Below are positions 1-64,000 of a DNA stretch of 64,000 nt, one piece after another; the stretch's first letter is position 1, and every line of letters starts with the position of its first letter. The translations under genes were made by a program, and so were the position numbers. This DNA comes from Bacteroides sp. Marseille-P3684 (GTDB taxonomy: Bacteria; Bacteroidota; Bacteroidia; Bacteroidales; Bacteroidaceae). The stretch lies in the NCBI RefSeq assembly GCF_900291465.1, contig NZ_LT985808.1, positions 976,092 to 1,040,091 of the forward strand, read 5' to 3'. The notes beneath the pieces are model-generated. The model saw only the letters and a list, made by a program, of their open reading frames with translations. It made no database searches and was not told where the DNA came from.

Positions 1-635
1 TCTTTGGACAATGAGGCGATGTCGACAATCTGTTCCAGCTTGTCGAAGACGGCTTGACGGGCTTTAAACGGTAATCTTTGTAAGGTCTCCATATTCTTTA
101 ATACATATATCCAACGTTCGAAATCGGTCTCACATTCATTCTCCTCCTTGGTGAAGGACGGCAGCTCCAGGAAAATCATGCGCATCCTGTCGCTGAACTG
201 TTCATGGGTGTCGCGGTCAGCGAGGATGACGTCGGTCCGTAGTTTGTGGGCGGAGCCTTTCAAAACGAAGTTCATGAAAAAGACTCCATAGACGGCCTTG
301 AGGTCAAACTGCCAGTGCATCCCGCGTTCTCCCTGGCGGGAGATGGTTCGTGACACATAATACAGGGCGCGTTCACGGAAGTAGGTCTGTTCGCGGTTCT
401 GCATTTCCACAATGAACTGTTCCCCGTTCGTATCGGTACAATAGATGTCGTAGATGACGCCGCGTCGTTCCAGCATTTCCGGTAATACCTCCTTGTCAAG
501 GAAGGTGATGTCCTCGATGTGACGTTCGCCGACCAGCAGTGAGTTCAGAAAATCGATGAGGAGGTCTTTGTTGATTTCCTGACCGAAGATGCGTTTGAAT
601 CCGACATCTGTAAAGGGGTTGATGAATCTTCCCAT
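1..635 (-). CDS. Rpn family / PD-(D/E)XK nuclease transposase-like protein (partial, runs off left edge)
   Basis: Reading the minus strand from the ATG at 635 gives an uninterrupted frame of 211 codons that continues past position 1, so the C-terminus is missing. The translation starts MGRFINPFTDVGFKRIFGQE and contains LIDFLNSLL and YDIYCTDTNGEQFIVEMQN. These are hallmarks of the Rpn (recombination-promoting nuclease) / PD-(D/E)XK nuclease family transposases that are abundant in Bacteroidales. The D of YDIYC and the E-x-Q of VEMQN are the expected metal-binding nuclease residues. Family members are usually about 280-320 residues, so roughly two thirds is present. It is read away from the xylan locus and has no obvious operon partner here. 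Whether it is an active mobile element or a host DNA-processing enzyme cannot be told from this end alone. Confidence 0.85.
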   Translation of the reverse strand, partial: MGRFINPFTDVGFKRIFGQEINKDLLIDFLNSLLVGERHIEDITFLDKEVLPEMLERRGVIYDIYCTDTNGEQFIVEMQNREQTYFRERALYYVSRTISRQGERGMHWQFDLKAVYGVFFMNFVLKGSAHKLRTDVILADRDTHEQFSDRMRMIFLELPSFTKEENECETDFERWIYVLKNMETLQRLPFKARQAVFDKLEQIVDIASLSK

Positions 636-855
636 GGCTTGTTAAGGTTTAGGGGTTTGTACTGTTTACCATGCAAATGTAAGTGTTTTGTTGGATTATG
701 CCTCTTTTTCAGCGGACTATTTGAGGGAGTGCTTTGCTTTTTCACACTTCCGGCGTGCTTTTCGAACTGGAGTGTACAGCCTTGGATGGAGGAATTGTGC
801 TTTGACAGATTGATGCCGGAACCGGATATTTGGTTGACGGAAATGGATGAAATGG

Positions 856-1376
856 CATTTTCAGCTAATGCGTACTTTTGAAAAATCGTTCAAAGTAGGC
901 TTTTTTAGGAATATCCATGCAGGTCGGCGTGCATGAATATTCCAAATCAGGGCAAAAAATGTATGTTTATACCGCGAAACAATATTGTTTGAGTTGCCAA
1001 ACACAAGTGTTTGATGCGTGAAACAATATTGTTTGACGAGTGAAACAATATTGTTTGAGCTCCCGATGTCAAATGTTCGGAGAGTGAAAGTCTTGTTTTA
1101 GGGAAATTGAACTTTATTTTATGTTTATTTACCTCTGGTTTGTTCGTCGTTCCCTCTGATTGGAAAGTGTGATAATGCTCGGTCTGTTCCATATCCCGTT
1201 TCTTTTTGGAGGGGAAATGTGATGAATGCTTTTCACCAGGTCTTGTTTACCGGATAAATGCGACAATGTGTGTTTTGCGAATCGCCTGAGAATGCAGTTT
1301 TTCGGCTCCGGCTCGTCTTTGGATGCGAGGAAGGGATTTTTGAAGCCCTTCGTTTGACAGATTGACATTTTGACAA
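856..1376. repeat. Modular intergenic repeat, copy C (AT-palindrome subtype)
   Basis: This copy shares its two ends with copies at 23010-23605, 37513-38107 and 50694-51205. The left module contains an 'agctaatgcgtactttt' motif like the 'agctgacgcgtactttg' motif of the 50.7 kb copy. The right module reads GCGAATCGCCTGAGAATGC, then about 60 bases, then TTCGTTTGACAGATTGACA. The middle holds four 14-bp palindromes at 977, 999, 1021 and 1043. The boundaries are approximate because they rest on visual alignment. Confidence 0.65.
977..1056. repeat. Array of four 14-bp palindromes with 22-bp period
   Basis: Units start at 977, 999, 1021 and 1043. Three are exactly AAACAATATTGTTT, a perfect dyad. The second is AAACACAAGTGTTT, a near-perfect dyad in the same register. 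The 8-base spacers differ from one another. The spacing is exactly 22 bp between successive centres, about two helical turns. A matching array occurs at 50837-50916. Confidence 0.85.
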
Positions 1377-1958
1377 AGGGAGGTCCGGAAGTCTGGGAAG
1401 GGATGGGAGGAAGCTGGAAAATCTGATACCGGCAATGGAATTTACACCGCAAAAAATTCCATGAAGTCTTCATGGTATGTTAAAAGGGGGCTTGAAGGGG
1501 CTCATACCCCTATCGTCAGTGGTGGAGCAAGGAGAAATAGATGTTTCTTTCTTTAATCAATTGTTTTATAAATTGTTATACTCTTGCGTGAAACGAAATC
1601 AAATGAAAATGTAACAAAATTTGCAGACTGAGTAAAGATTTCAAATAAAGATGAAACGTTATTTTTTATGTATATAAACACTTGTTCGTAAGTTTGTCGC
1701 GAAAAATAAATATCGCCTGTGGATAAAGGATTATTCATCACCATGAAGAGCACCGTCCTTTGTACAGAACGACACTTGTTTTTACTCAGAGAACCCGTCA
1801 GCTGCCTTCCTTGGAAGACAATCGGATTTACTGATGAACTTGAACAACGAACGAAAGTTTCGCCTGTGCTCAACCGGTCAGTTGGCTCCTGCACCCTCTT
1901 GCCAGCTGCCACTTGGGCTTGCGAAAGCTAAAAATATTAATCCTTAAATTTTGCGTTG

Positions 1959-3692
1959 ATGAATAAGCAATTTTCTTCCGCAGTCCTATCGGCCCTCCTG
2001 GTTTCGGCGGGTGTGATAGGCTCCATGTGTGCATGCAATCCCTCGGCAGGGACTGACGACCTGCCGGCAGTGAAAGATTCCACCGCGTTGTTCGACGACT
2101 TTGTCTATCAGGGTGACGACGACTTCTACAAGGAAAATCCTCTCCCTGACGGTGCCTCGTTCTACAACCCCATCCTGCCGGGATGGTATTCCGACCCCAG
2201 CATCTGTACCAACGGGGAAGGCGACTATTTCCTCGTTACCTCTACCTTCACTTATTTTCCCGGTGTGCCCATCTTCCACAGCCGTGACCTGGTGAACTGG
2301 AAGCAGGTGGGCAATGTGCTGACCCGTCCGTCGCAGCTGGTCAACATGAAAGGGCAACACGTCAGCGGAGGCATCTTCGCACCTGCCATCTCCTACAATC
2401 CTCATAACAAGACCTATTATATGGTGACGACCAACGTGGGCGCCGGAAACTTCTTCGTGAAGACCCAGGACCCCTTCGGCGAATGGTCAGACCCCATCAT
2501 GCTACCCGAGGTGGGTGGCATCGACCCTTCGTTCTTCTTTGACGAGGACGGCAAGGCATACATCGTCAACAACGACGACGCACCCGACGGTAAACCTGAG
2601 TACGACGGTCACCGTACCATCCGTGTGCAGGAGTTTGATGTGAAGACCGACAAGACTGTGGGTCCGCGCAAAATCCTGGTCAATAAAGGTGTGAACCCCG
2701 CCGAGAAGCCTATCTGGATCGAGGGACCGCACATGTATAAAATCAACGGACATTACTTCCTGATGGATGCTGAGGGCGGTACCAGCACGTGGCACTCGGA
2801 AGTCATCTTCCGTGGAGAATCGCCCATGGGTCCCTTTACCCCCTGGAAGAACAATCCCATCCTGACGCAACGTCATCTGGACGGCAACCGTCCGAATCCC
2901 GTCACCTGTGCGGGACATGCCGACCTCATTCAGGCGAAAGAGGGTGACTGGTGGGCCGTGTTCCTGGCTTGCCGTCCCATCGACAACAAGTTTGAGAACC
3001 TGGGTCGCGAGACCTTCCTGATGCCCGTCCGCTGGAGCGACGACGGATTCCCCTATATCACCCAGGGTAACGAAGTCGTGCCCATGATAGAGCGCCGCGA
3101 GGGTGTGCAGCGCGACTCGACCGTGACCTTCGGCAATTTCGCTGTGACTGACAATTTTGACGGAGACAAGTTGGGCATGGAGTGGCTCACGCTGCGTGCT
3201 CCTGCCACCGAGCTTTACTCGCTGTCCGATACGCCGGGTTACCTGACGCTGCGTTGTGCAGATGTCAGCGCTTCGGACAAGGACACGCCGGCTTTTGTCG
3301 CACGCCGCATGCAGCACCACAAGTTTGAGTGCACCACCCGCATGCTGTTCAATCCGTCCGATGAAAAACAGAAGGCAGGACTGCTGCTCTTCAAGGACGA
3401 GACACACCAGTATTTCCTTGCCGTGGGCAAACAGGGAGAGAAGAGAGTCCTGTCACTGGAGAAGATTGGCGAGAGCACCGAGACCCTGGCGTCCAATGAC
3501 ATCCGCAGCGATGAGGCTGCCATCCGCCTGAAAGTCGTGTCGAGAGGCACACACTATGACTTCTACTATGCCTTTGATGGTGACAAGGAGTGGACGGCAC
3601 TGTGCAAGGACATCGATGCCTCCTTCCTGTCGACCGCCACAGCCGGAGGCTTCACCGGAAGTGTTGTCGGTCCGTATGCTACCTGCAAATGA
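1959..3692 (+). CDS. GH43 family lipoprotein (beta-xylosidase / alpha-L-arabinofuranosidase type)
   Basis: This is a five-bladed beta-propeller glycoside hydrolase expected to release xylose or arabinose from xylan oligomers. I start it at the ATG at 1959 rather than the in-frame TTG just before it, giving 577 residues. Residues 1-26 are a signal peptide ending in a lipobox-like SMCAC motif, so it is probably a lipoprotein. The opening NPILPGWYSDPSI and FPGVPIFHSRDLVNW are classic GH43 beta-xylosidase-type motifs. The catalytic triad is visible: D79 in YSDPSI (base), D189 in GGIDPSFF (pKa modulator) and E255 in WIEGPHMY (acid). Residues from about 385 onward form the concanavalin-like C-terminal domain common in this GH43 group. 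It precedes the SusC/D genes in the same direction, separated by a strong stem-loop at 3715-3739. Exact substrate (xylosyl or arabinosyl) is not resolved. Confidence 0.9.
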   Translation: MNKQFSSAVLSALLVSAGVIGSMCACNPSAGTDDLPAVKDSTALFDDFVYQGDDDFYKENPLPDGASFYNPILPGWYSDPSICTNGEGDYFLVTSTFTYFPGVPIFHSRDLVNWKQVGNVLTRPSQLVNMKGQHVSGGIFAPAISYNPHNKTYYMVTTNVGAGNFFVKTQDPFGEWSDPIMLPEVGGIDPSFFFDEDGKAYIVNNDDAPDGKPEYDGHRTIRVQEFDVKTDKTVGPRKILVNKGVNPAEKPIWIEGPHMYKINGHYFLMDAEGGTSTWHSEVIFRGESPMGPFTPWKNNPILTQRHLDGNRPNPVTCAGHADLIQAKEGDWWAVFLACRPIDNKFENLGRETFLMPVRWSDDGFPYITQGNEVVPMIERREGVQRDSTVTFGNFAVTDNFDGDKLGMEWLTLRAPATELYSLSDTPGYLTLRCADVSASDKDTPAFVARRMQHHKFECTTRMLFNPSDEKQKAGLLLFKDETHQYFLAVGKQGEKRVLSLEKIGESTETLASNDIRSDEAAIRLKVVSRGTHYDFYYAFDGDKEWTALCKDIDASFLSTATAGGFTGSVVGPYATCK

Positions 3693-3714
3693 TTTTCATG
3701 ACCTTATAACGAGG

Positions 3715-3739
3715 GGCGCACGGTCCGTCCGTGCGCCCT
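3715..3739 (+). terminator. Intercistronic stem-loop after the first GH43 gene
   Basis: A perfect 10-bp stem, GGGCGCACGG paired with CCGTGCGCCC, closes a 5-base loop (tccgt). No long T-run follows, so it could be a weak terminator, a processing site or an mRNA-stabilising hairpin. It sits between the GH43 gene and the first susC-like gene. Confidence 0.55.
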
Positions 3740-3873
3740 TGCAAAGAACCTCACAATCTAAAATACGGAATATATGATGGGACCAGAAAAACATGGCTGC
3801 CTGTTTGACAACAGCTGAAGCCGCCTCAATGGGGAATGAAGAAACAAACAAAGAGTAATGATCACTTAAACAA

Positions 3874-6800
3874 ATGGTAATGAAAAATGTAAAGAAACAA
3901 ATCCGAAAGATTCCTTACCTATGTTTCTGCATGCTGTTCGGTTGTCTGACGGCAACGGCACAGAATACAGGAGGCAAGACGGTAAAGGGTGTTATCTTGG
4001 ACAGCAACGGCGAAACGGTCATCGGAGCCTCGGTGGTTGTCAAAGGTAATAGTTCCATAGGTACGATTTCAGACATTGACGGTAATTTCACCCTGAAGGT
4101 GCCTGACAATGCAGTGCTTGTGATCTCGTTCGTGGGAATGAAGCCACAGGAGGTGAAAGTGACAGACGGCGGTCTGCTCCGGGTGACTTTGGAAGACAAT
4201 TCCCAGCAATTGGAAGAAGTCGTGGTGGTGGGATACGGCCAGCAGAAGAAGGCTTCGGTCGTGGGCTCCATCACGCAGACCACCGGAAAGGTGCTTGAGC
4301 GTGCCGGTGGTGTGACCAGTCTGGGTGCTGCCCTGACCGGTAACTTGCCGGGTGTCATCACGTCGGCTACTTCAGGTATGCCGGGCGATGAGGACCCGGA
4401 AATCATCATCCGTACGAAGAGCTCCTGGAACAACAGCGAACCGCTGGTGCTCGTCGACGGAATCGAGCGTGAGATGAGCTCGGTCGACATCTCGTCGGTG
4501 GAAAGCATCTCCGTCCTCAAGGACGCATCGGCAACAGCCGTCTACGGTGTGAAGGGTGCCAACGGTGTCATCCTCATCACGACCAAGCGTGGTAAAGAAG
4601 GAAAGGCAAACGTGCAGATCAAGGCGAACGTGACCGCCAAGGTGGTGTCGAAGCTGCCCGAGAAGTATGATGCCTATGACACGTTCTACCTGATGAACAA
4701 CTCCATTGAGCGTGAGGCTGCCATCAATCCTGCCGGCTGGGCGAACTACACGCCGGCTGCCATCATCCACAAGTACCGCTATCCGGCAAATGCCGAAGAG
4801 TGGGACCGTTACCCCAACGTTGACTGGGAGGACTACCTCTTCAAGAGCCACGCCATGTCATACAACACGAGTGTCAACGTGTCGGGCGGTACGAAGGTGG
4901 TGAAGTATTTTGCGGCTGCCGACTTCGTGAGCGAAGGTGACTTGTTCAAGACCTTCGAGAACAACCGCGGCTATGACGCCGGATTCGGCTACAACCGTAT
5001 CAACGTCCGCAGTAACCTGGACTTCACGCTGACGAAGACCACGAAGTTCTCGACCAACCTCTTCGGTTCGAATGCTCAACGCTCCCTGCCGTGGGAGATG
5101 GCGGACAACGACCAATCCTACTGGGCTTCGGCTTATAAATCGGCACCTGACGCCATGCGTCCCATCTACTCCAATGGCATGTGGGGATGGTATGCCCCGC
5201 GTGATGCCGATGTCCCCAACTCCGCCCGTATTCTGGCAACAGCCGGTTCGGAAAAGCGTACGACGACCAAGGTAACGACCGACTTTATTCTGGAGCAGGA
5301 CCTTGGCATGCTGACCAAAGGGTTGAAGTTCAAGGCAAACTTCTCCATGGACTACAACTTCGTGGAGAGCAAGCGCGGTGTCAATGATATGTACAATGAC
5401 GCCCAACAGATGTGGATAGACCCGAGCACAGGTGAGGTCGACTATAAGTTTGACCCTGATTCGGGTACGGGTATCGACAAGGTGGAGAACCCCATCTACT
5501 GGTCGACCCAGGCAGGTAGCGCTGACATCAACAGCACCTACCGCAAACTCTACTATTCCTTCCAGCTGGACTACGCACGCACCTTCGGCGACCATGAGCT
5601 GACGGCGCTCGGACTCTTCAGCCGCTTGAAGGAAGCTCAGGGAAGCGTGTTCCCCATCTATCGCGAAGACTGGGTGTTCCGTGTTACCTATAATTATATG
5701 ATGCGCTACTTCTTCGAGGCCAACGGCGCTTACAACGGTTCGGAGAAGTTCGGTCCCGACTATCGTTTCGACTTCTTCCCCTCACTCTCTGTGGGATGGA
5801 TGCTGAGCGATGAGAAGTTCATGAAGGGCCTGAAGTTCCTCGACATGCTGAAGCTCCGTGCTTCGTGGGGACGTGTGGGCGATGACTCCGTCGTGCAGCC
5901 CTGGCAACGGTTTACCTCGGGACGTTTCCTTTACAAGGACCAGTGGAACAACAGCGGCAATGCCATCATGGGTAGTGTCAGCCCCGATGCTTCTCCTTAT
6001 ACCTTCTGGAACATGTCGACGCTGGGCAACCCCGACATCTCCTGGGAGACGGTCGAGAAACGTAACTTCGGTATCGACTACTCGTTCTTCAACGGTCTGG
6101 TAGCCGGTTCGGTCGACATCTTCAACGATACACGTACCGACATTCTGGTTTCCGGCAGCGACCGTGCCATCCCCTCGTACTTCGGTATGACACCTCCGCG
6201 TGCCAACCTCGGTAAGGTGAACAGCCACGGCTATGAGTTGGAGCTGCGTCTGAACCATGTGTTCCCCAACGAAATGCGCGCCTGGCTGAATGCCAACATG
6301 ACCCATGCGGTCAACGAAGTGAAGTTCAAGGACGACGCTCCGTTGCTCCCCGACTATCAGAAGGCGGCAGGACACGCCATCGACCAGGTGTACTCCTACA
6401 TCGACCACGGCAACCTTGCCACATGGGACGATGTCATCGGCAGCTCTGCCTGGACAACCAACAATAACAACAAGTTGCCGGGCGACTACAACATCGTCGA
6501 CTTCAACGGCGACGGTGTGGTGGACTCTGACGACCGCGCTCCGTATCAATACTCCACCATCCCGCAGAACACCTACAGCCTGTCTGCCGGTTGGGAATGG
6601 AAGGGCTTCAGTGTCTACGCACAGTTCTACGGGGTGAACAACGTGACCCGTGAGGTGAACTTCCCGACCTTCCGCAGCACCGCCCACGTGGCATATGCCG
6701 AAGGTGAATACTGGACTCCCGGCGGTACAGCGACCCTGCCGACCCCGCGCTGGGGCACCACGGTGGATGGAGCAGCCTCCGGTACACGCTACTGGTACGA

Positions 6801-7026
6801 CGGTTCATACATCCGCCTGAAGAATGTGGAGCTTTCCTACACCTTCCAGGGCGACTGGCTGAAGAAGCTGGGTGTGAACACGGCGAGACTGTATGTGAAC
6901 GGCGACAACCTCTACCTGTGGACCAACATGCCCGATGACCGCGAGTCGAACACGGGCTACAGCTCATCCGACGGTGCTTACCCCACCGTACGCCGCTTCA
7001 ACATCGGTATTGACATAACATTATAA
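3874..7026 (+). CDS. SusC/RagA family TonB-dependent outer-membrane transporter (first of two)
   Basis: This outer-membrane beta-barrel would import xylo-oligosaccharides using TonB energy, with the SusD partner encoded directly downstream as its lid. Of 1050 residues, about 1-30 are a signal peptide ending at TATAQ. Residues about 37-115 are a carboxypeptidase-regulatory-like domain (VKGVILDSNGETVIGASVVV). Next come the SusC signature EEVVVVGYGQQKKASVVGS and the plug motifs EPLVLVDGIER, VESISVLKDASATAVYG and GVILITTKRGK. It ends in a barrel-type C-terminus (RRFNIGIDITL). It starts the series SusC-SusD-SusC-SusD-lipoprotein-GH10-like, the order of the xus core cluster (this one corresponds to XusA). 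An alternative ATG lies two codons in, at 3880. Confidence 0.95.
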   Translation: MVMKNVKKQIRKIPYLCFCMLFGCLTATAQNTGGKTVKGVILDSNGETVIGASVVVKGNSSIGTISDIDGNFTLKVPDNAVLVISFVGMKPQEVKVTDGGLLRVTLEDNSQQLEEVVVVGYGQQKKASVVGSITQTTGKVLERAGGVTSLGAALTGNLPGVITSATSGMPGDEDPEIIIRTKSSWNNSEPLVLVDGIEREMSSVDISSVESISVLKDASATAVYGVKGANGVILITTKRGKEGKANVQIKANVTAKVVSKLPEKYDAYDTFYLMNNSIEREAAINPAGWANYTPAAIIHKYRYPANAEEWDRYPNVDWEDYLFKSHAMSYNTSVNVSGGTKVVKYFAAADFVSEGDLFKTFENNRGYDAGFGYNRINVRSNLDFTLTKTTKFSTNLFGSNAQRSLPWEMADNDQSYWASAYKSAPDAMRPIYSNGMWGWYAPRDADVPNSARILATAGSEKRTTTKVTTDFILEQDLGMLTKGLKFKANFSMDYNFVESKRGVNDMYNDAQQMWIDPSTGEVDYKFDPDSGTGIDKVENPIYWSTQAGSADINSTYRKLYYSFQLDYARTFGDHELTALGLFSRLKEAQGSVFPIYREDWVFRVTYNYMMRYFFEANGAYNGSEKFGPDYRFDFFPSLSVGWMLSDEKFMKGLKFLDMLKLRASWGRVGDDSVVQPWQRFTSGRFLYKDQWNNSGNAIMGSVSPDASPYTFWNMSTLGNPDISWETVEKRNFGIDYSFFNGLVAGSVDIFNDTRTDILVSGSDRAIPSYFGMTPPRANLGKVNSHGYELELRLNHVFPNEMRAWLNANMTHAVNEVKFKDDAPLLPDYQKAAGHAIDQVYSYIDHGNLATWDDVIGSSAWTTNNNNKLPGDYNIVDFNGDGVVDSDDRAPYQYSTIPQNTYSLSAGWEWKGFSVYAQFYGVNNVTREVNFPTFRSTAHVAYAEGEYWTPGGTATLPTPRWGTTVDGAASGTRYWYDGSYIRLKNVELSYTFQGDWLKKLGVNTARLYVNGDNLYLWTNMPDDRESNTGYSSSDGAYPTVRRFNIGIDITL

Positions 7027-7037
7027 GCGCAACGACT

Positions 7038-8906
7038 ATGAACAAATATATAAATCGATTCTTTTTGACCTCCGCACTGGCCATGGCGGGGCTGCTGGGC
7101 ACGACGACTTCGTGTACCGACTACCTCGACAAGTCGCCTGAAAGCGATTACGAGGAGAACGACCCCTATAAGAACTTCATGAACTTCCAGGGCTTCACTG
7201 AAGAGCTTTACAACTGCATCCCCATCATCTCCAACAGCGAGTACCACACGTGCTTCAACTACGGAGAGGACGTATACTGGGAGCCGCAGGAGACCCGTCT
7301 GCAGACCATGAACGTGGACAACGGCGACTTCTGGGGCTGGACCACAGCCTACTATGGCTATCCGCGCAGCGGAGGAGCTGCCGGGACATCGACCCGCCGC
7401 GACAAGGGTGACCTCTGGACCAACAGCTGGTATGGCATCCGCAAGGCAAATCAGGGCATCGAGAACCTGGGGAATCTCGTGAGCGCCACCGAGGAAGAGC
7501 GTCAGCTCATCGAAGGCCAGCTCTACTTCTTCCGTGCCTGGTTCCACTTCATGATTATGGAGTGGTGGGGCGGCATGCCTTACGTGGACCATGTCGTGAC
7601 AGAGACCGAACAGCTTGACCGGCTGACGTGGCAGGAGTGTGCCGAGCACTGTGTGGCAGACTTCCAGCATGCTGCCGAGCTGCTTCCCGTCAACTGGGAC
7701 GAGACCGTTGCCGGTAAGGTGACGTTGGGCAAGAACAACATGCGTATCAACAAGATTATGGCACTGGCATACGCCGGCAAGACCCTCCTGTGGGCAGGCA
7801 GCCCGCTGATGAACTGGGCGTCAGGTGGAAACCGTGAATACAACACCGAGCTGTGCAAGCGGGGTGCCGAACTGCTGGGCGAAGCCCTGCGCATCACCGA
7901 GGAGACCGGACGTTATGAGTTGGCTCCCATGGACCAGTACAACGACATCTTCCTCCTCCACAACTCCAACGGACGCATCAACGGCGTCAACGAGGCCATC
8001 TTCCAGGAGAACCTCATCGACTATGACTCCCGCTGGCGCTGGAACATGGTCAACGACTTCCGTCCGACCAGCATCGAGGCTTCAGGTATCAAGAACTACC
8101 CGACTGCGAACTACGTGAACTACTTCGGCATGGCAAACGGCTATCCGTTGCCCGAAGACATCACGCAGGCAGATGCCGAGTCGGGCTATGACCCCACCCA
8201 CCCGTGGAAGAACCGCGACCCGCGCTTCTACAAGGTCATCATGTTCGACGGCGTGAAGTTCAAGAACTCCGGAGGTTCGGGCGGTTGCGTGGAACTCTAC
8301 ACCGGCGGACGCGAGAGCGAGGAAAGAGACTCCAAGAAGGGCTGCTTCACCGGCTACATGAACAGCAAGCTCTGTCCGCAGCTGATGAACACCACGGACG
8401 GCTATAAGGAGAACAACATCATGGTGCTCAACCTGATGCGCCTCGCCGACGTCTACCTGATGTATGCCGAGGCAGCCGCTGTGGGCTATGGCTCTCCGCA
8501 GGGCAAGGCTACGACTTACTCGCTGACAGCCGTTGATGCCATCAACAAGGTGCGCGACCGTGCAGGTACGGCCCACGTGCTCGACAAGTTCCTGGGCAAC
8601 ACCACCGATTTCCTGAGTGAGGTGCGCCGCGAACGTGCCGTGGAGCTTGCCTTCGAGGGCTTCCGCTTCATGGACCTGCGCCGCTGGATGCTGCTCACCC
8701 AACACCCCTACACGCTGAAGACCAAGATTGAGTTTGACCGTGCAGGAGGCAGCTACAACTACGATGCGCCCGAAGAGAATGCCATCCGCAACCTGCGTGA
8801 GGTGACTTTGCTTGAGCGTCAATACACCGACAGACACTACTGGTATCCCATCCCGCGCAAGGATGCGAACATTTACGAAGGGTTCAGCCAGAACCCCGGG
8901 TGGTAA
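7038..8906 (+). CDS. SusD/RagB family nutrient-binding outer-membrane lipoprotein (first of two)
   Basis: This surface lipoprotein pairs with the upstream SusC-like barrel to capture xylan oligomers. It starts 11 bases after that gene stops. The 622-residue product has a signal peptide with lipobox TTSC (Cys26) followed by TDYLDKSPESDY, the typical SusD start. The N-terminal TPR-like helices are visible (LIEGQLYFFRAWFHFMIMEW, and KIMALAYAGKTLLWAGSP). The C-terminal family signature is also present (RDPRFYKVIMFDG, NLMRLADVYLMYAEAAA, INKVRDRAG, ERAVELAFEGFRFMDLRRW). The length is in the usual upper range for SusD proteins. By position it corresponds to XusB. Confidence 0.95.
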   Translation: MNKYINRFFLTSALAMAGLLGTTTSCTDYLDKSPESDYEENDPYKNFMNFQGFTEELYNCIPIISNSEYHTCFNYGEDVYWEPQETRLQTMNVDNGDFWGWTTAYYGYPRSGGAAGTSTRRDKGDLWTNSWYGIRKANQGIENLGNLVSATEEERQLIEGQLYFFRAWFHFMIMEWWGGMPYVDHVVTETEQLDRLTWQECAEHCVADFQHAAELLPVNWDETVAGKVTLGKNNMRINKIMALAYAGKTLLWAGSPLMNWASGGNREYNTELCKRGAELLGEALRITEETGRYELAPMDQYNDIFLLHNSNGRINGVNEAIFQENLIDYDSRWRWNMVNDFRPTSIEASGIKNYPTANYVNYFGMANGYPLPEDITQADAESGYDPTHPWKNRDPRFYKVIMFDGVKFKNSGGSGGCVELYTGGRESEERDSKKGCFTGYMNSKLCPQLMNTTDGYKENNIMVLNLMRLADVYLMYAEAAAVGYGSPQGKATTYSLTAVDAINKVRDRAGTAHVLDKFLGNTTDFLSEVRRERAVELAFEGFRFMDLRRWMLLTQHPYTLKTKIEFDRAGGSYNYDAPEENAIRNLREVTLLERQYTDRHYWYPIPRKDANIYEGFSQNPGW

Positions 8907-8924
8907 TTGACCGATTAACTAATA

Positions 8925-11753
8925 ATGACGCAAACAATGAAAAGAAAGTATCTACATATTGGCTGTACGATGTCCGGCATGTTGCTCTGTGCGACAGGAG
9001 TCTGGGCACAAGAACAGCAAGACAGCCTGGTGAACGTGGCATTCGGCAAGATTGCGCGCGAAGACCTGACGACAGCCGTCTCGACGGTCAACACATCGGA
9101 GCTGCTCAAGAAGGTGAACAGTACGAACAGTCTGGTGGGGCTGGACAGCTACATCGGCGGATATACCGGAAACATCTGGGGACAGGAACCGCTGGTGCTC
9201 GTCGACGGGGTACCCCGTAGCGCAAGCAACGTGCGGGCTTCCGAGGTGGAGAGCATCACCGTCATGAAGGATGCAGCCGCCGTCGTACTCTACGGCAGCC
9301 GTGCCTCGAAGGGAGTGGTCCTCATCACGACCAAGCGCGGCAAGAACGAGCCGATGCGCATCGACGTGCGTGCCAATGCCGGTATCAATGTGCCGAAGGC
9401 ATACCCCAAATACCTGGATTCCGACTGCTACATGACGCTGTACAACGAAGCTTGCCGCAACGACGGACTCCCCGAACGTTATGACGCTTCGACCATCTAT
9501 TATACGAAGCTGGGTACGAACCCTTACCGCTATCCGAACATCGACTTCTACAGCTCCGACTACCTGAAGAAGGCGTATTTCAACACCGATGTGACAGGAG
9601 AGGTGACGGGAGGTAACGAGCGCACGCACTACTACCTGAACTTCGGCATGAACTACAACAACGACTTGCTGAAGTGGGGCGAGGCGAAGAACAACTCCGA
9701 CATGACCTTCAATGTGCGTGGAAACGTCGACATGCAGCTCGCCAAGTGGCTGAAGGCGACAACCAATGCCGCCGTGGTCTACACCAACCAGTACGATGGC
9801 CGCGGGGACTTCTGGGGAGCCGCTTCGACACTCCGTCCCAACTGGTTCGCTCCGTTGTTGCCTACCGACATGATGGACCCCAACTCGTCGTCCATCCAGG
9901 AATACATCACCAACAGCAACCACCTCATCGACGGCAAGTACCTCCTGGGCGGTACATCGGCAGACCTCACCAACCCGTTTGCGGACCTGCTGGCTGCCGG
10001 ATACATAAAGGAGAAGTCGCGCATGTTCATGTTCGACGTGGCACTTGAAGCCGACCTCAGCTCCGTGCTGGAGGGACTCTCGTTCCGCACGGCATACAGC
10101 GTGGACTACACCTCTTATTATTCAGAGGCGTTCAATGAGACATACGCAGTCTACGAGCCTACCTGGGCACAAGTGAACGGGAAGGACATGATTGTCGCCC
10201 TCAACAAGCACAATAACGACCAGAAGAACCCCAACGAGTACGTCGGCAAGTCGATGTATGACCAGACGATGACGTTCAGTGCGCAGTTTGACTACAACCG
10301 TACGTTCGCCAACCTCCACAACGTGTCGGCCACCCTCCTGGGATGGGGTTACCAGACACAGAGCTCTGCCGACGAGAATCACGAGAGCAGTGACTATCAC
10401 CGCACGAGCAACGTGAACCTGGGCTTACGTGCCGCCTATAATTACGACCATAAGTACTACGCCGAGTTCGGCGGTGCCGTCGTGCATTCCGCCAAGTTGC
10501 CCGAGGGTAACCGCAACGCCTTCTCGCCGTCAGTGAGCCTGGGATGGCGCATCAGCCGGGAGGACTTCTTCCGTGACAATGTATCCTGGATCGACGACCT
10601 GAAGCTCACTGCGTCCTACGCCAACCTGCATCAGGACCTCGACATCGAGAAGTATTACATGTACGAAGGCTACTTCTCCAAGACCGACGGTATGTACCCG
10701 CAGTGGCACGACGGAACGGCAGGCGGTTGGACACCGACGTCCAAGCAGGGTACGAACCTCGACCTCGACTTCATCACCCGCCAGGAGTTCCGTGTGGGCA
10801 TCGATGCCACACTTTTTGACCGTTTCCTGCGTTTGAACGCCAACTACTTCCATCAGGATACGAAGGGCCTGCTCACCCAAGGTTCGTCGACGATGTTCCC
10901 CTCGTTCTTCCAGGGCAGCACGAACAATACCTTCCTCCCGTGGATCAACTACAACGAAGACCGTCGCAGCGGGTTTGACTTCTCGCTGAGCGCCAACAAG
11001 AAGATTGGTGAGGTCGACGTCACGCTGGGATTCTCGGGCATGTACTTCACCTCGCAGGCGATGGTCCGCGACGAGATGTACGATGAGGCCTACCAGGAAC
11101 GTGCCGGACGTCCGCTCGACGTGTCCTTCGGTTACATCTGCGACGGTTTCTTCAACTCGCAGGAAGAGATTGACAACCATGCCCGCCAGACGTTCGGTAC
11201 GGTACGTCCCGGTGACCTGAAGTACCGCGACATCAACGACGACAACGTCATCGACAGCAAGGACCAGGTGGAACTCGGCAAGAACGGTTGGGCAGCACCT
11301 CCCTTCTCCTTCGGTCTGAACCTGACGCTGAAGTACAAGGACTTCACCTTCTTCGCCATGGGTACGGGACAGACAGGCTCCGTCGACTTCAAGAGCAGCT
11401 CGTACTATTGGAACCGCGGCACGAGCAAGTTCTCCGAGGTAGTCTGGGGACGTTGGACCGAGGAAACCAAGGAGACGGCGACCTATCCGCGTCTGACCAC
11501 CACCAACGGAGACAACAACTACCAGACCTCCACGTTCTGGATGTACAAGCGGAACTATTTCAACCTGAATCAGGTGCAGCTCACCTACGACTTCCCCGAA
11601 GATACTTTCAAGGGTACGTTCGTACGCGACCTGAGCGTCTACTGCGGCGGCTCCAGCCTGCTCACCATTTCCAAGGAGCGCAAGCACATGGAACTGAGCA
11701 CGGGAGTCCCCAACTGCCGCAACTTCTACCTGGGCTTCAAGGCTGCCTTCTGA
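8925..11753 (+). CDS. SusC/RagA family TonB-dependent transporter (second, short N-terminus)
   Basis: This is the second outer-membrane transporter of the tandem pair (942 residues). After a signal peptide ending near GVWAQ the protein goes almost directly into the plug (GLDSYIGGYTGNIWGQEPLVLVDGVPRS, VESITVMKDAAAVVLYGS, GVVLITTKRGK). The carboxypeptidase-regulatory domain found in the first SusC is absent, which explains the roughly 110-residue length difference. The rest is a typical barrel ending in NFYLGFKAAF. I use the ATG at 8925, but the ATG at 8937 gives a more conventional signal peptide and is equally possible. It corresponds in position to XusC. Confidence 0.93.
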   Translation: MTQTMKRKYLHIGCTMSGMLLCATGVWAQEQQDSLVNVAFGKIAREDLTTAVSTVNTSELLKKVNSTNSLVGLDSYIGGYTGNIWGQEPLVLVDGVPRSASNVRASEVESITVMKDAAAVVLYGSRASKGVVLITTKRGKNEPMRIDVRANAGINVPKAYPKYLDSDCYMTLYNEACRNDGLPERYDASTIYYTKLGTNPYRYPNIDFYSSDYLKKAYFNTDVTGEVTGGNERTHYYLNFGMNYNNDLLKWGEAKNNSDMTFNVRGNVDMQLAKWLKATTNAAVVYTNQYDGRGDFWGAASTLRPNWFAPLLPTDMMDPNSSSIQEYITNSNHLIDGKYLLGGTSADLTNPFADLLAAGYIKEKSRMFMFDVALEADLSSVLEGLSFRTAYSVDYTSYYSEAFNETYAVYEPTWAQVNGKDMIVALNKHNNDQKNPNEYVGKSMYDQTMTFSAQFDYNRTFANLHNVSATLLGWGYQTQSSADENHESSDYHRTSNVNLGLRAAYNYDHKYYAEFGGAVVHSAKLPEGNRNAFSPSVSLGWRISREDFFRDNVSWIDDLKLTASYANLHQDLDIEKYYMYEGYFSKTDGMYPQWHDGTAGGWTPTSKQGTNLDLDFITRQEFRVGIDATLFDRFLRLNANYFHQDTKGLLTQGSSTMFPSFFQGSTNNTFLPWINYNEDRRSGFDFSLSANKKIGEVDVTLGFSGMYFTSQAMVRDEMYDEAYQERAGRPLDVSFGYICDGFFNSQEEIDNHARQTFGTVRPGDLKYRDINDDNVIDSKDQVELGKNGWAAPPFSFGLNLTLKYKDFTFFAMGTGQTGSVDFKSSSYYWNRGTSKFSEVVWGRWTEETKETATYPRLTTTNGDNNYQTSTFWMYKRNYFNLNQVQLTYDFPEDTFKGTFVRDLSVYCGGSSLLTISKERKHMELSTGVPNCRNFYLGFKAAF

Positions 11754-11777
11754 TTCCTCACGACAAACTAGCAGAAT

Positions 11778-13532
11778 ATGAAAAAGACTATATTACTTTT
11801 AATGGCGGGTGCCTTCCTTGCTGCCGGGTGTGACGACCTCTTCGAGCCGGCGATTGAGAACCACCCCGATATCGAGCAACAGATGCACGACGACCCCGAG
11901 TACGCCCGGGGAATCCTGCATAACGTCTATAGCATGCTCCCCAGTTGCTACGACAACAGCGAGTATGCCACCGATGACGCCGTGACCAACCAGTCGTCGA
12001 ACGTCTTCCTCCAGATGGCGACCGGTGCATGGACCAACACGTCCTACAACCCGTTGAGCCAATGGAACAACGCCTACAACGCCCTCCAGTACATCAACCT
12101 CTTCCTGGAGAACGTCGACGAGGTCCGCTGGTCACAGGACGACCCTGAGATGAACGCCCTCTTCGCACGCCGTCTGAAGGGCGAGGCATACGGGCTCCGC
12201 GGCATGTACTACTACTATCTGTTGCGTGCACACGCCGGGTTCACTGCCGAAGGTGAACTGCTCGGTGTGCCCCTCATCAACGAGTACCTCACCACCACGT
12301 CGGACTTCAACATTCCCCGTGCGACCTATCAGCAATGTCTGGAGCAGGTGTACAGCGACCTTTCACAGGCGGAGCAGCTTCTCCCGTGGGAGTACAACGA
12401 CGTGTCCGCCGTCCCGGAGGGATTCCAGGACCTGACGACCGACGCCAGCAAGTATAACAATGTCATGGGTGCCAAGGCACGCCAGCTGTTCAACGGACTG
12501 ATAGCCCGCGCCTTCCGTGCTCGTATGGCACTCCTTGCCGCCAGTCCCCTCTATCAGGACCCCTCCAACAACGCCACGTGGGAAGACGCTGCGAACGCAG
12601 CAGCCGACATCATCGACTACAAGGGCGGAGTGGGAGGCCTGGCAAACGACGGGCTGGAATACTATTCGCCCTCAATCGTCAACAGTGCCGACGACGGCAA
12701 CAACCCTGCTGAAATCCTGTGGCGTAGCGGACGTTCGAGCAACAACACCCAGGAGTCGCAGAACTTCCCGCCCAGCCTCTATGGCACCGGATACATGAAC
12801 CCCTCGCAGAACCTTGTGGATGCCTTCCCCATGGCAAACGGATATCCCATCGACCACAGTGCAGGAAACTACAACGAGGTCGCTCCCTACGCCAATCGGG
12901 ACCCGCGTCTGGCGAAGTACATTATCTATAACGGAAGCACCATCAGCGAGAAGGGCGTCACCATCAACATCGTCAACTCCAGCACCGATGGCATCAACGT
13001 CACCGAGAACCGCTCCACCCGCACGGGTTACTACATGCGCAAACGTCTGCGTATGGACGTCAACTGCAACCCTGCAGCCACTTCCAACCAGCCGCACTAT
13101 GACCCGCGCATCCGCTTCACGGAGATGTATCTCGCCTTTGCCGAAGCTGCCAACGAGGCATGGGGCCCGAAGGATGCCCGTCGCGGTTACTCCGCGTATG
13201 ACGTTATCAAGAAGATCCGTCAGCGTGCAGGCGTCGGCGGAACCGATGATCCCTATCTGGAGGAGTGTGCCGCCAGCAAGGAACGCATGCGTGCCCTCAT
13301 CCACAACGAGCGCCGTCTGGAGATGTGCTTCGAGAGCGTCCGCTTCTGGGACCTGCGCCGCTGGAAGGAGAACCTCAACGAATCGGTCTACGGCTTGCAG
13401 TGGAACGGCAACGGCTACGAACGCATCCTGGTGGAGGAACGCTCCTACGAGGACTACATGTACTACAGCCCTGTGCCCAACTCCGAGATTCTCAAGTTCA
13501 GTAACCTGAAGCAGAACCGTGGCTGGGAGTAA
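11778..13532 (+). CDS. SusD/RagB family lipoprotein (second of two)
   Basis: This is the partner of the second SusC, starting 24 bases downstream of it. The 584 residues begin with a signal peptide and lipobox LAAGC (Cys18), followed by DDLFEPAIENHPD. SusD features are clear: RRLKGEAYGLRGMYYYYLLRAHAGF, IARAFRARMALLAASPLYQDP, RDPRLAKYIIYNG, RFTEMYLAFAEAANEA, VIKKIRQRAG and NERRLEMCFESVRFWDLRRW. It should sit on the outer leaflet of the outer membrane as a glycan-binding lid. By position it corresponds to XusD. Confidence 0.95.
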   Translation: MKKTILLLMAGAFLAAGCDDLFEPAIENHPDIEQQMHDDPEYARGILHNVYSMLPSCYDNSEYATDDAVTNQSSNVFLQMATGAWTNTSYNPLSQWNNAYNALQYINLFLENVDEVRWSQDDPEMNALFARRLKGEAYGLRGMYYYYLLRAHAGFTAEGELLGVPLINEYLTTTSDFNIPRATYQQCLEQVYSDLSQAEQLLPWEYNDVSAVPEGFQDLTTDASKYNNVMGAKARQLFNGLIARAFRARMALLAASPLYQDPSNNATWEDAANAAADIIDYKGGVGGLANDGLEYYSPSIVNSADDGNNPAEILWRSGRSSNNTQESQNFPPSLYGTGYMNPSQNLVDAFPMANGYPIDHSAGNYNEVAPYANRDPRLAKYIIYNGSTISEKGVTINIVNSSTDGINVTENRSTRTGYYMRKRLRMDVNCNPAATSNQPHYDPRIRFTEMYLAFAEAANEAWGPKDARRGYSAYDVIKKIRQRAGVGGTDDPYLEECAASKERMRALIHNERRLEMCFESVRFWDLRRWKENLNESVYGLQWNGNGYERILVEERSYEDYMYYSPVPNSEILKFSNLKQNRGWE

Positions 13533-13567
13533 CCCTACTATCATCACTCACCATTAACAACAGACTT

Positions 13568-14608
13568 ATGAAAAAGAACATACTTTACTCCGGACTGGCA
13601 GCCCTGCTCCTCTCGTTCACCGCGTCCTGTGAAAGCTCGGACAACGAGTTTCCCGACTTCGACTACCAGACGGTTTATTTCGCCAACCAGCTTGCCATGC
13701 GCACCATCGAGCTGGGTGAAGATGAATTTGTCGACAATACCGGCGACAACGAACACCGCTTCTCCATCAACGCTGCCTGGGGCGGCGGATACACCAACCG
13801 TCAGAACGTCATCATCGACTACGTGGTAGACCCTTCGCTCTGCGACAGACTCTACTTCAAGGGAACCGACACCCCTCTGACCCTCATGCCGGAGTCGTAC
13901 TATGAACTGGGCAACCCGAGCCAGATAGCCATCCCCCGCGGAGAAATCAAGGGCGGTGTGGACGTCTACCTGACCGACGCCTTCTTCGCCGACGAGAAGT
14001 CGGTCACCGACTACTATGTCATCCCCCTGCGCATGACTCATGTTGAGGGAGCCGACTCCATCCTCATGGGAGCAGCCGGTGTGGAGGACCCCATGCTGAC
14101 CAACAGCGGACACTGGAACATCCAGCCGAAGAACTACGTGCTCTATGCCGTGAAGTACGTCAATCCCTATCACGGTGAGTACCTCCGCCGCGGTGTCGAC
14201 CAGGCGGTCATCAACGGGGTATCGTCGACCATCGTCCGTCATGAAGAATATGTGGAGAACGACGAGACCGTGCAGCTCACCACGAAGAGCCTGACCGGAA
14301 ACATCCTCACGCTTTCGACAAAGGATCCCTCCAACAACATTTTCTTCTACAATATACGTCTGGACTTCAAGGACGACGGCAGCTGTGAGATATCTTCCGC
14401 CTTCGACAACGCCGAAGTGACGGGACAAGGCAAGTTTGTCAAGGACGGCGAGAAGAACAGCCTCGGCGGCAAGGACCGCGACGCCATCTACCTCGACTAC
14501 AAGGTGAACTTCACGCACCTGAACATGAGCCTCGCTACCCGCGACACGCTGGTGCTCCACACCCGCAACGTGGTCGGTGGAAAGACGTTTGAGATAGACA
14601 TCAAGTGA
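13568..14608 (+). CDS. Surface glycan-binding lipoprotein, DUF1735/DUF4361 (XusE-like)
   Basis: This 346-residue lipoprotein has no enzyme motif. It has a signal peptide with lipobox TASC (Cys22), and then a region resembling the DUF1735 (BT_3987-like N-terminal) domain found in PUL surface proteins: VYFANQLAMRTIELGEDEF, IDYVVDPSLC, and IPRGEIKGGVDVYLTDAFF with VIPLRMTHVEGADSI. The C-terminal part from about residue 195 resembles a DUF4361-type beta domain (KNYVLYAVKYVNPYHGEYL). In xus-type loci the gene after the second SusD encodes such a xylan-binding surface protein. Function is inferred from position and fold. Confidence 0.8.
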   Translation: MKKNILYSGLAALLLSFTASCESSDNEFPDFDYQTVYFANQLAMRTIELGEDEFVDNTGDNEHRFSINAAWGGGYTNRQNVIIDYVVDPSLCDRLYFKGTDTPLTLMPESYYELGNPSQIAIPRGEIKGGVDVYLTDAFFADEKSVTDYYVIPLRMTHVEGADSILMGAAGVEDPMLTNSGHWNIQPKNYVLYAVKYVNPYHGEYLRRGVDQAVINGVSSTIVRHEEYVENDETVQLTTKSLTGNILTLSTKDPSNNIFFYNIRLDFKDDGSCEISSAFDNAEVTGQGKFVKDGEKNSLGGKDRDAIYLDYKVNFTHLNMSLATRDTLVLHTRNVVGGKTFEIDIK

Positions 14609-14633
14609 AGTGAGTGACCCCGCTTCCTCTTCC

Positions 14634-14656
14634 GTCCGCCTCTCACACCGGCGGAC
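14634..14656 (+). terminator. Intercistronic stem-loop
   Basis: GTCCGCC (14634-14640) pairs with GGCGGAC (14650-14656) around a 9-base loop, flanked by C-rich and G-rich runs that could extend the pairing. It sits in the 90-base gap between two genes of the xylan locus and resembles the hairpins at 3715, 16961 and 29908. A U-tract is absent. Confidence 0.45.
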
Positions 14657-14698
14657 AGGGGACGGGGGCGCCATGCAAACCCATTAAAACAAAGAGAC

Positions 14699-16933
14699 AT
14701 GAAACATATCAGCAATAAGCTAATCGGATTCGCCCTGCTGTCTGCAGCAGTGGTGGCATGTACCGATGAGTACGACTGCAATCTTCAGCTGGAGAAGCCG
14801 GTCGACGCCGAAGTCAGCGAGTACCTCGCCAGCTTCGACCTGCTCAAGACTTACATTACACGCACTCCGGAATCGCCGTTCCAGCTCACTTCCAAAGTGT
14901 CGGCTTCGGAGTTCGGGACTCGTGAGGTGGCATTCAGCACCATCCTGAACAACCTCGACGGTGCCGATGTCGATGGCTCGTTCAGCACCGCCTCCTGTCT
15001 GCAGGACAACGGCAGCTACAGCGTGGTCGACATGAAGTCGGCGGCAGAGGTGGCACAGGAAGCCGGACTGTCGCTCTTCGGCGGAACGCTCTGTTCCGAC
15101 CAGGGACAGTGCGCTTCCTACTACAATTCCCTCATCGAGCCGGTCATCATCCCCTTCGTGCCTGAAGAGGGGAGTATCGTGGTGGCTGACTTCGAGAAGG
15201 ACGCCCTTGGCACTTCATACCCCTTGACGGGGGCGGGCGCCAGCTCCGTGGTGGAAGACCCCGACGGCAACGGTAGCAAGGTGCTCCGTCTGGGGGACGA
15301 GACCACCGGTTTGAGCTACTCTCACCCGAAGTTCACCGTGACCCTTCCCGGTGGAGCTACGTTGGGCGACTGCTCCAGCCTGAAGCTCGACATGCGCATC
15401 ATCGACCAGTTCGGTATCTATGGTGCCGGTATGAGAGTCTTCATCAACGGGACGGAACTGGCCGTCAGCAACAGCAACGGCGGCGTGAATGCGCAGGGCT
15501 TCGGCTGTAACCCCAATACATGGAACCGCAGTGCGAAGATTCAGTTCCTGAGCAGCAACGAGACTTACGGCAACTCGCCGGCTGTCATCATACCCAAGAA
15601 TCTTGAAGGACTGACGACCTTTGAGCTGGGCGTGGGAACCGCCTCCGGCGATGCCCGCTACTACATGGACAACGTGACGCTCGACTACATGTTGCCCGCC
15701 GAAGGCAGCACGATGATTGACTTCGAGAGTGATGCCGCAGGTACGCAGTATCCGATGACTAACGGCAATCAGGCAGTGGTCGAGGACGACCCCACCGGGA
15801 CGCACGGCAAGGTGCTCCACGTCGGTACGGCTTCCTCGTTGTGCAGCTACACGTACCCGACCTTCCACGTGAAGTTGAAGGACGGACGTACGCTGGGCGA
15901 TTACACGGGCGTCTACCTGGAGATGTTCCTCATCGACGGGAAAGGCAAGTATGGTTCCGGTATGCGTATCGTCATCAACGGGCAGGAGTTCAACTGCGGC
16001 ATGGGACCGGCTCATCTCGGTGCTCCCGACAATGCATGGGGACGCATCTACATCCCCTTCGTCCTGGACGGCACGTCCGGTAACGGACAGATCGGCATAC
16101 CGTCATCGATGAAGGACCTGACGGAAGTGGACATCGCCGTAGGGTCCGGCTCCGGTGAGTGGCACGCCTACATGGACAACATCGACTTCCGCTGGAAGGC
16201 GGACGACCAGGTCATCGAGAAGACCCCCGAAGAGAAGAAGGACATCTTCACCGGCGAGCTGCGCACATGGATAGGTGCACTCATCGATGCCGGCGGTGAG
16301 ACCGTCAAGGGATGGAACGTCATCGGTGAACCACTCAGCAAGACGAACGACGCCAACACCTTCCACTGGGGCGAGTACCTCGGGGAGACCGAGTACGCGC
16401 AGACTGCCGTCCGGATGGCACGCGACACCGCGAAGACCGACCTCGACCTCTTCGTCAGCAACACCTTCAGCCAAAGCGAGAACCTCACGCAGAAGTTCGA
16501 CGAGCTGGATGCGCTGGTGAAGACCTGGGAGGCGGACGGCGTGACGAAGCTCGACGGCTACAACATCCTGCTCCACGCCACTTACTCCAAGGATGCAGCC
16601 ACTCAGGAGGCAAACCAGGAAGCCATTGTCGCACTCTTCACTCGCCTGGCTGAGAGCGGACGCCTCGTACGCATCTCCGACTTCACCGTGCAGGTGCTGG
16701 ATGAGAAGGGCAATGCCATCACGACCGCGCAACGCTCCTTCGAGGACGAGATGCTCGGGGCAGACTATGCCGCCTTCATCCTCAAGAAGTACTTTGAGAT
16801 TATCCCCGCCGCCCAACAGTACGGCATCTCCTTCTCCCGCCTGACCGAGGGCAACGACGCTGTCCTCTGTCCGTGGAGTTCCGGTTACAACCGCACCGGC
16901 ATGTACGTGGGCATTATTGACGGACTGAAATAA
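14699..16933 (+). CDS. GH10-like lipoprotein with two inserted carbohydrate-binding modules, probably catalytically inactive
   Basis: The architecture is that of Xyn10C-type proteins, a GH10 barrel interrupted by two tandem CBM-like domains. There is a lipobox VVAC (Cys21). Residues about 35-145 match the start of the GH10 barrel and about 510-744 match the rest. The insert holds two similar beta-sandwich repeats (about 160-335 and 340-500), each opening with a DFE..A.GT.YP motif and ending YMDN. The catalytic positions look degenerate. The acid/base site reads VIGEPL with E544, where GH10 normally has NEP. The nucleophile site normally reads SELD but here reads ISDFT, with D661. GHTLCWH is replaced by GGTLCSD at 128-134. 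I infer a xylan-binding surface protein rather than a xylanase. The alignment was made by eye from remembered family motifs. Confidence 0.8.
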   Translation: MKHISNKLIGFALLSAAVVACTDEYDCNLQLEKPVDAEVSEYLASFDLLKTYITRTPESPFQLTSKVSASEFGTREVAFSTILNNLDGADVDGSFSTASCLQDNGSYSVVDMKSAAEVAQEAGLSLFGGTLCSDQGQCASYYNSLIEPVIIPFVPEEGSIVVADFEKDALGTSYPLTGAGASSVVEDPDGNGSKVLRLGDETTGLSYSHPKFTVTLPGGATLGDCSSLKLDMRIIDQFGIYGAGMRVFINGTELAVSNSNGGVNAQGFGCNPNTWNRSAKIQFLSSNETYGNSPAVIIPKNLEGLTTFELGVGTASGDARYYMDNVTLDYMLPAEGSTMIDFESDAAGTQYPMTNGNQAVVEDDPTGTHGKVLHVGTASSLCSYTYPTFHVKLKDGRTLGDYTGVYLEMFLIDGKGKYGSGMRIVINGQEFNCGMGPAHLGAPDNAWGRIYIPFVLDGTSGNGQIGIPSSMKDLTEVDIAVGSGSGEWHAYMDNIDFRWKADDQVIEKTPEEKKDIFTGELRTWIGALIDAGGETVKGWNVIGEPLSKTNDANTFHWGEYLGETEYAQTAVRMARDTAKTDLDLFVSNTFSQSENLTQKFDELDALVKTWEADGVTKLDGYNILLHATYSKDAATQEANQEAIVALFTRLAESGRLVRISDFTVQVLDEKGNAITTAQRSFEDEMLGADYAAFILKKYFEIIPAAQQYGISFSRLTEGNDAVLCPWSSGYNRTGMYVGIIDGLK

Positions 16934-16960
16934 CAACTTGACTCTCGCAGGCACAGGCCG

Positions 16961-16998
16961 CAGCTGACCCGTGACGGAGCACCGGGCGGCGTCAGCTG
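16961..16998 (+). terminator. Intercistronic stem-loop
   Basis: CAGCTGAC at 16961-16968 pairs with GTCAGCTG at 16991-16998 around a 22-base loop, and a flanking CCG/CGG could extend the stem past a bulge. It occupies the gap between the GH10-like gene and the GH30 gene. No U-tract follows. Confidence 0.45.
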
Positions 16999-17036
16999 AC
17001 GGCTTGGACTTGCGGCGGTCGAATAACAGCAAGACT

Positions 17037-18680
17037 ATGAAATCGTATACCTTTAAACTGTGTTGGCTTCTGATGGGACTGTGCCTCGCGTGGGGCTGTT
17101 CCGATGACGACGACAACGTGATGAACACCGGTGAGCGCGAAGGCTCATACGCGCTCTTCCTGAAAAACGAACTGCAAGTCTCCGGTCATGCCGGGACGAC
17201 CATGGCGGTGGTACAGTGGTCCGAAGCCGAATGGGAAATCTCCCTGGGCGAGGGCGACCTCGTGACAGCAGTCTCTCCCATGTCGGGAGGTGCCGCTACC
17301 GACCTGCACCAGAACGTCCGCCTGAAGATTGACTATAACGTCAACGGCGGACGCGAAGCCAAGTCGCAGGTCCTCCACCTGACGAACAAGACCACCGGCG
17401 AAGTCAGCGACCTGACCATCCGTCAGGGACTCGCCTATGAAATCACGGCACTCGACATCGATGCGTCCGTCCGTCATCAGCCTGTGGTCGGCTTCGGAGG
17501 CATGTACAACCCGAAGATATGGACCGGCAGCAATGTGCTGAGCACCGAAGATATGAACACCCTCTACGGTCCCGGCGGACTGGGTTACTCCGTCCTCCGC
17601 CTGATGATTTACCCCAACGAAGCCGATTGGAGCACCGACGTCGCAGCTGCCAAGCTCGCACAGGAGAACGGCGCCATCGTCTTCGCCTGTCCCTGGGTCG
17701 CACCCGATGCGCTGACAGAACTGGTGAAGGTGGGCGACAATGACGTTCCCCACCTGAAGGCGGAGAATTATGCCGCCTATGCGGACCATCTGGTGAAGTA
17801 CATTACCTATATGCAGGCAAACGGGGTCAATTTGTACGCAATCTCTGTACAAAATGAGCCTGACATGGAATTTATGACGTGGACTCCGGAAGAATTGCTT
17901 ACCTTTGTCAAGCAGTACGGTGCGAAGATCCGTGCCACAGGCGTCAAGCTGATGGCTCCCGAGGCATGCGGCACCTCGCCCGACTTCACTGACCCCTTTA
18001 TCAACGATGCCGAGGCATTCGCCCAGACCGACATTGTCGTAGGTCACCTCTATCAGGGCTTCATTAACACCGCCCAGGCGGGATACGAGAAAGACCGCCA
18101 CGACTATGTGTGCGGACTCTACTCGCGCATCGGTGGCAAGACCTGGTGGATGACCGAGCACCTCTTCAATGACGGGGAGACGGAGACTGACCCCGCCTTG
18201 TGGCAGTTCCGTACGTGGGACTACAACCTCACCCACCTGGGCAAGGAAATCCACATGTGTATGGAAGGCTATTGCAGCGCTTACGTGTACTGGTACCTGA
18301 AACGCTTCTACGGCATGTTGGGGGACAGCGACCAGCGCAGTCCGGCAGGCGAAGGCGAAGTGACGAAGAACGGGTATATCCTGGCACACTACGCACAGTA
18401 CGCCACCGGCATGACCCGTATCGGAGCGACGTCGGACAACTCGTCGGTGATGGCAACCGCCTATACCAACGAGGCTGGCAGTGAAGTCACCATCGTGCTG
18501 CTCAACCTCTCGACCGACACCCAAAGCGTGGAAATCCCCCTGAGCGGAGCTACGGTGAAGGAGGCGGTGGAGACCGATGCGGACCGTAACATGGCACCGG
18601 CAGAGACGGGCAAGACCGACACCGGCATCTATGTCATGGCAAACGCCAACAGCATTGTATCAGTCAGACTAGCATTATGA
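17037..18680 (+). CDS. GH30 glucuronoarabinoxylan endo-1,4-beta-xylanase-like lipoprotein
   Basis: This predicted endoxylanase probably attacks glucuronic-acid-substituted xylan and may supply backbone cleavage that the degenerate GH10 cannot. The open frame extends upstream to 16971, but the ATG at 17037 starts a good lipoprotein signal (LCLAWGC then SDDDDN), giving 547 residues. Residues about 30-125 resemble a BACON-like module (VRLKIDYNVNGG, VLHLTNKTTGEVSDLTIRQG). The GH30 barrel begins with HQPVVGFGGMYN. The acid/base is E274 in SVQNEPD and the nucleophile is E374 in WWMTEHLF. The YWYLKRFYG segment is where GH30_8 enzymes usually carry Arg residues near the uronate. Here a Lys-Arg pair is seen, so glucuronate dependence is uncertain. 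A C-terminal beta domain follows. Its stop overlaps the next start (ATGA), suggesting translational coupling. Confidence 0.88.
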   Translation: MKSYTFKLCWLLMGLCLAWGCSDDDDNVMNTGEREGSYALFLKNELQVSGHAGTTMAVVQWSEAEWEISLGEGDLVTAVSPMSGGAATDLHQNVRLKIDYNVNGGREAKSQVLHLTNKTTGEVSDLTIRQGLAYEITALDIDASVRHQPVVGFGGMYNPKIWTGSNVLSTEDMNTLYGPGGLGYSVLRLMIYPNEADWSTDVAAAKLAQENGAIVFACPWVAPDALTELVKVGDNDVPHLKAENYAAYADHLVKYITYMQANGVNLYAISVQNEPDMEFMTWTPEELLTFVKQYGAKIRATGVKLMAPEACGTSPDFTDPFINDAEAFAQTDIVVGHLYQGFINTAQAGYEKDRHDYVCGLYSRIGGKTWWMTEHLFNDGETETDPALWQFRTWDYNLTHLGKEIHMCMEGYCSAYVYWYLKRFYGMLGDSDQRSPAGEGEVTKNGYILAHYAQYATGMTRIGATSDNSSVMATAYTNEAGSEVTIVLLNLSTDTQSVEIPLSGATVKEAVETDADRNMAPAETGKTDTGIYVMANANSIVSVRLAL

Positions 18681-20545
18681 TAGTAAAGTATGTTCTCACT
18701 TGGCTGTTCGTTGCGGCACTCTGCGTGCCGCAACTTTCAGCCAAAGTGCGGTTGCCACGGCTGGTGAGCGACCGCATGGTTTTGCAACGCGATACCGAGC
18801 TGGACATCTGGGGTTGGGCAGACCCCGGTGAGAAAGTGACGGTACGCTTCCAGGGCCGGCACTACGACACCGAGACAGGTGCCGACGGGTGCTGGCATGT
18901 TCTGCTTCCTCCACAACAGGCGGGCGGCCCGTTTGTCCTGGAGGTCAATGAAATCGTGATACGCGACGTGCTCGTGGGCGACGTGTGGCTCTGCTCGGGC
19001 CAGTCGAACCAGGAGACTCCCATCGCGCGCCTCACGGACAAGTTCCCTGAAATCAACGTGTCCAACAACCACATGATCCGCCACTACAAGGTGCCCACAC
19101 AGGACGTCAAGGGTGAACTGCGGGAAGAGATAGCCGGCAATGCCGGCTGGCACTCGGCCATTGCCTCCGATGTAATGAACTGGACGGCTTTGGCCTATTT
19201 TTTTGCGCAGGAGGCCTACGAACACACCCATGTGCCGGTAGGCATGCTGGTCTCCAGCCTGGGCGGTTCCGCCATCGAGAGCTGGATAAGCCAGGAACAC
19301 CTGAAGGAGTTCCCGCAGCTGCTCGTCGACCAGGCTGCCTTTGACAGCCTCAAGCTCGCGCGGCAGGACCGGGGCGCCGGTCGCTGGCAGCTGCCGGAGT
19401 GCGACGACAGCGACTGGGCGACCATGACCGTCCCCGGCTACTGGCGTGAGAACGGGGCGGACATCCGCGGTACGGTCTGGTGCCGCAAGACCTTCGACGT
19501 ACCCGCCTCGATGGCAGGACGGCACGCCCGCCTCTACATGGGCACGATGGTCGACAGCGACTCTGTGTTCGTCAACGGCACCTTCGTCGGCTTCACTTCC
19601 TACACCTACCCTCCGCGAAAGTATGACATCCCTGCCGGCGTGTTGCGCGAAGGGAAGAACGTCATCGCCGTCCGCCTCACGGCAAACGGGGGCAACGGAG
19701 GCTTCGTGAAGGACAAACGCTATGCCATCGTGGGCGACGAGGCGGAAATCGACCTCACCGGCACGTGGCGCTACAAGACCGGCATCGACCAGAGCGAGGT
19801 GCAACGCCTCTCGGCACGTCTGGCGAACCTCGACCGCACCGGCTCGGGACTCTACAACGGCATGATATACCCCATCCGGCACTACCGTGTCAAGGGGGCG
19901 ATATGGTATCAGGGAGAGACCAACGCGGGCAATCCCGCCCCGTACGCCGACTACCTGAAAGCCCTCATCACCAACTGGCGCGAGCTGTGGCAGTGGCCCG
20001 ACATGCCCTTCCTGCTCGTGCAACTCCCCAACTTCATGGAGAAGAAGGACCGTCCGACCGACAGCGGCTGGGCACGCATCCGCGACGCACAGTTCCGCAC
20101 GGCGCTCTCCGTGCCGCACACCGAGCTGGCTGTGACCTATGACGCAGGCGAGTGGAACGACATCCATCCGCTCGACAAGAAGACCGTGGCGCACCGTCTC
20201 TTCCTGGGAGCACGACGCCTTGTATACGGCGAGAAGGTCAACGCCTCCGGTCCGCTCTACAAGGACATGCAGGTCGACGGCGACCGGATTGTCCTCTCCT
20301 TCACCGAGACGGGACGCGGACTGGCATGCCGTGGCAAGGAGCTGAAGCACTTCGCCATCGCCGGCGAAGACCGCAAGTTCGTGTGGGCGAAAGCCGTCAT
20401 CCGCGGCAACAAGGTCGTGGTGAGCAGCCCCGAGGTGAAGCATCCCGTAGCCGTCCGCTACGCCTGGAGCGACAACCCCTCCGACGCGAACCTCTGCAAC
20501 AAGGATGGCCTCCTGGCATCACCCTTCCGCACGGACAACTGGTAA
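18677..20545 (+). CDS. SGNH-type carbohydrate O-acetylesterase (sialate-O-acetylesterase-like) with inserted beta-sandwich
   Basis: This enzyme probably removes acetyl groups from xylan. The 622-residue protein has a signal peptide ending near QLSA. A short jelly-roll region (VSDRMVLQRDTELDIWGWADPGEKVTV) leads to the esterase block WLCSGQSNQE with nucleophile S110. Residues about 235-350 are an inserted galactose-binding-like domain (WCRKTFDVPASMAGRHARL and DSVFVNGTFVG). The catalytic domain resumes with IRHYRVKGAIWYQGETNA, and NDIHPLDK supplies D495 and H497. The gene overlaps the GH30 stop by four bases, so the two are likely co-translated. The family name says sialate, but the xylan setting argues for acetylxylan or acetylated oligosaccharides. 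Confidence 0.85.
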   Translation: MIVKYVLTWLFVAALCVPQLSAKVRLPRLVSDRMVLQRDTELDIWGWADPGEKVTVRFQGRHYDTETGADGCWHVLLPPQQAGGPFVLEVNEIVIRDVLVGDVWLCSGQSNQETPIARLTDKFPEINVSNNHMIRHYKVPTQDVKGELREEIAGNAGWHSAIASDVMNWTALAYFFAQEAYEHTHVPVGMLVSSLGGSAIESWISQEHLKEFPQLLVDQAAFDSLKLARQDRGAGRWQLPECDDSDWATMTVPGYWRENGADIRGTVWCRKTFDVPASMAGRHARLYMGTMVDSDSVFVNGTFVGFTSYTYPPRKYDIPAGVLREGKNVIAVRLTANGGNGGFVKDKRYAIVGDEAEIDLTGTWRYKTGIDQSEVQRLSARLANLDRTGSGLYNGMIYPIRHYRVKGAIWYQGETNAGNPAPYADYLKALITNWRELWQWPDMPFLLVQLPNFMEKKDRPTDSGWARIRDAQFRTALSVPHTELAVTYDAGEWNDIHPLDKKTVAHRLFLGARRLVYGEKVNASGPLYKDMQVDGDRIVLSFTETGRGLACRGKELKHFAIAGEDRKFVWAKAVIRGNKVVVSSPEVKHPVAVRYAWSDNPSDANLCNKDGLLASPFRTDNW

Positions 20546-20590
20546 AGGCTGACGCTACGAACTTATAAACCCTTAAACTCATATCCTCAA

Positions 20591-22993
20591 ATGACACTAC
20601 GCAAACTCTTTGCAGCCTGCTGCTGCCTGAGCCTCGCCCTGACTTCTGCCACGGCGCAGGACAAACTTTATCCCAACACCTTCCCGCTGGGCGACGTGAA
20701 GCTGCTCGACGGACCCTTCAAGCACGCCTGTGACCTCAATGTCGACGTCCTCCTCCAGTACGACGTCGACCGTCTGCTTGCTCCCTTCCTCAAGGAAGCC
20801 GGGCTGCCGAAGAAGGCAGAAGTGTTCCCCAACTGGAGCGGACTCGACGGACACGTCGGCGGGCACTACCTCTCGGCACTTGCCATCCACTACGCAGCCA
20901 CCGGCAACCCCGAGTGCAAGCGTCGCATGGACTACATGCTGGACGAGATGAAACGGTGCCAGGACGCCAACGGCAACGGCTACGTGGGCGGAGTCCCCGA
21001 CGGCATGCGCGTGTGGGACGAAATCGAGAAGGGCAACGTAGGCATCGTCTGGAAATACTGGGTGCCCTGGTACAACATGCACAAAGTGTACGCCGGGCTG
21101 CGTGATGCGTGGTCGTACGCCGGCAGTCAGCAGGCACGCGACATGTTCCTGCGCCTCTGCGACTGGGGACTGACGGTCATCGCCCCGCTCAGCGACGAAC
21201 AGATGGAGCAGATGCTCGACAGCGAGTTCGGCGGGATGGACGAGGTCTACGCCGATGCCTACCGGATGACAGGCGACCGCAAGTACCTCGACGCCGCCAA
21301 GCGCTTCTCCCACCACTGGCTGCTCGACAGTATGGTCGCACGGGTCGACAACCTCGACAACAAGCACGCCAACACCCAGGTGCCCAAGGTCGTCGGATAC
21401 CAGCGCATCGCCGAGGAGAGTGCCGCTGCCGGACAACCGGCTGACGAGCGCACCTACGACGCTGCCGCACGCTTCTTCTGGGAGACCGTCGTCTACAACC
21501 GTTCCCTCGCTTTGGGCGGTAACAGCCGGCGCGAGCACTTCGCCGCAGCCTCCGACTGCAAGAGCTACGTCGAGGACCGCGAAGGACCGGAGTCGTGCAA
21601 CACGAACAACATGCTCAAGCTCACCGAAGGACTCTTCCGCATGCACCCCGAGGCACGCTATGCCGACTTCTACGAGCGTGCCATGTTCAACCACATCCTC
21701 TCCACCCAGCACCCCGGGCACGGCGGATACGTCTACTTCACGTCCGCCCGTCCCGCCCACTACCGCGTCTACTCGGCGCCCAACAGCGCCATGTGGTGCT
21801 GCGTCGGCACGGGCATGGAGAACCACGGCAAGTACGGCGAGTTCATCTATACCCACTCGGGCGACAGCCTCTTTGTCAACCTCTTCGTCGCTTCCGAACT
21901 GAACTGGAAAGAGAAGGGGCTCACGCTGACACAGGAGACCTCCTTCCCCGACACGGAGACCTCGCGCCTGACCGTACACACCGGGAAACCCGTCCGGGCG
22001 AAGCTGCTCATCCGCCATCCCTGGTGGGTGGAAGCCGGAGCCATGAAGGCGCTCTGTGCCGGGACGGACCATGCCGTCGGTTCCACTCCGTCGAGCTACA
22101 TCGCCATCGAGCGTGAATGGCGCGACGGTGACGTCGTGGAGCTGACCCTCCCGATGCATGTCACCCTGGAGGAACTGCCCAACGTGCCCAACTATGTCGC
22201 CATCATGCGCGGTCCCATCCTCCTGGGCGCCCGGATGGGAACGGACCATCTGGACGGTCTGGTGGCTGACGACAGCCGCTGGGGACACATTGCCCACGGA
22301 CCCCTCGTGTCGGTCTTCGACACTCCCTTCCTCATCGGCGAGCGTGCCGACATCCTTGCGAAGCTGACGGCGATGCAGCCCGTCCCCGGCAAGCCGATGT
22401 GCTTCACCGTTCCCGGACTCTTCACCGGCAAGTACAAGGACCTGCAGCTGGAGCCGTTCTTCCGCATCCACGACTGCCGCTACATGATGTACTGGCTCTC
22501 GATGACGGAGCGGGAGTACGCCGACTACCAGGCTGCCGCCCGTGAGGCGGAGCAGCAGAAGCTGCGTCTGGACCGCCGGACGGTCGATGCCGTGGCGACA
22601 GCCGAGCAGCAGCCCGAGGTGGACCATCAGATGAAGAACGAGAACTCCACCACCGGCAACTTCCAGGGAGAGCCGTGGCGTGACGCCCGCGACGGAGGCT
22701 TCTTCTCCTACAACCTGGCGACCCGGGGCGAGACGACGCTCAACCTCATGGTGCGCTATTGGGGCAACGAGACCGCCGACCGCACCTTCGACATCCTCAT
22801 CGACGGGGAACGGCTGGTGGAGGAGAACCTCGTCGGCAAGTGGAACAAGTCCGAGCTGGTCAATGTGGAATACCCCATACCGGCATCAATGCTGAAGGGC
22901 AAACAATCGGTGACGGTGACCTTCCGCAGCCGTCCCGGTACGGTAGCCGGCGGCGTGTTCTACGTCCGTCTGGTGAAACCGGAGAAACGGTGA
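20591..22993 (+). CDS. GH127/GH146-type beta-L-arabinofuranosidase-like protein (DUF1680)
   Basis: This secreted, signal-peptide-bearing protein (AQDKLYPNTFPLGDVKLLDGPF) of 800 residues belongs to the former DUF1680 group of cysteine-dependent glycosidases. Conserved blocks include PNWSGLDGHVGGHYLSALA and WYNMHKVYAGLRDA. The zinc/thiolate site is recognisable: E334 and C336 in GPESCNT, and C403-C404 in MWCCVGTG, where the first Cys would be the nucleophile. The C-terminal region (about 560-800) carries an extra beta domain (DGGFFSYNLATRGETTLNLMVRYWG, and VTVTFRSRPGTVAGGVFYVRLV), typical of longer Bacteroides enzymes. The substrate is probably a terminal arabinofuranose on xylan side chains. 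GH127 and GH146 cannot be separated by eye. Confidence 0.85.
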   Translation: MTLRKLFAACCCLSLALTSATAQDKLYPNTFPLGDVKLLDGPFKHACDLNVDVLLQYDVDRLLAPFLKEAGLPKKAEVFPNWSGLDGHVGGHYLSALAIHYAATGNPECKRRMDYMLDEMKRCQDANGNGYVGGVPDGMRVWDEIEKGNVGIVWKYWVPWYNMHKVYAGLRDAWSYAGSQQARDMFLRLCDWGLTVIAPLSDEQMEQMLDSEFGGMDEVYADAYRMTGDRKYLDAAKRFSHHWLLDSMVARVDNLDNKHANTQVPKVVGYQRIAEESAAAGQPADERTYDAAARFFWETVVYNRSLALGGNSRREHFAAASDCKSYVEDREGPESCNTNNMLKLTEGLFRMHPEARYADFYERAMFNHILSTQHPGHGGYVYFTSARPAHYRVYSAPNSAMWCCVGTGMENHGKYGEFIYTHSGDSLFVNLFVASELNWKEKGLTLTQETSFPDTETSRLTVHTGKPVRAKLLIRHPWWVEAGAMKALCAGTDHAVGSTPSSYIAIEREWRDGDVVELTLPMHVTLEELPNVPNYVAIMRGPILLGARMGTDHLDGLVADDSRWGHIAHGPLVSVFDTPFLIGERADILAKLTAMQPVPGKPMCFTVPGLFTGKYKDLQLEPFFRIHDCRYMMYWLSMTEREYADYQAAAREAEQQKLRLDRRTVDAVATAEQQPEVDHQMKNENSTTGNFQGEPWRDARDGGFFSYNLATRGETTLNLMVRYWGNETADRTFDILIDGERLVEENLVGKWNKSELVNVEYPIPASMLKGKQSVTVTFRSRPGTVAGGVFYVRLVKPEKR

Positions 22994-23257
22994 TTCAATT
23001 GATAATTGACAATGGACAATTGACAATTGATTTTCCTCCGTTTGTCAGAATGACATTATTTCCCCGGTTTTAACATCATAATTTCCCGATTCGACCTTTT
23101 TATCTAACGCGCATTTTCGCAAAATTCTCCCATTTAGCGAAATGCGCGTTAAATATTTTAAGATACGTCCGTCAGAACACATGGAAATAAACGGTTGTTT
23201 ACGTAATTATACTCTTTCTAACGCGAAAAAGCCATCCGTCGGACCCGTCATCCCGGT

Positions 23258-23345
23258 CAAAAGCACCGGTGACTGGCTTCGTACGGACGCGTCCGCACCA
23301 TCGTACCGACGTGTCCGCACCGTCGTAGTCGTTCGTCCGTACGAA
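23258..23345. repeat. Array of four 22-bp palindromic units (GC subtype, copy A)
   Basis: Units begin at 23258, 23280, 23302 and 23324, each 22 bp with its dyad centre between bases 10 and 11. The first centres on CACCGGTG and the second on CGGACGCGTCCG, both perfect. The third is imperfect, and the fourth pairs only through its outer CGTA/TACG arms. The period equals that of the AT-rich arrays at 977 and 50837. Confidence 0.75.
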
Positions 23346-23507
23346 AACAGCCATCTGTTTTCATTTTTTAGCGCCCGGAGGGGTGCGATTCCGCAGGTGT
23401 GAAATTGCGTCCGTCCGTGTGAAAAGACCGACGGAAGGGGACGAAACCGGGAGAGATGGAAGCAGAATGACAGGAAACAGACGGAAAGTCCGTCAAGGTG
23501 TATTTAG

Positions 23508-23582
23508 CGAATCGCCCGAGAAGGGCCTTCCCGGTCACCAATCCGTATGTTGGTGCGAACGAAGGCATTCTCGGGCGATTCG
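23508..23582. repeat. 15-bp inverted repeat closing repeat copy A
   Basis: CGAATCGCCCGAGAA (23508-23522) is the exact reverse complement of TTCTCGGGCGATTCG (23568-23582), with 45 bases between. The other copies keep the left arm in part (GCGAATCGCC or a near match), while the right arm is eroded at 1.3 kb and 51.2 kb. Confidence 0.8.
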
Positions 23583-23941
23583 TTTGACAGATTGACACTT
23601 TGTCAATTCTTTGGTTTCCGGCTCCTCCCGGACTGTCTCCGGAGGGAGGATTACCGGCGGTTGAGGCTCCCCGTCCGTCTGTTCGTCGGCAGACCTTTCC
23701 CTCCGGAGAAGGGGTGGAGCGGGGCGGTGCGTCCGTCGGAGGCGGTGAGTGCAGGAAACGGCGTTAAATAGAGGGATTTTTGCAGGGATGTAACATGAAC
23801 AAACAAATCTGAAACATCGTTAGTGGGTAGTTTGCCCCAAGATGCCTTTCTTTGCAAGACGGACGATAGCGTGGGGCTGCCTCCTTCCGGAGGAACGGCC
23901 CTCCGCGTCCCCGTCCGATGTTGAACCTGTAAACTGATGCC

Positions 23942-26563
23942 ATGTGTATGAAACGGATGTGTGTAAACCTTTGTTACCTGCTGGCTCTCCTGCTGGCAAC
24001 TCCCCTTTTTGCCGTTGCCCGGACGGGCGAACGGACTCCTGACAAACTGCTGGTGGCTGAAACCGCTCGTCCCGGAGCGTTCCTGCTGACGGACTGTTCC
24101 ATCTGTTACGATGAGGCGGATGCTCCGTTGGTGGGCATCACGGCACGGCTTTTTGCCGACGACCTGAAGGACGTCTTCGGACGTACGCCAGCCGTGACGA
24201 CCGAGCCGCACGGCAGCCGGGTGATTATCCTGGGCACGCTGGGACAAAGCCGTCTGGTCGACGGACTGGTGGCGGCGAAGAAGCTCGACACGGACGGCAT
24301 CAGTGGCGGATGGGAACGCTTCGTCATCCGTCGGCTGGACAACCCCTTGCCGGGCGTGGAGCAGGCACTGGTCATCGCCGGGAGCGACCGGCGGGGAACG
24401 GCATTCGGTGCGTTTACGCTGAGCGAGGCGATGGGAGTGTCGGCGTGGAAGTGGTGGGCGGACGTCCCCGTCCCGCAGAAGAGCCGGCTGTATGTCGTCG
24501 ATGACTGTGTGTCCGAATCCCCCTCGGTGAAGTACCGCGGGATGTTCATCAACGACGAGGACTGGGGGTTCCATCCGTGGGCAGGACAGAACTTCGAGAA
24601 GGAACGGGGCGACATCGGTCCGCGCTCCTACGAGAAGGTGTGCGAACTCATCCTGCGCCTGAAGGGCAATATGCTCGCGCCCGCCATGCACTCCTGCTCC
24701 AAACCGTTCTACTATTTCCCGGAGAGCAAGCAGGTGGCGGACCGTTACGGCATCATCATCACGACTTCCCATTGCGAACCGCTGCTGGTGAACAACGCCG
24801 CTCTCTCGGAATGGGACACGAAGCGCGACGGCGAGTGGAACTATGTGACCAACAAGGCGCGCATCTGCGAGAAGTTCAATGCCCGGGTGGCGGAGGCCGC
24901 TCCCTATGAAAATATCTACACGACCGGCATACGCGGCCTGCACGATGCCGGGATGATTGGCAATCTGACGGCAGCGGACAAGGTACGTGTGCAGACGCAG
25001 GTCATCGCCGACCAGCGCGCCATCCTGGAGAAGCACCTGCAACGTCCTGCCAAGGAGATTCCGCAGATATTCGTGCCCTACAAGGAGACGATGGACATAT
25101 ACGAAGACGGTTTGCAGGTGCCCGACGACATCACCCTCGTGTGGGTCGACGACAACTATGGTTACCTGAAGCGTGTGAGCAACCCCGAAGAGCGCAGACG
25201 CAGCGGGGGGGCAGGCGTTTACTACCACTTGTCTTATCTCGGTGCTCCCCACGACTACCTCTGGCTCTGCACCACTCCGCCCGTGCTGATGTACGCGGAG
25301 CTACGCAAGGCATACGACACGGGCGCGGACCGTTACTGGCTGCTCAACGTGGGCGACATCAAGCCGATGGAACTGGGCGTGCAGACGTTCTTTGACCTGG
25401 CGTGGGATGTGGACCGCTTTGATTACGATACCATCCACCGCGAGCAGAGCCGTTTCCTGGCTGCCATCTTCGGCGAGGAATACCGTGACGACCTGCAGGA
25501 TATCCTTGACACCTACTACCGCCTGGCGTGGAGCCGCAAGCCCGAGTACATGGGCTGGGAACGCGAGTGGGACGACCCGCGGCTGGAACAGCTTGCCGAC
25601 ACCGAATACTCCTTTGACTATTATAACGACGCCCGGGGACGGTTGGCGGACTACGGACGCATTGCCCGCCGGACGGCGGAGATGCTTGAGCGCCTGCCCG
25701 ACACCTTCCGTCCGGCTTTCTTCGAGATGCTGGGCTATCCCGTACTGGCTGCCGAGCAGATGAACCGCAAGTTCCTCCTTGCCCAGGTGAACCACGAACA
25801 GCTGGCTGCAGGCAACAAGGCTGCCGCCAACCGTTCCGCCCGCGAGGCGCGTGCCGCCTTTGACAGCATCCGCGTGCTGAACGACCGCTACAACGGACTG
25901 TTGGACGGCAAGTGGGACAAGATGATGGCGCTCCCGAAGGGATGGGTGGCGAAGTACCAGGAGATGCCTCCGGTGACTTGTACCGACGGTGCCGGGGAGG
26001 AAGCGCTCGACCTGCGCCCCGTGGCGGAACAGGCACGGCTGGAGGGCTGCACGGTGGTGGATTTGCGCCGCCCGTCGCGTATGGTCTCTGCCGGAGGACA
26101 CTCGATGCGCGTCATCGAGGGCGTCGGCTACGACTGGCATGCCTTCCGCCTGGGAGAACCCACGGAGGCGGTGTGCGACCCGACTGACCTGGACGGGGTG
26201 CGGGTGGAATATGCCCTGCCTGCCGTGGATGCCGACTCGGTGAAGGTCTATGTCTATACCCTGCCGTTCTTCCCGCTCTTCGAAGGGAGGAGCACGCGTT
26301 ACGGCATCTCGGTCGACGGTGCTCCTGCCGTGGTGGCATCGGACGATGTGACGGAGTATTCCCCGGCGTGGAAGGACCGTGTCCTGCGTAACGGTTCGCT
26401 GGAGGTGGTGACCTTCCCTGTCGACCGCACCCGCCCCGGGCACACACTGACGCTCGTCTGCGGAGACCCCGGCATCATGTTCCAGCGTATCATCGTCGAC
26501 TGGGGAGGGCTGAAGCCCACCTACGTGGGACCCTCCGTCGACTGTGCAACCCGGAATAATTAA
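23942..26563 (+). CDS. GH115 alpha-glucuronidase
   Basis: This enzyme would remove (4-O-methyl-)D-glucuronic acid from internal or terminal xylose residues of xylan. The 873-residue sequence has an N-terminal signal peptide ending near LFAVA; the ATG at 23948 is an alternative start. GH115 blocks are clear: RVIILGTLGQS, LVIAGSDRRGTAFGAFTLSEAMGVSAWKWWADVP, SVKYRGMFINDEDWGFHPWA, LKGNMLAPAMHSCSKPFYYFPE, GIIITTSHCEPLL and ITLVWVDDNYGYLKRVSNPEE. The C-terminal part (about 690-873) is the usual beta-sandwich domain. It starts a second gene block, after a 950-base repeat-bearing gap. With the GH30 enzyme it accounts for handling of the uronic acid branches. Confidence 0.92.
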   Translation: MCMKRMCVNLCYLLALLLATPLFAVARTGERTPDKLLVAETARPGAFLLTDCSICYDEADAPLVGITARLFADDLKDVFGRTPAVTTEPHGSRVIILGTLGQSRLVDGLVAAKKLDTDGISGGWERFVIRRLDNPLPGVEQALVIAGSDRRGTAFGAFTLSEAMGVSAWKWWADVPVPQKSRLYVVDDCVSESPSVKYRGMFINDEDWGFHPWAGQNFEKERGDIGPRSYEKVCELILRLKGNMLAPAMHSCSKPFYYFPESKQVADRYGIIITTSHCEPLLVNNAALSEWDTKRDGEWNYVTNKARICEKFNARVAEAAPYENIYTTGIRGLHDAGMIGNLTAADKVRVQTQVIADQRAILEKHLQRPAKEIPQIFVPYKETMDIYEDGLQVPDDITLVWVDDNYGYLKRVSNPEERRRSGGAGVYYHLSYLGAPHDYLWLCTTPPVLMYAELRKAYDTGADRYWLLNVGDIKPMELGVQTFFDLAWDVDRFDYDTIHREQSRFLAAIFGEEYRDDLQDILDTYYRLAWSRKPEYMGWEREWDDPRLEQLADTEYSFDYYNDARGRLADYGRIARRTAEMLERLPDTFRPAFFEMLGYPVLAAEQMNRKFLLAQVNHEQLAAGNKAAANRSAREARAAFDSIRVLNDRYNGLLDGKWDKMMALPKGWVAKYQEMPPVTCTDGAGEEALDLRPVAEQARLEGCTVVDLRRPSRMVSAGGHSMRVIEGVGYDWHAFRLGEPTEAVCDPTDLDGVRVEYALPAVDADSVKVYVYTLPFFPLFEGRSTRYGISVDGAPAVVASDDVTEYSPAWKDRVLRNGSLEVVTFPVDRTRPGHTLTLVCGDPGIMFQRIIVDWGGLKPTYVGPSVDCATRNN

Positions 26564-26581
26564 TCTTAATCCCATACAACC

Positions 26582-27925
26582 ATGAATAGAATCAAGACCC
26601 TGGCAGGCCTGGCGGCCGTCGCGCTGACCGTCCTGCAACCCTTGGCGGGTCATGCGCAAGACCCGCTCATCCAGACGAAGTACACCGCCGACCCGGCGCC
26701 GATGGTGCACAACGACACCATCTTCCTGTATACAACCCACGACGAGGACGATGCCGACGGCTTCAAGATGCTCGACTGGCTGCTCTACACCTCGACCGAC
26801 ATGGTCAACTGGACCGACCACGGGGCGGTGGCATCGCTGAAAAGCTTCAAGTGGGCAGTGCGCGACAACGGCGCCTGGGCGGAGCAGGTCATCGAGCGCA
26901 ACGGCAAGTTCTACATGTACTGCCCGCTCCACGGCAACGGCATCGGGGTGCTGGTGGCAGACTCGCCCTACGGTCCGTTTACCGACCCGCTGGGCAAGCC
27001 GCTCGTGTGGCAGAAGGAGCACTGGGAGGACATCGACCCGACGGTGTTCATCGACGATGACGGACAGGCGTACATGTACTGGGGCAACCCGAACGTCTAC
27101 TACGTGAAGCTCAATGAGGACATGATTTCCTACAGCGGCGACATCGTGAAGGTCGACCCCGTGCCCGAGCACTACCAGGAGGGCCCCTGGTGCTACAAGC
27201 GCAACGGCAAGTACTACATGGCGTTCGCCTCGACCTGCTGCCCCGAGGGCATCGGGTATGCCATGAGCGACAGCCCCACCGGTCCCTGGACGACGAAGGG
27301 CTACATCATGCGTCCGACTGACCGCAGCCGGGGCAACCACCCGGGCATCATCGACTACAAGGGGAAGACCTACGTCTTCGGGCTCAATTACGACTTGCTC
27401 CGCATAGAGACGCCCGACCACCACGAACGCCGTTCGGTGTCGGCTGCCGAGATGCACTACAACGCCGACGGAACCATCCAGGAGGTGCCTTACTGGAAGG
27501 ACACCCGCCTGGAGCCTGTGGGGACATTTGACCCCTACCGCCGCGTGCAGGCCGAGACGATGGCTTGGGGCTACGGTCTGAAAACAGCCCCCAAGGCGGA
27601 CGGCGGCATCTGCGTCACGAACATCCACAACGGGGAGACGCTCCGTCTCCGTGCCGTCGACTTCGGCAGCCGGGCGGGCACGATGACGTTCCTGGCTTCG
27701 GTGGCTTCCGCTGACGGGAACGCACGGCTGGAAGTCCGCCTCGACAGTGCCGAGGGACCGCTCTTGGGCACGCTTGACATACAGCCGACGGGAGGCTTGG
27801 ACACTTACAGGGAACAGACCTGCACGCTGCAGGGCGCCACGGGCGTCCATGACCTGGTGTTCTGCTTCCGTGGCGGCGAAGGAATGGAATTGTTTAACTG
27901 GGACTCCTGGGAGCTCCGCAAATAA
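26582..27925 (+). CDS. GH43-CBM6-type arabinofuranosidase/xylosidase
   Basis: This is a 447-residue secreted GH43 enzyme with a C-terminal CBM6-like domain. The signal peptide ends at GHAQ. The propeller motifs are YTADPAPMVHNDTIFLYTTHDED with D37 (base), EDIDPTVFIDDDGQAYMYWG with D152, and HYQEGPWCYKRNGKYYMAF with E200 (acid). From about residue 320 a CBM6-like domain follows (RVQAETMAWGYGLKT to LVFCFRGGEGMELFNWDSWE). It is closely similar in layout to the first half of the protein encoded at 29980, indicating a duplication inside the locus. Its stop codon shares a base with the next start (TAATG), so it is probably co-translated with the GH97 gene. Confidence 0.9.
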   Translation: MNRIKTLAGLAAVALTVLQPLAGHAQDPLIQTKYTADPAPMVHNDTIFLYTTHDEDDADGFKMLDWLLYTSTDMVNWTDHGAVASLKSFKWAVRDNGAWAEQVIERNGKFYMYCPLHGNGIGVLVADSPYGPFTDPLGKPLVWQKEHWEDIDPTVFIDDDGQAYMYWGNPNVYYVKLNEDMISYSGDIVKVDPVPEHYQEGPWCYKRNGKYYMAFASTCCPEGIGYAMSDSPTGPWTTKGYIMRPTDRSRGNHPGIIDYKGKTYVFGLNYDLLRIETPDHHERRSVSAAEMHYNADGTIQEVPYWKDTRLEPVGTFDPYRRVQAETMAWGYGLKTAPKADGGICVTNIHNGETLRLRAVDFGSRAGTMTFLASVASADGNARLEVRLDSAEGPLLGTLDIQPTGGLDTYREQTCTLQGATGVHDLVFCFRGGEGMELFNWDSWELRK

Positions 27926-29883
27926 TGATACGGATGATGAAACCAATCTTATGTCTCTGCCTCTCCCTCTTCGTGGGGATGCAGGCTTCCGCCCGCGAGG
28001 TTGAACTGCGCAGCCCCGACGGCAAGTTGTGCGTCACGGTGGACGACACCGACGGCAATCCCACCTACAGGGTGGACTATGACGGGGTCGCCTTCCTCGA
28101 CAAGTCCCCGCTGGGGCTGGACACGAACATCGGCGATTTCACCCGCGGGTTGACCCTGACGGGAGTGAGCGAGCCGACGACCCTCGACGAAACCTATGAA
28201 CTGAAGACCATCAAGAACAGCCGCCCCCATTACGTGGCGAACGTGCAGACCTACACCTTCTCGAAGGAAGGCACACCGGTATGCGACGTGGTGTTCCAGG
28301 TGAGCAACCACGACGTCGCGTTCAAGTATCGTGTGCTCCGTCGCGGCGAGACCCTCAGCTGCGTGGTGAACCGGGAAGCTACGGGCTTCGCCTTCCCCGC
28401 AGGCACGACGACCTTCCTCTGCCCGGAGATGGGACCGATGACCGGCTTTGCCCGCACGGCGCCCAGCTACGAGACCCACTATACCCCCGACGACACCGTG
28501 GGCAAGAACGGCTGGGGCAACGGCTACACCTTCCCCGGACTGTTCCGCAACGGCGACCGGGGCTGGGTGCTCCTCTCCGAGACCGGCGTGACGAGTGCGT
28601 ATTGTGGCAGCCGTCTGCTGGGTCAAGCCGACGGTCTCTACACGGTCGGCTATCCGACGGAAGCCTCCAACAACGGCAACGGCACGGTGGCTCCGGGCAT
28701 CTCCCTTCCGGGTGAGACCCCGTGGCGCACCATCACCGTGGGCACGACCCTGCAGCCCATCGTGGAGACGACCATTGCCACCGACGTGGTCCGTCCGCTC
28801 TACGAGCCCTCGCAGGACTACCGCTACGGCAGCGGCTCCTGGAGCTGGATTATTGCCGGCGACGCCAGCACGAACTTCGACACCCAGAAGCAGTATGTGG
28901 ACTTCAGTGCCGCGATGGGCTACCAGTCGGTGCTGGTCGACGCGCTGTGGGACACCCAGATCGGGCGCGACAAAATCGAGGAACTGGCACGCTATGCCTC
29001 CACGAAGGGCGTGGCGCTCTACCTCTGGTATAACTCCAATGGCTACTGGAACGATGCACCCCAGGGTCCGCGCAATATCATGAACAACACCATCGCCCGC
29101 CGCCGGGAGATGAAGTGGATGCAGCGCATCGGCATCCGCGGCATCAAGGTGGACTTCTTCGGCGGCGACAAGCAGGAGATGATGAAGCTCTACGAGGACA
29201 TCCTCGCCGACGCGAACGACTACGGTATCCTCGTCATTTTCCACGGATGCACGTTGCCCCGCGGCTGGGAGCGGATGTACCCCAACTTCGCCTCTGCCGA
29301 AGCGGTGAGAGCGAGCGAGAACCTCAACTTCTCGCAGGAGGAGTGCGACCGGGAGGCAACCAGCGCCACACTGCTGCCGTTCATCCGCAACACCGTCGCC
29401 AGCATGGACTTCGGCGGAAGCGCGCTCAACAGGTATTACAACGCAAAGAATGAGCCCGGGGGCCGCCAGCGCAAGACCTCCGACGTCTTCGCCCTTGCCA
29501 CGGCGGTGCTGTTCCAGAGCCCCGTGCAGCACTTCGCCCTGGCGCCCAACAACCTCACCGACGCTCCGTCGTGGGCGATGGACTTCATGAAGGAAGTCCC
29601 CACGCTGTGGGATGAGGTGAAGTTCATCGACGGGTACCCCGGGAAGTACGTCGTGCTCGCCCGCCGTCACGGCACGAAGTGGTACGTTGCCGGCATCAAT
29701 GCGCAAGCCGAGCCGTTGAAGCTCACCGTCAGCCTGCCGATGTGGCAGCCGGGACAGGAGCTCAGGCTCTACAGCGACGACAAGGAGCTGCAAGGCAGCC
29801 TCTCGGTGAAGAAGCTCGGCAAGAAGCAGGAACTGAAACTCACCATTCCCTGCAACGGCGGTGTGGTGGTCGCGGGGCAATAA
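27925..29883 (+). CDS. GH97 family glycosidase, retaining alpha-galactosidase type
   Basis: This is a secreted GH97 enzyme of about 652 residues; the ATG codons at 27934 and 27937 are alternative starts. The N-terminal super-sandwich (VELRSPDGKLCVTVDDTDG, CPEMGPMTGFARTAPSYETHY) is followed by a TIM barrel (GSWSWIIAGDAS, YQSVLVDALWD). The barrel carries GIRGIKVDFFGGD, where D410 matches the nucleophile position of retaining GH97 enzymes, and FASAEAVRASE, where E459 is a candidate acid/base. SusB-type inverting enzymes use glutamates instead, so an alpha-galactosidase-like specificity is more likely. In complex xylans this would remove terminal galactose. It overlaps the preceding GH43 gene by one base. 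Confidence 0.87.
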   Translation: MIRMMKPILCLCLSLFVGMQASAREVELRSPDGKLCVTVDDTDGNPTYRVDYDGVAFLDKSPLGLDTNIGDFTRGLTLTGVSEPTTLDETYELKTIKNSRPHYVANVQTYTFSKEGTPVCDVVFQVSNHDVAFKYRVLRRGETLSCVVNREATGFAFPAGTTTFLCPEMGPMTGFARTAPSYETHYTPDDTVGKNGWGNGYTFPGLFRNGDRGWVLLSETGVTSAYCGSRLLGQADGLYTVGYPTEASNNGNGTVAPGISLPGETPWRTITVGTTLQPIVETTIATDVVRPLYEPSQDYRYGSGSWSWIIAGDASTNFDTQKQYVDFSAAMGYQSVLVDALWDTQIGRDKIEELARYASTKGVALYLWYNSNGYWNDAPQGPRNIMNNTIARRREMKWMQRIGIRGIKVDFFGGDKQEMMKLYEDILADANDYGILVIFHGCTLPRGWERMYPNFASAEAVRASENLNFSQEECDREATSATLLPFIRNTVASMDFGGSALNRYYNAKNEPGGRQRKTSDVFALATAVLFQSPVQHFALAPNNLTDAPSWAMDFMKEVPTLWDEVKFIDGYPGKYVVLARRHGTKWYVAGINAQAEPLKLTVSLPMWQPGQELRLYSDDKELQGSLSVKKLGKKQELKLTIPCNGGVVVAGQ

Positions 29884-35738
<5,855 letters not shown>

Positions 35739-35752
35739 CATCCCCAGAGCCT

Positions 35753-37345
35753 ATGAAACTCAGACATCTGCTTACCTCGGCTGCCCTCCTCCTGCTTTCG
35801 GCGGGGGCGGTGGCGCAGCAACAAGAGACGTTCACCAACCCGGTCATCAATGCCGACGTGCCCGACCCCTCGATGATTCGCGTGGGCGACTACTACTACC
35901 TCGTCAGCACGACGATGCACCTCATGCCGGGCTGCCCGGTGATGCGGTCGAAGGACCTCGTCCACTGGGAGACCATCAGCTATGTCTTCCAGAAGCTGAC
36001 CGACCTGCCACGCTACGACCTGCTGGAGGGTACCGTCTACGGACGCGGACAGTGGGCGTCGAGCATCCGTTACCACAACGGGCTGTTCTACGTCTGGTTC
36101 TCGCCCAACGACGAACCCCACCGGGGCTACATCTACAGCGCGAAGGACCCTGCGGGTCCGTGGACACTCGTGTCCCGTCCGCCCCACTTCCACGATGCCT
36201 CCCTGCTGTTTGACGACGACGGCAAGGTCTACCTGTTCTACGGCACGGGTCAGTTGCGTCAGCTGAAGAGTGACCTCAGCGATGTGGAGCCGGGCGGGCT
36301 CGACCTGAAGATTTTCGAGCGCGACGCCGACGAACAGGGCTTGCTCGAAGGCAGTCAGGCGTTCAAGCACGACGGCAAGTACTACCTGATGATGATTTCG
36401 ATGGACTGGAGCGTGCCGGGACGCCTGCGCCGCGAGGTGTGCTACCGTGCCGACAAGATTACGGGACCGTATGAGAAGAAGGTCATCCTCGAAAGCGAGT
36501 TCCAGGGCTACGGCGGTGTCGGTCAGGGCTGCATCGTCGATTCACCCGACGGCGACTGGTACGGCTTCATCTTCCAGGACCGTGGCGGCATCGGCCGCGT
36601 GCCGACGCTGATGCCCTGTCGCTGGGTCGACGGATGGCCCATGCTGGGCGACGAGCAGGGACGCGTCCCCGAACAGATGACGCTGACCACGTACCCCGAT
36701 GAGTGCCGGGGCAGCATCATGGGCAGCGACGACTTCGCGTCCGCCTCGCTCAACCTGAACTGGCAGTGGAACCACAACCCCGTCGACAGCTGCTGGTCGC
36801 TCACCGAGCGTCCGGGATACATGCGCCTGAAGACCGCCCGCGTGGTGGACAACCTCTTCCTGGCACCGAACACCCTGACGCAGCGCATGCCGGGACCGCG
36901 GAGCCAGGCGACCGTCGCCCTCGACCTGTCGCACATGAAGGACGGCGACGTGGCAGGCTTCAGCGCGTTCAACGGGGACTCCGGCATCCTGGCTGTGGAG
37001 ATGAACGGGGGCAGGAAGCAGCTCGTCATGTCGCTCCAGAGCGTCAGCCTGGCGGATGATGACAAGCGCGTGACCGAGGTGAAGACCGACGAGAAGGAGC
37101 GTGTCGACTGTCCGTCAGACCGGGTCTACCTGCGCATCGACGCGGACTTTACCGGCAAGAAGGACGAGGCACTGTTCTCCTACAGCCTGGACAACGTGAC
37201 GTGGCACCGCATCGGCACTCCCTGCCGCATGATTTTCGACTACCGTCGCTTCTTCATGGGCAGCAAGTTCGCCATCTTCAACTATGCCACCCGTTCGCTC
37301 GGAGGCTATGTGGACGTGGATTCCTTCACGTTGGAAACTATCTAA
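35753..37345 (+). CDS. GH43 family glycosidase (arabinofuranosidase/xylosidase) with C-terminal beta-sandwich
   Basis: This 530-residue secreted GH43 enzyme has a signal peptide ending near AVAQ. The motifs FTNPVINADVPDPSM with D38 (base), HLMPGCPVMRSKDLVHWE, FHDASLLFDDDGKVYLFYG and LLEGSQAFKHDGKYYLMMI (with the acid Glu) are standard. From about residue 325 a concanavalin-like C-terminal domain follows (LNLNWQWNHNPVDSCWSLTERPGYMRL). It starts 14 bases after the SGNH-GH95 gene and ends the co-directional gene series. It differs clearly from the two CBM6-bearing GH43 proteins, so the locus holds at least two GH43 subgroups. Confidence 0.9.
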   Translation: MKLRHLLTSAALLLLSAGAVAQQQETFTNPVINADVPDPSMIRVGDYYYLVSTTMHLMPGCPVMRSKDLVHWETISYVFQKLTDLPRYDLLEGTVYGRGQWASSIRYHNGLFYVWFSPNDEPHRGYIYSAKDPAGPWTLVSRPPHFHDASLLFDDDGKVYLFYGTGQLRQLKSDLSDVEPGGLDLKIFERDADEQGLLEGSQAFKHDGKYYLMMISMDWSVPGRLRREVCYRADKITGPYEKKVILESEFQGYGGVGQGCIVDSPDGDWYGFIFQDRGGIGRVPTLMPCRWVDGWPMLGDEQGRVPEQMTLTTYPDECRGSIMGSDDFASASLNLNWQWNHNPVDSCWSLTERPGYMRLKTARVVDNLFLAPNTLTQRMPGPRSQATVALDLSHMKDGDVAGFSAFNGDSGILAVEMNGGRKQLVMSLQSVSLADDDKRVTEVKTDEKERVDCPSDRVYLRIDADFTGKKDEALFSYSLDNVTWHRIGTPCRMIFDYRRFFMGSKFAIFNYATRSLGGYVDVDSFTLETI

Positions 37346-37535
37346 TTGACAATTGACAACCTTTCAATTGACAATTGATAATTGACAATGGACAATTGCC
37401 GTGCGGCATGGGGATGTTCCCCCTCCGATGGTGATTGTCCATTGTCGATTTTTTTATCCACCATTGCCATTCGGCATGTCATGAACCCATAAGGCGATAA
37501 TTGTCCATTGTCAATTGTCCATTGACAATGGATTT
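37345..37535. repeat. Inverted-repeat element built from ATTGACAATTG motifs
   Basis: The left side has runs of AATTGACAAT and GACAATGGACAATTG. The right side carries the complement, AATTGTCCATTGTCAATTG and CCATTGACAATGG. The core is about 90 bp. A shorter version precedes repeat copy A at 22996-23032. This looks like a small miniature-element-like insertion or a strong stem-loop. Confidence 0.6.
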
Positions 37536-38107
37536 TTCCCCGTTTATCAAAACGACATCATTTCCTCGGTTTTAACATCACAATTTCCCGATTTGCCGTT
37601 TTCGGCTAACGCGCATTTTCGCAAAATCGTCTCAATTAGAAAAACACGCGTTAAATATTTTAAGATACGTCCGTCGGAACGCATCAGAATAAACCCTTAT
37701 TCACACAATTATACCGTTTCTAACGCGAAAAAGGCATCCGCCGAACCTATTTCCACGGTCAAAAGCACCTGTGACTGGCTTCGTACGGACGCGTCCGCAC
37801 CACCGTACCGACGTGTCCGTACCGTCGTGGTCGTTCGTCCGTACGAAAACAGCCATCTGTCTTCCTTTTTTAGAGCCCGAAGGGGCACGATTCCGGATAT
37901 GTGAAATTGTGTCCGTCCGTGTGAAAAGACTGACGGAAGGGAATGAAGGAAGAAGAGAAGACGGCAGAAAGACAGCAAACGGACGGAACAGCTGCCAATG
38001 TGCATCATGCAAAACGCCCGAGAATGCCTCCTTTGCTCGCGAACACGTAGTGGAATGCAAGGAAGGCCCTTCTCGGGCGATTCGTTTGACGTTTTGACAC
38101 TTTGTCA
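37513..38107. repeat. Modular intergenic repeat, copy B (GC-palindrome subtype)
   Basis: It aligns with copy A (23010-23605) with scattered substitutions and few length changes. Its 22-bp units lie at 37760-37847. The terminal module reads AAAACGCCCGAGAATGCC on the left and CTTCTCGGGCGATTCG on the right, ending in TTGACACTTTGTCA at 38107. Confidence 0.8.
37760..37847. repeat. Array of four 22-bp palindromic units (GC subtype, copy B)
   Basis: Units begin at 37760, 37782, 37804 and 37826. The second centres on the perfect dyad CGGACGCGTCCG. The third (GTACCGACGTGTCCGTAC) pairs at all but the innermost and one other position. The register is identical to that in copy A. Confidence 0.75.
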
Positions 38108-38137
38108 CCGTCGGTGCGGCAGGGCGGGAGCGGACGG

Positions 38138-41100
38138 CTACTGCTTCCCGTCGTCGGATGCCTTGAGGCACTGCTCCATGTAGGCGGTGGGCGTCAGTCC
38201 GTAAAGCTCCTTGAAGGCGGTCGAGAAGTAGTTGACGTTGGCAAATCCCGTACGCGTCGCCACCTCGTTGATGCTCTGCCGCTTGGCTGCCAGGAGGGCG
38301 GCAGCCTGCTTGAGGCGGACGTTGCGGATGAGGTCGCTCGCCGACTGGTTGGTCAGTTCCTTGAGCTTGCGGTAGAGGTGGACACGGCTGATGCCGACCT
38401 TCTCGGCAAGCATGTCGACGCTCAGGTCCGGGTTCGCCATGTTGTCGTTGATGACCTTCATCACGCGGTTGAGCAGGCGTTCGTCGGGCGACTCCACGTG
38501 GAGCTTCTGCACGCGCTTCTCCTGCGTCTGGCTGCCGCCGAACTTGTTTTGCAGCAGCTTCCGGTTGTGGATGAGGTTCTGCACGGTCCGCCGCAGGATT
38601 TCGATGCTGAAGGGCTTCGTCAGGTAGGCGTCGGCGCCGCAGTTCAGCCCCTCCAGGTTGTCCTCCTCGCGCGTCTTGGCGGTCAGCAGGACCACGGGGA
38701 TGTGGTTGAGGTTGATGTTCTGCTTGACGCGTGTGCACAGGGCGATGCCGTCCATCTCGGGCATCATCACGTCGCTGATGATGAGGTGGGGCGGACGCTT
38801 GAAGATGAGTTCGAGCGCCTCCTTGCCGTTGCCGCACCCCTCGGTGTAGAAGTCGGTAGTGAGCTCGCGGCAGATGTAGCTGCGGATTTCCTCGTCGTCC
38901 TCGACCACGAGCACCCGGTAGCTGCTCTTCGGGTGGACTGCCTTCCCCTCGGTGCCGGCGTCGGTGTTGGTCTGTGGCGCCGTGTCGGGTGCCGGGCGGA
39001 CGGGGACAGCCGGGGCAAAGGCGCCGTCCTGCTCGTTGGCTGTGAGGTGGCTGCTGCCCAGCGGAAGGCGGATGGTGAAGTGGCAGCCTGCCCCGTCGGC
39101 GTTGTTGGCTGCCTGGATAGTGCCGTGGTGGAGACGGACGAGCGAGCGCGTCAGGTGAAGCCCCACGCCGGTGCCGGGCTGGGACTCGTTGCGGGTGTTG
39201 TGCACCTGGTAGAAGCGGTCGAAGATGCGGCTGATTTCTGACTCATCGATGCCGCAGCCGTTGTCGGTGACGCGTATCTCGAAGTAGTTGCGCAGCGGCT
39301 CCTCCACGGCATCGGGGTCGGTGCCCCGGGTGAGGCTGACGTCAATGTGTCCGCCCTCGGGCGTATACTTGAAGGCATTGGAGAGCACGTTCATGAGCAC
39401 CTTGTCGAAGTTCTGCGGGTCTATCCAGACGTCGAGCCGTTCGTCCGCGTGGCGGAAGGTGAAGTCAATGCGGCGCGTGGCTGCCTGGTCCTCGAAGGTG
39501 TGGTAGAGGTCGGCGATGAAGCCGACGATGTCCACGCGGCAGAAGTGCAGGCGCATTTGCCCCTTGTCAATCTTGCGGATGTCCATGAGCTGGTTGACGA
39601 GGCGGAGGATGCGCTCGGCATTGCGGTAGATGGTGTGGTAGCTCTGCTGGCGCGCGGGATTGGCATCGCTCGCCATGAGCTTCTGCAGCGGACTGATGAT
39701 GAGCGACATGGGTGTGCGTATCTCGTGGGATATGTTGATGAAGAAGCGCACCTTCGCCTCGTTGAGCTGTTCGGCGTGGATGTGCTCCATCATCTCCTGA
39801 CGGGCACGGTAACGCTGGCGCATGTAGAGCACGCCCGCGGCGGCAAGGGCGGCGGCGAGCAGGACGTAGGCGGCCTTTGCCCACCCGGAGGCGTACCATG
39901 CCGGGGACACGATGATGGTGAGCTGCCTGACCGCCGAGTCGGTGTCATAGCTCCGTGCCTTGACGCGGAAGTGGTAGGTGCCGGGAGCCAGGTCGCTGAA
40001 GGAGACGCGGTTGATGCCGGCACGCAGGTGGACCCACGTGCTGTCGTTGAAGGTGTAGGAGTAGCTGATGCGTTCGGGATTGTAGAACTCCATGGCGGAG
40101 AACTCGATGCTGAAGGAGTTGTCCGTGTGGGCGAGGCGGACGCAGTCGGCGTCGCTGATGGAGCGGTCGACAATGTCGCGCCCGCCGGACTGCATGCCCG
40201 GTCGGACGGCCCGGTCATGGAGGTAGAAGTCGGCGATGCGGATGTCGGGGCGCTTGTTGGAGCTGCTGATGCGCCGCGGGTCGAAGAGGGTGATGCCTCC
40301 GGTCCCGCCGAAGATGAGCTCCCCGTCGCTTCCGGCGAAGGAAACCCGCTTGCTGAACTCGTTGCCCTGCAGCCCGTCGCCGGCGTAGAAGTTGACGAAA
40401 ACCTCGTGGGGGGGGGTAAACCTGGAGATGCCGAAATTGGTGCTGACCCAGAGGTTGCCGTCGCCGTCCTCCTCGATGGCGGAGATGGAGTTGCTGGGCA
40501 GCCCGTCGGCGGTGGTGTAGATTTTCACGGCTCCGGTGCGGGGCGTGATGCGCTTGAGTCCGAAGGAGGTGCCCGCCCAGAGGTAACCCTGACGGTCCTC
40601 GTGCAGGGCGTACACGACCTCACCCGGGAGCAGGCGGTTCTTGCCGAAGGTGCTGACGAAGTTCATCGTCGGCAGGTCCAGGCAGCCCAGTCCGTCGTAG
40701 GAGCCGAAGTAGAGCTTGTCGTCGGACGAGCAGAGCAGGCAGTTCACCCAGGGATTGTTGAGCACGTTGCTCTCTTCGCGGTAGTCTCGCCCGTCCGAGG
40801 GATACGGCAGACGGAGGACCTCCTTCGTGCGGAGGTTGATGCGGTAGATGCCGCTCCCAAGCGAGCCGACCCAGAGGTGCTTGTGACGGTCTTCGGTGAT
40901 GGAGTAGACGCTCTGCACGGGTGCGCCCTTGTCATCGTACAGGGGGAAGTAGGTGCAGCGTCCCGTCTGCGGGTCGAGGCGTGCCAGTCCGTCACGGAAG
41001 GAGCCGACCCAGAGGTTGCGGTCGGAGTCCTCGAAGAGGGCGGTGACGGTCGCCGGGACGGACTCTCCCTTCCGGCTGTCCGGGGCGAAGTGCTTCAGGC

Positions 41101-42241
41101 GGCTTCCGTCCGGGGCGACACAGTAGAGGCCGTCGTTGTCGGTGCCCACCCAGAGGCGGTTGTCGCGGTCCTTGCACACTGCCATGATGCAGCTCGACCC
41201 GATGGGGTTGTCCGCATTGACCTTGTAGCCCAGGTAGCGGAAGCCGCTGCTGCGTGTGGGCACGATGAGGACGCCCTTCTGGAAGAGTCCCAGCCAGAGG
41301 TTCCCCTGGTTGTCCTCCAGGATGGCGTGCACCTTCGCCTTGTCGAAGTTGAAGCCTACGGTACTGACGTGCACGTTCTCCAGGCGGTCGGCAGACGGAT
41401 GGTAGACCTTCATGCCCTCTCCGTCGGTCCCGACATAGATTTCATCCGACGCCGTGGGGCAGAGCGCCTTCACGGGCATCCGTCCGCCCGTTTCCCCGCC
41501 GACGCGGACGAAGCGGTCCTGCCGTTCGTCGTAGCGGAAGAGTCCGTTCTTGAGGCAGCCCGCGTAGATGTTGCCCTGTTCGTCCTCACAGAGGGAGGAG
41601 CTCCACACGAGGTTATCCGCTCCGTAGTACTGCCGCACGTGGTTGCCGGCATCGAGGCGGAACACGCCGCGGTCGTTCGAGGCGACCCAGAGGCGCCCCT
41701 TCCGGTCCTCGTACACCTGGTTGATGAGGCTGCTCACCAGGTCGGGCAGGTGGTGTGCAGCCAGGCTGTCCTTCTTCGGGTCGAGGACGAAGAGGTTGTG
41801 TCCCGCGGTGCCGATGAAGATGCGTCCGTCGCGCCGTTGGATGATGGAGGAGACGTTGGCAGTCAGGGTATCGCCCGCCGCGCTGAGCAGGGGGATGCGT
41901 GTGAAGCGGTCGCGTGCGCGGTCATAACGCTGTAGACCGCCGAGGCTGCCGATGAGGAAGCGTCCGTCACGGTCCTCGAACAGGACCCTGACGTAGTTGT
42001 TTGCCAGCGAGTTCGTGTCGCCGGGCTTATGTCGGAAGATGGTGAACTTGGCTCCGTCGTAGCGGCTCAGCCCGTCCTCGGTGGCTATCCACAGGATGCC
42101 GTCGCGGTCCTGGTAGATGCTGTTGAGCATGCTGCTCGACAGTTCCCGGTCCACGGTAAGGAGCTTGCCCCTCTGGGCATGGCACATGACGGCTGACAGA
42201 ATGAAGCACAACAAAAGTCGTAAGGTTAACTTGGCTCTCAT
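38138..42241 (-). CDS. Hybrid two-component system regulator (HTCS) of the xylan locus
   Basis: This one-protein sensor-regulator spans the inner membrane. It would sense a xylan oligosaccharide in the periplasm and activate the adjacent genes. Its 1367 residues contain a signal peptide (to CHAQ). A long periplasmic double propeller follows, made of repeats like YQDRDGILWIATEDGLSRYDG. Next are a Y_Y_Y-type domain (RISYSYTFNDSTWVHLRAGIN) and a membrane helix near residue 790. The histidine kinase part has phospho-His in FINISHEIRTPMSL and an ATPase with NAFKYTPEGG and GTGVGLHL. A receiver has RVLVVEDDEE and phospho-Asp in LIISDVMMPEMDG. A C-terminal AraC-type helix-turn-helix follows (LSVDMLAEKVGISRVHLYRKLKEL). 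It is read against the enzyme genes and divergently from the GH8 gene. Confidence 0.95.
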   Translation of the reverse strand: MRAKLTLRLLLCFILSAVMCHAQRGKLLTVDRELSSSMLNSIYQDRDGILWIATEDGLSRYDGAKFTIFRHKPGDTNSLANNYVRVLFEDRDGRFLIGSLGGLQRYDRARDRFTRIPLLSAAGDTLTANVSSIIQRRDGRIFIGTAGHNLFVLDPKKDSLAAHHLPDLVSSLINQVYEDRKGRLWVASNDRGVFRLDAGNHVRQYYGADNLVWSSSLCEDEQGNIYAGCLKNGLFRYDERQDRFVRVGGETGGRMPVKALCPTASDEIYVGTDGEGMKVYHPSADRLENVHVSTVGFNFDKAKVHAILEDNQGNLWLGLFQKGVLIVPTRSSGFRYLGYKVNADNPIGSSCIMAVCKDRDNRLWVGTDNDGLYCVAPDGSRLKHFAPDSRKGESVPATVTALFEDSDRNLWVGSFRDGLARLDPQTGRCTYFPLYDDKGAPVQSVYSITEDRHKHLWVGSLGSGIYRINLRTKEVLRLPYPSDGRDYREESNVLNNPWVNCLLCSSDDKLYFGSYDGLGCLDLPTMNFVSTFGKNRLLPGEVVYALHEDRQGYLWAGTSFGLKRITPRTGAVKIYTTADGLPSNSISAIEEDGDGNLWVSTNFGISRFTPPHEVFVNFYAGDGLQGNEFSKRVSFAGSDGELIFGGTGGITLFDPRRISSSNKRPDIRIADFYLHDRAVRPGMQSGGRDIVDRSISDADCVRLAHTDNSFSIEFSAMEFYNPERISYSYTFNDSTWVHLRAGINRVSFSDLAPGTYHFRVKARSYDTDSAVRQLTIIVSPAWYASGWAKAAYVLLAAALAAAGVLYMRQRYRARQEMMEHIHAEQLNEAKVRFFINISHEIRTPMSLIISPLQKLMASDANPARQQSYHTIYRNAERILRLVNQLMDIRKIDKGQMRLHFCRVDIVGFIADLYHTFEDQAATRRIDFTFRHADERLDVWIDPQNFDKVLMNVLSNAFKYTPEGGHIDVSLTRGTDPDAVEEPLRNYFEIRVTDNGCGIDESEISRIFDRFYQVHNTRNESQPGTGVGLHLTRSLVRLHHGTIQAANNADGAGCHFTIRLPLGSSHLTANEQDGAFAPAVPVRPAPDTAPQTNTDAGTEGKAVHPKSSYRVLVVEDDEEIRSYICRELTTDFYTEGCGNGKEALELIFKRPPHLIISDVMMPEMDGIALCTRVKQNINLNHIPVVLLTAKTREEDNLEGLNCGADAYLTKPFSIEILRRTVQNLIHNRKLLQNKFGGSQTQEKRVQKLHVESPDERLLNRVMKVINDNMANPDLSVDMLAEKVGISRVHLYRKLKELTNQSASDLIRNVRLKQAAALLAAKRQSINEVATRTGFANVNYFSTAFKELYGLTPTAYMEQCLKASDDGKQ

Positions 42242-42261
42242 GGTTCAGTGTGATTTGTCCG

Positions 42262-42269
42262 CAAAAATA
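42262..42269 (-). promoter_or_regulatory. Candidate -7 element for the HTCS gene
   Basis: On the minus strand TATTTTTG fits the Bacteroidales TAnnTTTG -7 consensus and sits about 20 bases before the HTCS start codon. I found no clear TTG at the -33 position, so the call is tentative. Confidence 0.4.
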
Positions 42270-42364
42270 CGTAAAAATGTCTGAATCCGTCTGTCCCGTC
42301 CGCAATTTTACTGCGACAGGGGGCAAGGGGCGGTGGATGTGTGCATTTTTGTCCGCGCAAGAGC

Positions 42365-42394
42365 TTGCCGGTACGGTGAAAAGTGTTACATTTG
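42365..42394 (+). promoter_or_regulatory. Candidate promoter of the GH8 gene
   Basis: TTG at 42365-42367 and TACATTTG at 42387-42394 are separated by 19 bases, a good match to the Bacteroidales -33/-7 promoter. The predicted transcript would have a leader of about 70 bases before the ATG at 42473. Confidence 0.6.
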
Positions 42395-42472
42395 TTGAAC
42401 CCGAATCGGTCGGTAGACTGCTCAGGGTTTCCTCCCTGTACCGGAGCATCAGAACTTAAATCATACCACCTT

Positions 42473-43684
42473 ATGAACACGAGAACCCTATTGACGACGG
42501 TCGCCCTTTGCCTGGCGACCCTGAGTGCGCATGCCGGCAACCTCTTCACCTCGCTGCTCGGAAAGAGTGAGGCGGAAGTGGAGGCACGGCTCCAGCAAGT
42601 GTGGAACCACTTCTTTACCCCTGCGGACCTGGACCGCTACGAAGCCCCCGGCGAGACGTCGGTCTACTATGAGACGGCGGACGGGCTGGCATTCATCATG
42701 GACACCGGCAACAACGACGTGCGCTCCGAAGGGATGTCGTACGGGATGATGCTCAGTGTGCAGCTGGACCACCGGAAGGAGTTCGACAAGCTGTGGGGCT
42801 TGGCGAAGAAGTATATGGCTTATGCGCCGGGGAGTGCCTGGGACGGCTATTTCTGCTGGCAGTGCCGTCCGGACGGGACGAAGCTGGGAGGCAGCAATGC
42901 GTCCGACGGCGAGGCTTACTTCGTCACCGCGCTCTTCCTGGCTGCCGAACGTTGGGGAGAGCCTCGCTATGCCGACGAGGCGAATGCCATCCTGACAAAG
43001 GTCATGAACAAGGACGGCGAACGCACCGGCGTGTACAACCTTTATAATAAGGAGAACGGACTCATCACCTTCGTGCCCGACCGCATGGGGCACGGCTTCA
43101 CCGACCCTTCGTACCAGCTGCCTGCCTTCCTGGACAAATGGGCGCAGGTCGCGTCGGCAGACCGTCCCTTCTGGGAACGTGCGGCGACGGAGGCACGTCG
43201 GCACCTCATTGCCTCGGCACATCCGGAGACGGGGCTGTACCCTGACTACAGCGAGTACGACGGGCGTGCCTATCGCTGGCCGCATGCCGGCTACGACACC
43301 TCCATCTACATGTACGATGCCATCCGCTGTGCGATGAATGTGGGGATGGACTACTATCTCTGGGGAAAGGACAAGGCGAACCAGACGGAGGTCATGGCCC
43401 GTCTGCTGACGTTCTTCCGGCGCGACGGCTTCCGTCATGCCCACTTTGCGCTCGACGGTTCGGATGCTTTCGGCGAATACACGCAGGGCATGGCAGGTGC
43501 GAATGCGGTGGGTGCGGTGGCGCTAGCCGATTCCGACTCTCCGGAACACCGCGAGTTGGCACGCGAGTACGTGCAACGGCTGTGGGACGCGCAGCCTCCC
43601 ACGGGCAAGTTCCGCTACTACGAGGGGCTGGTCTATTTCCTCTCGATGCTCCATGTGTCGGGGCACTTTGCACTGAACTTCTGA
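42473..43684 (+). CDS. GH8 reducing-end xylose-releasing exo-oligoxylanase
   Basis: This enzyme would remove xylose from the reducing end of xylo-oligosaccharides and so complete backbone breakdown. The open frame extends upstream to 42383. The ATG at 42473 starts a clean signal peptide (MNTRTLLTTVALCLATLSAHA), giving 403 residues, and a promoter-like motif lies inside the upstream extension. GH8 landmarks include NDVRSEGMSYGMMLSVQL with candidate acid E86, GSAWDGYFCWQC, GGSNASDGEAYFVTALFLA and RAYRWPHAGYDTSIYMYDAIRC. The shape fits the Rex-type members rather than cellulases. It is transcribed divergently from the HTCS gene, so both may share the control region 42242-42472. Confidence 0.88.
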   Translation: MNTRTLLTTVALCLATLSAHAGNLFTSLLGKSEAEVEARLQQVWNHFFTPADLDRYEAPGETSVYYETADGLAFIMDTGNNDVRSEGMSYGMMLSVQLDHRKEFDKLWGLAKKYMAYAPGSAWDGYFCWQCRPDGTKLGGSNASDGEAYFVTALFLAAERWGEPRYADEANAILTKVMNKDGERTGVYNLYNKENGLITFVPDRMGHGFTDPSYQLPAFLDKWAQVASADRPFWERAATEARRHLIASAHPETGLYPDYSEYDGRAYRWPHAGYDTSIYMYDAIRCAMNVGMDYYLWGKDKANQTEVMARLLTFFRRDGFRHAHFALDGSDAFGEYTQGMAGANAVGAVALADSDSPEHRELAREYVQRLWDAQPPTGKFRYYEGLVYFLSMLHVSGHFALNF

Positions 43685-43782
43685 CCCGAAGAACTTGTTT
43701 CTGAAATAAAGGGAGATACCGGACGGTCGGATGACCGCTCGGGACTTCTGTCCGGATGGACAGGGGATGGACTTGTCGGTCC

Positions 43783-43858
43783 GTCAGTCCCCGGGAGTGT
43801 TCCGAGAGACAGCCGCGCGTCGTCGGCAGCTGCTCTGTGGACCGCCTCGGGGACTGAC
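43783..43858. terminator. Inverted repeat between convergent GH8 and exonuclease III genes
   Basis: GTCAGTCCCCG (43783-43793) is the exact reverse complement of CGGGGACTGAC (43848-43858). Two shorter dyads with a GGAT core, near 43724-43737 and 43748-43763, precede it. The placement between converging genes suits a bidirectional terminator, although there is no T-run. Confidence 0.45.
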
Positions 43859-43870
43859 AGCCTCAGTAAC

Positions 43871-44629
43871 TTACAGGTTCAGTTCCACTTCCACGGGGCA
43901 GTGGTCGGAACCGAAGACCTCGGTGTGTATCTTGGCATCGACCAGCGCCTCCTGCAAGCGGTTGGAGACGACAAAGTAGTCGATACGCCAGCCCGCATTC
44001 TTCTCCCGGGCACGGAAGCGGTAGGACCACCACGAGTAGATGTCCGTCCGGTCCGGGTAGAAATAGCGGAAGGAGTCAGTGAATCCCGCATCGAGCAGCT
44101 CCTGGAACTTGGCACGCTCCTCGTCGGTGAAGCCCGCGTTGCGGCGGTTCGTCTTGGGATTCTTGAGGTCTATCTCCTTGTGTGCCACGTTCAGGTCTCC
44201 GCAGACGATGACGGGCTTCCGTGTGTCGAGCTGCTGGAGGTATGCGCGGAAGTCGTCCTCCCACGTCATGCGGTAGTCCAGTCGGCGCAACTCGTCCTGC
44301 GAGTTGGGGGTGTAGACCGTTACGAGGAAGAACTTGTCCATCTCCAGTGTGATGACGCGCCCCTCGTGGTCATGCTCGTCGATGCCCAGTCCGTAGGTCA
44401 CGTTGAGCGGGGTGTGGCGGGTGAAGACGGCTGTCCCGGAGTATCCCTTCTTCTCGGCATAGTTCCAGTAGGACGTGTATCCGTCGAACGAGAGGTCCAG
44501 CTGTCCCTCCTGCATCTTGGTCTCCTGCAAGCAGAAGAAGTCGGCGTCCAGCGCCAGGAAGGCGTCTCGGAAGCCTTTGTCGCAACAGGCACGCAGCCCG
44601 TTGACGTTCCATGAAATCAATCTAATCAT
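43871..44629 (-). CDS. xth: Exodeoxyribonuclease III (AP endonuclease)
   Basis: This is a cytoplasmic DNA-repair enzyme that cuts at abasic sites and degrades from 3' ends. The longer frame extends to 45040 through non-conserved sequence. The ATG at 44629 begins MIRLISWNVNGLRA, the universal start of the family, giving 252 residues. Conserved motifs are LQETKMQ (metal ligand E), IVCGDLNVAH (catalytic D and N), GWRIDYFVVS and the C-terminal GSDHCPVEVEL (catalytic His). Length is typical. It is separated from the xylan locus by a hairpin region and is probably unrelated housekeeping. Confidence 0.95.
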   Translation of the reverse strand: MIRLISWNVNGLRACCDKGFRDAFLALDADFFCLQETKMQEGQLDLSFDGYTSYWNYAEKKGYSGTAVFTRHTPLNVTYGLGIDEHDHEGRVITLEMDKFFLVTVYTPNSQDELRRLDYRMTWEDDFRAYLQQLDTRKPVIVCGDLNVAHKEIDLKNPKTNRRNAGFTDEERAKFQELLDAGFTDSFRYFYPDRTDIYSWWSYRFRAREKNAGWRIDYFVVSNRLQEALVDAKIHTEVFGSDHCPVEVELNL

Positions 44630-44733
44630 ATTCTTACAGCGCTTTAAAGGTTTGTCCCCTGTCAGTCGGTGGCGGTTCACCGGACGTTGACGGCGGGGTG
44701 TTTTTATGGGTATGCCCGGTTGCCGACGGCAAA

Positions 44734-46020
44734 TCAGGCAAGCTTTTCCTTTACTGCCTCTTCCAGCAGTCGGCAGGAGCCTTCGATGCCCCAGAAGCTG
44801 CTGTCGAGTGTCAGGTCGTAGTTGGTCGCGTCGTTCCACGTCCGTCCGGTGTAGGCCCGGTAGTGTCCGGCGCGTGCCTTGTCCACACGTCGGAGCTTGT
44901 CCATCGCCTCTCCGCCGGAGTCGCGGTACTCCGTCACGGCGCGGTCGAACTTGGCGTCGGTGCTGGCATGGATGAACACGTTGAAGCAGCGCCGGTGGTC
45001 CTGAAGGACGTAGTCGGCACACCGTCCCACGATGACACACGGACCCTGTGCCGCCAGCCGCCGGATGACCCGGCTCTGTGCCACGAAGAGTGCGTCGTCA
45101 AACGAGAGACTGCGTTCGATGGGGACGGTGAAGTCCTGCATCACCAGTTCGTAGAGCAGGGTGCTCGACAGGTTCTGCTCCTTCCGCTCCACGACGTCGG
45201 GCTTCAGGTGGTTCTCTTGCGCCACGAGGTCGATGAGCTCCTTGTCATAGAAGGCGAAGCCCAGGTCCTTTGCCACCCGACGTCCGATTTCCCGTCCGCC
45301 ACTCCCATACTCCCGTGCAATGGTGATGACGGGGTATTCGTCGGTGGACGTCCGTCGCGGGCGGGGAATGTCGTCTTCTGCGCTGACCCAGCGTCGGAGT
45401 CCGTTCAGCCGTCGGTTGAACACGCGGGCGAAGAATCCCACCAGCAGTGCCGCGATGACCGTCCCTTCACGCACTCCCTCGATGCTGCCGAACATGAGCA
45501 GCGAGATGAGGCATGCCAACAGCATGAGCGACGTGTCGAAACAGACCTTCATCAGTCCGAACTCCTTCTTGGTGACGCGCGACAGGGCGCTGACGAATGC
45601 TTCTCCGCCGAGCATCACGACGTTGCCCACCACTTCGAGGCTCACGCCGAAGCCCAGGATGGCACAGCCCACGAGCAATGCCACAATCTGCCAGAAGTAG
45701 TCCGTCGGGTGGACAAAGCCGAGTGACCACATGGAGAGGTCGATGCAGGCGCTGAACACCACCGTGATGGGTAGCTGTAACCACTGCTCCTTCTTGAAGT
45801 CCTTGCCCAACAGGAGGATTTGTCCGATGACGAGCAGGACGTTGAGCACAAAGGTAAGCATTCCCAGCGTAAGAGGCGTGCCCAGGCTGACGGTATATGG
45901 TACGCTCGAAATGGGCGAGGAGCCCAGTCCGGCCTTGATGATGAAGGAGATACCCAGCGCATTGACATACAGTCCGAGCAGGAACACCAGGTAACGTCGC
46001 AGTAATTCTTGTCTTGACAT
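44734..46020 (-). CDS. Fusion of a YczE/YitT-like membrane domain with a cytidylate-kinase-like domain
   Basis: The ATG at 46020 (MSRQELLRRYLVFLLGLY) is preferred over the frame start at 46092, which would prefix a basic non-hydrophobic tail and place the promoter-like TATTTTTG at 46090-46097 inside the gene. The product is 428 residues. The first about 210 residues contain five to six membrane helices like the YczE/YyaS/YitT family (NALGISFIIKAGLGSSPISS is the conserved motif). From about residue 225 a soluble P-loop-type kinase domain follows (PVITIAREYGSGGREIGRRVAKDLGFAFYDKEL, CVIVGRCADYVLQ). This is the AAA_26 cytidylate-kinase-like group. The role is unknown. A membrane carrier regulated by or feeding a kinase is one possibility. 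Confidence 0.85.
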   Translation of the reverse strand: MSRQELLRRYLVFLLGLYVNALGISFIIKAGLGSSPISSVPYTVSLGTPLTLGMLTFVLNVLLVIGQILLLGKDFKKEQWLQLPITVVFSACIDLSMWSLGFVHPTDYFWQIVALLVGCAILGFGVSLEVVGNVVMLGGEAFVSALSRVTKKEFGLMKVCFDTSLMLLACLISLLMFGSIEGVREGTVIAALLVGFFARVFNRRLNGLRRWVSAEDDIPRPRRTSTDEYPVITIAREYGSGGREIGRRVAKDLGFAFYDKELIDLVAQENHLKPDVVERKEQNLSSTLLYELVMQDFTVPIERSLSFDDALFVAQSRVIRRLAAQGPCVIVGRCADYVLQDHRRCFNVFIHASTDAKFDRAVTEYRDSGGEAMDKLRRVDKARAGHYRAYTGRTWNDATNYDLTLDSSFWGIEGSCRLLEEAVKEKLA

Positions 46021-46089
46021 AGGTGAATATAATAGGTATGTGTTTGTGTTGTCTGACCGACGGGTGAAACGTTTTGTGCGTTTCGGGCG

Positions 46090-46097
46090 CAAAAATA
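46090..46097 (-). promoter_or_regulatory. Candidate -7 element for the membrane-kinase fusion gene
   Basis: The minus strand reads TATTTTTG, a fit to TAnnTTTG, about 70 bases upstream of the preferred start at 46020. A -33 TTG is not evident. Confidence 0.35.
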
Positions 46098-46448
46098 CGG
46101 AAAATATGTGACTTTCTGTTACAGCCCGGTGTCATTTCCCCGTCCGGATGCTCATCCTACAGTTTGTAAACCTTCCTACTGTATCCTCTCTGTTCGGCTG
46201 ACGGGGCATACGGTACCCGTCCCGTATGTCCGTGTTGCGAAAAGAGTTTACGTGTTTCCTCTTTCCTCCAGTTCTTGGGAAAGAAAGACGGGTGTTTGTT
46301 TCACATTTCTTTATTTTGGCACACTCTAATTCCAATAACTTAAAAATCTAATACTTCACAGTCTGTTTTCTTGAAAAAAAAGTTGTCGGATGCGAATTAT
46401 CAACTTACTTTTGCCACGTAAATCACATTTGCGATAAAAGAGTGTAAT
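46093..46448. other. Gene-free spacer upstream of the switch locus
   Basis: No coding sequence is seen. Composition shifts to AT-rich toward 46448. A small dyad (CATACGG with CCGTATG, about 46207-46227) and the promoter at 46383-46413 are the only recognisable features. Confidence 0.5.
46383..46413 (+). promoter_or_regulatory. Fixed promoter in front of the phase-variable regulator
   Basis: TTG at 46383-46385 and TACTTTTG at 46406-46413 lie 20 bases apart, a good Bacteroidales -33/-7 pair. The expected transcript starts near 46420, about 30 bases before the ATG at 46449. It lies outside the invertible segment, so it would drive whichever end is turned toward it. Confidence 0.6.
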
Positions 46449-46637
46449 ATGGAAGCTACAGTACAAAGACAAGACACGCGGGTGCCTTCCTACCGTGCTC
46501 TGTCTACTCCGGGTAACTCACGGGCTGAGCTGTACAAGAAGATTCTCAAATGTCTGGATGTTCACAAAGTGTATCTGGACCGTGACTTGAATCTGGTGAA
46601 GTTCAGTTCAATAGTGGGTACAGATACTGAACTGTAA
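46449..46637 (+). CDS. N-terminal half of a phase-variable AraC-type regulator (truncated in this orientation)
   Basis: The frame encodes 62 residues beginning MEATVQRQDTRVPSYRALS and ending VKFSSIVGTDTEL before a stop. It contains no complete helix-turn-helix. The last residues, SSIVGT, sit on the left copy of the 17-bp inverted repeat (46612-46628). Joining its first 58 codons to the segment read from the right copy (NTTYLSNTVNEMFGCNLKS onward, 50346-50107) gives an uninterrupted 137-residue AraC-type protein. In the orientation sequenced the gene is therefore cut off after 58 native residues plus DTEL. It has its own promoter outside the invertible DNA. Confidence 0.8.
   Translation: MEATVQRQDTRVPSYRALSTPGNSRAELYKKILKCLDVHKVYLDRDLNLVKFSSIVGTDTEL
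46604..46634. repeat. Left recombination site of the invertible segment
   Basis: The core TAGTGGGTACAGATACT (46612-46628) is the inverted partner of 50341-50357, with one mismatch in 17. The site itself is an imperfect dyad: CAGTTCAATAG (46604-46614) and ATACTGAACTG (46624-46634) pair at 9 of 11 positions around a 9-base centre. This layout resembles a tyrosine-recombinase core site. Confidence 0.7.
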
Positions 46638-46668
46638 AATAACACTTGCGATATTATTGATAAAGTAC

Positions 46669-46700
46669 AAAAGGGCGACCCCGCAAGGAGTCGCCCTTTT
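46669..46700. terminator. Bidirectional intrinsic terminator at the end of the surface lipoprotein gene
   Basis: AAAAGGGCGAC (46669-46679) pairs perfectly with GTCGCCCTTTT (46690-46700) around a 10-base loop, with A/T runs on both sides. It follows the lipoprotein gene on the minus strand and is also placed to stop transcripts running out of the truncated regulator. Confidence 0.85.
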
Positions 46701-46743
46701 CATTTAGGATTGTGTTATAACTCTGTCGTTTAAAGAATACGGA

Positions 46744-49700
46744 TTAGCGTTTCTCTACAGTTACAGGCAGATCGATAACTACATCGTGACCGAAGATGTC
46801 AACGTAAACGATACGGAGTGTAGACTCAACGTTGTCAGTCGGGTTATCATACGGATTATGCTTGGTCGGCTTGAAGCAGAGGTTTCCGCTGTAATCGAAG
46901 TACGGTTCGAAGTATTCGTTCTTCGTCGTTTTGTCATCTACATTCGTGTAGAGGGCAATCGACTTGTACTGACCGTTCATGCGATCGATTGCAGAACCGA
47001 ATTCCTTATCACGTGCAGTGACAAATTCCTTCAGGGTCTTGCCGAAGTCGGTGTCATTGAAGCTGTTTGTGCTTTCTACAACCTCCCATGTCAATCCGCT
47101 AGGATTGAATGCATTATAGGTTTCAGCATAAGTGATTACAGGATTCTTGTCATCTTTACCCGTCACGGATTCAGCCCAATCCCAAGTCATGATTTCTGCA
47201 TCATAGATGCAAGAGAAGATGGTTTCAAATTCTTCGACGGTGATGGTGTGGTTGGATGCAACACACCTGTCTTGAATCTCGTTGAAGGTGTAGCTGATCT
47301 TACCCCAATCAAATTCAACCTTGGTAGCATGCTTAACCGTGTTGTCGATGAACTCACGGGCAACTTCGAATCTGTATCCTGAATAGTTCATGAATCCATT
47401 CGTACCTGTTACTACCAAGTCTTCGGGTTCTTGACCATCACGACGTGCATTTTCGAAGGTTATGATATAGTGCTCAGCACCTTCATCGTTTCTATCCATG
47501 CCGTTGAATACGCGAGTCAGCAAGCCTTCACCGTATTGACCGTACTTAGTCGGTTCAAGGTAGTTGATGTGGATGCCGCCATTGATCTGGTTAGCCTTGA
47601 TACCGAAGCCTTCAGGAGCTGTTTGCGGCAAGCTCTTCTTAGCTTCAACAGGAATAGTAGCCAGGATGCGTCCGTCATCAGCTTTCACGGTGATTGTTCC
47701 AGTGTAGACATGGTCATCAACCAAATAAGCTGCGCCAACTTCGAATTGAGTACGGATGTACTTCACATTCTGCCATCCCTTACCATGCTTCAGGTCGTTC
47801 CACTTCAATTCTTTCTTGTTGGCGTCATAGTAATGAACCTTAAATACATTGCCGCTGATGAGCGTACCATCATTGTCCTTGTAGATCGGTTCAATCATCT
47901 TGGAATCGATGTCATAGCTTGCAATGTTGGCTGCCTCGATGATGGTTTCAGGAATACCGTTCACGAGAACGTAGTCAGAATAGTCATAGTAGTTTGCATC
48001 GTACGGATTGACTACAATATCTGTCTTGACAGCGGGCAGAGCTACAGCAGCCTTGCCTACATGTACGTAGAATGCACGACCATCCGGGTCAACATAAGTA
48101 CCATCGGCATTGACAGCATAAACACGGAAGCCGAGGATTTCATCGTCGTATTCGTAGTCACCGAGGTTGATGCTCAAGGTTGCTTTACCATCACATGCGT
48201 CAATGTCAAGCACTTTGTCAATATCGCCGCTGATACCTTCTTGGAAGGTGTTCCATGCTCTCAACTCAGAAGCGTCGCTTTCACCGGCAAAGTCACGGTC
48301 CAGTGAGATATAGAAGTATTTGGCCTGCTTGGTCTCGTCATCCAGTTCTACAGTAAACTTCGTATCCTGTGCGATAGCAAAGCAGTCTTCATTGCGACGT
48401 GCATCGTAACGGGTTACGGAAGCATTGAAGTCCGGATTTACATACTCCCAAGTCGGCCGAACTTCAATATCGTCCTTCCACTGATATTCATAAGGAGCTT
48501 TGTCTTCTTTGACATCGCCGTCCCAGCGGTTCTGGATTTCATTTACACGCTTCTTGGTGAGGTCTTCATTGTTGGTCTCGTAGACTGAGAAGCCAATGCT
48601 GCCAACTTCACCCTTACGGTCTTCACCGAATGTCAATTCATAAGAAGAAGTTACCTTGCGTACACCACCTGCTGTTGCCGCATTGTCTTTCAAAGCGCCG
48701 TAGTTTTGGTTTACGCCCAAAGCGAACATTACTTGATGGTCATTCATGGTTGTAACTTCCTTGAATGCCTTTTCGAAGTCAAAGCTTTGAGTATCATCAG
48801 CCTTAGAACCTACTTCGATGGTAATTTCGTACAATCCGTTTTCGTTTTGAGCAGCGCGGGTTGTCAGTGTTCCTTGGAATTTCTCTACGGAAACAACTCG
48901 AACATAACCTTCTGAAACCAAGTCGGTGCCTTTCGTGTCAACAAGGCTGATTTCTTCTGCGCTCAATGAAGCGTCTGCAGGAGTTACCCGAACCAACAAC
49001 GTTTCAGACAGTCTGCGTCTTTCACCTTCTACGAAGGATTGAGCATTTTCCATTTCAGCTTTCGGGTTCAGCTCGTTGTGCTTTTCACCCTTTGTACCGA
49101 ATGTATATGTATACTTGGCTACGTCTGAAAGCAATACAAGGTCTGACTCGGCATATTTCTTTCCGGTTTCACCCTTTTGCAGGCCGTAAACCATTTCAAT
49201 GTGAGTGATGCCCTTATAGATAGCCGTATAGAGAACTGCGAGATTTTCATTGACAGTAGCAATGCGGCTGTTCAATGTAGCGATGTCTTGTTGTGCTTGT
49301 TCGATTTCGCCACCCATAGCCTCCAGTTCGGTAGGATCAAGGCCTTTCCACTTGTCAACCTGAGCTGCAAGAGCGCTCAAGTCTGTTTGAATGTCGTCGA
49401 TAGCTGCATTGTTGGTCTGCTTGTAGGTATTCAAAGCTGTTTCCTGAGCAACGATTGCCGTTTCAGCCTTACCAATGCGGTTCAACAGGTCTTCAACCTT
49501 TGCGGAGATACCCTTAACTGTAGTGTTCAACTCTTGGTAAGCCTTGTCCAATTCGGCAAGAGTTTCTTCAGTCTGTCCCTGGAAAGCCAGAAGAGCTTCT
49601 ACATTACCCTGGCAGATGGTCAACGCAGCTTCCACTGCATCGATGTCTTCCTGCAATGCATTGTCACCTTGCTGGATCAGGCTGGTCAATTCTTCCTTGG

Positions 49701-50046
49701 CAGCTGTCAGGCTCTTTGCGGCTTCATCGATGGCAGCTTGTTGTCCTTCCAATGCAGCTTGCTTGGCTTCTGCAGCGGCGATGGCAGCTTCGTCAGCTGA
49801 AGCCTGAGCCTCCTGGACAGCTTTCTCGGCGGCTTCTATATCGCTCTGCAATCCGGTCTGTGCTGACTGTAAGCTGGAGATGGAGCTATTGACTGCCTCC
49901 AGCTGCTGAGTCAGGTCGGCTTTGTTCGCCTCGTCCTGATTGCGGAGCTCATCAATGTCGTCATCGTAATCCTTACATGACGTTACTACTCCTGCTGAGA
50001 GCAAGGCTGCACTGAACAGAAGCGCATTCATAAACTTTTTGTTCAT
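46744..50046 (-). CDS. Large coiled-coil surface lipoprotein (S-layer-like), within the invertible segment
   Basis: The 1100-residue product has a signal peptide with lipobox VVTSC (Cys24), then KDYDDDIDELRNQ. A long alanine- and glutamine-rich coiled coil spans residues about 30-290. It is followed by about 800 residues of probable beta-rich domains without enzyme motifs (LLVRVTPADASLSAEEISL, YEITIEVGSKADD, EILGFRVYAVNADGTYVDPDG, LRIVYVDIFGHDVVIDLPV). The first residues resemble abundant surface-layer-type lipoproteins of Bacteroides relatives. The gene is clearly AT-richer than the xylan locus. It starts 60 bases after the C-terminal half of the AraC-type gene and is read in the same direction. 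In the present orientation I see no promoter-like TAnnTTTG upstream on its strand. The exact role (surface layer, adhesin or phage receptor) is not known. Confidence 0.75.
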   Translation of the reverse strand: MNKKFMNALLFSAALLSAGVVTSCKDYDDDIDELRNQDEANKADLTQQLEAVNSSISSLQSAQTGLQSDIEAAEKAVQEAQASADEAAIAAAEAKQAALEGQQAAIDEAAKSLTAAKEELTSLIQQGDNALQEDIDAVEAALTICQGNVEALLAFQGQTEETLAELDKAYQELNTTVKGISAKVEDLLNRIGKAETAIVAQETALNTYKQTNNAAIDDIQTDLSALAAQVDKWKGLDPTELEAMGGEIEQAQQDIATLNSRIATVNENLAVLYTAIYKGITHIEMVYGLQKGETGKKYAESDLVLLSDVAKYTYTFGTKGEKHNELNPKAEMENAQSFVEGERRRLSETLLVRVTPADASLSAEEISLVDTKGTDLVSEGYVRVVSVEKFQGTLTTRAAQNENGLYEITIEVGSKADDTQSFDFEKAFKEVTTMNDHQVMFALGVNQNYGALKDNAATAGGVRKVTSSYELTFGEDRKGEVGSIGFSVYETNNEDLTKKRVNEIQNRWDGDVKEDKAPYEYQWKDDIEVRPTWEYVNPDFNASVTRYDARRNEDCFAIAQDTKFTVELDDETKQAKYFYISLDRDFAGESDASELRAWNTFQEGISGDIDKVLDIDACDGKATLSINLGDYEYDDEILGFRVYAVNADGTYVDPDGRAFYVHVGKAAVALPAVKTDIVVNPYDANYYDYSDYVLVNGIPETIIEAANIASYDIDSKMIEPIYKDNDGTLISGNVFKVHYYDANKKELKWNDLKHGKGWQNVKYIRTQFEVGAAYLVDDHVYTGTITVKADDGRILATIPVEAKKSLPQTAPEGFGIKANQINGGIHINYLEPTKYGQYGEGLLTRVFNGMDRNDEGAEHYIITFENARRDGQEPEDLVVTGTNGFMNYSGYRFEVAREFIDNTVKHATKVEFDWGKISYTFNEIQDRCVASNHTITVEEFETIFSCIYDAEIMTWDWAESVTGKDDKNPVITYAETYNAFNPSGLTWEVVESTNSFNDTDFGKTLKEFVTARDKEFGSAIDRMNGQYKSIALYTNVDDKTTKNEYFEPYFDYSGNLCFKPTKHNPYDNPTDNVESTLRIVYVDIFGHDVVIDLPVTVEKR

Positions 50047-50106
50047 AATACTAAAACTTTAAATTTAAAGATTAATAAAACTGGTTTTGTTGTTTTCATT
50101 CGGATG

Positions 50107-50355
50107 TCAATCACAGCTTTCCCTGCAAGTGCTCACGTAGTGGTTGGGCGTGATGCCTTCACAACGCTTGAACGAGGCGTAGAAAGTGCTCTTCGAGGCG
50201 AAGCCGCACACGAAGGGAATGTCTTTGAGCCTACAGATGCCCCGGCGCAATACGTCCTTGGCATACTGAACACGGTACCAATTGATTAAGGACTTCAAGT
50301 TGCAGCCGAACATCTCGTTGACCGTGTTCGACAGATAGGTAGTATTTGTACCCAC
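50107..50355 (-). CDS. C-terminal (DNA-binding) half of the phase-variable AraC-type regulator
   Basis: From the right inverted repeat the minus strand encodes VGTNTTYLSNTVNEMFGCNL, then LKDIPFVCGFASKSTFYASFKRCEGITPNHYV. This is the canonical two-helix-turn-helix AraC domain. The only start available is a GTG inside the repeat (50355), without a convincing ribosome-binding site, and it would omit the first part. The missing N-terminus is encoded at 46449 on the other strand. The frame stays open upstream to about 50805, but that extension lacks any ATG and looks non-coding. The piece is therefore a silent half gene in this orientation, not a decayed one. Confidence 0.8.
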   Translation of the reverse strand: MGTNTTYLSNTVNEMFGCNLKSLINWYRVQYAKDVLRRGICRLKDIPFVCGFASKSTFYASFKRCEGITPNHYVSTCRESCD

Positions 50356-50363
50356 TACTACTC
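50335..50363. repeat. Right recombination site of the invertible segment
   Basis: Read on the minus strand the core is TAGTGGGTACAAATACT (50357-50341). It has its own symmetrical arms, GTAGTA and TACTAC, on either side of a GTGGGTACAAA centre. The arms differ from those of the left site except next to the shared core. Confidence 0.65.
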
Positions 50364-50693
50364 TGTTTCCTGCAACCTGCAGCCTGACAGCCAGGAAGAT
50401 GGAGGAAGGAAACCGACGGGTGACCAGGATGCGACCGGATTTGCCGCAGGATACGCGGACGGGAACAGAGAGGGAGCGAAGGACTTCCCGTCTGTAAAAA
50501 ATACTGATAAACAGGAACGTTTGAAGGAACGGTTTCAGTTCGTGAACGGGGACTGGAGCGGCGAAAAGCGAGGTGACCAGCGGGTGACCGTCAGTGTGAG
50601 GGAAAGGTGCGAGGGAAGCGGGGAACAGGAATTTGGCATACTGACTTTTTGATGGGGAAAAGGGGTTGTCTGCTTTCCTTTTTTCAAAAATCA

Positions 50694-51205
50694 GGCTTTT
50701 CAGCTGACGCGTACTTTGTCGATTCCGAACAATCTGGCATGGAGATGCTAAGGACTGTGAATAGAAATGGTGAAAAAAGCGCCTGATTTTAGAAAACTAT
50801 ACATTTCATTTTCGGAAAACAGGCAAAACGTGCCCGGAACAATATTGTTTCGCGAGCCAAACAATATTGTTTGAGGCGTCAAACAATATAGTTTCACCTG
50901 CCAAACACTATTGTTTCGTGCTCGGAAGTCAAATCTTTGGAATGTGGAAGTAAAAAGAAGTGAGTTTCCTTTTCCAGAAGGAGTGCCGTGTCAATAAATC
51001 AGAAGGTATTAAAAAGTATGCTTGTCGAGGTGACGGGTGGCTGCATGTTGCGTTTCGTCCGTTGAACCTCTCTCTAGAAAAGCTGTGGAGAGGAAATGGT
51101 GTCAAACTGTATTTTGCGAATCGCCTGAGAATGCCACGAAATTCACCGATTCGTATTTTGGTGCGAGAAAATGCGTTGTGGAAGGCTTCGTTTGACACTT
51201 TGTCA
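50694..51205. repeat. Modular intergenic repeat, copy D (AT-palindrome subtype)
   Basis: It shares CTTTTCAGCTGACGCGTACT-type sequence at the left, the 22-bp palindrome array in the middle, and TTTTGCGAATCGCCTGAGAA with TTCGTTTGACACTTTGTCA at the right with the other copies. It lies directly beside the invertible segment. Confidence 0.65.
50837..50916. repeat. Array of four 14-bp palindromes with 22-bp period
   Basis: Units start at 50837 (GAACAATATTGTTT), 50859 (AAACAATATTGTTT), 50881 (AAACAATATAGTTT) and 50903 (AAACACTATTGTTT), each followed by a variable 8-base spacer. The period matches the 977-1056 array exactly. Confidence 0.85.
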
Positions 51206-51340
51206 GATGCCGCAGGTGGTGTGTGCCGGTTGGAAACAGAAAGGCACAGGGGAGACATCCTTTAAAAAGAAGCCCGCCATTGACGTTTGTTTTGTCAAAG
51301 ACGGGCAACTTACCATGTTCTAATTTATATCGAACTCACG

Positions 51341-52492
51341 TTAATTTAAATCATAAAATACCAGCACCGGATTTCCTTCTTCATCCGCCTGATTCAAACA
51401 AGCCTTCAACTCAGGAGAGATAATCTCCTCTTCCATATCAAGCAACGAAAGGCTGCCTACCAGCAAATCCCCATCCGTGCCGACTGGCATTGGAAACAAA
51501 CCGCCCAACCCCAAATCGTCCTGCACGTCAGCGGCTTTCACGTTGGCAACCCGACCCGAAGACTTGTTATAAACCGACAGATACAAGTCTTTTTGAACAT
51601 AATACTTCACGGCTAAGGCAGCCCGGTTTTCATATACATACAGAAAACGGATATAATCGTCCGACAAGATCTCACGCATTACATCTCCCGAATCTTCCGC
51701 TTTTTCAAAGACAGCAGCTTCGGGGAAGGTTCGATCTCCCCACTTCATCTCCAGGCATACCTTCAATGAATCATTCGTCCATTCATAAATCCGGTTCGAA
51801 AAATAGGGGTAAACACGTATCTTTCCTTCATAACCATAAAACGGAGCCGTATGCCCATGCAATATCCTGCCGGAAGCCGGTGCATCATATGCAGTGGACA
51901 ACACATTACCCTCCTTATCTGCCTCTACATATTGCTTTCCGCGGAAAGAATCATTCTGCCGTAAAGGGAAATAATATAGATAATCGCCCTCCGCAGGAAC
52001 GCAGAAAGCTAACGGAGCCTGCCCGGGAAGTTTAATATCTTCTTCATATTCAAAGGTTGTCAGATCATACTTCAACAGTTTCGACATCATACGGTCCATC
52101 ACATACAGTGAGCTGTCGGAGCGGTCAATCCAAAACGAATGCGGACTGAGGAATTCTCCCGGTCCGTTCCCCGTTCCCTCTATCTTATGAATAAACTTTC
52201 CGTCCGTTGCCGAAAATACCAGCACTGCATTGGTTTTATACGTATCAAGCAGATAAATCCTGTCTTTCCATACTTCAAGCTGATCTATAGTTCCAAACAA
52301 CGAGCTATCGGATGTCTCCAAAGGAAGAAAGCGTTCAATCCTTATCAGATCCGAACTTTTGCAAGTTTGCACATTACCGAAATCTACAAGCTCCGCTACC
52401 GGCTGGCTTGCGCCTTTCCGGGAGGTGCAACCGACAAATAGAATCAATAAAGTTGTAATAAATAGAACGAATACTTTATGCATACCTGTCAT
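51341..52492 (-). CDS. 6-bladed beta-propeller lipoprotein (DUF4934-type)
   Basis: This 383-residue lipoprotein has a signal peptide with lipobox LFVGC (Cys22); the ATG at 52483 is an alternative start. Repeated strands such as IDQLEVWKDRIYLLDTYKTNAVLVFSATDGKFIHKI and GNGPGEFLSPHSFWIDRSDSSLYVMDRMMSKLLKYD are typical of the 6-bladed propeller lipoproteins common in Bacteroides genomes. No catalytic residues are recognised and the function is unknown. The gene is AT-richer than the GC-rich genes on both sides, hinting at separate acquisition. It stands alone on the minus strand. Confidence 0.8.
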   Translation of the reverse strand: MTGMHKVFVLFITTLLILFVGCTSRKGASQPVAELVDFGNVQTCKSSDLIRIERFLPLETSDSSLFGTIDQLEVWKDRIYLLDTYKTNAVLVFSATDGKFIHKIEGTGNGPGEFLSPHSFWIDRSDSSLYVMDRMMSKLLKYDLTTFEYEEDIKLPGQAPLAFCVPAEGDYLYYFPLRQNDSFRGKQYVEADKEGNVLSTAYDAPASGRILHGHTAPFYGYEGKIRVYPYFSNRIYEWTNDSLKVCLEMKWGDRTFPEAAVFEKAEDSGDVMREILSDDYIRFLYVYENRAALAVKYYVQKDLYLSVYNKSSGRVANVKAADVQDDLGLGGLFPMPVGTDGDLLVGSLSLLDMEEEIISPELKACLNQADEEGNPVLVFYDLN

Positions 52493-52512
52493 ATTACAAG
52501 TTTAACGTTAAT

Positions 52513-53295
52513 TTAAAGGAACAGTTCCGGCTCGCGGCGTGCACTGCATTTGGCGTGGAGCATGGCGGTATAGGGCGTGTCGAACGTCAGTGCTCCGGTG
52601 GGGCAGGATTTCACGCAGGCGCAACACTTGATGCAGGTCGACGGTTCGGTCAGCACTTCGCCATCGTCGGTCATGCGGATGGACATGGTGGGGCAGGAAT
52701 TGATGCAGGTGCCGCAGCCGGTGCAGTCGTCTTCCTGCCAGACAGGTGCCTGGGGAGTGGGTGTGCCGACGGTGCGGTAGGGGACATTGCCCTTGATAAA
52801 AAAAGGTGTCAGTGTTCCGACTGATTCACCTTTGCGGCGTGCCTCGCGTCCGAAAGCTTCCGCCTTTGCACAGTCTTCCGCGTCGGGACGTCCCTCGGCG
52901 ATGGGCATGCCGGGACGACTGTAGGAATGTTCGCCGATGAAGGCTCCTGCTGCCAGAGGAAGGAAGCCCTGTGTTGTGAGCACGTCCCGCAGTTCGACGA
53001 GGGCGTCCTCATAGTCTCGGTTGCCGTAGGTGGCAATCAGGATGGCAGGCGTGGCATCGCCCAGCACGTTTTTCAGGCGTGTCAGTGCCAGGGGTGCGAC
53101 ACGTCCGGCATAGACAGGCACGGACACGATGGCGAGGCAGTCGTTTGCCAGGCGGATGGGAGATTTCAGCTGTCGACAGGTCAGGTCGAGTATGTCGTTC
53201 GGCAGGTCCTGCCAGGCACGTGCCACGGCAGTTGCCACCCGCAACGACGTATGGGTGGGGGAGAAGGTGATGACCCGGGTGTGTGTGATGTTCAT
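52513..53295 (-). CDS. EFR1-type flavodoxin-ferredoxin protein
   Basis: The 260-residue protein has a flavodoxin-like N-terminal half (VITFSPTHTSLRVATAVA and LAIVSVPVYAGRVAPLALTRLKNV, which would bind FMN). The C-terminal half carries two [4Fe-4S] motifs, CTGCGTCINSCP and CIKCCACVKSCP. Such proteins are cytoplasmic electron carriers in anaerobes, with partner enzymes usually unknown. A good -7 element, TACCTTTG on the minus strand (53328-53335), lies about 33 bases upstream of the start. Confidence 0.9.
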   Translation of the reverse strand: MNITHTRVITFSPTHTSLRVATAVARAWQDLPNDILDLTCRQLKSPIRLANDCLAIVSVPVYAGRVAPLALTRLKNVLGDATPAILIATYGNRDYEDALVELRDVLTTQGFLPLAAGAFIGEHSYSRPGMPIAEGRPDAEDCAKAEAFGREARRKGESVGTLTPFFIKGNVPYRTVGTPTPQAPVWQEDDCTGCGTCINSCPTMSIRMTDDGEVLTEPSTCIKCCACVKSCPTGALTFDTPYTAMLHAKCSARREPELFL

Positions 53296-53327
53296 AAATG
53301 GAAGATAAGTTCGTTGGTTAGTCGTTG

Positions 53328-53335
53328 CAAAGGTA
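53328..53335 (-). promoter_or_regulatory. Candidate -7 element for the flavodoxin-ferredoxin gene
   Basis: TACCTTTG on the minus strand fits TAnnTTTG and lies 33 bases upstream of the start codon. The -33 partner was not identified. Confidence 0.45.
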
Positions 53336-53364
53336 AGAAATGCTTTTGAATTTCTACGACAAAG

Positions 53365-53745
53365 TCAGTCTCCGGATTGTGCTTCCGTCTGTCCCAGTAT
53401 CCATTCGCGGAGGACCCGGGCATGGTTGCAGGTGGTGCTGCGTGCGCCGTAGATGAGGCTGACGTTGCCTTGTTGCAGGAGTTCGTGGCAGTGGCGTGCG
53501 AAGTCGGTGGCGGCAGGATTCTCGTCCAGCTCTTCCCGGTAGCGGTGTGCAAACTCCTCAAAATTTTCTTCTTTGTGTCCGAACCATTGGCGCAGGGCGG
53601 TCGAGGGGGTTACCTCTTTAGCCCATTCGTCGATGGCGGCAGCCTCTTTGGACAGTCCGCGGGGCCAGAGACGGTCGATCAGGATGCGGTGTCCGTCGGT
53701 TGGTTCGGCAGGCAGATAAGCCCGCTTGATGCGTAATTCGTACAT
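53365..53745 (-). CDS. DUF488 family protein
   Basis: This is a small cytoplasmic protein of 126 residues. DUF488 motifs are plain: IKRAYLPAEPTDGHRILIDRLWPRGLSKE, DEWAKEVTPSTALRQWFGH, FEEFAHRYREEL and VSLIYGARSTTCNHARVLREWI. The length is typical. The family has no well-established biochemical role. It lies between the flavodoxin gene and the kduI operon, with enough space on each side to be its own unit. Confidence 0.9.
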   Translation of the reverse strand: MYELRIKRAYLPAEPTDGHRILIDRLWPRGLSKEAAAIDEWAKEVTPSTALRQWFGHKEENFEEFAHRYREELDENPAATDFARHCHELLQQGNVSLIYGARSTTCNHARVLREWILGQTEAQSGD

Positions 53746-53803
53746 GGTGGTTATTCTCCTTTCTTTTTTCGTTGACTTGAATGCAGCTTGCTCTGAAACA
53801 AAA

Positions 53804-53841
53804 ACACTCCAACTGTCAACAGGGGTCGGCAGTTGGAGTGT
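53804..53841 (-). terminator. Intrinsic terminator of the kduI transcript
   Basis: ACACTCCAACTG (53804-53815) and CAGTTGGAGTGT (53830-53841) form a perfect 12-bp stem with a 14-base loop. On the minus strand it is followed by TTTTTGTTT, a classic U-run. Confidence 0.85.
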
Positions 53842-53866
53842 GTATGTGCGGACGGGTTGTCCCGTC

Positions 53867-54793
53867 TTATCTCATTTCAAGATATTGAATCTTGTCCTGG
53901 TCTCCGTAGTCGAGGTTCTCTCCAGCCATACCCCAGATGAACATGTAGTTGCTCGTTCCGGCAGCGGCGTGGATGGACCATTCGGGCGACATGATAGCCT
54001 GTTCGTTGTGCAGCCATACGAGACGCTCCTCCTGCGGTTCGCCCATGAGGTGGCAGATGGCGTTGCCTTCCGGTACGTTGAAGTAGAAGTAGGCCTCAAT
54101 GCGGCGGCTGTGTACGTGAGGCGGCATGGTGTTCCATACGCTGCCCGGCTTCAGTTCGGTCAGACCCATCTGGAGCTGGCAGGGACCTTCCTCGAGGACG
54201 TTGTTCACGATGAGCTGGTTGATGACACGGTCGTTGCTCTCCTCCAGCTTGCCGGCAGCCATGCTGTTTGCCTTGAGGGAGCCCTTGCGTCCGTCGATGG
54301 TAATCCACTGCGTCTTGTACTCCTTGTGTGCCGTGGCGGAGTTCAGGTAGAACTTGGCAGGGTTGGCAGCATCCTTGCTCTTGAAGGTCACCTGCTTGTT
54401 GCCGCGGCCCACGTAGAGAGCCTCCTTGAATTTCAGTTCATATTCCTTCCCGTCAACCGTCACGATGCCGTCTCCACCGACGTTGATGACGCCCAGTTCA
54501 CGGTTGTAGAGGAAGTAGGGAGCCTTCAGCGGGTCGATGGTGTCCAGCGAAAGTTCTTTGGTGGCAGGTACGGCACCGCCGAAGATGAAGCGGTCGTACA
54601 TGGAGTAAGTCACGTTAATCTGGTCGGGGACCATAACTTTTTCCATCGTGAAGGCGCTGCGCAGACGTTGCGTGTCGTAGTTCTTCACGTCCTGCGGGTT
54701 GCAGGCAGTCTGGATGGTGTAGTTCACTTGGGCAGAGGCGCTCAGTGCAGCCACGCCCATCATGATGGCAAGTGTCAATCGTTTCATAGTCAT
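53867..54793 (-). CDS. kduI: 5-dehydro-4-deoxy-D-glucuronate isomerase with an N-terminal signal peptide
   Basis: KduI converts the unsaturated uronate product of pectin or glycosaminoglycan breakdown into 3-deoxy-D-glycero-2,5-hexodiulosonate. The 308-residue product shows the zinc site ([15 protein letters not shown] with two His and a Glu, and a further His in [18 protein letters not shown]) and the usual body ([32 protein letters not shown]). Unusually, a hydrophobic leader ending in ALSASAQ precedes the conserved start, which would send the enzyme to the periplasm. KduI enzymes are usually near 280 residues and cytoplasmic, and the extra length here equals the leader. The gene follows the EIIC gene by 15 bases, so they form one operon. 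Confidence 0.9.
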
Positions 54794-54808
54794 ATAATTA
54801 TGTGTTTC

Positions 54809-56203
54809 TTACTTGTTCTTGTTTCCGGATGCTTTGATGATGCGTACGCGGTTGAGGTACATCATGCCCATGGTGAAGAGCACGAGGATGCCGGCACCGA
54901 TGTACTTGAAGCTGTATGTCAGGTGGAAGATGACCCACGAGAAGATGCTCGAAGCGAAGTCAAGCGCACCACCGCCTTGGAAGCCTTCGGGGATGCGTAC
55001 GGCGGCATCCTGGGTCTTCACATAGACGTCGGTGGCTGCCTCGGTGAAGAAGGGGGCCAGGTTGGTCACGAAGTAGAGTCCAACGATGAGTGCTATCAGT
55101 CCGACGATGAAGGTCTTCAGCACGTTACCCTTGGTGATGGGGAGTACGGCAGGGAAGAGGTAGAACATGCCGGCGAGTGAGGCCAGCGGAAGGAACTGGT
55201 TGCCCGGCAGGATGACCGAGAGGAACAGCACGACGGGGATGAGCAGCAGCGAAACGACCAGGGTCGTGGGGTGACCGATGACCAATGCCGGGCTCATGCC
55301 GATGTTCAGACCGGCACTGTTCTTGAATTTGCGGGCGATGAGTTCGCGGGTGGCGTCGGAGATGGGTTTCAGTCCTTCGATGAAGAGGCTGGTGATGCGC
55401 GGAATCAGCTCCATGACGGCTCCCATCTGGATGCCCAGTTTGAGGATACCGGGGATGCCGGCAACGAGTTCCTGGCTGTCCTTGCAGGCAAGTGCGCCGA
55501 TGGCACATCCCACGATGACACCGAGGAAGAGCGGTTCGCCCATGATGCCGAATTTCTTCTTCATGCCTTCGGCGTCGATGTTGAGCTTGTCGAAGCCGGG
55601 AATCTTGTCGAGCACCTTGTTGATGACTACGGCAAACGGCACGAATCCCTGGCAGAACGGTTGCGGGATGGAGATGCCGTCCATGCCGTCGTAGTATTTC
55701 TGGAACTTGTCGGCGGTCAGGTCTGCCATGATGAGGGTGATGATGTAGCAGATGATGGCGGCGAAGAAGCCCCACCAGATGTTGCCGCAGGCAAAGTAGA
55801 CCACTGCCCCGATGAAGGCAAAGTGCCAGTAGTTCCACAGGTCGATGTTGACAGTCTTGGTTGTCTTGGTGAGGAGCATCACGATGTTCACCGCCAGGCA
55901 GACGGGAATGATGAATGCACCCACCGAGGTGTTGTATGCCACGGAAGCCGCGGCGGGCCATCCCATGTCGAAGATGTCCAGGCTCAGGCCATAGATTTCA
56001 GTGACCTTCTTGAGCGGTTCGCCCAGGCTGTCGGTGAGCAGTCTCGTGATGACCGAGAGTCCCACAAAACCCACGCCGACGAGCAATCCGCTCTTGAGCG
56101 CTTTTCCGAATTTGATACCGATACACACGCCGAGTATCGTAAAGATGATAGGCATCATGACGGGTGCCCCCAGACCGATAATGTAGCTGAATACTGCTTC
56201 CAT
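54809..56203 (-). CDS. PTS galactitol-type EIIC-like membrane transporter (orphan)
   Basis: The 464-residue product has about ten membrane helices and matches the galactitol/GatC EIIC family: MEAVFSYIIGLGAPVMMPIIFTILGVCIGIKFGKAL, PAAASVAYNTSVGAFIIPVCLAVN, DGISIPQPFCQGFVPFAVVIN and NIGMSPALVIGHPTTLVVSLLL. No EIIA, EIIB, HPr or EI gene is present in the window. Bacteroidales generally lack a working phosphotransferase system, so it may act as a phosphorylation-independent permease. Pairing with a signal-peptide KduI suggests uptake of a uronate derivative. That substrate is an inference. Confidence 0.88.
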   Translation of the reverse strand: MEAVFSYIIGLGAPVMMPIIFTILGVCIGIKFGKALKSGLLVGVGFVGLSVITRLLTDSLGEPLKKVTEIYGLSLDIFDMGWPAAASVAYNTSVGAFIIPVCLAVNIVMLLTKTTKTVNIDLWNYWHFAFIGAVVYFACGNIWWGFFAAIICYIITLIMADLTADKFQKYYDGMDGISIPQPFCQGFVPFAVVINKVLDKIPGFDKLNIDAEGMKKKFGIMGEPLFLGVIVGCAIGALACKDSQELVAGIPGILKLGIQMGAVMELIPRITSLFIEGLKPISDATRELIARKFKNSAGLNIGMSPALVIGHPTTLVVSLLLIPVVLFLSVILPGNQFLPLASLAGMFYLFPAVLPITKGNVLKTFIVGLIALIVGLYFVTNLAPFFTEAATDVYVKTQDAAVRIPEGFQGGGALDFASSIFSWVIFHLTYSFKYIGAGILVLFTMGMMYLNRVRIIKASGNKNK

Positions 56204-56254
56204 GCTTTTGTTAGTAATTTTAGGGTATTAGTTTTTCAAGTATTTCGTTTGGCG

Positions 56255-56262
56255 CAAAATTA
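56255..56262 (-). promoter_or_regulatory. Candidate -7 element for the EIIC-kduI operon
   Basis: TAATTTTG on the minus strand matches TAnnTTTG and lies about 52 bases upstream of the EIIC start. Confidence 0.45.
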
Positions 56263-56338
56263 GTGTTTTTTTGTTAGATACGGTTCCTCTATTATGTAGA
56301 TTATGTCGCACGGAGGTACCGGATTATATGTTTTTTTC

Positions 56339-57058
56339 TTAAACGGCTCCCTTTCCGGTGTGGCTCACTCCGTAGCCGAACAGGGCGAAGTCACCCAGGC
56401 AGGGGTCTCCGGGGAACACTTCCGCCAATGCCTCCGTGATGAGGCGGGCATTGCGCAGGGAGAAGGTGGGCTTCGGAATCAGACCCAGGTCGCAGGCGAT
56501 GCGGCAGACATGGGTGTCGAGGGGGATGAGCAGTTCGGAGGGGGAGAAGGACTGCCAGATGCCGAAGTCGACGGGACCTTGCGGGCGGATCATCCAGCGC
56601 AGGAACATGTTGAGCTTCTTCTGCGGACTGGCGGACGACACGCCGAGGAAGGCGCAGAGGCGTTCCATCGGTGTCCCCGGACAGGCGAGGAGGGCTTCCT
56701 CCAGGCAGTTGTAGCGGGTATAGGCTGCATGCAGTCGTTCGAAATAAGTGCGGAAAGCGGCGTAGGACAGCATGCGGTAGAAGCTGTCGCGACGGGTCGA
56801 CGGTAAGTCCGTGTCCCAACGTCGGGAGAGCACGTACTGCCACGGACTGTCGCCCATCAGACGGTCCAGCTCGTCCGCCTTCTTCAGAATCTGCGTCCGT
56901 GAACCGAAGCTGAGGATGGCCGTGAGCAGTCCGCTCACCTCGATGTCCTGCTTGCGCCGGTAGCGGTGGGGGAACTGCACGGGGTCGCCCGTGATGAAGC
57001 GTTCGTTGTGGTATTCCTCCGCCCATTGGCGGAGTCGGTCCCGGGTCAGTGCGTCCAT
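56339..57058 (-). CDS. TIGR02757 family protein
   Basis: The frame extends to 57178 but overlaps the preceding gene. The ATG at 57058 begins MDALTRDRLRQWAEEYH just after the stop of the CorC-like gene, giving 239 residues. Family motifs are visible (DPVQFPHRYRRKQDIEVSGLLTAILSFGSR, FLRWMIRPQGPVDFGIWQ, LLIPLDTHVCRIACDLGL, GDPCLGDFALFGYGVSH). The predicted fold is a helix-hairpin-helix DNA glycosylase-like protein, but activity is not established. It is probably translated together with the CorC/HlyC-type gene, with only four bases between them. Confidence 0.85.
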   Translation of the reverse strand: MDALTRDRLRQWAEEYHNERFITGDPVQFPHRYRRKQDIEVSGLLTAILSFGSRTQILKKADELDRLMGDSPWQYVLSRRWDTDLPSTRRDSFYRMLSYAAFRTYFERLHAAYTRYNCLEEALLACPGTPMERLCAFLGVSSASPQKKLNMFLRWMIRPQGPVDFGIWQSFSPSELLIPLDTHVCRIACDLGLIPKPTFSLRNARLITEALAEVFPGDPCLGDFALFGYGVSHTGKGAV

Positions 57059-57062
57059 GACG

Positions 57063-58361
57063 TCAGCCGATGTTGCCTTGCAGGATGTTCGGCTCCACGG
57101 TGACGAGCACCTTGTCGATGCGGGCGCCGTCCATGTCGACAATCTCGAAGTGGAATCCCTTCCAGTCGACTTTCTCACCCGACTGCGGGATGTGCTCCAA
57201 CAGTTCGAGGATGAGTCCGCCCACGGTGTTGTAGGTGCTGTTGCTCTCGTAGAGGTCTTCCTGGTCGAAGTAGGAGAGGAAGTTGTAGAAGGTGCACTGT
57301 CCGTCGACCAGCCAGCTGTCGGAGTCGCTGCGCTTGATGATTTCCGGTTCGTTGTTGCTGCCTTCGATGGTGCCCACCAGTCCGCCGAGGATGTCCTTCA
57401 GCGTGATGATGCCCTGGAAACTTCCGAACTCGTCGCAGATGAAGGCCTGGCTCAACCGGTGTTCCTTCATCTGTTCCAGTGCCTTGTAGACACTCATGTT
57501 ATCGTGGAAATAGGTGGCGGGGCGCACGGCGTCGGCGAGGGTGAACTCATCCTGGTCGAAGAGGAAGATGAGGTCCTTCAGGCCGATGATGCCCAGCATG
57601 TTGTCAAACGTACGGTCGACCACCGGATAGGTCTCGAAGAGGTTCTTCTCGAGGATGGCCTTAATCTCGTCCTTCGTGTAGTGGATGTCGAGCGCCACCG
57701 TGTCGGTGCGGTGGGTCATGAGCGAGCTGACCTTGAGGTCGCCCAGGAGGAACACCCGCTCCACGATGTCCTGCTCCACCTCCTGCACTTCGCCGTCTTC
57801 CTTTCCTTCCTGCACAATCGACTTGATTTCCTCTTCCGTCACTTTGCTCTCGGCTTCCTTGATGCCGAGCAGGTTGAACATCACCTCGGTGCTCTTCGCC
57901 AGAATCCACACGAAGGGTGCGGCGATGAGGGAGAGGAAATACATCGGACGTGCGACGGCCTTCGAGGCTTTCTCCGCGAGGCTCAGTCCGATGCGCTTCG
58001 GTACAAGTTCACCGAAGATGATGGTCAGGTAGGTCACGAGGATGATGATGATGGTCTGTGCCGTCAGTCGGGCATAGGCGGCAGGGAAGCCGGCATCCGT
58101 CAGCAACTCGGAGAAGTCGTCGGCAAGTGTGGCACCGGAGTAGATACCGGTCAGGATGCCGATGAGGGTGATGCCGATTTGTACGGTGGAGAGGAAGCGG
58201 TCGGGGTCGTTGGCAAGTTTCAGCGCCATCTTGGCAGACTTGCTTCCCTTCTTGAGGTCGGTCGAAAGACTCGACTTACGCGCGGAGATGACCGCTATTT
58301 CAGACATGGCAAAGACGCCGTTGAGGAGAATGAGGAGTATGATTATGACTATTTCGTCCAT
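57063..58361 (-). CDS. CorC/HlyC-type hemolysin-family membrane protein (CNNM, CBS pair)
   Basis: Starting from the ATG at 58361 (MDEIVIIILLILLNGVFAMSEIAVIS) the protein has 432 residues. The upstream extension in this frame looks like leader sequence. It contains the DUF21/CNNM membrane domain (about 1-190, with ARKSSLSTDLKKGSKSA and TIIFGELVPKRIGL). Two CBS domains follow (LMTHRTDTVALDIH, and VDRTFDNMLGIIGLKDLIF with QAFICDEFGSFQGIITLKDIL). The C-terminal CorC_HlyC domain carries YNTVGGLILELLEHIPQSGE. It is expected in the inner membrane and linked to Mg2+ or Co2+ efflux. It is the first gene of a two-gene unit with the TIGR02757 gene. Confidence 0.93.
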   Translation of the reverse strand: MDEIVIIILLILLNGVFAMSEIAVISARKSSLSTDLKKGSKSAKMALKLANDPDRFLSTVQIGITLIGILTGIYSGATLADDFSELLTDAGFPAAYARLTAQTIIIILVTYLTIIFGELVPKRIGLSLAEKASKAVARPMYFLSLIAAPFVWILAKSTEVMFNLLGIKEAESKVTEEEIKSIVQEGKEDGEVQEVEQDIVERVFLLGDLKVSSLMTHRTDTVALDIHYTKDEIKAILEKNLFETYPVVDRTFDNMLGIIGLKDLIFLFDQDEFTLADAVRPATYFHDNMSVYKALEQMKEHRLSQAFICDEFGSFQGIITLKDILGGLVGTIEGSNNEPEIIKRSDSDSWLVDGQCTFYNFLSYFDQEDLYESNSTYNTVGGLILELLEHIPQSGEKVDWKGFHFEIVDMDGARIDKVLVTVEPNILQGNIG

Positions 58362-58439
58362 AAAGTTTGGGTATGTTGATAGATGTGGTTCTGCTGCTTG
58401 GCTCCCGCTGCGGGGAGACGTCGGTGGGGAGGGTAAGAA

Positions 58440-58520
58440 ATATTTAGGCACGAAGCGGATAGACAATCACGGCTGCGGCGGTCCGCGTGCCATGAAGAGC
58501 TATGCACTTCGTGCCTAAAA
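58440..58520. repeat. Inverted repeat in the leader of the CorC-like gene
   Basis: TTTAGGCACGAAG near 58441-58453 is mirrored by CTTCGTGCCTAAA near 58507-58519. The 50-base core contains a GC-rich dyad (GCGGCGGTCCGC). Position between the -7 element at 58555 and the start at 58361 puts it in the untranslated leader. Confidence 0.55.
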
Positions 58521-58554
58521 GAAGATATGCGAGTGTGTTTCGTTTCATGTCGCG

Positions 58555-58562
58555 CAAATATA
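58555..58562 (-). promoter_or_regulatory. Candidate -7 element for the CorC-like operon
   Basis: TATATTTG on the minus strand fits TAnnTTTG. It would give a leader of about 185 bases including the inverted repeat at 58440-58520. Confidence 0.4.
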
Positions 58563-58638
58563 GAAAGGAAACCCATACTTCCGTAGACGGAACGAAAAAC
58601 TTTTATATATTTTAAGTAAAATCATGGTGGACGGAGGC

Positions 58639-58815
58639 TTACCAGAACTTGTTGTGCTCGGCACTGTACTCAAATCCTGCCTGTGCAAGTGTGCGGATGA
58701 GGACCTGCTTGTCAAGGTGAAGGTCGTCACACAAGGCGTCGAGCGACGGGTAGCTGTCGCGCAGTTTCATGTTGATGAGGCTGTAGAGCATCATCGGGTC
58801 TTTGGGAAGTTCCAT
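58639..58815 (-). CDS. DUF4250 domain protein (58 residues)
   Basis: The minus strand encodes MELPKDPMMLYSLINMKLRD followed by SYPSLDALCDDLHLDKQVLI and a Tyr-rich C-terminus (AQAGFEYSAEHNKFW). It matches the DUF4250 family in both length and motif order. It resembles a small helix-turn-helix fold, but no function is known. A strong -7 element TAACTTTG lies at 58860-58867 on the same strand. Confidence 0.85.
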   Translation of the reverse strand: MELPKDPMMLYSLINMKLRDSYPSLDALCDDLHLDKQVLIRTLAQAGFEYSAEHNKFW

Positions 58816-58859
58816 GTTGTCAGTAATGTTTAGTCGTATACCGTTTTCTTTTCCGGGTG

Positions 58860-58867
58860 CAAAGTTA
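58860..58867 (-). promoter_or_regulatory. Candidate -7 element for the DUF4250 gene
   Basis: TAACTTTG on the minus strand is a close match to the Bacteroidales -7 consensus, about 45 bases upstream of the start. Confidence 0.5.
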
Positions 58868-58905
58868 CGGCTTTCTTCCGCTGGTTGTATCTCCGGCGGG
58901 CAGGT

Positions 58906-59991
58906 TTATTGCACATCCACCGGCACAATGGGTTGTTCCCTCACTTCATCGAGCGGTACGGCACGGTAGGCTGTACGGCTGAAGTCTATCCGGGTGAGGT
59001 CGATGCTGCGGATGGCGCTGTTGCGCATCGTGCGGTAGTAGATGACACGGTGGGTCGGGTCGGTGGCAGAGGTCCATTGGGTGGCGCTGGGCAGGTCAGG
59101 CGCCTGTTCGCCTCGTGACACTTCGATGCCGATGGGGATGTCGAAGTTGTTCAGTATCTGGAAGCACTGACGGACGGCGCCTTCGGCTGACTTGGCACGG
59201 GGCGCAGTCGCCTGGTAGAAGGCGGCACGGACGAAGCGGGAAGGAGGGGTGACGTCACCGGGGATACCCAGGAAGCCGCTGCCGGCACCGAATTGTGACA
59301 GACGGATGCCGCCGAGCTGCTGTGCCGGGGCACTGCCGGGGAAGAGGTTGACATAGTTGTTCAGGTTGGTCAGCTGCCACTCGAAGCCGGGGGAGTTGGT
59401 GAGCACGCCCAAGGGATTCTCGTAGAAGTGCAGTTTGCCGCCGATGATTTCGAGCACGACCTGCCGTCCCGTGGGGTCGGCAAACCGCCAGTGGACGGTC
59501 GAGGCACGCGGGTCGATGGCGACGACGTGTACCCCTTCGAGGGCAGTCTTCACCTCATCGACCGTGGCGCAGCTGCCCAGAATCCAGCTCACCAGTTGCA
59601 GGTCGGCGATGCTCGTCTGCCGATGACGGGCGTCATACGTCTCATAAGCTCCGTAGCCCGGGAAGTAGAACAGCCCGGCAGAGAGTCCCTTCTCGTTCAG
59701 CCCTTCGGCAACGAACTCCTTTTGCTCCACGGCAAGCCCCACGTAACCGTAACGGGCACGGAAGGACATCCCGTCGGTCGTGCCGCCGGGGACGTAAGAC
59801 TGCTGTGCATAGCCTCGTGGGACAATGACATACTGGCTGTTCAGGTCGCTTCCGCCCCATTCGATGGTACGTGCCAGGATAGGCAGGCTGTCGGCGGTGT
59901 GCAGTGTGATTCCGGTACAGGCGTGTGCCGGACGAGGCAGGAATACTCCGCACAGGAGTCCTGCCAACAGGAGATGGATGAGTCGCTTCAT
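58906..59991 (-). CDS. Choloylglycine hydrolase family protein (bile salt hydrolase / penicillin acylase type)
   Basis: The start at 59991 (MKRLIHLLLAGLLCG) gives 361 residues with a signal peptide ending PAHA, which exposes C25 as the N-terminal nucleophile (CTGITLHT) of an Ntn hydrolase. Other family residues are present: R41 in LARTIEW, Asn in AEGLNEKGLSAGLFYF, the Asn of VLTNSPGFEWQLTNLNNY and the Arg of SRFVRAAFYQ. The Asp usual after the Arg is Glu44 here. It would cleave an amide bond in a conjugated bile acid, N-acyl amino acid or lactone-like substrate in the periplasm. Which one cannot be told from sequence. It stands as a single gene. Confidence 0.88.
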   Translation of the reverse strand: MKRLIHLLLAGLLCGVFLPRPAHACTGITLHTADSLPILARTIEWGGSDLNSQYVIVPRGYAQQSYVPGGTTDGMSFRARYGYVGLAVEQKEFVAEGLNEKGLSAGLFYFPGYGAYETYDARHRQTSIADLQLVSWILGSCATVDEVKTALEGVHVVAIDPRASTVHWRFADPTGRQVVLEIIGGKLHFYENPLGVLTNSPGFEWQLTNLNNYVNLFPGSAPAQQLGGIRLSQFGAGSGFLGIPGDVTPPSRFVRAAFYQATAPRAKSAEGAVRQCFQILNNFDIPIGIEVSRGEQAPDLPSATQWTSATDPTHRVIYYRTMRNSAIRSIDLTRIDFSRTAYRAVPLDEVREQPIVPVDVQ

Positions 59992-60132
59992 AGACAGAGT
60001 TTTCGCAATACTAGCCAACTTCCGTCGAACAAGCAACTTTCCGGCAGAGAATTACGCTATAATCACCTTTGTTAAGTTTAAATGTTGACAAACCCGCGTC
60101 CCGTTGTCCCTTGCCGTCGGTCAACGTCCGGG

Positions 60133-61095
60133 CTATTCCGGTTGCACGTCGTTGGGCGAGGGCAGCTCCTTCCAGCCGGCACCGAACGTGTCGTAGGCAT
60201 CGGTCACGACTACGAAGGCGTCGGGGTCGACCTCCTTGATCTTCAGTTTGATGCCCGTGACCTCCTTGTAGCTCACCACGAGGAAGAGCATTTCCTTGTC
60301 CTCCTGTGTGTAGAGTCCGCTGCTCTTGATGTAGGTAGCCGTGCGGTCGAGGTCCTTGAGGATGTACTGTCGCAAGGCTTCCTGGTGCTTCTGGCTGATG
60401 ACGAAGATGAGCTTGTCGTTCTTGGCGCCGTTTATCATGTAGGCGATGACGCGTGAGATGATGAAGATGGAGATGAGCGAGTAGAGCGAGAGGTGCCATG
60501 AGGGCTGGCTGACATCGTCCGCGCTGCCGATGCCGAAGCCGATGACCACCAGTCCGAAGCAGACCACTGTCCCGTCGACGAGCAGGATGGCATTGGAGAA
60601 GCGGATGTGGGCGTATTTCTGCAGGAGCATCCCGACGATGTCACTTCCGCCTGTCGTCGCCTGGTTGCGCACGACGATGCCCGTCCCGATACCGATGACG
60701 GCAGCGCCGATGACGGCGGTGAGCATCAGATGGTCGCTCATGTTGAGGCTGCCTCCCAGCAGCTGTGCCGGGTCAAGCTGTTCCAGTGCCTCCTGTGTGG
60801 GATAGACGAGGCGCGACATGATGTTCATGAGAAGCGGGGTGATGAGGGCGGCGGCGATGGTACGCGTGCCCAGCTTGGCACCCAGCAGGAGCACCGAGAG
60901 GATGAGCAGCGGAATGTCGAACATATAGCCGAAGGTACCCACCTGGATGGAGGGGAATAGGTTGTGGAGCACGATGCTGGCTCCATAGACACCGCCGGGG
61001 ACGATGTTGTAGGGATTGATAAAGAAGACGAACCCGGCAGCGAGAATGGTACATCCCAACAGGATGTTGACCCATGCACGAACTGTTTTCTTCAT
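60133..61095 (-). CDS. YitT family membrane protein (DUF2179)
   Basis: The frame extends upstream into repeat-derived sequence to 61269. The ATG at 61095 (MKKTVRAWVNILLGC) is the likely start, giving 320 residues. There are about five membrane helices with the family motif AGFVFFINPYNIVPGGVYGASIVL and a second block, RNQATTGGSDIVGMLLQKY. A cytoplasmic DUF2179 domain follows (NDKLIFVISQKHQEALRQYILKDLDRTATYI). The role is unknown; members are suspected transporters. A TATATTTG element lies at 61115-61122 on the same strand. Confidence 0.9.
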   Translation of the reverse strand: MKKTVRAWVNILLGCTILAAGFVFFINPYNIVPGGVYGASIVLHNLFPSIQVGTFGYMFDIPLLILSVLLLGAKLGTRTIAAALITPLLMNIMSRLVYPTQEALEQLDPAQLLGGSLNMSDHLMLTAVIGAAVIGIGTGIVVRNQATTGGSDIVGMLLQKYAHIRFSNAILLVDGTVVCFGLVVIGFGIGSADDVSQPSWHLSLYSLISIFIISRVIAYMINGAKNDKLIFVISQKHQEALRQYILKDLDRTATYIKSSGLYTQEDKEMLFLVVSYKEVTGIKLKIKEVDPDAFVVVTDAYDTFGAGWKELPSPNDVQPE

Positions 61096-61114
61096 ATTGC
61101 TTATATTTATGCAG

Positions 61115-61122
61115 CAAATATA
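61115..61122 (-). promoter_or_regulatory. Candidate -7 element for the YitT gene
   Basis: TATATTTG on the minus strand fits the consensus, about 20 bases upstream of the start codon. Confidence 0.4.
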
Positions 61123-61189
61123 CGAAAGATTCTTATCCGCGGATGGATTTGGCAGGAATTTATTGCCGATGGAGGGGATTCTTTCAGCC

Positions 61190-61310
61190 CGGGTTTTCCG
61201 TCGTGGCGTACGGATGGGTCGCCACGCTCGTACGGACGCGTCGGTACGACGGTGCGGACACGTCCGCACGACGCTACGGACAGGCCCGTACGAGGGTGCT
61301 CAAAAAGAGG
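61190..61310. repeat. Partial modular repeat, copy E (GC-palindrome array only)
   Basis: Only the array module of the repeat family is recognisable here. Flanking parts found in copies A and B are missing or too diverged to see. Confidence 0.6.
61207..61294. repeat. Array of four 22-bp palindromic units (GC subtype, copy E)
   Basis: Units begin at 61207, 61229, 61251 and 61273. The second is a 20-bp dyad with one mismatched pair (CGTACGGACG with CGTCGGTACG). The third contains GTGCGGAC and GTCCGCAC around two central bases. The first and fourth are imperfect. Centres are exactly 22 bp apart. Confidence 0.8.
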
Positions 61311-61355
61311 TGGTTACAAAAGCTTTTTCCGGAAGTCGGGTTTTCTGCTATCGGC

Positions 61356-62795
61356 TTACTGTGCCTTCACGGGGGTCAGCCCCATCTTGGCAGCTTTCTC
61401 CAGCATGTAGGCATAGGCGGCATCGTGCTCGTTGGGGATGATGCCGTCGAGGATGGCGTCCTTGATGGAGCTTTTCAGCGAGCCGATTTCCCGGCAGGGC
61501 TGGAGGTTGAATACCTCCATGATTTCTTCGCCCGTCACGGGGGGCTGGAAGTTGCGGATGCGGTCGCGCTCCTCCAGGTCCTTCAGCTTTTGGCGGACGA
61601 GCTTGAAGTTGTCGAGGAAACGTTGCTTGCGTGTCTGGTTCTTCGAGGTGATGTCCGCCTCGCAGAGGGTCATCAGGTCGTCGATGTCGTCGCCCGCTTC
61701 GAACAGCAGACGGCGCACGGCAGAGTCGGTCACCTCGTCGTCCGCAATGACGATGGGGCGCATGTGGAGGCTCACGAGCTTCTGGACATACTTCATCTTC
61801 TCGTTCATGGGGAGCTTCATGCGGCGGAAGAGGTCGGGAATCATCCGTTCGCCGATATAATTATGGTTGTGGAACGTCCAGCCGATGCGGGGTTCCCAGC
61901 GTTTGGTGCGTGGCTTGGCGATGTCGTGGAGCAGTGCCGCCCAGCGCAGCCACAGGTTGTCCGTGACGCGGGAGATGTTGTCGAGTACCTCCAGCGTGTG
62001 GTAGAAGTTGTCCTTATGGGCGCGTCCGTTGACCGTCTCCACTCCCTGCAGGGCGACGAACTCGGGGAAGATGAGTTCCAGCAGTCCGCAGCGGTCCAGG
62101 TCGACGAAGCCTTTCGACGGGACGGGAGAGAGGATGATTTTGTTCAGCTCGTCGGCGATGCGCTCCCGGGAGATGATGTTGATGCGTTCGCGGTTGCGCG
62201 ACAACGCCTCGAAGGTCTCGTCGTCGATGTGGAAGTTCAGCTGGGTGGCAAAGCGGACGCAGCGCATCATCCGCAGCGGGTCATCGCTGAAGGTGATGTC
62301 GGGGTCGAGCGGCGTCCGGATGAGCTTGTCGCGCAGGTCTTCCAGTCCGCCGAAGGGGTCCACCAGTTCGCCGTACCGCTGCCTGTTGAGACAGACTGCC
62401 AGGGCGTTGATGGTGAAGTCGCGGCGGTTCTGGTCGTCCTCCAGTGTCCCGTCCTCGACGACGGGTTTGCGGGAATCATGGGTGTAGGATTCGCGGCGTG
62501 CACCGACGAACTCCACTTCCGTACCGTGGTATTTCACCTGTGCCGTACCGAAGTTGCGGAACACGGACACGTGTGCCCCCTTGCCCAATTTCCGTCCCAG
62601 CGCTTCCGCCATGGCAATGCCGCTGCCCACGACCACCACGTCGATGTCCTTGGATGGACGCTCCAGAAAGAGGTCGCGCACGTAGCCGCCCACGGCATAA
62701 CATTCTAGTCCCAGTTCGTCGGCTGTCTCTGATATTGTATGGAAGATAGGGGCCTTGAAGCGGTCTTTCAGGTCCTCTTGTGTCAGTTCAATCAT
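61356..62795 (-). CDS. CCA tRNA nucleotidyltransferase / poly(A) polymerase family with HD domain
   Basis: The ATG at 62795 (MIELTQEDLKDRF) gives 479 residues. It is a class II nucleotidyltransferase with CYAVGGYVRDLFL and KDIDVVVVG (metal-binding D-x-D), QNRRDFTINALAV and GGLEDLRDKLIRTPLDPDITFSDDPLRMMRCVRFA (ribose and base recognition). An HD domain follows (HKDNFYHTLEVLDNI, WAALLHDIAKP). It would add or repair the CCA end of tRNAs. In bacteria with split enzymes it could instead be the A-adding form, but the long HD-bearing version seen here is common in Bacteroidales. It is read alone on the minus strand. Confidence 0.93.
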   Translation of the reverse strand: MIELTQEDLKDRFKAPIFHTISETADELGLECYAVGGYVRDLFLERPSKDIDVVVVGSGIAMAEALGRKLGKGAHVSVFRNFGTAQVKYHGTEVEFVGARRESYTHDSRKPVVEDGTLEDDQNRRDFTINALAVCLNRQRYGELVDPFGGLEDLRDKLIRTPLDPDITFSDDPLRMMRCVRFATQLNFHIDDETFEALSRNRERINIISRERIADELNKIILSPVPSKGFVDLDRCGLLELIFPEFVALQGVETVNGRAHKDNFYHTLEVLDNISRVTDNLWLRWAALLHDIAKPRTKRWEPRIGWTFHNHNYIGERMIPDLFRRMKLPMNEKMKYVQKLVSLHMRPIVIADDEVTDSAVRRLLFEAGDDIDDLMTLCEADITSKNQTRKQRFLDNFKLVRQKLKDLEERDRIRNFQPPVTGEEIMEVFNLQPCREIGSLKSSIKDAILDGIIPNEHDAAYAYMLEKAAKMGLTPVKAQ

Positions 62796-62829
62796 CGTCT
62801 TTGCTTCTAGTGGTTTGGGTTTGGTGGCG

Positions 62830-62837
62830 CAAAAATA
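62830..62837 (-). promoter_or_regulatory. Candidate -7 element for the CCA-type gene
   Basis: TATTTTTG on the minus strand, about 35 bases upstream of the start, fits TAnnTTTG. Confidence 0.4.
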
Positions 62838-62880
62838 CATCTTTTTGCCTGTATCGTAGGTAAGTGCCCTGAAGATTTTC

Positions 62881-62888
62881 TATTTTTG
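62881..62888 (+). promoter_or_regulatory. Candidate -7 element for the downstream lipoprotein gene
   Basis: TATTTTTG on the plus strand lies 27 bases before the ATG at 62915. It is divergent from the similar element at 62830. Confidence 0.4.
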
Positions 62889-62914
62889 CCGCCGGAACCA
62901 ATCAATCACAGCAG

Positions 62915-63733
62915 ATGAAACATACCTTATTAATAAGCTGCATCGCCGTCCTCCTGATGGCATGCGGCAGCGACGACAAGAAGGCGCAGGTGTACCTGGA
63001 GCGCGCCGGGCAACTGTTCTCCCAGGGGGCATACAGCGAGGCAAAGTCACAAATCGACAGCATCCGCACGCTCTATCCCAAGGCGTTCGACACGCGCAAG
63101 GAGGCCATCAAGCTCATGCGTCAGATTGAGCTGGAGGAGCAGGGGCGGACACTTGCCTACCTGGACAGTGCCTACCGTGCCAAGCAGGCGGAGCTGGACT
63201 CCATCAAGGGCGCTTATGTGCTGGAAAAGGACACCGCCTATCAGGAAGTGGGCAACTATTTCAGCCCTTCCCAGACGGTGGAGCGGAACCTCAACCGCAC
63301 CTTCCTCCGTGCACAGGTGAGCGAGCAGGGAGTCATGAGCCTGACGTCCATCTATTGCGGCAGGACGAACATCCATCACACCGCCATCAAGGTCAGTGCC
63401 GGCGACACCTTTGCACAGACTCCCCCGTCGAAGGACATCTATGAGACGACCGACCTGGGTTGGAAGATTGAGAAGGCGGACTACGTGCTGGGGCAGGACA
63501 GCAGCGTGATAGACTTCATCGTGATGCACGCCGACGCTCCCGTCCGTGTGGAGTTCCTCGGCGACCGCAACTACAAGATGGCGCTTCCCGCCTCCGACCG
63601 CAAGGCCATAGCCGACGTCTACCGGCTGGCACAGGTGCTCTCCGCCATGGAAGAAATACGGAAGGAGCAGAAGGAAGCCAACCTGAAGAAAGAGTTCATC
63701 CGTCGGAAGATGGAAGAGGACGCGGCTGAATAG
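62915..63733 (+). CDS. Coiled-coil lipoprotein of unknown function
   Basis: The 272-residue product has a signal peptide with lipobox LMAC (Cys17) and then a TPR-like or coiled-coil helical segment (AQVYLERAGQLFSQGAYSEAKSQIDSIRTLYP). The middle and C-terminal part looks beta-rich (MSLTSIYCGRTNIHHTAIKVSAGDTFAQT), and the end is a charged helix (MEEIRKEQKEANLKKEFIRRKME). It resembles hypothetical lipoproteins widespread in Bacteroidales, but I recognise no named function. It stands alone between divergent neighbours. Confidence 0.7.
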   Translation: MKHTLLISCIAVLLMACGSDDKKAQVYLERAGQLFSQGAYSEAKSQIDSIRTLYPKAFDTRKEAIKLMRQIELEEQGRTLAYLDSAYRAKQAELDSIKGAYVLEKDTAYQEVGNYFSPSQTVERNLNRTFLRAQVSEQGVMSLTSIYCGRTNIHHTAIKVSAGDTFAQTPPSKDIYETTDLGWKIEKADYVLGQDSSVIDFIVMHADAPVRVEFLGDRNYKMALPASDRKAIADVYRLAQVLSAMEEIRKEQKEANLKKEFIRRKMEEDAAE

Positions 63734-63742
63734 TCCGTCCGT

Positions 63743-64000
63743 CTAGCGCCTTCCGTCCTTGGGTATCCAGCTGTCGACCAGCTCCCGGTGGGTCTTCATC
63801 CATTCACGGACGGCGTCTTTCTCCGTCCGTTTCGTGTCGTTGATGGCACGCATCAGGGAGCTGATGTCCTTGTCCTCCAAGTGGATGTTGCGGATGATGG
63901 CTGCGGCGTAGGGATGGTCGTGGCTGAAGCCCCGCCGCGCTATGCTGTGTATCTGTTCCGCTTCACCATAGACGTTCTTGGGGTCCTTGAGGAACTTCAG
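63743..64000 (-). CDS. Glycine-betaine/proline ABC transporter substrate-binding protein, C-terminal part (partial, runs off right edge)
   Basis: The frame is open from the right edge to a TAG at 63743-63745. The 85 residues seen start with LKFLKDPKNVYGEAEQIHSI and end with AVREWMKTHRELVDSWIPKD. This is characteristic of the C-terminus of OpuAC-type substrate-binding proteins, which bind glycine betaine or proline for osmoprotection. The N-terminal part, and any fused permease domain, lie outside the window. Confidence 0.75.
   Translation of the reverse strand: MKFLKDPKNVYGEAEQIHSIARRGFSHDHPYAAAIIRNIHLEDKDISSLMRAINDTKRTEKDAVREWMKTHRELVDSWIPKDGRR

Follow-up and report, generated by a model that had tools for sequence, protein, structure and literature searches.

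Probable site-specific inversion of a segment holding half of an AraC-type regulator gene and a lipoprotein gene in Bacteroides sp. Marseille-P3684

The window, by which we mean the whole stretch of DNA analysed (64,000 nucleotides of contig NZ_LT985808.1, positions 976,092 to 1,040,091), carries an AraC-type regulator gene in two pieces on opposite strands and, between them, a gene for a surface-type lipoprotein. The N-terminal half (46449..46637, plus strand) is an open reading frame of 62 residues that ends in SSIVGTDTEL with its stop just past the break; it has homologues among the N-halves of relatives and, taken alone, no Pfam match. The C-terminal half (50107..50355, minus strand) contains most of an AraC-type helix-turn-helix (HTH_18, PF12833, E 4.6e-15, profile positions 5-77 of 80). 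The same domain was found in two contiguous regulators of related genomes (L031, 3.7e-12; L033, 4.7e-15), and no Pfam domain beyond it appeared in either. The lipoprotein frame of 1100 residues (46744..50046, minus strand) starts 60 bp past the stop of the C-half. Read by eye, its lipoprotein signal runs ...SAGVVTSC and then KDYDDDID, and the same leader recurs at two sister loci of this genome, L025 and L026. The protein is homologous to lipoproteins of a second genus, with E-values down to 4e-79, and presumably acts at the cell surface. The first-pass annotation had described it as a giant coiled-coil surface lipoprotein: the lipoprotein frame stands, while "giant" and "coiled-coil" are loose words for 1100 residues with sub-threshold coiled-coil matches only. 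Against solved structures the single match was a coiled-coil construct at E 0.33, and matches to NCBIfam SMC-like and PADLOC proteins were likewise read as coiled-coil resemblance rather than as an identification.

Both halves of the regulator have their break at the arms of an inverted repeat, 46612-46628 and 50341-50357, and the cut, the halves and the lipoprotein frame all lie where the first-pass annotation had placed them. In a 22-bp frame, the N-side arm of the recombination site spans 46609..46630 (plus strand) and its inverted copy, the C-side arm, 50339..50360 (minus strand). The invertible segment, delimited by these sites and by comparison with joined and split relatives, covers 46612..50357, about 3.7 kb between the arms. 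The reading that the halves share a frame also holds: in each half the first base of the site is a second codon position, and the joined product would have 137 residues, 58 from before the break and 79 from after it. Outside the segment lies a fixed promoter of the Bacteroidota type (46383..46413, plus strand), whose boxes, TTG at 46383 and TACTTTTG at 46406-46413, are present as first described. Further upstream lies an element TTCCNANNNYTTAAAAA (46330..46346, plus strand), a candidate activator site at which the regulator may bind to activate itself. Within the segment, a hairpin with a 14-pair stem and a T-rich tail (46669..46700, minus strand) sits at the end of the lipoprotein gene and, in the sequenced orientation, also just past the truncated N-half. 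It is the longest stem in a scan that gave 6 sites against 5.0 expected, and it may act as a terminator for either.

The repeat itself is modest. It pairs at 16 of 17 positions, and its 22-bp arms are identical at 17 of 22 with one mismatch adjoining the core. Its length is unremarkable, as 41 inverted pairs of at least 14 nt occur in 10 kb, and the whole window contains four pairs whose arms match at 16/17 or better and stand 0.5-8 kb apart. Being one of four comparable pairs, the inverted repeat was rejected as evidence by itself; what lifts it above chance is that it coincides with a gene break and that relatives keep both. An accidental inversion by general recombination, with the short repeat a coincidence, would draw on the fact that repeats this long arise by chance in the window. 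It leaves unexplained why the same site and the same break recur at seven loci in five genomes, with joined forms and an associated recombinase besides, and we regard it as extremely improbable.

These seven split loci, each holding both halves, are the window locus, L025 (near C1:1142000) and L026 (near C1:539700) of the same genome, which a search with the C-half uncovered together with relatives in the genus, and L027 (G003), L028 (G008), L029 (G010) and L030 (G001). Their segments span 2.9 to 6.1 kb. L023 is the G010 locus again, the same as L029. A first contig scan had yielded two loci, one of which, L024, from Paenibacillus and 38% identical, was set aside because its setting is unrelated. 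In a further genome, G004 (L032), a C-half and lipoprotein follow a recombinase gene and the contig stops before any N-half. The break falls at the same site in every split locus, with identical codon phase in all seven; the site consensus is CAATAGTSGGYACRAATACTAC, and it doubles as coding sequence for the residues IVGTNTTY of the AraC-type helix-turn-helix. Depending on the locus, the longest uninterrupted match between the two arms is 11 to 22 bases long. The core reads GGGTACA in the window, GGGTACG in L026, GGGCACG in L025, L027 and L028, and CGGCACG in L029 and L030. Cores thus vary between loci, yet the arms of each locus agree, which is what strand exchange would demand; both window arms, for instance, carry the locus-specific run TAGTGGGTACA. 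A further site-like match with three mismatches lies in the same genome at C1:2147685-2147705, away from the three loci.

Both orientations exist among the relatives. Contiguous regulators occur in G009 (L031) and G012 (L033), followed by a second, inverted site at a distance of 5.5 kb in the former and 7.3 kb in the latter. The recombinase and ruvB neighbours, as seen by Pfam, are common to the joined locus of G009 and the split loci of G001, G003, G008 and G010; between G009 and G001 identity is 97% for the ruvB proteins and 74% for the recombinases, and the N-side flanks are without match. The segments of these two genomes also differ within: an OmpA-family gene (L030:2246-3337, L031:2475-3572) runs opposite to the lipoprotein gene in G001 and in the same direction in G009, which indicates a further rearrangement inside the segment. 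A third genome, the metagenome assembly G002, contains both junction types. On contig C189 the N-half runs into the C-half, on contig C91 the recombinase gene leads into the same C-half, and the stretch shared by the two, the only element places found in this genome, is exactly 141 bases of C-half and site. At 141, the shared length equals the top default word size of a widely used metagenome assembler, and the pair resembles an assembly-graph fork at which both junctions were present. Four genes of C189 have counterparts on the N side of the G012 locus (82-94%). Since only one of the nine predicted genes of C91, the recombinase (68%), matches the recombinase side of that locus, G002 also fits a mixture of two strains with one fixed orientation apiece, or a pair of loci whose segments are identical. 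Contig C8 of G007 (L036) likewise ends exactly 141 bases past the site core, a suggestive hint of a second population with both orientations. A single orientation in all relatives, which the first-pass annotation had named as speaking against a switch, is therefore not what is seen, and the contiguous regulator it had proposed to look for is present in G009 and G012.

The enzyme associated with these loci is a tyrosine recombinase. Its representative in the window genome, 364 residues long and encoded next to the third split regulator (L026:5475-6566), has Phage_integrase catalytic, SAM-like and arm-binding domains (PF00589 2.1e-19, PF13102 3.9e-16 and PF17293 4.3e-6). Ten of fifteen genomes of the genus carry the element, as defined by a C-half profile match at E < 1e-20. 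A recombinase homologue at E <= 1e-100 lies beside an element in all ten and is absent from the five non-carriers, genomes 65-91% complete whose best recombinase match is 5.9e-34. The L026-type enzyme is the candidate for the cognate recombinase. The family thus has its recombinase beside most copies and lacks it beside the window copy: no tyrosine recombinase was found near the window locus or L025, and these two would depend on the L026 enzyme acting in trans. Two other candidates were discarded. An integrase-like gene about 5.5 kb past the window end (C1:1045574; L062:5597-6805), with a partial PF00589 match at 4.3e-7, falls outside the recombinase family and lies about 18 kb from the site; for serine recombinases, the sole PF00239 match in the genome is a frame of 754 residues about 190 kb away.

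Several of these observations could mean that the family flips elsewhere while the window copy is a stranded duplicate in a fixed rearrangement. No recombinase adjoins this copy, its imperfect arms differ next to the core, and it is split in the one available genome of its species, where all three loci are in the split state. The shared run in both window arms points the other way, as do a recombinase of the right family in the same genome and the intact promoter and upstream element, which keep the spacing of the family. The separated C-half itself argues further against decay: compared with L025 over 73 codons it shows dN 0.03 at dS 1.08, and is therefore still constrained as a protein. The N-half shows no constraint against L028 over 32 codons (dS 0.68, dN 0.65), and many other half pairs are saturated at synonymous sites. 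We consider such a stranded copy improbable, and the window copy would be one that can still flip.

Promoter and upstream element are conserved in arrangement. In all ten genus N-halves examined, the distance from TTAAA to the -7 box TANNTTYG behind it is exactly 66 bp, and TTG is spaced 23 from that box. Of 41 occurrences of TANNTTYG in the window, one has TTAAA at the 66-bp distance. The combination GTTGTCGGATG-N-TANNTTTG occurs twice in the genome, at the window locus and at L026. The longer TTCCNANNNYTTAAAAA occurs in four places of the 3.7-Mb genome, three of them upstream of the three split regulators, and a reversed-pattern control gave none; its exact form is not matched by every relative. 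At the fourth copy (C1:259149) neither a gene shortly downstream nor a promoter at the family spacing was seen, and this copy was taken as chance. Outside the genus, three of 13 contiguous homologues have the TTAAA and TANNTTYG pair, at 65 bp (G272 and L053) or 66 bp (L059), and the others are without it. Autoactivation is the most likely role of the regulator: it would act on its own promoter through the element 66 bp above the -7 box, so that the active state would reinforce itself.

On the other side of the segment no comparable signal was found. All seven split loci lack a TTG-N(17-23)-TANNTTTG promoter facing the C-half within 1 kb outside the site, and all seven lack TANNTTTG between the site and the lipoprotein start. 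The first-pass view that the surface gene has no complete expression unit when split is borne out to this extent, that no promoter of the searched two-box form faces it. These absences weigh against an exchange of promoters in which the lipoprotein would be made in either orientation, the joined state using the fixed promoter and the split state outer read-through, with mainly the regulator being switched. Such an arrangement finds some footing at L026, where the recombinase gene reads toward the C-half and stops 83 bp short of the site, so that read-through could express the lipoprotein in the split state, and in the lone TANNTTTG that faces the C-half at two of the seven loci (L025 and L029). 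The window locus and L025 have no recombinase gene at that position, and we hold the exchange to be unlikely. Repeats that would invert the promoter itself, as at BT1927-type loci, were not found either at the three of ten genus N-halves tested (window, L025 and L026): no inverted pair of at least 14 nt lies within 1 kb upstream of the N-half at the window locus and L025, and the one 15-nt pair at L026 lies far upstream.

We therefore favour, with high though not full confidence, a site-specific inversion switch in which a recombinase joins or splits the regulator that heads the lipoprotein operon; as a family, and as a mechanism, this switch is very probably real. The tyrosine recombinase would exchange strands within a putative core GGYACR. 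In the joined state, the fixed promoter would drive an operon of the small AraC-type regulator, the lipoprotein and the closing hairpin, and the operon would be ON. In the split state, as sequenced, the promoter would yield a 62-residue stump running into the hairpin, and the C-half and lipoprotein gene, with no recognisable promoter, would be OFF. The first-pass term, a regulator-coding-sequence switch, is right that the break lies in the regulator gene and too narrow in confining the switch to its coding sequence, as the lipoprotein gene and terminator flip too. It is a whole-operon switch with its break inside the first gene, wider than first proposed.

Beyond the genus, the C-half profile at E <= 1e-22 matched at least 25 of 399 family genomes sampled, with at most 12 candidates per genome scored; the contig-end fragments of G002 and G007 fall below this cut. 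Complete regulator-lipoprotein operons in multiple copies occur in genus g13, probably Bacteroides. In eight of the eleven g13 operons examined, inverted repeats of 23-28 nt, of the type ATCTCTTA..TAAGAGAT, lie about 170-200 bp apart just upstream, as expected for classic invertible promoters (L048, L049, L050, L051, L055 and L056). L054, in genus g3, and L053 have the same gene order of regulator, lipoprotein and ruvB, and the stretch examined contains no recombinase, so that the joined order is probably ancestral. A scan of viral contigs found no relatives. The most elaborate locus is that of G272 (L046, L047; C1:83000-115000), where about 24 kb hold four lipoprotein genes, one with a complete regulator and three with a C-half alone; a homologous recombinase (L047, PF00589 4.5e-19) and a ruvB-like gene come next. 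The C-half copies start at the site, and even in the copy that diverges most (63%) at least 30 bases from the core onward are unchanged, up to where the compared stretch ends. From its sequence, the locus looks like a multi-cassette shufflon that would swap regulator half and lipoprotein together. With two sites, the window locus itself is not a shufflon, which takes more than two sites with alternative cassettes.

A broader picture would follow, to which we give about even credence. A linked tyrosine recombinase would assemble or break an auto-activating regulator within its DNA-binding domain, coupled to a lipoprotein on the same segment; one recombinase would serve satellite loci in trans; and a shufflon expansion in a related genus would swap the DNA-recognition half together with the lipoprotein.

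In phage Mu (G segment) and in the R64 shufflon, a constant N-terminal part is joined to an invertible C-terminal part, changing tail or pilus specificity. The present loci share this design, and the G272 locus resembles those systems most; here, unlike there, a DNA-binding regulator is assembled or broken. Gene-altering programmed inversions and intragenic invertons have reportedly been described by Milman in 2023 and Chanin in 2024. Inversion there likewise changes coding sequence, whereas here, as far as the available parts of that literature go, it is a regulator that is altered and joined to a co-travelling surface gene, with a linked recombinase family. In the portion of one such survey available, the genes with intragenic invertible regions range from regulatory genes to genes for surface molecules (PMC10939037). 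Closest in product is BT1927 of Bacteroides thetaiotaomicron, an S-layer lipoprotein under an invertible promoter that, according to the text available, roughly one cell in 1,000 expresses in rich medium, and lipoproteins of this kind are reported there to protect from phage and complement (PMC12548429). In both systems DNA inversion controls a large surface lipoprotein, and the homologous operons of g13 have repeats around their upstream region. At BT1927-type loci the promoter inverts, whereas here the promoter is fixed and the segment comprises half a regulator gene and the lipoprotein gene. The window operon is presumably kin to BT1927, and the word AraC does not occur in the main text of PMC12548429. 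The SusC/RagA-type shufflons of Bacteroides fragilis, in the part of PMC5729914 available, also place alternative outer-membrane genes behind a promoter by large inversions whose repeats overlap coding sequence; those repeats overlap the starts of receptor genes, whereas here the break lies inside the regulator heading the operon. Our literature search, which covered the accessible parts of several surveys of DNA inversion (PMC5903667, PMC11892184, PMC10939037), found no regulator gene split by inversion at such loci, though the regions of PMC10939037 include regulatory genes. Recombinase-driven phase variation is itself known; what appears to be new here is that inversion would assemble the regulator heading a surface-lipoprotein operon.

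The switching of BT1927-kind lipoproteins has been studied through invertible promoters, and what looks like the same kind of operon is switched here by cutting the regulator gene. Screens restricted to invertible promoters would overlook such a locus, and gene calling would list a short fragment and an orphan domain. Homologous operons controlled by promoter flip on the one hand and by gene split on the other make a natural pair for studying the contribution of a switched regulator, be it bistability, a link between loci or control specific to each cassette.

The flank beyond the C-side arm holds two further features. The palindrome AAACAATATTGTTT is repeated in tandem at 22-bp spacing in the window (50829-50924) and also occurs near L025 1176 and L026 11203; the array was dropped as a part of the switch, as the palindrome is found in 37 places genome-wide. 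A 6-bladed beta-propeller gene (51341-52492, minus strand; DUF5128, E 2.3e-92) points at the element, from which it is separated by about 1 kb that has no clear gene.
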